Shown: positions 1 to 31,776 of the stretch, piece after piece | Position numbering within the stretch: the first letter of the stretch is position 1 | How the letters are laid out: each line of letters opens with the position of its first letter | IMG/VR virus record: IMGVR_UViG_3300033142_000599 | Coordinates: 1 to 31,776 of that record | Origin: a virus | Strand: one strand, 5' to 3' | DNA: 31,776 nucleotides | Translations under genes and position numbers: made by a program | The notes under the pieces: generated by a model | What the model saw: the letters and a program-made list of their open reading frames with translations, nothing else | Database searches by the model: none | What the model was told of the DNA's origin: nothing

Positions 1-39
1 TCCACTTGCTAATAAATCCCATATTGCTGTATGAAACAT
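1..39 (-). CDS. Partial gene running off the left edge
   Basis: An ATG at 39-37 opens 13 sense codons that continue past the window edge, starting MFHTAIWDLLASG. An AAGGA ribosome-binding site lies about 8 bases upstream of the ATG. The start falls just after the stop of the preceding gene (43-45), the same tight spacing seen throughout this operon. Too little is visible to name a function. Confidence 0.55.
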   Translation of the reverse strand, partial: MFHTAIWDLLASG

Positions 40-42
40 AAT

Positions 43-450
43 CTAATCCTTTTTATCTAATATATTTTTTGTATCTAATCCCTTAGAACCTAAAGCCATA
101 ATCAAAGTATCAAACACTAAGTTTAATTCGTCTTTGTCTAGCTTTGTTGTGCTGTTCTTTCCGTATAGAGACATAACAACACTTTTAAACATTAATTCCT
201 TAACTGCCAACATTGAACACGGTGTATCATGCTTTAAAACGCTATTTAAAGATATGTTTTGTTTTCCTAATTCGTCTGATATGTTTTTACACACTTGATG
301 TATTAATCTATTTTGGGCGATTGTTCTTTTATCTATATGTTTATAATCATGCTCATAAACTGCACCCTCAGTTAGCTTGTTTTGCTTTTCTCTATCCTCT
401 TCCGTGTAAGGGATGCTACTCCCTTTTCTGATTATGTAACTAATCTTCAT
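43..450 (-). CDS. Conserved phage protein of unknown function (RTIAQNR type), recombination cluster
   Basis: A 135-residue protein. The core RTIAQNRLIHQVCKNI, then VLKHD, VKE and YGKNSTTKL, follows a pattern I know from phage proteins found beside recombination genes (RTxxQNRxxH, then VKE, then KxSTT), but I cannot name the family with certainty. A role like that of NinB/Orf-type recombination mediators is only a guess from context. I chose the ATG at 450, four bases after the upstream stop; a TTG at 465 would add five residues and overlap the gene before it. Ribosome-binding signals are weak for both. Confidence 0.6.
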   Translation of the reverse strand: MKISYIIRKGSSIPYTEEDREKQNKLTEGAVYEHDYKHIDKRTIAQNRLIHQVCKNISDELGKQNISLNSVLKHDTPCSMLAVKELMFKSVVMSLYGKNSTTKLDKDELNLVFDTLIMALGSKGLDTKNILDKKD

Positions 451-454
451 CTTT

Positions 455-706
455 TTAGCTTTCAAACTCTTCTTTTAATTCTGCAACTAAATTCTTATCC
501 TCTTCGATTTTTCTATTTACTTCTTTAACTAAACTAATTGGATCAATTTGCATTAATATACTTTCAATATCTACATTGTCTAAAAGTTCGCTAATTAAAT
601 TATCTACGTTTACATTTTTTAGACTTACTCTTAACTGTGTATCTTGATATGATGTTTCTACTTGTCCTAAGTAATCACATTCTAAATCTAAATTAACTTT
701 TTCCAT
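455..706 (-). CDS. Small acidic hypothetical protein
   Basis: An 83-residue, strongly acidic protein that I do not recognise. It has an N-terminal stretch of beta character (about 5-35) and a predicted helical, charged C-terminal half (50-83). Its ATG overlaps the stop of the Gp157-like gene as TAATG, with AAAGG just upstream, which points to translational coupling. It sits between the Gp157-like gene and the RTIAQNR gene in what looks like a recombination cluster. Acidity and size would suit a small binding partner or nucleic-acid mimic, but nothing seen proves this. Confidence 0.6.
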   Translation of the reverse strand: MEKVNLDLECDYLGQVETSYQDTQLRVSLKNVNVDNLISELLDNVDIESILMQIDPISLVKEVNRKIEEDKNLVAELKEEFES

Positions 707-1203
707 TATTTAACCTTTCTTAACTTGTTTACTTTTATCTTATCGATAGTTGGTTTCGATTTTGTTTCCTTTTCTACATCTACCCAATCCCCTAAATTGT
801 TTTCAGATATTAAGTCGTTTATCTGTTCTTGTGGGAGGTCTGTTTTAAATTCTTTTACTGTTGTCGTAGTAGTTACAGAATCTTTACCTTTATTAATTGT
901 AATACTAGATACGCTTATACCGTTTATTTTATCTAAGCCTGTATCTTGTAACCAAACTGCTATTTTATGGCTTGTGTCTTCTTTGTTAGCTTTTAATTCA
1001 TTGACTTTATCTTTTATCGTAGTTATATAGTTGTTTAACTGTTCAATATCTGTATCAATTCCTTGCATTCCTAAATAAATATAATCAGCTAGCCCTTGCT
1101 CAACTGGTAAATTCTTTTCTTGTAGTTGAGTAAGTTTCCAATCTAAAGTTTCTTTTACATCTGATTCAACTTTTTGTAATGATGTTTTTTTAGTTAGTTG
1201 CAT
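706..1203 (-). CDS. Siphovirus Gp157-like protein
   Basis: A 165-residue protein. Residues about 50-85 form a coiled coil rich in K and E (IEQLNNYITTIKDKVNELK), followed by a W-L-x-x-T-G-x-x-K-I-x-G pattern and a strand-rich tail (VSSITINKGKDSV, then DLPQE). Long helix, short loop, beta segment and a final proline-containing stretch are the layout of the phage Gp157-like family, which usually lies beside single-strand annealing or replication genes. Its start overlaps the annealing protein gene by 14 bases and has a GAGGA site. The family's function is not well defined; Gp157 of streptococcal phages was linked to phage resistance in its host. Identification is by pattern only. Confidence 0.5.
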   Translation of the reverse strand: MQLTKKTSLQKVESDVKETLDWKLTQLQEKNLPVEQGLADYIYLGMQGIDTDIEQLNNYITTIKDKVNELKANKEDTSHKIAVWLQDTGLDKINGISVSSITINKGKDSVTTTTTVKEFKTDLPQEQINDLISENNLGDWVDVEKETKSKPTIDKIKVNKLRKVK

Positions 1204-1783
1204 TTTTATTTTCCTCTATCTTATTTCTTAATAAATCTTCTACAAAAATAAAGCTTGGTTCTTGAATCTCTTCTAGTTCTGAAATTCCCCAGTTTAATTT
1301 TGTCATAAGTGCTTTTAGTGTTGTTCCTGATTCTGCAATTAGCTTAACTAATGTAAGGACTTGTTCATCGTTAATATTAGGTATTGGTTTAATTGGTTCT
1401 GCTTCAGGCAAATCTTCTCCTGCATATATATATAAACCTAGTCCATGTCTTGCAATAGCCTTTGTTCCTGCTCTTTGAATAGCCTTATTAGCGTCCATTG
1501 AAGTTAAAGCAGATAATGGTATAGATTTGTTTTTAAAGTCCATAATAGGCAAATATTCAATATGTTCTATTTCTTCCGCTTCAATACCAACTTTTACCCA
1601 TGCCGTCTTGCCGTCATTATGATAGTTATTTCCGTTTGCATCTTCGTACACTTTTTGTTTCACATTTTCAGCATTTTTATTAATTGTTATCCAAGCCCAC
1701 GCCCAACTTAGATAAGACAGATTCCCTTTTTTTTCTATATGTTCACTTACATTTACAGCGTTTAATTTTTCAAATAATTTCAC
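1190..1783 (-). CDS. Single-strand annealing protein, DUF1071/Sak3 type
   Basis: A 197-residue protein carrying LSYLSWAWAW at residues 22-31, the hallmark of the DUF1071 family, classed with Sak3-type phage recombinases. These anneal complementary single strands during phage recombination and double-strand break repair in the cytoplasm. Further family features are the VKVGIE strand, the polar segment ending in LSALTSMDANKAIQRAGTKAIARHGLGLYIY (about residues 91-121) and a variable helical C-terminus (140-197). The start is GTG at 1783, with AAAGGGG 5-6 bases upstream, overlapping the preceding 28-codon gene as GTGA. The Gp157-like protein follows directly. No partner exonuclease is visible in the window. 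Confidence 0.8.
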   Translation of the reverse strand: MKLFEKLNAVNVSEHIEKKGNLSYLSWAWAWITINKNAENVKQKVYEDANGNNYHNDGKTAWVKVGIEAEEIEHIEYLPIMDFKNKSIPLSALTSMDANKAIQRAGTKAIARHGLGLYIYAGEDLPEAEPIKPIPNINDEQVLTLVKLIAESGTTLKALMTKLNWGISELEEIQEPSFIFVEDLLRNKIEENKNATN

Positions 1784-1866
1784 GATTTCCCCTTTATCTG
1801 TTTACCATTGTAATATATGTTTTTCCATACGTAATTTTCATCCGTTAACCAATCTAAATCATTCAT
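1780..1866 (-). CDS. 28-residue mini-protein
   Basis: An ATG at 1866 overlaps the stop of the gene before it (ATGA), and its own TGA overlaps the GTG of the annealing protein gene (GTGA). The peptide is aromatic and acidic (MNDLDWLTDENYVWKNIYYN, then GKQIKGKS). Perfect stop/start overlap on both sides argues that it is translated, if only to carry ribosomes onto the next gene. Function unknown. Confidence 0.45.
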   Translation of the reverse strand: MNDLDWLTDENYVWKNIYYNGKQIKGKS

Positions 1867-2039
1867 TTTGCTATCTCCAATATTTCTTTTAACTCTAAAT
1901 TATACTCTTCAACTTCTGTGATTCTTGCCAACACCGAACCTCTTTCGGGGTCGTCGATACTCGTTTCTTTTAGTTCTTTTTCTAAACTAGCTAACCTCAC
2001 TATATTTCTGTTTAAGTACTTAGTTAATTTCTCTCTCAT
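1863..2039 (-). CDS. 58-residue coiled-coil protein
   Basis: ATG at 2039 with GAGGAC six bases upstream. The 58-residue product is almost wholly helical in character with heptad spacing of L, I and V (KYLNRNIVRLASLEKELKET, then LARITEVEEYNLELKEILEI), split by a short DDPERGS turn. That suits an antiparallel coiled coil or small dimer. It fills a gap otherwise lacking long genes and overlaps the next start as ATGA. No family recognised. Confidence 0.55.
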   Translation of the reverse strand: MREKLTKYLNRNIVRLASLEKELKETSIDDPERGSVLARITEVEEYNLELKEILEIAK

Positions 2040-2042
2040 AAT

Positions 2043-2183
2043 TTAGTCCTCTCTATCTCTATACTCTTCGTAAGCAATATCTCCTATTTCATCTAAGTAA
2101 GAATCATATTGCAACTCTGCTGTAATCATTGAATCTTCATCATGGTATTTTTCGTACCATTCGTTGAATGTTAGCGGTTGCAT
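2043..2183 (-). CDS. 46-residue acidic protein
   Basis: ATG at 2183 lies inside the end of the upstream gene (13-base overlap). The product begins MQPLTFNEWYEKYHDEDSMI and is very acidic, with many Tyr, Asp and Glu. Its stop is three bases before the next start at 2039. The ribosome-binding site is weak, so expression may depend on coupling. Short acidic early proteins are common in phages as inhibitors of host enzymes, but there is no direct evidence here. Confidence 0.45.
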   Translation of the reverse strand: MQPLTFNEWYEKYHDEDSMITAELQYDSYLDEIGDIAYEEYRDRED

Positions 2184-2386
2184 TTTATATCTTGCCAATT
2201 AAAAGCTACTGAAGTTCCTTTTAGCCAAACTATTAAATCTCCGTCCACATCTTCCCCTAGCTCTTCGACCGTAAAATCTTTACCTAAAAATTCATCATCA
2301 TACTTATTGTCTATAAATGTATTTATAGTAGATTTTAATCTGATTGTATCCCCTGCTTTTAATCCTAAAACTTTCTCTTTTTTCAT
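2171..2386 (-). CDS. Small hypothetical protein with beta-barrel-like character
   Basis: A 71-residue protein starting at ATG 2386 with AAGGA upstream. The sequence alternates short strands and turns: GDTIRLKSTINTF, DEFLGKDFTVEELGED, DLIVWLKGTSVAF. This resembles small SH3- or KOW-like barrels, but I see no diagnostic motif. It follows a 138-base gap, so it may begin a transcription subunit. Confidence 0.55.
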   Translation of the reverse strand: MKKEKVLGLKAGDTIRLKSTINTFIDNKYDDEFLGKDFTVEELGEDVDGDLIVWLKGTSVAFNWQDIKCNR

Positions 2387-2524
2387 CTCTAATCCTTATT
2401 TCTTTATCTACTCCTCACTAAGAAGCACATTTAAAAAATAATCTTGTTTAACAGTTTTCGAGATTTAAATATCATGTTAATTTTTTAACTAAGAACAGTT
2501 TACAACAATATCTTTAAATTAAAC
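2387..2524 (-). promoter_or_regulatory. Intergenic gap with GTTAA-N4-TTAAC palindrome
   Basis: A 138-base AT-rich gap with no gene above 15 codons. At 2476-2489 it holds GTTAA-TTTT-TTAAC. An almost identical dyad (GTTAA-N5-TTAAC) fills the spacer of the early promoter at 8691-8719, so this may be a second site for the same regulator. I see no clear -35/-10 pair. AT-rich palindromes arise easily by chance here, so the call is weak. Confidence 0.25.
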
Positions 2525-2713
2525 TTAAATTGTGCCTTTATTGTTTAATTCTTTTTGTAAGTTTGAGTAGCAAGTTTTGCAGATTATTATTTGTTCTTTA
2601 GTTTCGGGGTGTTCTTTTATTTTAAGTTCCCCTGTGTAGTTTAGTGAGCATTTAAAACACTCACTATTTCTATATACTTTAAAAGGTTGTGTTAAGTCTG
2701 AACTTCTAGCCAT
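2525..2713 (-). CDS. Small zinc-ribbon protein
   Basis: A 62-residue protein with two Cys pairs, CFKC at about 19-22 and CKTC at about 45-48, enough for one zinc-binding site. The spacing of some 22 residues fits a zinc ribbon. Its ATG overlaps the end of the 114-residue gene by eight bases. Small zinc ribbons in phage early regions often bind nucleic acid or host polymerase, but nothing here shows the partner. Confidence 0.55.
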   Translation of the reverse strand: MARSSDLTQPFKVYRNSECFKCSLNYTGELKIKEHPETKEQIIICKTCYSNLQKELNNKGTI

Positions 2714-3050
2714 TTATCTTTTCGTATATCCATTGACACGCTTTAAATATTGCTTCGGGTTCTGTGTCTGCGATACAGCTAAAGTATGTATCTTCACTAT
2801 ACTCTTGATAAACATCAGAATAATTTCCACCTCCGTGTAAATGGGAGGATATATGATATATTGATTTTTTATATGCCCATTCTTTACACTTATGTGCTAA
2901 TTCGTGAATATTAACTGTTGTTTCTCGGTCTTCTCTTCCCCAATGCTCAAATACTTTATTTTCTTTTACATAGCATCGCATTACTTTACTTCTGCAATAT
3001 CCTTTTTCGTCAAGCTCTAATACTTCATTTAATAATTCTTTATTAATCAT
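2706..3050 (-). CDS. Phage hypothetical protein, EPEAIFKACQWI family, copy 1
   Basis: A 114-residue protein with MINKELLNEVL at the N-terminus, HELAHKCKEWA in the middle and TEPEAIFKACQWI at the C-terminus. The same three blocks occur in the 115-residue product at 4021-4368, so the two are paralogues. The layout (EWA followed by a variable stretch and EPEAIxKACxWI) is common in small phage proteins of unknown role. The two genes share a 38-base identical segment at their 3' ends. The middle part (residues 55-95) has no similarity to the other copy. Confidence 0.7.
   Translation of the reverse strand: MINKELLNEVLELDEKGYCRSKVMRCYVKENKVFEHWGREDRETTVNIHELAHKCKEWAYKKSIYHISSHLHGGGNYSDVYQEYSEDTYFSCIADTEPEAIFKACQWIYEKING
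2727..2764. repeat. 38-bp perfect direct repeat, copy 1
   Basis: This segment is identical base for base to 4036-4073. It begins TATCCATTGACACG and ends CTTCGGGTTCTG (plus strand), and encodes the conserved EPEAIFKACQWI end of the paralogous proteins. The 5' halves of the two genes have diverged, so identity here suggests recent gene conversion or strong constraint. Confidence 0.9.
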
Positions 3051-3053
3051 CCT

Positions 3054-3188
3054 CTAAACCTTTTTAACTTTATTTTTCTTTTTCCACTCATTCTGCAACT
3101 TCTTTGTATTGTCGATAACAGGTGCTTTTTCTTTTAATCTGTCTTTAGTTGTTAGTAATCCGTGTATTTCTCTTCGGTTTAGTTTCAT
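3054..3188 (-). CDS. 44-residue basic protein
   Basis: ATG at 3188 overlaps the stop of the previous gene as TAATG. The product is very rich in Lys and Arg (MKLNRREIHGLLTTKDRLKE at the start, EWKKKNKVKKV at the end), consistent with nucleic-acid binding. It ends four bases before the next start at 3050. No family recognised. Confidence 0.5.
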   Translation of the reverse strand: MKLNRREIHGLLTTKDRLKEKAPVIDNTKKLQNEWKKKNKVKKV

Positions 3189-3346
3189 TATATTCTGATC
3201 TCCGAAATCTCATTTCTTTTAACTGTGCTAATCTTTTGCTCGACTTGGTTTGTTGTCAGTCCTTGAAGTTTTAACGCGTGTGCTGCGGTGCTTGTGCTTT
3301 TATAGTTACCGATTGTTTTATTGTTTTTTATTATTAGTATTTTCAT
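3188..3346 (-). CDS. 52-residue basic protein, possibly DNA-binding
   Basis: ATG at 3346 lies inside the end of the preceding 48-codon gene in another frame (29-base overlap), with GGAG nine bases upstream. The product starts MKILIIKNNKTIGNYKSTST and continues AAHALKLQGLTTNQVEQKIS. The AAHALKLQGLTTNQVEQ stretch has the helix-turn-helix rhythm (A at 1 and 2, G in the turn, V in the second helix), but this is a weak resemblance. Stop overlaps the next ATG. Confidence 0.5.
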   Translation of the reverse strand: MKILIIKNNKTIGNYKSTSTAAHALKLQGLTTNQVEQKISTVKRNEISEIRI

Positions 3347-3464
3347 TTTGAATAATCTCCAACTTTCTTAATTCTATTTTCTTATAGGCATCTACATAAC
3401 CATTTCCTACACAACCTCCAACTATTACCATTAAAATTAACGCTGTTTCTATATTTTCACTCAT
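3318..3464 (-). CDS. 48-residue small membrane protein
   Basis: ATG at 3464 overlaps the previous stop (ATGA). The N-terminus has a hydrophobic run, ALILMVIVGGCVGNGYV (about residues 8-24), then a charged helical tail. The GGC could be a lipobox-like cysteine, but the leader lacks positive charge, so a single membrane span is more likely. Function unknown. Confidence 0.45.
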   Translation of the reverse strand: MSENIETALILMVIVGGCVGNGYVDAYKKIELRKLEIIQNENTNNKKQ

Positions 3465-3556
3465 TTTCCATCCCTCTTTTCTCTATAATATTTAAGTATC
3501 TGGTGTATATTTCTTTTAGTCCATTGCATCTTTTTAAATTCTTTTGAGTATTTCAT
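3461..3556 (-). CDS. 31-residue basic mini-protein
   Basis: ATG at 3556 follows a strong GAGGGG site about nine bases upstream and overlaps the stop of the zinc-ribbon gene. Product MKYSKEFKKMQWTKRNIHQI then LKYYREKRDGK is very basic. ATGA overlap with the next gene. It may be a real peptide or a coupling device. Confidence 0.4.
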   Translation of the reverse strand: MKYSKEFKKMQWTKRNIHQILKYYREKRDGK

Positions 3557-3729
3557 AATATAATCCCCTCTTTTCTTAGTTTTTCTAATCTCGCTTCTTG
3601 CTGGCTCATTTTTGGCTTTTTCTCATTTCTAAATCTGTAAGCAACTTTACATTCTGTTTTTAAACAATATCCACGCTTTTTTAAATCAGCGTAGTTTTGT
3701 AGTTTGTCATTGCAATTTTTGCAGTTCAC
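3553..3729 (-). CDS. 58-residue zinc-binding protein
   Basis: GTG start at 3729 overlaps the stop of the 100-residue gene (GTGA). The product has CKNC at residues 3-6 and C at 22 and 27 (YCLKTEC), enough ligands for one zinc, then a basic helical tail (RFRNEKKPKMSQQEARLEKL). This resembles small phage zinc-finger proteins of the early region. Partner and role unknown. Confidence 0.55.
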   Translation of the reverse strand: MNCKNCNDKLQNYADLKKRGYCLKTECKVAYRFRNEKKPKMSQQEARLEKLRKEGIIL

Positions 3730-4028
3730 TTTTTATCCAAACATTCTGAAACTTGAGCTTCAAAGCTTGATTTGTCTTCGTAATCTTCTTTGATTGTTAA
3801 AACTCCTCTTTCACTTAATAAGCCTGTTAGTTTTGCTTGTAGTGTTAGTAACTCTTGGTTGGTTTTGTTTTCTAGCTTGTTTGTATCGTAGTTGTATGCT
3901 TTTACGTATACAGTCCACAAACCGCCGTTTCCAGCTTCGTGTTTTCGTTTTAACTTTCTCATTCCCTCGTTTGTATTGTTGAAATGTTTTGATAGTATTT
4001 TGTGGTCTATGTTTATATTTTTAAGCAT
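3726..4028 (-). CDS. Hypothetical protein, 100 residues
   Basis: I do not recognise this protein. The first half is basic (ILSKHFNNTNEGMRKLKRKH) with G-G-L-W near residue 37; the second half is helical (TNQELLTLQAKLTGLLSERG) and acidic near the end. Its ATG at 4028 overlaps the end of the 4021-4368 gene by eight bases. It lies third-hand from the promoter at 4397, so it should be expressed with the EPEAIFKACQWI paralogue. Confidence 0.55.
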   Translation of the reverse strand: MLKNINIDHKILSKHFNNTNEGMRKLKRKHEAGNGGLWTVYVKAYNYDTNKLENKTNQELLTLQAKLTGLLSERGVLTIKEDYEDKSSFEAQVSECLDKK

Positions 4029-4368
4029 TATCTAGTATCCATTGACACGCTTTAAATATTGCTTCGGGTTCTGACTCACAAGTTTCATACATCATGTTTT
4101 TTACTGGTTTTCCTGTTCTCTCATAGCACAATTTCCAATATCCTTTTACTTTTTCAGTTAGGTTATTTCCTATATTTGAATGCACTTCATACCCTTTTGT
4201 TAATGCCCATTCTTTACATTCATTTGCTAATTCATGTTTATTAAGTTTTTCGTCTTGAAAATCCCTACCATTCAAAATTACATCGAAATGTTGATTATTA
4301 ATTCCATATACCTTTAGCGAATGACTTCTATTTCCTAAAACCTCTTTTAATAACTCTTTACTAATCAT
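4021..4368 (-). CDS. Phage hypothetical protein, EPEAIFKACQWI family, copy 2
   Basis: A 115-residue paralogue of the 2706-3050 product: MISKELLKEVL, HELANECKEWA and SEPEAIFKACQWI line up with the same blocks there. It is the first gene after the strong promoter at 4397-4425 (start ATG at 4368, AAGGA upstream, short leader of roughly 20 bases). The variable centre (GYWKLCYERTGKP) differs fully from the other copy. Function of the family is unknown. Being first behind a dedicated operator-bearing promoter suggests controlled expression. Confidence 0.7.
   Translation of the reverse strand: MISKELLKEVLGNRSHSLKVYGINNQHFDVILNGRDFQDEKLNKHELANECKEWALTKGYEVHSNIGNNLTEKVKGYWKLCYERTGKPVKNMMYETCESEPEAIFKACQWILDNA
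4036..4073. repeat. 38-bp perfect direct repeat, copy 2
   Basis: Identical to 2727-2764. See the first copy. The repeats are in the same orientation, 1309 bases apart, so recombination between them would delete the seven genes between 2727 and 4036 while leaving a fused paralogue. Confidence 0.9.
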
Positions 4369-4396
4369 TTTATATCCTTATTTTTAATGTACCCAA

Positions 4397-4425
4397 ATTA
4401 TAGCATAACAACTTTTGTTTGTCAA
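4397..4425 (-). promoter_or_regulatory. Consensus sigma-70 promoter with operator-like repeats
   Basis: On the minus strand TTGACA (4425-4420) and TATAAT (4402-4397) are 17 bases apart, a perfect consensus. The spacer holds the 13-base palindrome AACAA-AAG-TTGTT (4407-4419). A ten-base direct repeat, AACTTTTGTT on the plus strand, occurs at 4410-4419 and 4425-4434, one copy in the spacer and one just upstream of -35. This is how a repressible promoter looks. It drives the genes from 4368 leftward. Confidence 0.85.
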
Positions 4426-4460
4426 ACTTTTGTTGTTATTATTAAAAAGAATTTCCAAAT

Positions 4461-4799
4461 TTAAGCCACTTGAGCAAACTTAGAAACTGCATTACGCTTT
4501 TTATTATTTGTTCTATTGTGTCTTTTCTTGCTGCAAACTTCGCTACAAGTTACTTTATGAACTATTGTGGAATGAAAACTATTTTTACATTCACTACATA
4601 CTTTTTTAGTTGGTTCTTTAAGTCGATAATCAAAAGCACCATTTGCATAAGCTTTTTTATTTGAAGAAGTTTTAAAATCTTTCCAGCAATATTTACAAAT
4701 AGCACCATCTTTAATTGATCCGTCTTTTCGCTTATATTGCAGGGAGCTGTCTATTGGTAATAATATCGTGCATCCTCTGCATATTCTAGGTTTAGGCAT
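4461..4799 (-). CDS. Double zinc-ribbon protein
   Basis: A 112-residue basic protein with four Cys pairs: CRGC (7-10), CKYC (36-39), CSEC (69-72) and a CSEVC group near 86-90. The first two pairs and the last two pairs each could hold one zinc. The tail is rich in Lys, Arg and Asn (KKRHNRTNNKKRN). The second unit (CxxC, then TCSxxCSKKRHN) resembles the zinc knuckle that precedes HNH nucleases in phages, but no HNH core is present. It starts one base after the methyltransferase-like gene ends. Probably a nucleic-acid-binding accessory protein. Confidence 0.55.
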   Translation of the reverse strand: MPKPRICRGCTILLPIDSSLQYKRKDGSIKDGAICKYCWKDFKTSSNKKAYANGAFDYRLKEPTKKVCSECKNSFHSTIVHKVTCSEVCSKKRHNRTNNKKRNAVSKFAQVA

Positions 4800-5435
4800 C
4801 TATTTATTGACTTCGTAAAATGCTTTTGCGAATCCTTGACTACACATTGACCTTAATGTCATATCATCTTTAATTAAATCTTTTGCCCATGCAAACTCTG
4901 GAATTAATTTAGCAGCTGATTTATGCAAGTATGCAAGTGCTGGGATTTTTCTTTTTACACCTTTGTCTTTTCTCGTCCATAAGTCTAATTTATTAGGTAC
5001 GTCTTCCCATTTGTTATAAATCTTTTCAGGCATATTAAAATTTCCCCATAATGCCGTTTGTTTAGTCCAAGGACTTCCATATTCCCAAGGTTGATAAATA
5101 GCTTTAGGTTTACCCATAAAATCCCTTAGTCTACCCTTTGCAGGGTTTTCAATTACCCAGTATTTAGGACTACAAGCTTCTATAATTCTCAAACAATGAT
5201 TTACTAAATACATTCCATCTTCTTTTAATGGCTCTTTATTAAATCCGTGTATAGTTGTAAAGCCTGTACATACTGGATTACCATAACATAAATGAATTTT
5301 TCTATTTGGTGGGATATAATTCTGTACACCTATTTCTATTCCTATTTTTATAACTTCATATCTAGGGTCTAAATCAAAAAATCTTGTGTCGCTTCCTGTT
5401 CCAGAACACATATGTATAACTAGTAACTTTTTCAT
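4800..5435 (-). CDS. DNA cytosine methyltransferase-like protein
   Basis: A 211-residue protein with the AdoMet-binding loop CSGTGSDTRFF at 10-20. YGNPVCTGF (51-59, Cys56) stands where cytosine-5 methyltransferases have the PC motif, and VIENP (94-98) stands where they have ENV. GNFNMP and the preceding KQTALWG match the KPTxxWTN block of the short phage C5-methylase family. Known members methylate cytosine in DNA to shield phage DNA or target host DNA. The usual D/S-P-P-C is changed to N-P-V-C here, so activity on cytosine is not certain, and the protein is shorter than typical host enzymes. Start ATG overlaps the 22-residue gene as TAATG. Confidence 0.65.
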   Translation of the reverse strand: MKKLLVIHMCSGTGSDTRFFDLDPRYEVIKIGIEIGVQNYIPPNRKIHLCYGNPVCTGFTTIHGFNKEPLKEDGMYLVNHCLRIIEACSPKYWVIENPAKGRLRDFMGKPKAIYQPWEYGSPWTKQTALWGNFNMPEKIYNKWEDVPNKLDLWTRKDKGVKRKIPALAYLHKSAAKLIPEFAWAKDLIKDDMTLRSMCSQGFAKAFYEVNK

Positions 5436-5503
5436 TAGTTCAACCTCTTTTGATTACTATTTGCTATTGCTAAAGTCTTAGATTCTTTTATTAAATCATT
5501 CAT
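5435..5503 (-). CDS. 22-residue mini-protein between helicase and methylase
   Basis: ATG at 5503 has an AGGA site eight bases upstream, and the stop overlaps the methyltransferase ATG as TAATG. The product is MNDLIKESKTLAIANSNQKR then LN. Stop/start overlap suggests that it exists to couple translation of the methyltransferase-like gene, or is a small peptide in its own right. Confidence 0.4.
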   Translation of the reverse strand: MNDLIKESKTLAIANSNQKRLN

Positions 5504-5504
5504 T

Positions 5505-6575
5505 TTAAAATCCTAAATCTGGAATATCTGCATCTATTGCAGGAGCGTCATCAATAATATTGTTTGTGTTTTCTTTGTATTTGTATTGTGTTATTTCTGG
5601 TGCTTTGTTATTATATCCACCAATAAAACCGCTTAATGGATTAGGTATTGAATTGTCCGATACATCTCTTATAATACATTTACCCTCTAGTCCTTGATTA
5701 TCTTTTATTATCGATAGCTTAATTTTATTTCTTTTTGATTCGTCGACAACAACTTCGCCAGTCTTTTCATTTTTAATATAATATTTTCCGATATTCCAGC
5801 CTAACCTTGCACTATCACTAATTGTTGAAGCTCCCCTAGATGCTCCACTTTCTCCACTCTTTGAACTATGATGTAATACTAAAAGAACCGCTTCTGTTTT
5901 AACCGCCATGTCTACAAATACATCTCTTACTAAAACGTCCATATCGTCATTTGAATTTTCACTTAATGAATGAAATCTTTTAAGTGGATCAATAATAATA
6001 AATCCTACATTGTTATCTTTTGCGAATGCAATTACTTCATTAATATAAACATTTTCTACTTGATAGCCATCTCTTGAAGTTTTCGCCCACTTGATACGGT
6101 CGTCATTTTCTACTGTTATAAAATGCACACGGTTTATAATATCGTTGCTGTCTATGTTTTCCCCTCGACAAATCATTTCTAATCTTGATGTAATATCGTC
6201 TTTTCCATCTTCTGTAAAAAATGCTAATCCTGTTTTTGTTGGATTAATAGCTAAATACATAATCATACTTTTTAAAGCTATTGCAGATTTTCCCGAACCT
6301 CCTCGACCAGTTAAAATATTGTAAGCTCCTTTGATGAATGGTATATAATTAAGTCCTACTACCTCAAGATTCAAGCCTTTAATATCTCTTATGTTTTTAG
6401 GTGCAAATAGTTTAGTATTGGTTGATTTATCTTCAATCGCATTTAATAATTTTGTTTCAGTTTCTAACCATCTTCTTTTTAATAATAAAAGTTCACTTGT
6501 ATCTGTACATTTTTCTATTTGTACTTTATAATCTATTATTTCATGTCTTAGTTGTTCTAAGTTAATTGTATTCAC
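5505..6575 (-). CDS. RecA-fold replicative helicase (RepA/AAA_25 type)
   Basis: A 356-residue ATPase. Residues 10-50 form a helical N-terminus. Walker A is GRGGSGKS (90-97), FFTED lies at 119-123, Walker B is FIIID (192-196), and the histidine pair with Ser/Ser-Lys-Ser (VLHHSSKSGESGASRG) matches sensor loops of RSF1010 RepA-like hexameric helicases. Such enzymes unwind DNA at the phage fork. The start is GTG at 6575, overlapping the upstream DnaB-N-like gene as GTGA, with AAAAGG eight bases before. The gene lacks the DnaB N-terminal domain, which seems to be supplied by the gene before it. The Asp/Pro-rich tail (about 335-356) may be a partner-binding tail. Confidence 0.8.
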   Translation of the reverse strand: MNTINLEQLRHEIIDYKVQIEKCTDTSELLLLKRRWLETETKLLNAIEDKSTNTKLFAPKNIRDIKGLNLEVVGLNYIPFIKGAYNILTGRGGSGKSAIALKSMIMYLAINPTKTGLAFFTEDGKDDITSRLEMICRGENIDSNDIINRVHFITVENDDRIKWAKTSRDGYQVENVYINEVIAFAKDNNVGFIIIDPLKRFHSLSENSNDDMDVLVRDVFVDMAVKTEAVLLVLHHSSKSGESGASRGASTISDSARLGWNIGKYYIKNEKTGEVVVDESKRNKIKLSIIKDNQGLEGKCIIRDVSDNSIPNPLSGFIGGYNNKAPEITQYKYKENTNNIIDDAPAIDADIPDLGF

Positions 6576-6913
6576 TTTAAAAGCCTTTTTGTGTATTCGC
6601 CACGTAATTTATCGATATACCACTTTAAACAGCTTAGAGACGTTCCAAGTGTTGTTAAAATAGCTATATACTCTCTTTGATTGAAATGATTCTTACTTAC
6701 TAAGAATTCTTCTACCATATCATCATTTACTATTGGATTTGTTTTTCTTAGAATATTTATAGTTCTTACTACTGATTTGAAATATCCAGTAAAGTATTCC
6801 TCTTTTAATTCTAACTCGTTTATTTCTTCCATTTCTTTTTCATCTAAAAAGTAACATTGTAAAACAGATACTAATATTACTCTTTGATAAGCAGTCATGT
6901 ATTGCATTTCCAT
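6572..6913 (-). CDS. DnaB N-terminal-domain-like protein
   Basis: A 113-residue, all-helical protein. The pattern QRVILVSVLQ, then LKEEYFTGYFKSVVRTINIL, then NPIVNDDMVEEFL, then a long helical end resembles the DnaB N-terminal domain, where helices hold the hexamer and bind primase. No ATPase core is present; the helicase motor is the next gene, overlapping by four bases. The two could work together as a split DnaB, or this protein could be a loader. Similarity is by eye and below certainty. Start ATG is directly after the initiator gene ends. Confidence 0.5.
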   Translation of the reverse strand: MEMQYMTAYQRVILVSVLQCYFLDEKEMEEINELELKEEYFTGYFKSVVRTINILRKTNPIVNDDMVEEFLVSKNHFNQREYIAILTTLGTSLSCLKWYIDKLRGEYTKRLLK

Positions 6914-7545
6914 TATAAAACTACTTCTGTAAAGTCTGGCTTATTGTTTAATCCGCTATTCTTAATCCACTCTTCACTTAAAGTCATCCACTCTTTTTCT
7001 TTCATTAATTCAATACAAGCTTTTACGTGATAACCTTTCGTATGTAAATCAAGTATTATTTTATAATAAGCTTTTAGTGGTGCTAATGTTTTTATTTGCT
7101 TTTTTAATTGCTTTCTATAAACTAAATAATCTAATATTAAAGCTTCTTCGTTTTTAGTTGTTTCTTTGCTTTCTACATACTTAGAAAAAAGAGAATTGTT
7201 ATTAATTGTTTTATTACTTGTTATAGTCTCTTTAGTCTCTCCACTTTTTATGGATACCTGTCCATCTTTTGTGGATACCCCTCCACTTTTTATGGATAGT
7301 ACTCTTTTGTGATTTCTATTCGTTAATTCACTTACTATAAAACCTTTTTTTATAAGGCTTGAAATTGTATTTGATACACTTTTTTTACTTATACCGAAAC
7401 TTAATTCAAAGTGATTATTAGAAGCTATACAGCCTTTTTCTAATGATGATAAACTTAGAATCTCTAAGTAAACTATTTTCTCTTGCATTGTTAAGTCTGT
7501 TCTTCTAATCATGCTATGCTGAAGCACTATAAATTTATCTTCCAT
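6913..7545 (-). CDS. Winged-helix replication initiator / replisome organiser
   Basis: A 210-residue protein. The N-terminal part (about 15-95) has the winged-helix order: LTMQEKIVYLEILSLSS, then a recognition unit FGISKKSVSNTISSLIKKGF and a wing VSELTNRNHKRVLSI, as in phage and plasmid initiators of the HTH_36 type. A low-complexity linker follows, coded by iterons, and the C-terminal part (about 140-210) is helical and probably contacts the helicase. Such proteins bind origin DNA and recruit the helicase, whose genes come next. I chose the ATG at 7545 because AAAAGGG is seven bases upstream; ATGs at 7575 and 7569 lack a good site. A long structured leader precedes it. Confidence 0.7.
   Translation of the reverse strand: MEDKFIVLQHSMIRRTDLTMQEKIVYLEILSLSSLEKGCIASNNHFELSFGISKKSVSNTISSLIKKGFIVSELTNRNHKRVLSIKSGGVSTKDGQVSIKSGETKETITSNKTINNNSLFSKYVESKETTKNEEALILDYLVYRKQLKKQIKTLAPLKAYYKIILDLHTKGYHVKACIELMKEKEWMTLSEEWIKNSGLNNKPDFTEVVL
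7240..7302. repeat. Three tandem 21-bp iterons inside the initiator gene (putative origin)
   Basis: Units at 7240-7260, 7261-7281 and 7282-7302. Each reads TCCA-Y-Y-TTTTRTGGATA plus three bases, with a TCCA...TGGA dyad. They encode the repeated (S)IKSG/TKDG linker, so each unit is exactly seven codons. Directly to the left is a very AT-rich stretch (about 7170-7235) that could melt. Iterons and an AT-rich flank within the initiator gene is the layout of the lambda O gene origin. Origin function is inferred, not shown. Confidence 0.65.
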
Positions 7546-7612
7546 TTTAACCCTTTTAGGTTTTGCCATTAACATTAAATTTTAAGTATTGATTGTTTTT
7601 TTGTGATTAGAA

Positions 7613-7701
7613 TGGCGGTTCTATCACTCAATAACTTAATAGAAAATATTTAGATGGTTCGAGGAGAACCGCCAAGCTTGAAACTCAAACCATTTAAATA
7701 T
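7613..7701 (-). ncRNA. Interlocked inverted repeats, pseudoknot-type leader of the initiator gene
   Basis: Arm A TGGCGGTTCT (7613-7622) pairs perfectly with A' (7665-7674). Arm B ATATTTAGATGGTT (7646-7659) pairs with B' (7688-7701) with one mismatch out of 14. The arms alternate A, B, A', B', which is an H-type pseudoknot if it forms in RNA. Arm A is much richer in G+C than its surroundings. An alternative small hairpin GGTTC-GAGGA-GAACC (7656-7670) uses parts of both stems. The element lies in the gap 7546-7822, upstream of the initiator gene, and could be a leader control element or an origin-related DNA site. Confidence 0.6.
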
Positions 7702-7777
7702 ACTCTATAAACTATTGTTGTCTATCTATGGGTCAAGACTACCCTAATCTGAAAAATTATTTCATTTTCGTATCTGC

Positions 7778-7814
7778 ATTATAACACTTAAAAACTTGAA
7801 TTGTCTTTAAGTGT
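7778..7814 (-). promoter_or_regulatory. Probable promoter and hairpin upstream of the initiator leader
   Basis: TATAAT lies at 7783-7778 on the minus strand, preceded by the run TTTTTAAG typical of T-rich upstream regions in Campylobacterota promoters; a weak AAGACA sits 18 bases upstream as a -35. Directly before it a 9-bp perfect hairpin (ACACTTAAA at 7784-7792 with TTTAAGTGT at 7806-7814) follows the stop of the gene at 7823. The hairpin lacks a T-run, so it may be an RNA end-protecting stem, not a strong terminator. Transcription from here would make the pseudoknot leader. Confidence 0.4.
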
Positions 7815-7822
7815 GGGTGTGG

Positions 7823-8113
7823 TTATCTAAACTTTCTTTTTACATATCCAAATTCATTTCTTTTTCTGTTTGGCTTTGGTAGTTCTTCTAGTTGGTTACA
7901 ATCAAAGGCTTTCACGATGCTTTCTTTCATTATTTCCATTACTCTAAAATCCCCAGTTCCCATTACTACTGCTATACATTTATCATCTTCTCTTGATGCT
8001 ATAACCGCTTCTTCTAATGTTAACAGTTTTTCATCATCTGGATTTAATTCAAAGTTATCTATTCTTTCCTGTATGATTGAACTGATTTCGTCAGCTTGAA
8101 TTTTTGTACTCAT
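7823..8113 (-). CDS. Early protein with ATP synthase alpha N-terminus-like segment
   Basis: A 96-residue protein. Residues 5-24 read IQADEISSIIQERIDNFELN, which from memory closely matches the N-terminus of ATP synthase alpha (AtpA) of Campylobacterota, where ADEISSIIKERIENF is typical. In bacterial F1 this helix binds the delta subunit. The rest (25-96) does not resemble AtpA: an acidic helix (KLLTLEEAVIASRED), a strand pair (CIAVVMGTGDFRVMEIM) and a basic tail (KPNRKRNEFGYVKRKFR). It looks like a short mimic fused to another domain. I chose the ATG at 8113 (AAGGGG six bases upstream, TGATG overlap) over GTG at 8116. Binding of host F1 is inference. Confidence 0.6.
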   Translation of the reverse strand: MSTKIQADEISSIIQERIDNFELNPDDEKLLTLEEAVIASREDDKCIAVVMGTGDFRVMEIMKESIVKAFDCNQLEELPKPNRKRNEFGYVKRKFR

Positions 8114-8268
8114 CACGTCCCCTTTTCTTCGTGTGCTTTTATGAAGTGTGCTTTCATTGCATCGTATAATATTTGTTCTATTAACTTTTCACTTTTCCTA
8201 TATTTTGCTACTGTTTGCCGAGTTATATCTTTAAAATACTCGGCTATGTTTGTGTCAGTTGGTTTCAT
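8113..8268 (-). CDS. Small helix-turn-helix regulator
   Basis: A 51-residue protein. TNIAEYFKDITRQTVAKYRK (about 6-25) has the helix-turn-helix pattern: A in the first helix, a short turn, then RQTVAKYR as recognition helix, as in small Cro-like phage regulators. The remaining helix (SEKLIEQILYDAMKAHF) could serve for dimerisation. Its ATG overlaps the previous stop as TAATG and its TGA overlaps the next ATG. It is the third gene after the early promoter, whose spacer has a GTTAA...TTAAC dyad that it might bind. That pairing is inference. Confidence 0.6.
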   Translation of the reverse strand: MKPTDTNIAEYFKDITRQTVAKYRKSEKLIEQILYDAMKAHFIKAHEEKGT

Positions 8269-8429
8269 TAGTCTATCCCTATTATAAAATTTCTAAATCT
8301 TGTGTGTAGCCTTTTGACATTTTTTATATCTTTTAGTACTCTCTTTCTATCACTACATAAGAACTCGTCATCTAGTATATAAAATATCTTTTTATCTTCT
8401 CGTCTTATTATCTTTTTATAGTGTGCCAT
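8268..8429 (-). CDS. 53-residue basic early protein
   Basis: ATG at 8429 with AAGGGG eight bases before it. The product is basic (MAHYKKIIRREDKKIFYILD, then DEFLCSDRKRVLKDIKNVKR), with a beta-hairpin-like start (KKIFYILDDEFLCSD) and a helical end. That strand-turn-strand start is seen in many small phage proteins of unknown use. It is the second gene of the early operon, overlapping the next start as TAATG. Not recognised. Confidence 0.55.
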   Translation of the reverse strand: MAHYKKIIRREDKKIFYILDDEFLCSDRKRVLKDIKNVKRLHTRFRNFIIGID

Positions 8430-8438
8430 AAAAACCCC

Positions 8439-8660
8439 TTAGAACTTTAAGAGGTCTCTGCACATCGAATTAGTCATAGCGTTTATTCTAAACTCTTCGT
8501 ATTGTTCTTTATTTAAAACGATTCTAAACATATCTTCACTTGATGTAGCGTGTTTATTTTCTCTACTTTCCATTCTAAAGTCCATAAATCTTAATAGTGT
8601 TTGTCTGATTGTTTCTAACTCTTCTTTTGTTACGTTTAATCTATCTGTTAATTCTCTCAT
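8439..8660 (-). CDS. First gene of the early operon, helical hypothetical protein
   Basis: A 73-residue protein, almost entirely helical (LNVTKEELETIRQTLLRFMD; NKEQYEEFRINAMTNSMCRD). It is the first gene after the strongest promoter in the window: ATG at 8660 follows AAAGGG with suitable spacing and a leader of about 25 bases. Genes in this position in phages often encode small inhibitors of host functions, but I recognise no family. Confidence 0.6.
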   Translation of the reverse strand: MRELTDRLNVTKEELETIRQTLLRFMDFRMESRENKHATSSEDMFRIVLNKEQYEEFRINAMTNSMCRDLLKF

Positions 8661-8690
8661 TTTATATCCCTTTGTTGTTTTGATACCCTA

Positions 8691-8719
8691 ATTATAGTTA
8701 ATATTTTTAACATTGTCAA
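8691..8719 (-). promoter_or_regulatory. Perfect-consensus early promoter with palindromic spacer
   Basis: TTGACA (8719-8714) and TATAAT (8696-8691) are 17 bases apart on the minus strand, an exact sigma-70 consensus. The spacer contains GTTAA-N5-TTAAC (8697-8711), a likely operator since a bound protein would cover the polymerase site. It drives 8660 leftward. No other gene start intervenes. Confidence 0.9.
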
Positions 8720-8781
8720 GGATAAAGCATAAAAAAGTAAAAGAATTTAACAATTTGATTATTTGTATTGAAGATTAGGCA

Positions 8782-8809
8782 TAAAAAAAGCTACTCGTTA
8801 AAAGTAGCT
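8782..8809 (-). terminator. Intrinsic terminator of the control-region RNA
   Basis: On the minus strand AGCTACT (8809-8803), a 7-base loop, AGTAGCT (8795-8789), then a run of seven T. This is a textbook rho-independent terminator. It lies between the promoter at 9020-9048 and the early promoter at 8691-8719, so it ends the upstream transcript before the early operon. Confidence 0.85.
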
Positions 8810-9013
8810 GACAAAAGACACGCTGAGTACTAAATCTATTATAAATATGAGAGTATTTATATTTGTTGTCTTTTGATGAATGAAGTATAACGGATGAATT
8901 ATTAAAGCAAGGTAATATCATCCCGAGGGAGTCAGAATGATATTATTAAAAAATTTAGTGATTTGTTTCGTAAATAAAGATATACCTAAATTAACAAAGA
9001 GTTGTTAATGAAG
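8782..9013 (-). ncRNA. Candidate phage structured RNA, about 230 bases
   Basis: Between a strong promoter (9020-9048) and a terminator (8782-8809) lies about 230 bases with no convincing gene but many perfect stems. These are P1 8990-8997 with 9002-9009 (8 bp, 4-base loop, near the 5' end), P2 8952-8958 with 8986-8992 (7 bp), P3 8913-8921 with 8937-8945 (9 bp), P4 8812-8820 with 8867-8875 (9 bp), which encloses P5 8841-8847 with 8854-8860 (7 bp, 6-base loop), and the terminator stem. P1 and P2 share three bases. A 48-codon frame (8775-8921) has no ribosome-binding site. I find no match to a known RNA class; an sRNA, decoy RNA or attenuated leader are all possible. Confidence 0.65.
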
Positions 9014-9019
9014 TGAATA

Positions 9020-9048
9020 ATTATAACTAAAGTTTTATTTTAAGTCAA
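9020..9048 (-). promoter_or_regulatory. Near-consensus sigma-70 promoter upstream of the structured RNA
   Basis: TTGACT (9048-9043) and TATAAT (9025-9020) are exactly 17 bases apart on the minus strand. The -35 lies inside the last codons of the 59-residue gene. The expected start is near 9013. The transcript would end at 8782, so this promoter appears to serve the RNA rather than a protein gene, though read-through into the early operon is possible. Confidence 0.85.
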
Positions 9049-9214
9049 GATTTAATTCATATTTCAGACACATCATATTTTCATATGAGGTAAATCCAAA
9101 AATATCAGAATTATATAATAATGTGAAAGATAATATTATAGTGGTCCATATAAAAAACTTTTCAGTATTGAATTTTACTTTTTTTCCCTCTGGTATCTTT
9201 GGTATTTCTATCAT
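9035..9214 (-). CDS. 59-residue single-span membrane protein of the lysis block
   Basis: ATG at 9214 overlaps the endolysin stop (ATGA). The product begins with a basic cytoplasmic-type stretch MIEIPKIPEGKKVKFNTEKF, then one membrane span FFIWTTIILSFTLLY (about 20-35) and a polar tail ending CLKYELNLDLK. Translation coupling to the endolysin and last position in the block suggest a lysis accessory, such as a small inner-membrane spanin part or an antiholin. It is too short for a usual two-component spanin with coiled coil, so this stays open. Confidence 0.6.
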   Translation of the reverse strand: MIEIPKIPEGKKVKFNTEKFFIWTTIILSFTLLYNSDIFGFTSYENMMCLKYELNLDLK

Positions 9215-9771
9215 ACTAAAGCTGCTCTATTTCTCCAACCCTCTACATTTATTGCAAGTTTTGGATTGTCTTTAGAAATAGCTAAATAATATTCATTTTC
9301 TTTTACATCATAATCTTCACTAAATACATGCTCGTCAAAGTTATTTAATGCTCTTAATGTTTTAATACCAATAATACCGTCTATTGTAACTCCTACAACG
9401 TCCTGTGCCATCTTAATAGCTTGTTCGTTACCAATGTTAGTACCACTTATAAAAATCTCGTTAGCGATGATTTGTGAGTTAACATCATCTAGTCTACATT
9501 TACTCCAGTATCCATGTCTAAATGCTGAGATAACATCCACTTGCATTTCTTCATCATTAAATAACATAGTACTTGCACGTTCAAAATTGTTCTCACACGC
9601 TGTTAATATCTTACGTACAAATTCCCAGTCGATATTATATCTATTCCACTTTTCATATACTCCTCCGATTGTTAAATCATTCTCATTTTCGTTTATGTGT
9701 AAAAACTTCTTAGGTTTATTACTGAATTCTGCACCTTTTAATATTCTGTAGCTTTTTGTAAAATCTGCCAT
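9211..9771 (-). CDS. Endolysin: GH108-type muramidase with peptidoglycan-binding domain
   Basis: A 186-residue protein. GAEFSNKPKKFLHINENEND then TIGGVYEKW fits the variant of the GH108 lysozyme family in which Glu comes just before Phe-Ser-Asn; E15 is the likely catalytic acid. YWSKCRLDDVNSQIIANEIF (89-108) and NIGNEQAIKMAQDVVG then VTIDGIIGIKTLRALN (112-143) are the conserved C-terminal blocks of the PG_binding_3-type domain. It cuts the murein glycan to release virions. There is no signal peptide, so export relies on the holin encoded directly before it. Start ATG at 9771 is well placed. Confidence 0.85.
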   Translation of the reverse strand: MADFTKSYRILKGAEFSNKPKKFLHINENENDLTIGGVYEKWNRYNIDWEFVRKILTACENNFERASTMLFNDEEMQVDVISAFRHGYWSKCRLDDVNSQIIANEIFISGTNIGNEQAIKMAQDVVGVTIDGIIGIKTLRALNNFDEHVFSEDYDVKENEYYLAISKDNPKLAINVEGWRNRAALV

Positions 9772-9782
9772 TTTCTTTCCTT

Positions 9783-10211
9783 TTATTTTCTTCTAAAACT
9801 TTCTATACTTCCACCTAAGAAGTAAAAACCTATTATAGCCATCATTATAGTGCCTAAACTAAAAGCTCCTACTAGTGCGATTAACGGCTGTATATCTAAT
9901 AATACTATTTTATCCAATGGAACACCGCTTTTTAATGCATCATATTTTATATAAGCATTGAATATAGTCATTGATAAACCTGTAATAAAAGCAACTCCAA
10001 ACAATAAGCTAAACCAAAAAGATAACATTCTTTGTGCTATCTTAAATGGTTCATATGCTTTTAAAATATTAGGAAAGAATTCCGTTAATTTTATTTTAGA
10101 GTCCATCTTCTCTTCGTCTGTATAAAACATTTTATCACCAGCATTTATAACTGCATCAGTTGCCTTAGATATTGTATCGCCACTACTAAATAATGATTTC
10201 CATAGTTCCAT
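9783..10211 (-). CDS. Holin, GTA-type 3TM-like
   Basis: A 142-residue membrane protein. The N-terminal 55 residues are amphipathic (FFPNILKAYEPFKIAQRMLS). Hydrophobic spans lie at about 62-86 (LSFWFSLLFGVAFITGLSM) and about 106-133 (IQPLIALVGAFSLGTIMMAI). The tail GGSIESFRRK is basic. The AxR-x-x-S-F-W-F entry and overall shape match holins of the GTA_holin_3TM family. Position directly before the endolysin supports a pore role in the inner membrane. The stop is 11 bases from the endolysin start. Confidence 0.7.
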   Translation of the reverse strand: MELWKSLFSSGDTISKATDAVINAGDKMFYTDEEKMDSKIKLTEFFPNILKAYEPFKIAQRMLSFWFSLLFGVAFITGLSMTIFNAYIKYDALKSGVPLDKIVLLDIQPLIALVGAFSLGTIMMAIIGFYFLGGSIESFRRK

Positions 10212-10212
10212 A

Positions 10213-10716
10213 TTAATTACCTCCTATCAAGTTAGTACTAGTCTTTTTAACATCATTTGCTATACCTGCCACTTTAAAAGCTGGTTCACTCCATTCTTTA
10301 ACAGTTTCTTTATTTTCATTTAAAACTGCACCTACTCCGATTCCTATTGCAACTGCTAAAACTATTACAGATAATAAAAACTTACTAAGTCCTTTTATTA
10401 TCTTTGTTGCTAATGTTTTAAGCTCCTCATAATATTCAAAGTTATCTCCTCTTAATGTGTTTATATCTGTGCCATTACTTACGACTGCACTATGCATAGC
10501 CACTATCATTTTTTGAGTTTCTAAGATGCCTACGCTAAAAGTATTTTCATCTTGTTTATTGTTTTTAATAATATCAAGAAGTAATTCATTCTTTCGCTTT
10601 AACTCTTCTATCTGAGAATCTTTATGTAAACCCTCGACTTTTTCAAGTGCTTTTTCTTCTGCTGTTGCTTCCTTGATTGAGTCGGTTACTATTTTTTCTA
10701 ATTCTTCTTCATCCAC
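10213..10716 (-). CDS. Coiled-coil, single-span membrane protein
   Basis: A 167-residue protein. Residues 1-55 are a charged coiled coil (DSQIEELKRKNELLLDIIKN), 95-110 are amphipathic, and 112-132 form one membrane span (KFLLSVIVLAVAIGIGVGAV), followed by a 35-residue polar tail. GTG start at 10716 with AAGGAGG nine bases upstream. It is first in the lysis block, one base before the holin gene. An i-spanin has its span at the N-terminus, so this topology does not fit; an antiholin or lysis regulator, or a membrane anchor for another protein, are options. No family recognised. Confidence 0.6.
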   Translation of the reverse strand: MDEEELEKIVTDSIKEATAEEKALEKVEGLHKDSQIEELKRKNELLLDIIKNNKQDENTFSVGILETQKMIVAMHSAVVSNGTDINTLRGDNFEYYEELKTLATKIIKGLSKFLLSVIVLAVAIGIGVGAVLNENKETVKEWSEPAFKVAGIANDVKKTSTNLIGGN

Positions 10717-10758
10717 TAGCTTAACCCTCCTTTTGTTTTAATTAATGGTTTCTATTAT

Positions 10759-10785
10759 ACTAGTGATACACTTAATATCACTAGT
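10759..10785 (-). terminator. 10-bp perfect hairpin after the tailspike gene
   Basis: ACTAGTGATA (10759-10768) and TATCACTAGT (10776-10785) form a perfect 10-bp stem with a 7-base loop, five bases past the tailspike stop. No T-run follows, so it is either a weak terminator or a stem that protects the 3' end of the virion mRNA. A TATAAT (10759-10754) follows at once, but without a good -35. Confidence 0.45.
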
Positions 10786-10789
10786 GCTA

Positions 10790-12817
10790 CTATACTACTC
10801 CTGAAGCTGTCCATAAGCATTCTAAAGTTGCTCCAGTATCTACACCTACAAGATTATAAGTAAATCCAGTTAATGATATATTTGTTGCATATCCTCCGAA
10901 TCCACCAGCTATTCCTGCACCTCCTGCTGCATTACAATAAACATCGGGTTTTACAGTATATGCTGTAGGAAATACTACGGCTGATGTTCCGTGATATAAT
11001 ACTCCGAATGCTGACCCTGTAGTAATTGAACCAACCGAACCCGATTGCTTATCACCATCTATAAAAGTAGAAGCACTTTGATTATCAACTGTAGCCAATA
11101 AGTCTTTGTATGTGTTTTTACCTATTTTCCCATTTGAAGAACTTGCAGTAATTGACACACCTGTAGAAAGTGAAGCATTACCGCTTAGCGTATTTCCACT
11201 AACATTAAAATGTGCTACGTTTTCCAAGTATACACAATGCTTACCAGTAGCATATGACGCTAAATCATTACCTACTATTGTTACTTGACTTATCGCACCC
11301 GATGCATCTGTTCCGATACACGTCCCTTGGTTTGCCATTTGATTTCCAGTTATAACTATTGCACCAAAATTTCCAGTCCCACTAAATCTACTTAAATAAA
11401 CAGCAAAGTCGGAAAGTCCTTCAATGGAATTTCCAGTAATTATTAAGTCTCCAGTAGTTACGGCAGCACCAACATAAGACAATACTAATCCAGAAACACC
11501 ACCAATTATTTTATTACCTGTAAATTTTAAACCGGCAGAAGATTTATAATTTATAGCTTGTCTACTTCCTGACGCTTGATTTGTTGAGAATATACAGCTT
11601 GTAATTTGACTATCTCCACGATCAACATCGTTTGTGTTGCTGATATCTAAACCATATTCTAAATACCCTAAAAATTTACAGTTTGTAATAGTGTATAAAG
11701 ATGATTTAACAAACTTCATACTTGTTGGTATATTATAAATACCTAAGTTTGTATATGTTCCAAATAGCGTTTCTGTTGTTGCAGGTTCTATAACAATTCC
11801 TGCCCCTGCTGTTTTGGCAATATTTGTAGTTAAATAGAAATCCCAAAACATAGGTACTTTGCTCATATCTTCACCATTTAATGCAGCAGGTGAGCCTGTG
11901 AATGTTATTGAATCTGATGTAGCATGAATTGTATTTAGTGTAGTTACTTCCATACCCTCACCAATGATACCGCCAACACCTATTGTAATATTAGTAAAGA
12001 AGTAAACACCTCTAGGGTAAAAAATTGCGTAATCTGTATCGTGTGCTAATTGCATAGAGATAGTATCGTCTGCTACTCCATCCCCTTTAGCTCCAAACCA
12101 TTTAACATTTAGCCTTCCTGTATACTGTCTAACCCATCCGTTTAGTACAGTACCACCGTCATTAGTGCCTGATTGTGTTGTATCATAATTGAAAACACCG
12201 CCACCGCCATCGTTTGGCTGATAATAACCTCTTACGTTTACAGTTTCATATAATAATACATTAACTGTTGCTAAGTCTGCTATAGAATCTACATTTAAAA
12301 TATTAGTAAATGTTGAATTATCACTAACTGCAATATTTTCTAAAGCGTTTGCGTCTTCGTTCCACCTCATTAATTTAAATGCTTCTGGATTTGGAAGTTG
12401 AGAAGATACTCCTATAGCCGTGTCTGGCAATGTCAAGGCTCTTGCGTTGTCTAAAACACCATCTAAGATAAGATAAGTTTGATAATCTTGGTCATCATTC
12501 AAAGTGGTTGCTAACAAATCACCTGATGTTTGATATTCAACATCTCTTGTTAATGGTAGATTTCTTCTCACTACAATTGTATCCCCTACTCCTGCACCTA
12601 CATTAAGCGTTACTTTCCCACCAGAATCTCCAACTATTGAAACTGTGTAGTTTGTTGCTAGTGTTAATAAGTCGTTTGCATCGTTAGGTACTTGACCTGA
12701 TAGCGTTTGATATACTAATACGTCTGTATCTAAAAAGATTTTAAAATTAAAATCATAATCTGTTTGACCTTCTGATGCGACATAACTTTGTGAACCTGGG
12801 TTGCTGTTAAATGACAT
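10790..12817 (-). CDS. Tailspike/tail fibre with T7-type anchor and pectate-lyase fold
   Basis: A 675-residue protein. Residues 1-135 resemble the T7 tail fibre N-terminal domain (GSQSYVASEGQTDYDFNFKI; VVRRNLPLTRDVEYQTSGDL; DDQDYQTYLILDG), which attaches to the tail. From about 190, VNVRGYYQPNDGGGGVFNYD and NVKWFGAKGDGVADDT mark the start of a pectate-lyase-3 type right-handed beta-helix, with repeated ITGNxI-type turns through about 580. The C-terminus (590-675) is a small beta domain rich in Gly. Such spikes bind and often cleave host surface polysaccharide. No catalytic residues can be fixed by eye. It is the last gene of the virion module. Confidence 0.85.
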   Translation of the reverse strand: MSFNSNPGSQSYVASEGQTDYDFNFKIFLDTDVLVYQTLSGQVPNDANDLLTLATNYTVSIVGDSGGKVTLNVGAGVGDTIVVRRNLPLTRDVEYQTSGDLLATTLNDDQDYQTYLILDGVLDNARALTLPDTAIGVSSQLPNPEAFKLMRWNEDANALENIAVSDNSTFTNILNVDSIADLATVNVLLYETVNVRGYYQPNDGGGGVFNYDTTQSGTNDGGTVLNGWVRQYTGRLNVKWFGAKGDGVADDTISMQLAHDTDYAIFYPRGVYFFTNITIGVGGIIGEGMEVTTLNTIHATSDSITFTGSPAALNGEDMSKVPMFWDFYLTTNIAKTAGAGIVIEPATTETLFGTYTNLGIYNIPTSMKFVKSSLYTITNCKFLGYLEYGLDISNTNDVDRGDSQITSCIFSTNQASGSRQAINYKSSAGLKFTGNKIIGGVSGLVLSYVGAAVTTGDLIITGNSIEGLSDFAVYLSRFSGTGNFGAIVITGNQMANQGTCIGTDASGAISQVTIVGNDLASYATGKHCVYLENVAHFNVSGNTLSGNASLSTGVSITASSSNGKIGKNTYKDLLATVDNQSASTFIDGDKQSGSVGSITTGSAFGVLYHGTSAVVFPTAYTVKPDVYCNAAGGAGIAGGFGGYATNISLTGFTYNLVGVDTGATLECLWTASGVV

Positions 12818-12833
12818 TATTGTCTCCTTTTAT

Positions 12834-14954
12834 TTAGTTGTTTTCTAGCCATTTTTCTTGACCATATTCTTTATTTCTTTTTCTAAGTTTACGTGCTTCG
12901 CTTCTTTCATAATCATCATCTAGTAATATCTTAAGATTCCTTGCTACATACTGCTCTATCAATAATTTTGTATAGAATGTATTAACTGGATTCGCGTGTC
13001 TATTAATAAAGTCTACCGCTTCACTTCCTGCGTGTGTAGTTTCTCCCTTAATAGCTTGTTGTGCATTTCCAACTGTTAATTTTACTGCATCTTCTATTAC
13101 ACTTCCAGTAGGACCAGCCATTGTTGGAAGTGGACTATTGCCGTATCTTGTTTGATCGCTAAATATTAAATCCCCAAATACTCCAAGACCTCCACCTTGT
13201 AAAGCTGCTGCACTCCAAAACTTTACTTTTGATTCTGTGTCGATACTTTCATCTGTTATATCCATACCCTCTCTAGGAGTAAAACCTTTAGCGAAGTCTT
13301 TAGACATCATAGCAAAAGAAGCCACTAATGTAGTAAGAGTAATTAGTGAAGCACCATAAGCGATTCGACTTCCTGCTCCATTTTGCATAAACATTCTAGC
13401 CCCGTGTTGTTGCATAAACACTAAAGGAAATGAAGAAAATTGTGTAGATGTTCTTACAAATTCCCCCATTGCTGTACCTTTTTCTTTTCCTGCTGTTGTA
13501 ATTGCTCTTGTCCTAGCCGTTGGCATAAGTACTGCAAAGTCTGTTTCTGTTTGTACTTTTTCCAATACTTTAATTTGTTCGTCCACACTTAAATCAGCTA
13601 TCTTTCTACCATCTAACACTTTATGCATATATTCAGTTTGGAATGCTTTTCTACCTGCTTCCGTCCATATATCCATAAAAGTGGCTCGCATTAATGCTTC
13701 TGATGCTTTAGACCAAAAACCTTCGCCAACTTCTGAGAATCTTCTTGTAATCTCTGAATTAAAAACATCAGCACCAAGTCCCGCACGGATTGCATCTTCT
13801 TGGTTTTTAATCTTCATCATTTTGCCCATTTTTAACATTACTTTAAAAGGGTTCATTCCTTGAAATGTTGAGTTGACGAATAATGATGCTGTATCTGAAA
13901 CGGCCGAGAGTGTTGCACTTCCTAACATTGTAGCCGTGTTAACTGCTCTTAGTGTTTGAGCGGTGGGACCAAGTAATCCAATACCACTTAAATCACTATC
14001 CACCTTACCGCTAACTACCGCATAAAGTGAATCTGTGTAACTTCTCCACTCCTTACCTTTTTTACCCACCATATCTTTATCGACTTTAGTTTTTAAAGTT
14101 TCAAACATATGATTTGGATTAGGTCCTAGTATTTCCATCATACTCATGTCAGTTGTTAAGCTTCTGATATGGTCATCTATTGTGGCCATTGGGTCAGCGT
14201 TACCGAATTTCTCTTGATATGCAATCCAATCGTCAGAGTTTTTAAAATGTAGTATTCTAGGGTCAGCGTTTTTATTAGCTATTGATTTTCCACTACCGAT
14301 TGAACCCTCTTTGATTTTGTTTAATCCACCAGTAGAAATTGTGTCATAAACATATTTTAAGTCTACTTCATCAGCATTTTTAAGTAGTGGAGTAATGAAA
14401 TTAACCCAGTCTTCTTTAGGTACTTTTTGAACTGCTACCCTATCGTGACTTTGTGGAATATAACCATAATCTAACTTCCCAACATTACCACCAAACTTAT
14501 TATATCTTTCACGTATAAAGTCACTTGCCCCTTGCCATTCTTTAGCTAGTCTAGTTGCAACTGGATTGACTTCTGTATCTCCAAATATCGCACGTATGAA
14601 GTCACGACCTAATTCTTTATCTCTATTAAATCCAAGCCGTGTTGTGCTTAATCTTTCTTTTAATTCTGGAATATAACTTTCTGCGATACCTTGTAAAGCT
14701 TTTTGTCTATATTCTATATTAGAATTATTAGCTATTGCGTATGCGTCTGATGTAAGTATACTTCTTAATCCAACTTCGGGACCCTTTGGATGATTATCCA
14801 TCATATTAATTAACTTGCCCTGAGCTTCTTTGCTCATATTAGTAAGCTTTCTTTTACGGATATTCTCCATTTTTAACTCTTGTATAGCTTCTTCTGCATT
14901 TTTAGACTTTACATATTTTGCTATATCTTCTGGTACGTCTATAAAACAATCCAT
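12834..14954 (-). CDS. Internal virion protein, gp16-like C-terminal part
   Basis: A 706-residue protein. RYNKFGGNVGKLDYGYIPQS (about 153-172) and the hydrophobic segments near 330-360 (TLRAVNTATMLGSATLSAVS) and 530-550 (AYGASLITLTTLVASFAMMS) fit the DNA-ejection proteins of T7-like phages (gp16 type), which form a channel through the envelope. No lytic transglycosylase motif is visible. Its ATG overlaps the stop of the 392-residue gene as TAATG, with AAAAGGAGC before, so the pair is coupled and probably does the job of one gp16. The start MDCFIDVPEDIAKYVKSKNA looks like a helical beginning rather than an internal cut. Confidence 0.65.
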   Translation of the reverse strand: MDCFIDVPEDIAKYVKSKNAEEAIQELKMENIRKRKLTNMSKEAQGKLINMMDNHPKGPEVGLRSILTSDAYAIANNSNIEYRQKALQGIAESYIPELKERLSTTRLGFNRDKELGRDFIRAIFGDTEVNPVATRLAKEWQGASDFIRERYNKFGGNVGKLDYGYIPQSHDRVAVQKVPKEDWVNFITPLLKNADEVDLKYVYDTISTGGLNKIKEGSIGSGKSIANKNADPRILHFKNSDDWIAYQEKFGNADPMATIDDHIRSLTTDMSMMEILGPNPNHMFETLKTKVDKDMVGKKGKEWRSYTDSLYAVVSGKVDSDLSGIGLLGPTAQTLRAVNTATMLGSATLSAVSDTASLFVNSTFQGMNPFKVMLKMGKMMKIKNQEDAIRAGLGADVFNSEITRRFSEVGEGFWSKASEALMRATFMDIWTEAGRKAFQTEYMHKVLDGRKIADLSVDEQIKVLEKVQTETDFAVLMPTARTRAITTAGKEKGTAMGEFVRTSTQFSSFPLVFMQQHGARMFMQNGAGSRIAYGASLITLTTLVASFAMMSKDFAKGFTPREGMDITDESIDTESKVKFWSAAALQGGGLGVFGDLIFSDQTRYGNSPLPTMAGPTGSVIEDAVKLTVGNAQQAIKGETTHAGSEAVDFINRHANPVNTFYTKLLIEQYVARNLKILLDDDYERSEARKLRKRNKEYGQEKWLENN

Positions 14955-16132
14955 TATAATGCTCCTTTTAAACAGTTTTGCAAGTTAGTTAATATTGTAT
15001 CTTCATTATCATATTCTAACTCTAGTTCTTTATAACTTTTCATTTGTGGCATACCGTCTTCTGTTTTACCTATTACTAATGATAAATCTTCAATAGGTGC
15101 GACATCTTGCTTTAAAAGCATTTCTTCATGATTTCCATACTCTCGTATAGGTTCGGCTTGATTAAGTGCCTGACCCTCAGCGTTTGGGTCTTTAATCTCT
15201 GTTACTTGAGAATCTCCAAACTCTGTTTTATGTAGGTTGTCGATATGACCCTCTACACCCTCAGTTTTTTGACCTTTTATTAGTTCTTCGTAATCTTTCG
15301 CCATTGATGGGTCTTTAGCTTTTAACGCTTTTATTCCACTAGCTGTTAAATCAAAACCAGCACTACCTATTGTTCTAAACATTCCAGCCGTTGCGATTGA
15401 AGTTAAGGCTGTGTACACTTCATCTTTTAAAGAAGTTTTAATATCTAATTCTTTTTTAAATGCGTATACGTTTGGTGCGATAACTGCTTGTGCTGCTGTT
15501 TCAATAAGTGCTTCTTCTCCGAATGCTCTTGCTGCGTTAGCCATAATAGTACCACCAGTTTTCCAAGAACCTACAGGTAGTGTTGCTAAAGTAATTGGAT
15601 CACTCATAACTCCAACTGCTCCACCTGCTAATTTTGCACTCCAGCTGTCACTCTCTGCTAATACTTTGCCAGATTCTAAATAATCACTTTTTGCTTTATC
15701 GTTTGATTCTGATTTAATAGCTATTAAGTCTTTGAAGCCGTGTTCTTTCTGCATTTCTTTGTATTGTAAAAACGCTAGTCCCCCAGTTAGTTCGCTTGTT
15801 TCGAATTGTACTCGAGAGTTTGGGCTTGTATTCCCTCTGTCTGATGCAATAACGTCTAGCTTACCTTTACTGTAAAGATTCTCGTAATTCTCTACTACAT
15901 CTACACCTAGATTCATTACTCTTTTAAATACGTTTTCTTTTTCGGGTGCTGCTGCTATCCAATCAGGATAATTTTCTTCTAGTCCATCATCGTAATAATT
16001 TCGCGATGATGTGCTTAAATGAACTGATGTAAAATTTTTAACACTTGCTTTGTACGTTTCGCCCCATGTAGGTTCAGGCTTGTATTCCTGTATAAGTGGT
16101 TGTGTATCAATTTCAGTATTATTAAACGTCAT
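14954..16132 (-). CDS. Internal virion protein, gp16-like N-terminal part
   Basis: A 392-residue protein. The centre, KLAGGAVGVMSDPITLATLP (about 165-184) and the Ala-rich helices following it, is typical of phage ejection proteins with AGxxxGxxxDPxxL motifs. The first 100 residues are polar, and the last 120 are acidic with many Glu and Asp. It lies between the gp15-like protein and the 706-residue protein, overlapping both as TAATG. It likely makes a split gp16 with the following gene. No murein-cleaving motif (ES or GLMQ type) is seen. Confidence 0.6.
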   Translation of the reverse strand: MTFNNTEIDTQPLIQEYKPEPTWGETYKASVKNFTSVHLSTSSRNYYDDGLEENYPDWIAAAPEKENVFKRVMNLGVDVVENYENLYSKGKLDVIASDRGNTSPNSRVQFETSELTGGLAFLQYKEMQKEHGFKDLIAIKSESNDKAKSDYLESGKVLAESDSWSAKLAGGAVGVMSDPITLATLPVGSWKTGGTIMANAARAFGEEALIETAAQAVIAPNVYAFKKELDIKTSLKDEVYTALTSIATAGMFRTIGSAGFDLTASGIKALKAKDPSMAKDYEELIKGQKTEGVEGHIDNLHKTEFGDSQVTEIKDPNAEGQALNQAEPIREYGNHEEMLLKQDVAPIEDLSLVIGKTEDGMPQMKSYKELELEYDNEDTILTNLQNCLKGAL

Positions 16133-18189
16133 TATTTTACCTTTAGTTCGTATGGTGTCCCATCTGCATTAGCTAAGAACTGTCTATTATACCTAACTCT
16201 ATATAAACCCTCTCCAACTGATATTAATTGACCTTTGTTTATTGTTGCAATTCCTTGTTCTTTTGTCATTCCTAAAAATTCTGGAACTCTATCGTTATTA
16301 AGTTCATCTAAATAATCTTCCACATCATCTTCTGTTTTTCCTTTAGGTAGGAAATAGTTCTGCCCGTCTTTTTCTCCTAGTCCGTTAGTAAGGTCTGATA
16401 TTACAGTATTTACATCACTCATACTTAATGCTCCATCTAGCTTCCCGTTTTCTTCTGCTGATGCTGCGTAATATGCTGCTGATGCTTTATATAAAGACTT
16501 TCTTTGTCCTGCCCCTGCAAATTGCATAGCATTACCAACTTTACCAGCTAGTTTCCAGTTTAGAGTCTCATAATCAACTATTCCAGGTACTTCTTTTAAT
16601 ATCTGAACACCTTTTAATAACTTCTCTGCTTTTTGAGAATCTCCATTTCTTACTAATGTGCCAGCATAAGATGTTACTGGACTTCCTTTTTTAGATAATT
16701 GTGAGTATACATCACTTGCATTGTCAGGAACTACGCTTTCTATTTGTTCAATAAATGCTAGCTTGTCAGCTATTGAAGTATCAGGACTTTCTAAGTATTG
16801 CGAATATTGTGCAGCTTCTTGGTCTGTAAATAAGAACCCTGCATTATTTCCGTAAATCTCTTTGTTTGTATTTGCACTATCTGCTCTTATCATAATAGCT
16901 TCGATAAAGTTTTCAGGTAGCATTCCTACTTGTAGTGCATCCGTAGCTGGAACATTACCTTGTTGAATGCTTAAACTCATAGGGTCATTTTTAGCCATGG
17001 TTTTAACTTTATTAAAGTTTGATTTGATTTGATTTAATACTTTTTGCTCAAATTCGTTTGAAATATCTTTAGATTCTATTTTGTTTATTTCTGTTTCTTG
17101 TTCTGATAAAGTAAGATTTTGAAATGATGCAGATACTCCGTAAGCTTCTTTAGCTATTTTATAATCTCTTTGGTCATCTTCTGAAAGAGTCAATGACAAG
17201 TCATCTAGTTGTGCAGCGTTCTCTGGTTGTTTACCTGCATTATATAAATCAATTCCTGTCTTAACTGTTTTCTTGTTTGCTTTTTGTGCTTTAACTTCGT
17301 TTACACTATTTAGTCTAACTTGTTTTGAATACTTGCTATTTAAAGATGATTGAATATTCTCATATTGAGAAGTGCTTAAATTGTTTGGTATCTCTTCATT
17401 AAATTTACTTACTAATCCCTCGGCTTGTTCCATGTTTCCAGTAGCTAACATATCATCTAAAGTATTTTCTAATACACCTTTTTCAATAGTATACGCTGCT
17501 GTATCTTCTATTTTTAATACTTCTGCTTCAGATATGACATTATTATCACTCATAGTTTTAGTGTATTCTGTCATACTAGACATAATTAAATCATATGTTT
17601 TTAAATCGCCTTTAGATTTGGCATTAACTGCTTGACCTATTTTCAAATCTACATTTTGTACATATTCCATCTTTTGAGTGGCTTTAACTTCTGCGTCTTT
17701 AGCGATAGACATTTGACCAAAAGCGTGATTTGTTACTTTTCTACCCGATATTCCAATAACACCTTTTAATTCTGGTGTAGGTGCTTCAGTTTGCATAGTT
17801 TCGTAATAGTTACTCATTGCTTTACGATAACCCTCTGGGTCTCCTTTGAACTCGTGCGCTAAGTTTCCTGATGTTGTAGTCAAGTCAATTTCTGCATTAG
17901 CTGCGTAACTTGCTGAACGTGCATTATTATAAGCTTTTCCATACATAGAGTGAATACTTTCTTTGTGAAACTCTTTGCCTGATGCATCATCGTTAGCAGC
18001 TTGTACTGTTGCTTCTGCTGCTGCAGCTTCTCCAGCCATTTGGAAACCTCTTTTAGAAAAGGATTGAAGCTTACTTGCTAGACTTTCAAAGTTTGAACCA
18101 GCTTGTCTTGTTGCAGACAATGCACCTTGACTTACCTCTTGTGTTTGTATTGGTGCTACATCTGCACTTTTATATCTTGATAATGGCAT
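16132..18189 (-). CDS. Internal virion protein, gp15-like
   Basis: A 685-residue, mainly helical protein. It begins MPLSRYKSADVAPIQTQEVS, a start type common in T7-like gp15 proteins, then a long Ala-rich helical region (GEAAAAEATVQAANDDASGK, about 53-72). It has no membrane spans and no enzyme motif. Position after gp14-like and before gp16-like genes fits the core protein that forms the ejection tube in the periplasm with gp16. Assignment rests on order, size and composition. Confidence 0.6.
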   Translation of the reverse strand: MPLSRYKSADVAPIQTQEVSQGALSATRQAGSNFESLASKLQSFSKRGFQMAGEAAAAEATVQAANDDASGKEFHKESIHSMYGKAYNNARSASYAANAEIDLTTTSGNLAHEFKGDPEGYRKAMSNYYETMQTEAPTPELKGVIGISGRKVTNHAFGQMSIAKDAEVKATQKMEYVQNVDLKIGQAVNAKSKGDLKTYDLIMSSMTEYTKTMSDNNVISEAEVLKIEDTAAYTIEKGVLENTLDDMLATGNMEQAEGLVSKFNEEIPNNLSTSQYENIQSSLNSKYSKQVRLNSVNEVKAQKANKKTVKTGIDLYNAGKQPENAAQLDDLSLTLSEDDQRDYKIAKEAYGVSASFQNLTLSEQETEINKIESKDISNEFEQKVLNQIKSNFNKVKTMAKNDPMSLSIQQGNVPATDALQVGMLPENFIEAIMIRADSANTNKEIYGNNAGFLFTDQEAAQYSQYLESPDTSIADKLAFIEQIESVVPDNASDVYSQLSKKGSPVTSYAGTLVRNGDSQKAEKLLKGVQILKEVPGIVDYETLNWKLAGKVGNAMQFAGAGQRKSLYKASAAYYAASAEENGKLDGALSMSDVNTVISDLTNGLGEKDGQNYFLPKGKTEDDVEDYLDELNNDRVPEFLGMTKEQGIATINKGQLISVGEGLYRVRYNRQFLANADGTPYELKVK

Positions 18190-18755
18190 TATTTAACCTT
18201 TGCGTAATCTATTGCTGTATTTGCTAATGTGAATAAACCTCTTGTTGTAGCTCCTTGACGTGCTAAACTTGCTGATGTTTCAAATCCCTCTGCATCTGCT
18301 AAAGCTGCTGATGTTCCAGCTTCTCCTGCTAATTCAGTATAGTCTAAATCCCATTGTAACTTTTCTTGATCTACTCTCATTATGTTTTGTACACTTCCAC
18401 CTGAGAAGCTTTTTCCTTTAGCTGCAAACATAACCGCTTGGCTACTTGCTACTTCATTGTATCTTTCTTTTAATTTAAGGCTTGTTAGTTTAGCTGCTGA
18501 AACTGCTTGACCTGCTTGTGAACGTCTTGCTGCTGCTTGCATTTGATAGCCAATTGACTGAACTTTTCCAGCGTATATGCTACTAATTGCACTTGCAACG
18601 CCTGAAATTGCACCAGCTCCTGCTAAATATGCTGCACCTGAACCCATTGTGCTTGTTGCTGGCGTTGTTGGTTTAGATGTTCCCATATATCCAGAAGTAG
18701 ACGTGTAGTCTGTTCTTTTAAAGCTTGGTTGATTAAATACGCTTGGATATGCCAT
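18189..18755 (-). CDS. Internal virion protein, gp14-like
   Basis: A 188-residue protein. An Ala/Gly-rich hydrophobic part (AAYLAGAGAISGVASAISSI, about 42-61) is followed by long helices (YQMQAAARRSQAGQAVSAAK) and FAAKGKSFSGGSVQNIMRVD, a pattern known from T7-like gp14 proteins (AxxGxxxxxGSxxxxxxxD). gp14 is thought to form the outer-membrane part of the DNA channel. It follows tail tubular B and starts the run of three ejection genes. ATG at 18755, with stop/start overlap at 18189. Confidence 0.7.
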   Translation of the reverse strand: MAYPSVFNQPSFKRTDYTSTSGYMGTSKPTTPATSTMGSGAAYLAGAGAISGVASAISSIYAGKVQSIGYQMQAAARRSQAGQAVSAAKLTSLKLKERYNEVASSQAVMFAAKGKSFSGGSVQNIMRVDQEKLQWDLDYTELAGEAGTSAALADAEGFETSASLARQGATTRGLFTLANTAIDYAKVK

Positions 18756-18764
18756 TATATACTC

Positions 18765-20732
18765 CTAATATTCGATTTCATAAGACAAACCTCTTAAAAT
18801 AAAAGGCAAAGGTTCGTTTTGTGATATTTCTATTTCTGCTAAACGTTGATAACCTAATAGATACATTTCTTTAAAGCCTGTAAATGGAACGGGTGCTTTA
18901 TCTAAAACTACTGTAAACATTCTATCACCGCTAAATCTATTACGTGCATATACCCCTAAAGAATCAAGCACATTTATATCTACTTTAACAACTCTTTTTC
19001 TTCTATGTAATGTGCTACCTTTCTGCGTAGTTGTTGCGATTGGTAACGTTGTTACTTTTGTATTAAAATTTAATCCTACTTCAATGCGATATGCATCTCT
19101 TGTAATAGTAAATTTATTATTTAAAGAAGTACCCTCATATAGTGCATCTGGCATTATACTGAAGTCTGCCACCACTTTAAATAAAGTATTAGCAAAAACA
19201 CCATCATAATCAGTTTGAATTTCTGATACTGCTGTACCTGTTGAGAAATCAGTATGTACTACATTGTCAGCAATTCTTATAACATTATCATTTATTCTTA
19301 TTACGTTTGATGTGATAGGTTCTATACCCTTAATAATTACATTATGATCTGTGTAGGTATCTTCTGTTAATAATTCTATGAATCTTTCGCCCTCTCGTTG
19401 GACTACAAAATAAACCTCTTTGTTTAAAACTGCTACATCTTCCACTATTCCATCAGTCACCCAATGAGTCCATCCTTGAATTTCTTCATTTCTCATAGTA
19501 TTAAGTACTGCTACTGTTCCATCTTCATTAACTACATAAACGTAATCCCCTACATCAAAAGAAGTTCCCTTGATTGCATCCATAGCTTTTACATTAGTTA
19601 TTAAATGTGAAGATAACAACGAAGCATTTACACTTGTATATCCATCCTCATTAAAGTTAAACAAGAATTGTCTTATAGTACGTTTTGAGCTATCTACAAA
19701 GAGCGTAGCACCATCTATAAGAATAGGTCTAACGATTGTACTCCCGTAACTAGTTTGTCTATTAAACGTATTGTTTGCAGGTGTGATTATTTCATTTGGA
19801 TTAATGAACTCAGCACCTGATGTAAATATTTGTAAGCTTCTGCCTGCGAATATCTTTTCTATTACGTTAAATTCGTTAGTATCTACTATATCATCTATTG
19901 CTAAATCGTCACTTCCGTCCCCTAAATCAAAGTTAAAGAATCCATTAATTCGACTTCCCCATACTGATGTAGGTCTTTGTGTCGTTCCTGCAAACCATAA
20001 TCTAGCTCCATAAAATGTACAAGTTCGTGGCCATCCTCTTGTTACACTCCATACTACTTCTTCTGTTCCCTCGACTCCCCAATTAGTTAAATCGCTGAAA
20101 TCTTCTACTGCTAAGTTGATATCTACTCTTTGAATTTTACATTTATAATAAGTGTGATTCGCTCCGTTTATTGCGTTGCCGTCTCTATTAAGTATTACTT
20201 CATCTACTTCAACTGTAACAGTTTGATTTCCGCCATGATTAATATACTTCTCTGTTATAGATGTACCAAAGTTATAGTAAGGTAATTCGTCGAATGTTAT
20301 AGCACTAAATAACCAAGAGGTATCGCTTCCTTGTCTTTGTAGCGACTGTGGTGCGTGGTTTTGATGTGTGAATATCATTGTATCTGCTGATTGTATAACC
20401 TCTACCTCGAATAACTCTGCAAGTGTATAAGGTGTTACTTCTGTGCTTTGTAATACTCCATCTTTTAGAATGTCTATTGCTAAAGCTGTCATAACGATTA
20501 AATAGTCTTGCTCCTGATTAAATACAAAAGGTACTATTCTAACCTCTTCTGATTTCTTAGGATATGCAATTTTAGACATACCAGGTCTTCGTCTTAATCC
20601 ACCATAAGGCAAGATAATCATATTTGTTGCATCTGCTACACCATTGGCATACTTTGATATGTCTGTACGTGCATGAAGTTCGGGTGTTAGTTCCCCTGCT
20701 GTCATATTCGATTGTAGGAATTCTTGTCCCAT
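18765..20732 (-). CDS. Tail tubular protein B (gp12-like)
   Basis: A 655-residue protein. MTAGELTPELHARTDISKYA followed by GLRRRPG is the hallmark start of gp12-type nozzle proteins of T7-like phages. The rest is beta-rich (FDLGDGSDDLAIDDIVDTNE; TSGAEFIN; GWTHWVTDG). It forms the tail tip below the gp11 ring. Its ATG is at the end of the tail tubular A gene (one-base overlap at 20732), and it precedes the gp14-like gene, as in T7. Confidence in family is high. Confidence 0.9.
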   Translation of the reverse strand: MGQEFLQSNMTAGELTPELHARTDISKYANGVADATNMIILPYGGLRRRPGMSKIAYPKKSEEVRIVPFVFNQEQDYLIVMTALAIDILKDGVLQSTEVTPYTLAELFEVEVIQSADTMIFTHQNHAPQSLQRQGSDTSWLFSAITFDELPYYNFGTSITEKYINHGGNQTVTVEVDEVILNRDGNAINGANHTYYKCKIQRVDINLAVEDFSDLTNWGVEGTEEVVWSVTRGWPRTCTFYGARLWFAGTTQRPTSVWGSRINGFFNFDLGDGSDDLAIDDIVDTNEFNVIEKIFAGRSLQIFTSGAEFINPNEIITPANNTFNRQTSYGSTIVRPILIDGATLFVDSSKRTIRQFLFNFNEDGYTSVNASLLSSHLITNVKAMDAIKGTSFDVGDYVYVVNEDGTVAVLNTMRNEEIQGWTHWVTDGIVEDVAVLNKEVYFVVQREGERFIELLTEDTYTDHNVIIKGIEPITSNVIRINDNVIRIADNVVHTDFSTGTAVSEIQTDYDGVFANTLFKVVADFSIMPDALYEGTSLNNKFTITRDAYRIEVGLNFNTKVTTLPIATTTQKGSTLHRRKRVVKVDINVLDSLGVYARNRFSGDRMFTVVLDKAPVPFTGFKEMYLLGYQRLAEIEISQNEPLPFILRGLSYEIEY

Positions 20733-21298
20733 TATGTTCTCACGTCTGTATATGGACTATTTTCAAATGATTCTGATGGTCTTTGTGTACCATCTGCAAA
20801 CTTAGCTTGCTTGCTTTGGAATATATACATTTGCTGGAATGCTTGCATCTTGTTTAAATCTCCCGTAAGAGAAAGTGCAAATTGTGTAGCTAAATAGAAT
20901 TCTAACGCTTTAATATAATAAGGAGGTAGTTTATCAGCCTTTACATCGTAAGTATAATCTATAGAAACACTTGTTTGATTAGTTTGAATTGTGTCTCCGT
21001 ATATCTCATAATCAAGGTTTGCGTCTGTTACTCTTTGTAAATACAATAAATCTGCTGGTAATTGAAAAGCGTTGTCATAGTTATCATTAGGTGCTGTTGC
21101 TAGTCTTGCTAATTTAACTGCTGATTTAGTAGCAAATCTCCATCTGTATGTAGTAAGTAAAGAACTGTAGGAATTATCATATAAGTTAGCTGCTATTGTT
21201 GCGCCTGCTGAGGGTTCTGTAAAACTTGCTATAGGTTCGTGACCTAGTAAAAGTAATGCGTTTGAAGCTATTGAGATATCTTTTGCTGTTGCTGCCAT
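20732..21298 (-). CDS. Tail tubular protein A (gp11-like)
   Basis: A 188-residue protein. ISIASNALLLLGHEPIASFT and LLTTYRWRFATKSAVKLARL, with LPADLLYLQRV and IDYTYD further on, are the conserved blocks of T7 gp11-type adaptor proteins, which form the ring between portal and nozzle. Length is typical. It comes before tail tubular B, with one-base overlap. The ribosome-binding site is GGAGC just before the ATG at 21298. Confidence 0.9.
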   Translation of the reverse strand: MAATAKDISIASNALLLLGHEPIASFTEPSAGATIAANLYDNSYSSLLTTYRWRFATKSAVKLARLATAPNDNYDNAFQLPADLLYLQRVTDANLDYEIYGDTIQTNQTSVSIDYTYDVKADKLPPYYIKALEFYLATQFALSLTGDLNKMQAFQQMYIFQSKQAKFADGTQRPSESFENSPYTDVRT

Positions 21299-21323
21299 TT
21301 GTTGCTCCTATAAACTTAATAAA

Positions 21324-21345
21324 ACACCTCGGAAGATGCTCTATA
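21324..21345 (-). terminator. Weak hairpin before tail tubular A
   Basis: On the minus strand GCATCT-TCCG-AGGTGT forms a six-pair stem with two G-U pairs, then TTTTATTAAG. The stem only pairs well when read from the minus strand. It may slow polymerase between the gp49-like gene and the tail genes. Confidence 0.35.
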
Positions 21346-21348
21346 AAT

Positions 21349-21651
21349 TTATTTACTTTCGTAAAGTTTTTGTTTTAAAAGATAGCCCTCTAAGACCCAA
21401 ATCTTTTCTCTTGCATTGTCTTTTGCTATTTTATTACCGATTTCTTCATTGTAGTTTTCAGGACTTGCACAAGCTGATTCTCCAGTAACAGTAAAACCAT
21501 TTTCTAATGTAAGTACACAGACAGTTAATACATCCGTTAATCTATGAAAAGACTCTTCCTTTATCTTTCCGTCAATAAGCGATGGTGTTAGCCGTGGGGC
21601 ATTTAAGTTTTTTTCTTGAATTTCTTTTTCTATAGTTTCTTCTGGTGTCAT
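21349..21651 (-). CDS. Phage gp49/66-like protein
   Basis: A 100-residue protein. KEESFHRLTDVLTVCVLTLE then NGFTVTGESACASPENYNEE and IGNKIAKDNAREKIWVLEGY (about 31-90) match the Phage_gp49_66 family closely. Its role is not known; members occur near head and tail genes in many phages and are probably made late. The gene lies between the capsid/decoration pair and the tail adaptor, flanked by two hairpins. ATG at 21651 has AAAGGAAAA upstream. Confidence 0.85.
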   Translation of the reverse strand: MTPEETIEKEIQEKNLNAPRLTPSLIDGKIKEESFHRLTDVLTVCVLTLENGFTVTGESACASPENYNEEIGNKIAKDNAREKIWVLEGYLLKQKLYESK

Positions 21652-21664
21652 AATTTTCCTTTTC

Positions 21665-21709
21665 GTTTACTTTGTAAACTTAATAAAGGGGTCAGTTTAT
21701 TAACCCCTT
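21665..21709 (-). terminator. Hairpins downstream of the decoration gene
   Basis: AAGGGGT (21686-21692) and ACCCCTT (21703-21709) form a 7-bp GC-rich stem with a 10-base loop, then TTATTAAG on the minus strand. A second perfect stem, GTTTAC-TTT-GTAAAC (21665-21679), follows. Position just after the capsid and decoration genes matches the partial terminator after T7 gene 10 and would make capsid mRNA more abundant than tail mRNA. Confidence 0.55.
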
Positions 21710-21716
21710 GATAGAT

Positions 21717-21974
21717 TTACGATACTGCTGCAAACCCTGTTGTAATTACAGACCCATTGTTAGTTAAACAATATATAATATATGGTTTAGCTGTTGTTCC
21801 TGTGTCTGTAGTCGCTATGATTACATCACCTACTTTCACTATATCTACAAGTGGGTTAAAATATCCACTTGCTATAGTAGCTGCTTTTGTATCTGCTGTC
21901 TTGTACATATACAACTTAGCTGTATCCGAACCAGCTCCTACGTTTCCGCCAAAATTCTTTGCTATAAATGCCAT
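21717..21974 (-). CDS. Putative capsid decoration protein
   Basis: An 85-residue protein, beta-rich with many Ala, Gly and Thr (NFGGNVGAGSDTAKLYMYKT; GYFNPLVDIVKVGDVIIATT; ITTGFAAVS). The VGDVIIATTDTGT stretch is the kind seen in small capsid-stabilising proteins of short-tailed marine phages. It starts ten bases after the major capsid gene ends, so it should be made in similar amounts. A decoration or head-stabilising role is inference from composition and place. Confidence 0.5.
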   Translation of the reverse strand: MAFIAKNFGGNVGAGSDTAKLYMYKTADTKAATIASGYFNPLVDIVKVGDVIIATTDTGTTAKPYIIYCLTNNGSVITTGFAAVS

Positions 21975-21983
21975 TATATACTC

Positions 21984-22814
21984 CTAACTTTTTAAATATT
22001 CTACAGGGATGATACCTTCGATATCAATCGCAACTGAACCAGCTTTCCACATACCCATTGATAACCAAGAAGCCTTATGAGCGATATAATCAACTCTAGT
22101 CTTCATGTCAATACCAATAGCATGACCTATTGCTGCCTTGTGAAATGCAAAGCCAGTTTGTACTGTAGTAACGAATGGTAGCCCACCCTCTGCTCTAGCT
22201 GAACCGATAATTTTCCACTTGAATCCCATGAATTGATTGATTTCGCCAGTCATTAATAATTGAACACTATTATAATCTTGCGATGTGATAGTAGAATCAT
22301 TTAAAAGGTCATTTAATCCACCTTCATCAATTACCATATATCTATCTTCCATTGGTGCTTCAACTTTATTAAGAGCTTTAGAAGCTGCTGTAATACCTGC
22401 TAAGTTCAACGCTGCGATACCACTACCTACTGGTGTAGTTGTCGAAGTATTTAATGCATCAATGATTGACTGATCGTCAAGTCTACCCATTGCATAAGCA
22501 ATAGTCATGGCCAGTTCAGAAACTTCATCAAAGTTTACAGTTGCTTGGTCATAAATATCTGTATATTCAGGTGCTTCGTAGTTAACCAAAACAGCTTGTT
22601 TTAAATCGTGATCTATATCCATAGGGATAACATCGGCAGAACTTCCTGTTCTAATTGTTGCTTTGCCTTTGCCCATTGTTCTAAAGTCGTATTTATCACC
22701 GACTACACCATTTCTTACTTTTACACATTGTCTTAATGTTTGCATACCTTGATATGCGTGTTTTACTTCCGTATCAAACTGTTCGACTGCTACAGAACTT
22801 AATTCTTGACTCAT
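21984..22814 (-). CDS. Major capsid protein
   Basis: A 276-residue protein of the HK97-like fold type used by T7-like phages. Visible marks are the N-arm helix VAVEQFDTEVKHAYQGMQTL, KYDFRTMGKG and the E-loop stretch after it, DIDHDLKQAVLVNYEAPEYT, and the late P-domain segment LPFVTTVQTGFAFHKAAIGH. Position after the scaffold gene and its own extended -10 promoter with a 145-base leader fit a protein needed in hundreds of copies. It forms the head shell. ATG at 22814 follows AAAGGAA. Confidence 0.85.
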   Translation of the reverse strand: MSQELSSVAVEQFDTEVKHAYQGMQTLRQCVKVRNGVVGDKYDFRTMGKGKATIRTGSSADVIPMDIDHDLKQAVLVNYEAPEYTDIYDQATVNFDEVSELAMTIAYAMGRLDDQSIIDALNTSTTTPVGSGIAALNLAGITAASKALNKVEAPMEDRYMVIDEGGLNDLLNDSTITSQDYNSVQLLMTGEINQFMGFKWKIIGSARAEGGLPFVTTVQTGFAFHKAAIGHAIGIDMKTRVDYIAHKASWLSMGMWKAGSVAIDIEGIIPVEYLKS

Positions 22815-22857
22815 GTCATTTCCTTTGTTTTTTAGTTCTAATATCGCTGAATGGTTT

Positions 22858-22921
22858 TGGGTGACTCCTTATAAGTAAGGAGGTCGCAGCCAATCGCTAC
22901 AAACTTCTTAAACTTATAAGG
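22858..22921 (-). promoter_or_regulatory. Capsid leader with two mutually exclusive stems
   Basis: Local stem: CTCCTTA (22865-22871) pairs with TAAGGAG (22876-22882). Long-range stem: CCTTATAAG (22867-22875) pairs perfectly with CTTATAAGG (22913-22921) and encloses a small hairpin (GCAGC 22886-22890 with GCTAC 22896-22900). The two main stems share bases and cannot form together. The element lies in the 5' leader of the major capsid mRNA and could switch its stability or translation. Confidence 0.45.
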
Positions 22922-22965
22922 CTCTAGGAGGTATCTTATTGTGTTTAGTAGTTTAATATTACGTT

Positions 22966-22974
22966 ATTATATCA
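22966..22974 (-). promoter_or_regulatory. Extended -10 promoter for the capsid gene
   Basis: TGATATAAT reads as TG-N-TATAAT on the minus strand, a perfect extended -10; such promoters need little -35 and the bases 17 upstream (AAGGAA) do not match. A start near 22959 gives a leader of about 145 bases. A small hairpin (TTCCTT...AAGGAA, about 22989-23005) lies between the scaffold stop and this site. Confidence 0.5.
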
Positions 22975-23020
22975 TACTTTTAACTTACTTCCTTATTAAA
23001 AGGAAACAAATTCGTTATTT

Positions 23021-23704
23021 TTATCTTCTATTCGCGTGTTCTTCTGCTTCTAATGCTTCTACTCTTCTTCTATATTCAGGGTCTACACTCATTCGTCTCT
23101 CTCCGTTTTCAGTCTTAGCGAATCTCATAGCAGTTAATTGTTCTTTATCATAACTTCTAGTAGGTGGTGTAGCTGTTGGTGTAGTTTGTTTATTAGCATT
23201 TATTAAAGCTTCTAGTACTTCAACACCTTTTGCACCGAATAATCCATCGTTAATTTGTTGAAGTGCTTCATCATCTACAGGAGTATTAGCTTTCATGTAG
23301 TCACTTACATTTTGAAGTCTTTCTTTTGCATCGGGTCCTAATGCTTTTATTTGTTCAGCTTGATAAGCTTGTAATTGTTCAGCTTGATGTGTATTATAAC
23401 CCTCTACCAATTCATTGAGACCTTTATCGTTCATTTGGTTATCTTTTCCCCACTCTGAAGCATATCCGTATAATGGGTCACCTTCTGCTATTCCCTCAGC
23501 TCTTGTGTATGCTTCTGGTGCACCGTCAAAATTTCCTAGTTTCTTTGAGTAACTAGATTGTAATTCTTTATAACCGTTCTCCATTTCGCTAACAGATTTG
23601 TATTTTCCATCAAGATATGTTATCTCTGTAGTTGCTTCATTGTTGTTATCTGTTACTACTGCATCCGCAGCTGGTGTCTCTGTTATTTGTGTTGTTTCTT
23701 CCAT
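23021..23704 (-). CDS. Scaffolding protein
   Basis: A 227-residue acidic, helical protein. The N-terminus is low-complexity and rich in Thr, Glu and Asn; LDGKYKSVSEMENGYKELQS (31-50) is a common mark of podovirus scaffolds. The middle (EWGKDNQMNDKGLNELVEGY) is helical with many Gln, and the C-terminus has the basic helical tail expected to touch the capsid (ENGERRMSVDPEYRRRVEAL). It directs assembly of the head and leaves or is cleaved. It comes directly before the capsid gene. Confidence 0.8.
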   Translation of the reverse strand: MEETTQITETPAADAVVTDNNNEATTEITYLDGKYKSVSEMENGYKELQSSYSKKLGNFDGAPEAYTRAEGIAEGDPLYGYASEWGKDNQMNDKGLNELVEGYNTHQAEQLQAYQAEQIKALGPDAKERLQNVSDYMKANTPVDDEALQQINDGLFGAKGVEVLEALINANKQTTPTATPPTRSYDKEQLTAMRFAKTENGERRMSVDPEYRRRVEALEAEEHANRR

Positions 23705-23720
23705 TCTCTTATCCCTTTAT

Positions 23721-24818
23721 TTAGTATAATATTGATTCAATATAGTATGTTGATGAAGTAAACCCAAAATTACTTAATGCAATTTCACTTCTTAACTCTA
23801 ACCTATATTCGTGTCCTGTTTCCATTGCCAATGCTCCATTGTCGGTAATGTCGTAAGTTTCTGCATCTTTTAGGATAAATCCTTTTATCGACTTAACTAC
23901 AATATTGTCTGTTACATCTCGCAAGTCTACGTAAATTTCTTTTTTCCCTGCTCCTCCTACGTTATCAAAGAACATATGTAAACTAATATTAAGTCTATAT
24001 GTACCATCAAGTGCTATTGTGATTACACCAGTTGTTAAATTAGCTTCTGTCACTATTTCTATTTTGTTTGTATAACTAGATACTACAGTACCATTGACTA
24101 AATCCGCAGGTAAGCTTGTTGGAGCTGTTGCTTCCAGTAGACTTCCAAGTGTTCTTGGTAAAGGGACATTGCTTACAATGTTTGCGAATATTTGACCAGT
24201 TGAAGCATTTTGTGTTATTGCATTTCCCATCTGTGTTCTTATTATAGGAGCAGTCTCTACAAATGTTCCGGGCACTGTGTCACTTAGGTATAAAGGTGCT
24301 CCAATTGTAAAGGATAATGTGTTTATATCTCTGACTATTCCGAAGATTGAAAGTATTCCTTTTTCTCCGTCCGGTATATCATGTGTTGCAATTCCCAATA
24401 CTGTAGCATTTACAAATGTATCAGCTAGTGCAAGTTCTATCTTAATATTTCCTGCTGTTGCGCCATCGTTTCGACAAGCCATTCCGTTTGCAATTAATGC
24501 ACCAGATGTATTGATTACTTCTATGTGTAGTTCTCTACCTACTTGAAGTGTTACGTCAGACTGTTCTCCTTGTACGTTTAAAGAACCATTTGCATAATAT
24601 ACATTTCCTTCTGCATATGTTGGCTCACTCCCTGTTTTGTCATCAAACAACATTTTTTCTTGTGATGTTGTTCCGTCTTTTTTTACATAAGGTACTAGCT
24701 TTGTATCTACATCATTACTGGTAGTTAATTTGTCTCCAGAGTTAGTGCCACCTAGATGTATCTGCGTTATTTCTCCGCTATTAAGTATGGTGTTCATCTC
24801 TCTATTTGGTATTGCCAT
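23721..24818 (-). CDS. Putative head fibre / appendage protein
   Basis: A 365-residue, beta-rich protein without catalytic motifs. Residues 90-205 hold a capsid-appendage type domain (GRELHIEVINTSGALIANGM; LGIATHDIPDGEKGILSIFG; GAPLYLSDTVPG). The C-terminal 140 residues (from about 225) have the strand pattern of a C1q/TNF-like jelly roll (ITIALDGTYRLNISLHMFFD; YRLELRSEIALSNFGFTSST), which forms trimers on phage appendages. Place between portal and scaffold fits a head fibre. A tail-associated role is not excluded. Start ATG overlaps the Bbp19-like gene by 17 bases. Confidence 0.5.
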   Translation of the reverse strand: MAIPNREMNTILNSGEITQIHLGGTNSGDKLTTSNDVDTKLVPYVKKDGTTSQEKMLFDDKTGSEPTYAEGNVYYANGSLNVQGEQSDVTLQVGRELHIEVINTSGALIANGMACRNDGATAGNIKIELALADTFVNATVLGIATHDIPDGEKGILSIFGIVRDINTLSFTIGAPLYLSDTVPGTFVETAPIIRTQMGNAITQNASTGQIFANIVSNVPLPRTLGSLLEATAPTSLPADLVNGTVVSSYTNKIEIVTEANLTTGVITIALDGTYRLNISLHMFFDNVGGAGKKEIYVDLRDVTDNIVVKSIKGFILKDAETYDITDNGALAMETGHEYRLELRSEIALSNFGFTSSTYYIESILY

Positions 24819-25083
24819 TTACTGCTCCTTCTAAAGTTTTTCTAAGTTGTCTAATTACCGCAGCTTCCCCAGCTCTGAATGCTGTTTGTTCAAATGTAAG
24901 ACCAGGACTATACACGTCTCTGTCTACAAATGTTTTCTCTAAATGTTCTAGGCATTTTCTTCCTAGAGGTGTTTCAAATGTACCCACTATAAAACTATTT
25001 ATTGTGGCTTCATGTTTAAGCAAATCGTCTTTTTGATTATCGGTTAACTCTTGCTGTTCTTCATAGTATGGTTGTTCAGTCAT
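24802..25083 (-). CDS. Bbp19-like small phage protein
   Basis: A 93-residue protein starting at ATG 25083, which overlaps the portal stop as TAATG with GAGGGAG before it; the longer frame running back to 25209 lies inside the portal gene and has no good start. INSFIVGTFETPLGRKCLEH then F..R..Y...LTFEQTAFRA and GEAAVIRQLRKTLEG fit the Bbp19 family, found directly after portal genes in many podoviruses. Its role is unknown; it is perhaps a head or packaging component. Confidence 0.65.
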   Translation of the reverse strand: MTEQPYYEEQQELTDNQKDDLLKHEATINSFIVGTFETPLGRKCLEHLEKTFVDRDVYSPGLTFEQTAFRAGEAAVIRQLRKTLEGAVNGNTK

Positions 25084-26615
25084 TACATTGCTCCCTCTTG
25101 CGGTGGCATACCTTGTTGTTGCTGTGCCATTTTTTGTTGTTGTTTCATCATAGCGTCTATTTCTTCCTGATCTCTTTTTCCTGTTGCTGGAAGTCCTAGT
25201 GTGTCCCATATATCCACGGGAACATCTTCGACTTTAATCTTTTGTGCTACTAATTCAGGAGGTAACGGAGCCATAAACTCCATGAATCTACCATAAGCAG
25301 CTAATATTGATTCGTCTTGCTGTCTAGTAGATGGATTTACAAACTTTATTTTAACTTCTTTACCATTAACTTTGAAGTCTGGAACTTTACCAGCTTTCTT
25401 TAGTATGTATAAACTATTAGCTACGATTCTTTCTAGTAACTCAGACTGTACTCGACTACTTGCTGATAATGTACTAGCTGCATTGTCTGCATTTCTAATA
25501 CTCATTTCTGTAGCACTTCTAACTGGTGTTTCTTCTATGTTACCAAATGGTTTTGAAAGGAATGTTCTTCTAATTTGGTCTTGATAGTTCTTAATAGCAA
25601 AATCCATTAGCTGAGGATTACCACTTAACTGTAATGCTCTTAATGTAGGGTTTGCATTGTCATTACTACCAACTGGCATAATAACACCTGGTTGTAATTT
25701 CATTGTATAAGGATTAATAACACCATCATCTGCAGCTGTAAATATTGGATTAGCTTGGAATGATAGACCTTTTAAGTAATCTGCTACCATTCTGTTAAGT
25801 GTTTTAATATTATTAAGCTGTCTCATTACTCTACCACGTCCGTATACTTCACCCGGTATTGTGTTTTCTCTGAATACTACCCATGGATTATAATCTAACT
25901 CTTCATGTATAAGATATGCTCTTTCGTTCTGATAGATCAATAAGCTATAATACTTTTTATCTTGTTCTATAACTGCTTCTATTAGATTTACTTCTGCAGT
26001 AGGTTTATTTGTTAGCTTTTCTACTAAAGATTCTGTAAGTTTAGCACGTGGCCATGTCTTCTTTATGTCTTTTACTGGTATTTTAAACTCTCTAAATACT
26101 GTTTCAACAATACTTCTTGATGAATTTTCAAGGATTAACTCTGATAAACTAACCGCTCTAAAGTTTAATGATGATTGTATACCATCGCCCTCGCTACATA
26201 TTACTGCACCAGTTGAGATACCCAAGTCTAAGAATGCTGTATCCATTTGAGCCGTGAAGTTAGAACTATTAATATTTTCAAATAGCTTCTCTGTTATATC
26301 TTCTAATAGCTTTTCTACTTTGTCTTTATCTTTAGGGTCTATGTCTGTACCAGCTTCTAGTTTCATCCATTCAGTGTTATTAGGCACTAATGTAGCTGTT
26401 AATCTTGACGCGAAGTCACTTAATGCATCTACTGCTGTATCATCGAATACATATTGACGCTTTCTTGTTCCTGGACTCCACTTATCCATAGTATTTCGTT
26501 CAGGTAGTGCATATCTATAACACTCTCTGATATGGTCTTCCCATAATAGCTTACGCTGTTTGGCTTCTGAAAATCTAGCCTTAACTGTTTCATAGTCTAA
26601 TGTAATATCTGCCAT
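25083..26615 (-). CDS. Portal (head-to-tail connector) protein
   Basis: A 510-residue protein. The start (SEAKQRKLLWEDHIRECYRY ALPERN, about 13-38) followed by DDTAVDALSDFASRLTATLV PNNTEW (54-80) is diagnostic for the T7-type connector family. YNPWVVFRENTIPGEVYGRG then R and LNNIKTLNRMVADYLKG are further family blocks. The Gln-rich end (MMKQQQKMAQQQQGMPPQEG) is a low-complexity tail. Twelve copies form the channel through which DNA enters. It follows the 80-residue gene by one base. Confidence 0.9.
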   Translation of the reverse strand: MADITLDYETVKARFSEAKQRKLLWEDHIRECYRYALPERNTMDKWSPGTRKRQYVFDDTAVDALSDFASRLTATLVPNNTEWMKLEAGTDIDPKDKDKVEKLLEDITEKLFENINSSNFTAQMDTAFLDLGISTGAVICSEGDGIQSSLNFRAVSLSELILENSSRSIVETVFREFKIPVKDIKKTWPRAKLTESLVEKLTNKPTAEVNLIEAVIEQDKKYYSLLIYQNERAYLIHEELDYNPWVVFRENTIPGEVYGRGRVMRQLNNIKTLNRMVADYLKGLSFQANPIFTAADDGVINPYTMKLQPGVIMPVGSNDNANPTLRALQLSGNPQLMDFAIKNYQDQIRRTFLSKPFGNIEETPVRSATEMSIRNADNAASTLSASSRVQSELLERIVANSLYILKKAGKVPDFKVNGKEVKIKFVNPSTRQQDESILAAYGRFMEFMAPLPPELVAQKIKVEDVPVDIWDTLGLPATGKRDQEEIDAMMKQQQKMAQQQQGMPPQEGAM

Positions 26616-26616
26616 G

Positions 26617-26859
26617 TTATGCTTCTTTTAGCTTTTTAATTAACGTAGGCTTTAAAGCTTGTGGACTAAATGGAATGTTTTTAGTCTTTAATATTGCTCT
26701 AATGTCTTCTATATTCATAGCTTCATAGTTAGTATCAATAACTTTCCTACATTTACACTCAGGAATATCATCAAATAGTTGTCCCGGCATTAATGTAGCT
26801 ACTATTTCGTTACAGTCTACACATCTAATACGTGCGAATTCACTTGTTTTATACTTCAT
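26617..26859 (-). CDS. Zinc-ribbon plus HeH/SAP-like protein
   Basis: An 80-residue protein. CVDC (13-16) and the CKCR group at about 35-38 can bind zinc. The C-terminal part, NIEDIRAILKTKNIPFSPQA then LKPTLIKKLKEA (about 49-80), follows the helix-extended loop-helix pattern of HeH/SAP-like domains, which bind DNA in some phage structural and packaging proteins. Between the Ala-rich small protein and the portal, it may help link DNA to the portal. That role is a guess. Confidence 0.5.
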   Translation of the reverse strand: MKYKTSEFARIRCVDCNEIVATLMPGQLFDDIPECKCRKVIDTNYEAMNIEDIRAILKTKNIPFSPQALKPTLIKKLKEA

Positions 26860-26860
26860 C

Positions 26861-27163
26861 CTATCCTCCTAATACATCTGTTGGTGGTGTTACGCCTGTT
26901 TCATCGCCCGCATATAGTAAACCTTTTCTACCAGATGATAGTCTAGCTTTTCTTTCTGTTGTTGCTGTATCTGCTCTTGCTGTTCTTTCTGCTGTGAGTT
27001 TGTCTTGTTTTGCTCTAATATCTTCTTGCTTCTTTAACTCTGTTGCTTGTACATCTGCTGCTTTACCTGCTGTCTTTGCTTGTTTCTTAGCTTGGATTAC
27101 ACTACCTACTGCTGCTGTTGCTCCAACTCCTGCTGCTACTGCGGTTACTGCTGCTGCTGTCAT
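26861..27163 (-). CDS. Ala-rich small virion-region protein
   Basis: A 100-residue protein. Residues 1-22 form a hydrophobic Ala/Val/Gly segment (MTAAAVTAVAAGVGATAAVG), followed by a Lys/Gln/Glu coiled coil (24-75) and a Gly/Ser end with RKGLLYAGDETGVTPPTDVL. This layout (hydrophobic start, helix, then GRxxLLxxG and a xLxG end) is shared by small proteins near the portal in several podoviruses. It may be a minor virion or ejected protein. Its ATG overlaps the GNAT gene stop as ATGA. Confidence 0.5.
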   Translation of the reverse strand: MTAAAVTAVAAGVGATAAVGSVIQAKKQAKTAGKAADVQATELKKQEDIRAKQDKLTAERTARADTATTERKARLSSGRKGLLYAGDETGVTPPTDVLGG

Positions 27164-27507
27164 ATTCTTCCTTTTTCTTTTAAGTATGCTCTATACATAA
27201 CTGGTTCTTTTTCCCCTGCAAATTGTATGTCAGGATAATTCTTAACTAAGTATCTAATCCCTTTGATAAATGCTTTCTTTGCTTCTAGTGTTTCCTTACT
27301 CCATGTATAAGCCACATAGTATTCGGTTACAGGCTTTAATAATAGGCAGAATCCTACTATCTCCCCATCTATGAAAGACGCTATGATTATATGTTCTAGG
27401 TTAAATGCTAATTCTAAGTCTTCGTCAGTGTATTCATCGCTGACTTTAGCCATCTTCTCCCCTACAAAATCCCTATAAGAATCGTCAACTTCTCTAATTT
27501 CTACCAT
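27160..27507 (-). CDS. GNAT-like N-acetyltransferase fold protein
   Basis: A 115-residue protein starting at ATG 27507 with AAAGGG upstream; a TTG at 27540 would add 11 residues but lacks a good site. MVEIREVDDSYRDFVGEKMA, then HIIIASFIDGEIVGFCLLLK, then VAYTWSKETLEAKKAFIKGI and the end FAGEKEPVMYRAYLKEKGR follow the order of strands and helices of short GNAT proteins common beside terminase and portal genes in T7-like phages. The strand IVGFCLLL fits the acetyl-CoA side, but the Q/R-x-x-G-x-G/A loop is not clear, so it may lack activity. Role may be structural. Confidence 0.5.
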   Translation of the reverse strand: MVEIREVDDSYRDFVGEKMAKVSDEYTDEDLELAFNLEHIIIASFIDGEIVGFCLLLKPVTEYYVAYTWSKETLEAKKAFIKGIRYLVKNYPDIQFAGEKEPVMYRAYLKEKGRI

Positions 27508-27540
27508 TCTGCACCCTTTTATAGCAACACTATACCACAA

Positions 27541-27711
27541 TTACACCACATTTCTAGTATGTTTACACTTGAATCTGTGTAATGCTAGTTGTTTCTGCTG
27601 TAGTTGTACTTGCTTCTTATATATTTCTGTCTTTCTATGTTCATCCAAATAAGCTATGTATATGTCCATCTTCGACCATTTGTCGTAAAGTTCTTTTTGT
27701 TTATCCGTCAT
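27541..27711 (-). CDS. 56-residue coiled-coil protein
   Basis: ATG at 27711 lies in the last codons of the large terminase gene (11-base overlap). The product is helical and basic (MTDKQKELYDKWSKMDIYIA; HRKTEIYKKQVQLQQKQLAL), ending HRFKCKHTRNVV. Coupling to the terminase suggests a packaging accessory, but no family is recognised. It fills the space before the GNAT-like gene, ending 33 bases before its start. Confidence 0.5.
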   Translation of the reverse strand: MTDKQKELYDKWSKMDIYIAYLDEHRKTEIYKKQVQLQQKQLALHRFKCKHTRNVV

Positions 27712-29131
27712 AATTATCCCAATCTACTCTGTTTACTGTTCCGCTATTGCGTGGTATACTTTTTACAAGTTCTCTACTTGCTCCGCTTCCATCTACTAAG
27801 AACTCTAAACTGTTAGCAACGTGTGAGAATGCTCCTTTATCTGGCTTCTCATTATATCGCTCTCCAGATACATTAACTCTCTTGTATTGATATCCACCAT
27901 TTAATGCTTTACGTAACATTTGACACTTGGCACTAATTACAAGGTTTGGAAATCCACCATTCAATGTATTAAGCTTAGTCTTCACGCTCTCAACCATTAT
28001 ACCAGGATGATTAGTTGACGATAGCCTACAATGTAATCCTAACTTATTCCACTCTTTGAGCTGTGTTCTATTATCTAGCTGTGTCTTTGTATCTCCAGCC
28101 CACGGATCAATCCATGAAGCAATCTTATATTCTGAATAGTTAGCTTGTAAGTATTGTTTGATAATCTTTCCGAACTCTATACTTCCTATATCATCACTTA
28201 TTATCTCGTCAAACACTACGATTCTTCCCATTGTGTCCTTTTGCCCTATTAAGAAGGCTGATGTTCTTCCGTTGTCTGCTCCACATAATAGAGGTAATTG
28301 CTTACTAGGTTTGTCTATGTCCTCTTCTCTAATGCAATGTAAGTCATCGTTATACTCTGGATATACTGGTTTACCTGTTTGTAATGGTATGTATCTTCTC
28401 ATAATCATTACTTTGACCCAGTCTTCACTCTTTCCAGCTATGAATCCTCTGTAATATTCTGTTGGTAAGTTCTTTAGATTCTCTGCATCGGGGTTGATGT
28501 CTGCTTTTTTAAGTTGATTATTTTTAAATACTGCGTTTATTATACCAGGAGGTTGTTCAAATACTGTATGATTGTATGGTTTATTCTCTATGAACTTCTT
28601 ATATATCCATGTTTCGTTATCAAATGCGTTTGTGTCTGCCCATGCACATGGATTGGTTGCTTCTGCTCCCTCTTTAGGACTTGGATATCTTCCTAGCCGT
28701 GAGGTTACATTCTCTAATGCTTCTTTTGGCAACTCTCTAAGCTCATTGAGATATGCAAATGTTATCTCTAATGATAATAGTTTCTTCATGTCTCCAGGTT
28801 TATCTAATGCTCTGAATAATATCTCTGCTTTAACGTCATCATGTTCATATAATCCAGTTAGATTACCCCAGTTCATCTTTAAGTCTTCTCCGAAATGTCC
28901 CTCAAATGATTTAATAGTAGTATCACGTAGTTCCACGGCTGTATTTCTTACTACAACCATACGCGTATATCTTATTCCATTATTACTAGGCTCTTGTTCA
29001 TATATAAGCTTCTCCCATCTTAATATACTGCCTAATGTTTTACCACTTCCAATTGGTCCAATAATTAAAGATACGAAGTTATCACAAAGTATATAGTCTG
29101 ATGTTATTGGGTATACGTTTATTTCATTCAT
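27701..29131 (-). CDS. terL: Terminase large subunit
   Basis: A 476-residue packaging motor. Walker A is GPIGSGKT (25-32). The ATPase part includes RMVVVRNTAVELRDTTIKSF and FAYLNELRELPKEALENVTS, where the acidic Walker B/catalytic pair is expected as YLNE. The nuclease part starts near LLCGADNGRTSAFLIGQKD (first Asp) and IDPWAGDTK (second acidic cluster). The C-terminus includes GAFSHVANSLEFL, the usual end of the nuclease fold. It joins to the portal and cuts concatemers. Its ATG is one base past the small terminase stop. Confidence 0.9.
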   Translation of the reverse strand: MNEINVYPITSDYILCDNFVSLIIGPIGSGKTLGSILRWEKLIYEQEPSNNGIRYTRMVVVRNTAVELRDTTIKSFEGHFGEDLKMNWGNLTGLYEHDDVKAEILFRALDKPGDMKKLLSLEITFAYLNELRELPKEALENVTSRLGRYPSPKEGAEATNPCAWADTNAFDNETWIYKKFIENKPYNHTVFEQPPGIINAVFKNNQLKKADINPDAENLKNLPTEYYRGFIAGKSEDWVKVMIMRRYIPLQTGKPVYPEYNDDLHCIREEDIDKPSKQLPLLCGADNGRTSAFLIGQKDTMGRIVVFDEIISDDIGSIEFGKIIKQYLQANYSEYKIASWIDPWAGDTKTQLDNRTQLKEWNKLGLHCRLSSTNHPGIMVESVKTKLNTLNGGFPNLVISAKCQMLRKALNGGYQYKRVNVSGERYNEKPDKGAFSHVANSLEFLVDGSGASRELVKSIPRNSGTVNRVDWDNYDG

Positions 29132-29574
29132 TATTTAGTAGGGTGTAGATTAATAGTTCTACGTGTTGTTACTTCACCGCTCAACTCTTTCTTTTCAGGT
29201 GCATAGTAACCCATCATTTTTGATACTGTGTCTAAGGCTTTATTTACTCCAGAAGAATCATATTTAAACTCTCCGCTATTCTCACCATCTTTACCGACTA
29301 TCAACTCAGCTTGTGATGATTTAGCTACAACATTTCTTAGTTGTTCTAGTACCCATTCTTTAGTCATCTTGTTATCTTCTTGAAGCTCTTGCTGTAATTC
29401 GCTCAACCTTTCCCTTATGTTATCCTGTTTAAACAGATTACATGCTTTTACATTGATAGTCTTTTCTTTCATATTGCCAGTATTGTAAGCATGTTTATAT
29501 GCTTGTGTCTTATTACCACCATTCTTCATAAACTCTTGTACTGCTGCTTCTTGTTTAAGTGTTAGCTTTTGCAT
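29131..29574 (-). CDS. terS: Terminase small subunit
   Basis: A 147-residue protein. LTLKQEAAVQEFMKNGGNKT then AYKHAY (4-29) is the helix-turn-helix DNA-binding start of the Terminase_2 family, followed by a coiled coil (RERLSELQQELQEDNKMTKE) and a helical oligomerisation part ending near MMGYYAPEKK. It recognises phage DNA for packaging. It overlaps the membrane-peptide gene upstream by 13 bases. Confidence 0.85.
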   Translation of the reverse strand: MQKLTLKQEAAVQEFMKNGGNKTQAYKHAYNTGNMKEKTINVKACNLFKQDNIRERLSELQQELQEDNKMTKEWVLEQLRNVVAKSSQAELIVGKDGENSGEFKYDSSGVNKALDTVSKMMGYYAPEKKELSGEVTTRRTINLHPTK

Positions 29575-29720
29575 TGTGTCTCCTTGTCTAAGTGTTTACT
29601 AGGCATACTTGATATTCCAGCAGGGTTACCCTCTTTCATAAGTCTTATAAAAACATAAGTTCCATATACTCCAAGGATAACGAGTGCTAGTATTATTGCT
29701 ACTTTTAATTCTATTGGCAT
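29562..29720 (-). CDS. 52-residue single-span membrane protein
   Basis: ATG at 29720 with a very strong AAGGAGG site. MPIELKVAIILALVILGVYG then TYVFIRLMKE gives one clear span (about 5-26) followed by a polar tail. The gene overlaps the Cys-rich gene before it and the terminase small subunit after it (13 bases). A membrane peptide next to terS is unusual; superinfection exclusion or a lysis accessory are guesses. Confidence 0.55.
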   Translation of the reverse strand: MPIELKVAIILALVILGVYGTYVFIRLMKEGNPAGISSMPSKHLDKETQCKS

Positions 29721-30142
29721 TTGAATTCCTCCTTATAAAGCTTTGCTGTTTCAATATCTAATAGTATTTGTATTTGATGAGCTTGTGCTTCTCTTCCAGT
29801 TTTAAAACAATTTCCATTTTCGAAGCGTTCTATGTCTATACCTGCAAAACTCCACTCGGTACACATTGGATTATTTTCTTTGTCTACATACCAATAGTCA
29901 TCTCCACTATCTGGATAGTCTTTGGAAAAGTTTGGAGTGTCTCTTCTGTTTAACTCTGCATCTATTTGAAAGCAACTTCCTGTTATCTCTTCATAGTCTT
30001 CGCATATATCTGCTAAGTTTACTGTATTATCTCCTAATAGCATTACGTGAGTGCGACAGTGTCTTGATAGTGGTATATATTTACCATCTTTCATTCGTCC
30101 TGGTGTTGTTTCTCCATGTATACAAGTTGCACAATGTTTCAT
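29711..30142 (-). CDS. Cys-rich hypothetical protein
   Basis: A 143-residue protein with Cys at CATC (4-7), CRT (29), C at 47, 57, 94 and 112, and FKCQ at the end. CxxC plus HCR near the start is a likely zinc site. The rest is acidic and aromatic (YPDSGDDYWYVDKENN; CTEWSFAGIDIERFENGNCF). No signal peptide. The pattern CxxCxxG...RHC...C..Y..I is common in phage proteins of unknown role. AAGGAG precedes the ATG at 30142. Confidence 0.6.
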   Translation of the reverse strand: MKHCATCIHGETTPGRMKDGKYIPLSRHCRTHVMLLGDNTVNLADICEDYEEITGSCFQIDAELNRRDTPNFSKDYPDSGDDYWYVDKENNPMCTEWSFAGIDIERFENGNCFKTGREAQAHQIQILLDIETAKLYKEEFKCQ

Positions 30143-30152
30143 CTTTATCTCC

Positions 30153-30596
30153 TTAAAAATCTAATTGCAGGTTTGCCATTACTATACCAGTTGCACCTGT
30201 AATGTTTATTCCTACTCTATTATACTTAACTATGATTGAAGGTACTACTATTATGCTTGTATCATCATCATTAGGACCACATTGTTTAGCTTCATAATTA
30301 CTAATGCAATATCCATCTTGTAATACTAAACTTATTGTTCCTCCTACTTTCCAACCTTTGCGATCTATTGCATAGAAAGTTTTGTTTGCTGATACAGCCT
30401 TAGTATTCTTGCCCCAGCTATTTTTAAATGATGCTATTTCTGCCCCGTATCCGTTATCATGTTCATATTTAAGACCTATCCAATTATGGTCACCGTTCAT
30501 TTCTTTATCATGCTTACTCTTTGCGAATCCTGTTATAGAATATGTGTCTGCCATTAATAAGCTTGATAATAGTATTATTATTAATATCTTTTTAAT
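30153..30596 (-). CDS. Secreted beta-rich protein with apparent AUU start
   Basis: From the first in-frame ATG (30554) the protein is 133 residues, but that ATG has no ribosome-binding site. Upstream in frame, IKKILIIILLSSLLMA is a clear signal peptide; AGAGGG lies seven bases before an ATT at 30596, and no ATG, GTG or TTG exists between. I therefore take ATT as start (147 residues). The mature part is beta-rich (DHNWIGLKYEHDNGYGAEIA; FKNSWGKNTKAVSANKTF; VKYNRVGINITGATGIVMA) and resembles small outer-membrane-type barrels carried by phages (EYE...A.FKNS...S.). Likely periplasmic or outer membrane. A sequence error at the start codon is possible. Confidence 0.55.
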   Translation of the reverse strand: MKKILIIILLSSLLMADTYSITGFAKSKHDKEMNGDHNWIGLKYEHDNGYGAEIASFKNSWGKNTKAVSANKTFYAIDRKGWKVGGTISLVLQDGYCISNYEAKQCGPNDDDTSIIVVPSIIVKYNRVGINITGATGIVMANLQLDF

Positions 30597-30600
30597 ATTA

Positions 30601-30717
30601 TTACCCTCTCTTTGATTTAAAATAAAGTACTGCCGAATAAGAAATAACAGAAGCGAATGTTATATTTGCAGCTGCTATAAAAAGTAGTCCTATATTTAAT
30701 AGTGGTTCGTTTTCCAT
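30601..30717 (-). CDS. 38-residue membrane peptide
   Basis: ATG at 30717 with AAGGA nine bases before. MENEPLLNIGLLFIAAANIT then FASVISYSAVLYFKSKRG holds one or two hydrophobic stretches (8-31) and a basic end, predicted N-terminus out. It follows a similar peptide gene at once and precedes the secreted protein gene. The C-terminal positive charge and size resemble small holin-like or exclusion peptides, but this is a guess. Confidence 0.5.
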   Translation of the reverse strand: MENEPLLNIGLLFIAAANITFASVISYSAVLYFKSKRG

Positions 30718-30720
30718 CTT

Positions 30721-30840
30721 CTAATCCTTCTTTTCTTTTGCTAACATACAGAAGAACACCGAAAATATTACGGTTCCTATTGTTACTACTATGCAAGCTG
30801 ATACTATTAAATCCATTAGCGCTATTTCAAATGGACTCAC
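30721..30840 (-). CDS. 39-residue membrane peptide
   Basis: GTG at 30840 overlaps the stop of the lipoprotein gene (TAGTG), and an in-frame ATG lies eight codons later. The product has one span, LIVSACIVVTIGTVIFSVFF (about 10-30), and a basic end AKEKKD. Stop is three bases before the next start. It forms a tandem pair with the 38-residue peptide. Function unknown. Confidence 0.5.
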   Translation of the reverse strand: MSPFEIALMDLIVSACIVVTIGTVIFSVFFCMLAKEKKD

Positions 30841-31223
30841 TATTTATTTATTCTTTTTATAATGGAAACTTGCCCTACTTCTAAAATCTTACCTTTACAT
30901 CTAATAGCACCGTCTTTATAAACAGTTGTTATAGTTGTTTCGCATTTCGTTATAGATGCAGTATTTAACCAGCTAGGATTTTTAAATGTATACTTTCTAT
31001 TAACAATCTTCTTTTTAACTACTCTCACGACCTTTTTAGGCTTTTGATATACAATCTTATTGTTTTTTCTATAAACGCACTTGTATATACCATTCTGTAA
31101 CTTTATTCCTACATCGTGCTTACTTACACACGTTGCGTATTTATATGATACATAATTGTATTTGCCTTTGTATATACACCCTTGGAATAACATTAATATT
31201 GATAGTGTAATTAGTGTTTTGAT
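30840..31223 (-). CDS. Predicted lipoprotein with apparent AUC start
   Basis: The first ATG (31193) gives MLFQGC, which is too short for a leader. Upstream in frame, IKTLITLSILMLFQGC reads as a lipoprotein signal ending in a lipobox-like FQGC. AAAGG lies about eight bases before an ATC at 31223, and no ATG, GTG or TTG is in frame between it and the upstream stop. The mature part (about 110 residues) is very basic, rich in Lys, Val and Tyr (KKVVRVVKKKIVNRKYTFKN), with five Cys that may pair in the periplasm. A membrane-anchored periplasmic protein is likely; an outer-membrane spanin partner is possible but there is no proline-rich stretch. Confidence 0.5.
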   Translation of the reverse strand: MKTLITLSILMLFQGCIYKGKYNYVSYKYATCVSKHDVGIKLQNGIYKCVYRKNNKIVYQKPKKVVRVVKKKIVNRKYTFKNPSWLNTASITKCETTITTVYKDGAIRCKGKILEVGQVSIIKRINK

Positions 31224-31234
31224 TTTATTTACCT

Positions 31235-31507
31235 TTACGTTCTATCTATATCAAAGTAATCAAGCACAAATTCACGTTGTCCTTCTAATATCCATACGCT
31301 AGTACATTTTTTATCACGGTATATTCTATCACGCTTGTATCTTGCCCTAAACATGGATACTTCACTAGCTACTAGGTCACAACTTGGGAAACATATTCTG
31401 TCAAGTTCGTTTACTGGAGAGTCGACAATCATCTCTATTGTTTCATACTCTATGTATGGATATCCAAGTTTTGCGATTATTTCGTCTTCTGTATAAAATA
31501 GTTTCAT
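31235..31507 (-). CDS. Hypothetical protein, 90 residues
   Basis: ATG at 31507 follows AAAAGGA with good spacing. MKLFYTEDEIIAKLGYPYIE is followed by an acidic helix and then a basic segment (VASEVSMFRARYKRDRIYRD) with Cys at three places (CFPSC, KKC). I recognise no family. It is the first whole gene after the structured gap and its end overlaps the upstream region of the lipoprotein, so both are likely on one mRNA. Confidence 0.55.
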   Translation of the reverse strand: MKLFYTEDEIIAKLGYPYIEYETIEMIVDSPVNELDRICFPSCDLVASEVSMFRARYKRDRIYRDKKCTSVWILEGQREFVLDYFDIDRT

Positions 31508-31548
31508 ATTTATATCCTTTTATTTAATTATTCACTGATAACATAATG

Positions 31549-31646
31549 AACCTAACCACGACTATTTAAGGAGAATTCCTTACAATTGTGCGCACACACG
31601 TTAGTTTATTTACAAGGAGTTTTAAAAAGCTCATTGTGATTAGGTT
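31549..31646 (-). ncRNA. Multi-branched structured gap element
   Basis: In the 150-base gap 31508-31657, AACCTAACCAC (31549-31559) and GTGATTAGGTT (31636-31646) form an 11-bp stem that is fully paired only in minus-strand RNA (one G-U). Inside lie TAAGGA-GAAT-TCCTTA (31567-31582) and the palindrome TGTGCGCACA (31587-31596). A 22-codon frame starts inside but has no ribosome-binding site. The element may be an mRNA processing or attenuation site. Confidence 0.4.
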
Positions 31647-31657
31647 TACTATATTAT

Positions 31658-31776
31658 CTAGACTTCTATGTTATTTCTTGCTAGGATTTCAGCATCTATC
31701 TTTAGCTTTAGTTCCTCTAACTCATTAACTGTTTTCATTGTAAGAACTTTTTTAAGTATTCTATTAAAAGTTGCTT
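31658..31776 (-). CDS. Partial gene entering from the right edge
   Basis: A frame open from the window edge to a TAG at 31658-31660, ending MKTVNELEELKLKIDAEILA then RNNIEV. The last 26 residues are a charged helix. The ATG at 31738 has no ribosome-binding site and the frame stays open upstream, so this is probably the C-terminus of a longer protein. Confidence 0.45.
   Translation of the reverse strand, partial: ATFNRILKKVLTMKTVNELEELKLKIDAEILARNNIEV

Follow-up and report, generated by a model that had tools for sequence, protein, structure and literature searches.

A likely stand-alone transcription unit lies at positions 8782-9048 on the minus strand of the window, the whole 31,776-base stretch of DNA that we analysed (an entire IMG/VR record, G000; 33% G+C, without end repeats). 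Judging from its sequence, we see about even chances that this unit is a small RNA (sRNA) gene of the phage, fast-evolving and nested at the 3' end of the late (lysis) operon. Because two other phages, G033 and G032, keep both the layout and the place of the unit, a stand-alone transcription unit is much more likely than it would be from one genome.

Layout of the unit and its genome setting

The window carries a podovirus-like gene set (small and large terminase, head-tail adaptor, major head protein, tail proteins and endolysin), in which the packaging genes code for a Terminase_2 small subunit and a terminase large subunit. Further genes code for a replication-initiator-like protein, a helicase-like AAA protein and a Sak annealing protein, and every assigned gene is on the minus strand. 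The closest annotated relatives of the endolysin are found in Nitratiruptor phages, a kinship that hints at a Campylobacterota host. By sequence comparison, the genome is a mosaic whose head/tail module and early module have different nearest kin. The head and tail module is nearest to L013-L019 (capsid identity of 66-78%); the early module is nearest to G031-G033, where blastp gave no structural-gene matches past the lysis end.

The elements at and around the unit are the following.

9211-9771, minus strand: endolysin gene of the lysis module (PHROG endolysin, E 1e-19; Pfam PG_binding_3; 51% identity in G032)
9035-9214, minus strand: small gene of 59 aa, the final gene of the lysis module (one predicted membrane segment, judged by eye)
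9020-9048, minus strand: predicted sigma-70-type RNA promoter, TTGACT-17-TATAAT, matching the consensus at 11/12
8782-9013, minus strand: predicted non-coding RNA of about 232 nt, its ends inferred from the promoter and terminator positions
8990-9009, minus strand: 5' hairpin of 8 bp (9009-9002/8997-8990) in the RNA fold, kept in G033
8913-8945, minus strand: 14-pair hairpin with a CUCCC loop and two G-U pairs in the RNA fold; C/U-loop hairpins with different stems are similarly placed in G033 and G032
8812-8875, minus strand: 9-bp stem (8875-8867/8820-8812) enclosing an 8-bp hairpin (8861-8854/8847-8840) in the RNA fold, absent in G033
8783-8809, minus strand: predicted intrinsic terminator, an 8-pair stem (8809-8789) followed by seven T
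8691-8719, minus strand: separate predicted early-operon promoter, TTGACA-17-TATAAT, 12/12
8439-8660, minus strand: first gene of the early operon, 73 aa, function not assigned

The first-pass annotation had claimed the TTGACT-17-TATAAT promoter, an intrinsic terminator with seven T, a separate early promoter beyond that terminator and a position at the boundary between lysis and early genes, and all of these were recovered, the unit lying between the small membrane-protein gene and the first early gene. Its claim that no gene with a ribosome-binding site fits inside held as well: the sole minus-strand open reading frame of at least 40 aa within the A+T-rich RNA region (27% G+C) has 48 aa (8775-8921), lacks a ribosome-binding site and crosses the terminator. 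At its 3' end the membrane-protein gene reaches into the -35 box of the RNA promoter. Promoter-like sites of at least 11/12 number three in the window, all on the minus strand. As shuffled genomes hold 1.9 such sites on average, the RNA promoter is not significant from the window genome alone. The third of these sites (TTGACA-17-TATAAT, 12/12) is at 4397-4425, minus strand, in the gap before gene 4021-4368. This gene and the early gene 2706-3050 share a 38-nt identical repeat (2727-2764 / 4036-4073) and a 55-nt repeat that is 80% identical (2865-2919 / 4195-4249), and they therefore look like duplication paralogues.

The unit in related phages

Most capsid relatives (66-78% identical) neither cover nor share the part of the genome that holds the unit. 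Among those of the 80 capsid-relative loci that were read closely, the lysozyme was kept only in G001, where a membrane gene and a convergent gene directly follow it and the RNA unit is absent. Searching with the early-module helicase gave nearer kin, namely G031, G032 and G033 at 81-84% identity, with G030 and L171 at 50-52%. The unit is absent from G031, in which a lysozyme is present, and was not found in other lysozyme relatives with readable downstream sequence. That G031 and G001 both bear a lysozyme without the unit counts against an sRNA gene.

G033 and G032 are divergent phages that have the early module in common with the window, and both place a promoter over the end of a small membrane-protein gene (60-61 aa, at the identical position), followed by an RNA of 117-202 nt, a terminator and early genes. 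Both RNA promoters read TTGACA-17-TATAAT (12/12). In the window, G033 and G032 alike, the -35 box overlaps the final codons or stop of the upstream gene (a consensus match, not a measure of activity), and an intrinsic terminator stands at the predicted RNA 3' end. In G033, the 60-codon gene ends in ...NLDTKE* and its window counterpart in ...NLDLK*, with the promoter lying across the end in both; then come a 117-nt RNA, a terminator that over 29 nt is 97% identical to the window's, and the early promoter TTGACA-17-TATGAT. In G032, the promoter lies over the stop codon of a 61-codon gene and is followed by a 202-nt stretch, which contains two terminator-like hairpins, and then by the early operon. 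The terminator stem sequence differs in G032; loop letters and trailing ATG-CT letters are shared by all three phages, among which the terminator site looks homologous. By arithmetic from the window's shuffled density, about 0.003 promoters of at least 11/12 are expected in a given 100 nt on a given strand. At the level of sequence, the presence of promoter and terminator in all three phages is not chance, and with common descent the three are not independent trials.

The same arrangement could serve as a terminator-gated leader, modelled on the lambda pR'/6S leader or an HK022 put-type element, in which a short terminated leader is made by default and a phage or host factor permits read-through, adding early-operon transcription. 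A constitutive-looking promoter, a structured leader of 117-232 nt and a terminator directly before the operon in three phages would suit such a device, as would G032, where the stretch from the terminator to the first early gene showed no promoter of at least 10/12. We nevertheless consider it unlikely. The early operon has its own promoter of 11/12 to 12/12 right past the terminator in the window and G033, and this second consensus promoter weakens the gated leader in both phages; moreover, no antiterminator gene was recognised, and the leader body is not conserved.

Structure and conservation of the predicted RNA

RNA folding placed all stems where the first-pass annotation had described five perfect ones, except that the 14-pair stem, with its two G-U pairs, is not strictly perfect. 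The fold z of the window RNA is -3.99 with the terminator and -2.79 without it, and 1 of 200 shuffles folded as well as the RNA with the terminator included. Values in the relatives are -2.8 to -3.0 (G033) and -4.0 (G032). Since the plus strand of the RNA region folds about equally well (z of -3.24), the choice of strand rests on promoter, terminator and synteny.

Comparison of the three sequences indicates that the ends of the unit (promoter, 5' hairpin and terminator) are conserved and its body is not. RNA length ranges from 117 to 232 nt, and the bodies are too different for a whole-body alignment of the three RNAs to be usable, MAFFT misplacing the 5' part. Between the window and G033, 3 of 7 comparable pairs of the 5' hairpin have changed on both sides and none is broken. 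A slid-partner control gave at most one compensatory pair, and 75 of 500 shuffles matched the compensatory count, which comes from two sequences; these changes lend the hairpin modest support. Neither G033 nor G032 retains the window's 14-bp hairpin or nested hairpin as such. Of the stems for which compensatory changes had been proposed earlier as a check, the 5' hairpin showed them (3 pairs); the middle hairpins lack a clear counterpart. The opposite pattern, with stems lost and a reading frame kept, was not seen: no frame is kept in G033 or G032, and no reading frame shared among the three units was noticed. Of the stand-alone RNA as originally proposed, the layout is strengthened by the promoter-RNA-terminator unit in two relatives; the single defined five-stem structure is not supported, since a clear counterpart in a relative exists for no part but the 5' hairpin and the terminator.

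Each of the three phages has a hairpin with a C/U-rich loop (CUCCC in the window; CCCCUCUCUU and CCUCUCU in the relatives). C/U-rich runs exceed those of shuffles in the window (P 0.018) and G033 (P 0.004), but not in G032 (0.26), and an anti-Shine-Dalgarno reading of these loops is suggestive only. The outer arms of the window's nested hairpin, AAAAGACA/TGTCTTTT, recur once in the relatives' sequence searched, behind a TATAAT box in a non-coding part of G031; base composition predicts about 0.1 matches, and this recurrence, too, is only suggestive. At L150 3872-3916 and 3939-4006, G031 carries a hairpin with these arms and, after it, a weak Rfam tRNA match (31.8 bits; ARAGORN makes no call).

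Divergence of the body between a persisting promoter and terminator would suit a regulator adapted to its host, but also a functionless body. If the RNA had no function, the terminator would end the late operon, the promoter would yield a by-product transcript and the body, now 117 to 232 nt in length, would drift freely. Against this, a consensus promoter across coding sequence in three phages is hard to explain as useless, folds beat shuffles in all three, and the pairing of the 5' hairpin is kept; we hold a functionless RNA to be unlikely. Alternatively, transcription itself might matter: at a replication origin, the promoter might open an A+T-rich stretch or provide the primer. T7 and lambda have origins that are primed or activated by transcription, and the 27% G+C stretch adjoins early and replication genes. 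However, no iteron-kind array of direct repeats was found in 8400-9300, and the replication gene is 1.2 kb off with a structured leader of its own; we think this improbable. A small plus-strand gene in place of the RNA (23 codons from 8938, with a ribosome-binding-site-like GAGGGAG 5 nt ahead of its ATG) is scarcely credible, since it would run opposite to every assigned gene, has no plus-strand promoter of at least 10/12 nearby and has no counterpart that we noticed in G033 or G032.

An sRNA gene remains our preferred reading, although the unconserved body and the two middle window hairpins without clear counterparts count against it. From the sequence we infer that host RNA polymerase would transcribe the unit together with the early operon as soon as infection begins, and that the terminator would stop this transcript and late ones from running on into the early operon. 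The predicted RNA may act in trans; it might do so by base pairing, perhaps via its C/U-rich loops, or by binding a host protein, and its body may evolve fast because the partner differs between hosts. Pairing with the phage's own gene starts was not above that of shuffled RNA once the self-match was set aside, so that a target, if any, is more likely to be in the host. The match of 8840-8858 to the start codon at 31507, with 17/19 nt complementary, was not among the best pairings. Pairing with the leader of the replication gene (described below) gave no consistent signal.

We put forward, as a tentative possibility, that the unit represents a new family of phage sRNAs, expressed immediately by host polymerase from a promoter at the lysis end, with a host-dependent body and an early action on host mRNAs or a host protein. 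To our knowledge, few small RNAs of lytic-type phages have been described. If the RNA is expressed, it points to the following: 1) a place to inspect in other phages, namely a promoter across the last lysis gene with a terminator before the early operon; and 2) a fast-evolving RNA with a possible bearing on host takeover.

A second structured RNA and comparison with known systems

In the window, G030, G031, G032, G033 and L171, a TATAAT box is followed by a leader that precedes either the replication gene or the small gene ahead of it.

Window, about 7603-7783, minus strand: predicted pseudoknotted rep-leader RNA, two hairpins joined by long-range pairing of UGGCGGUUCU with AGAACCGCCA
L150 4031-4230; L151 2801-2975; L152 301-478; L147 2951-3130; L171 61-293: rep-leader RNA in relatives, found by pattern search

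Within the leader, a segment X is enclosed or overlapped by a stem A and has 6-15 bases of complementarity to a segment X' further along; every phage except L171 also allowed a stem B to be named, either surrounding X' or adjoining it. In an automatic search for the three-helix pattern, 0 of 60 shuffles reached the observed score in each of the six phages. The best automatic solution departed from the hand-named helix set in G031 and L171, and in part also in the window and G030. The sequence of X differs between subgroups, the pairing holds and the architecture is kept in six phages. On these comparisons the rep leader is better conserved than the RNA at 8782-9013, and of the two RNAs in this phage group it may be the stronger. 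The leader is reminiscent of pseudoknots in plasmid rep genes, and its X/X' core in the window and G033 (UGGCGG/CCGCCA) brings to mind the 5'-rUUGGCG-3' loop known from the ColIb-P9 repZ system.

As for the RNA at 8782-9013, the earlier claim that it resembles no tRNA, tmRNA or phage RNA that its author could name agrees with Rfam, in which no family, tRNA and tmRNA included, matched anywhere in the window at the gathering score, and nothing relevant for the RNA appeared at E up to 5. A tRNA or tmRNA identity was rejected on this basis. DNA similarity searches gave no match to the window, G033 or G032 units among annotated phages and one weak match among plasmids, on the early-promoter side of the query and not covering the RNA; the exact terminator pattern was absent from viral contigs. 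In the searches made (Rfam, annotated phages, plasmids and viral contigs), no described RNA of this kind was found, and on sequence the predicted RNA is assigned to no named RNA family.

Like 6S RNA (SsrS), the predicted RNA would be a stand-alone RNA of about 200 nt, but it forms separate hairpins rather than one long rod with a central bubble, and 6S identity was rejected, as neither the 6S covariance models nor any other Rfam family matched. Phi29-type pRNA is likewise a small structured podovirus RNA from its own promoter; this identity was rejected as well, there being no Rfam match and small and large terminase subunits here instead of a phi29-type packaging ATPase motor. Lambda 6S RNA (the pR' leader) and similar late leaders share with the unit a strong promoter, a leader of about 200 nt and a terminator before an operon, whereas here the operon that follows is an early one, preceded in the window and G033 by a consensus promoter of its own, and no antiterminator gene was recognised. 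Bacterial sRNAs nested at a 3' end with a promoter inside the open reading frame include Vibrio cholerae MicX (review PMC9438474). Unlike these, the candidate here is a phage gene, is without a known target or chaperone and is without sequence similarity to a named sRNA; like them, it combines a promoter at the end of the upstream gene, a shared intrinsic terminator and a predicted stable, structured RNA.
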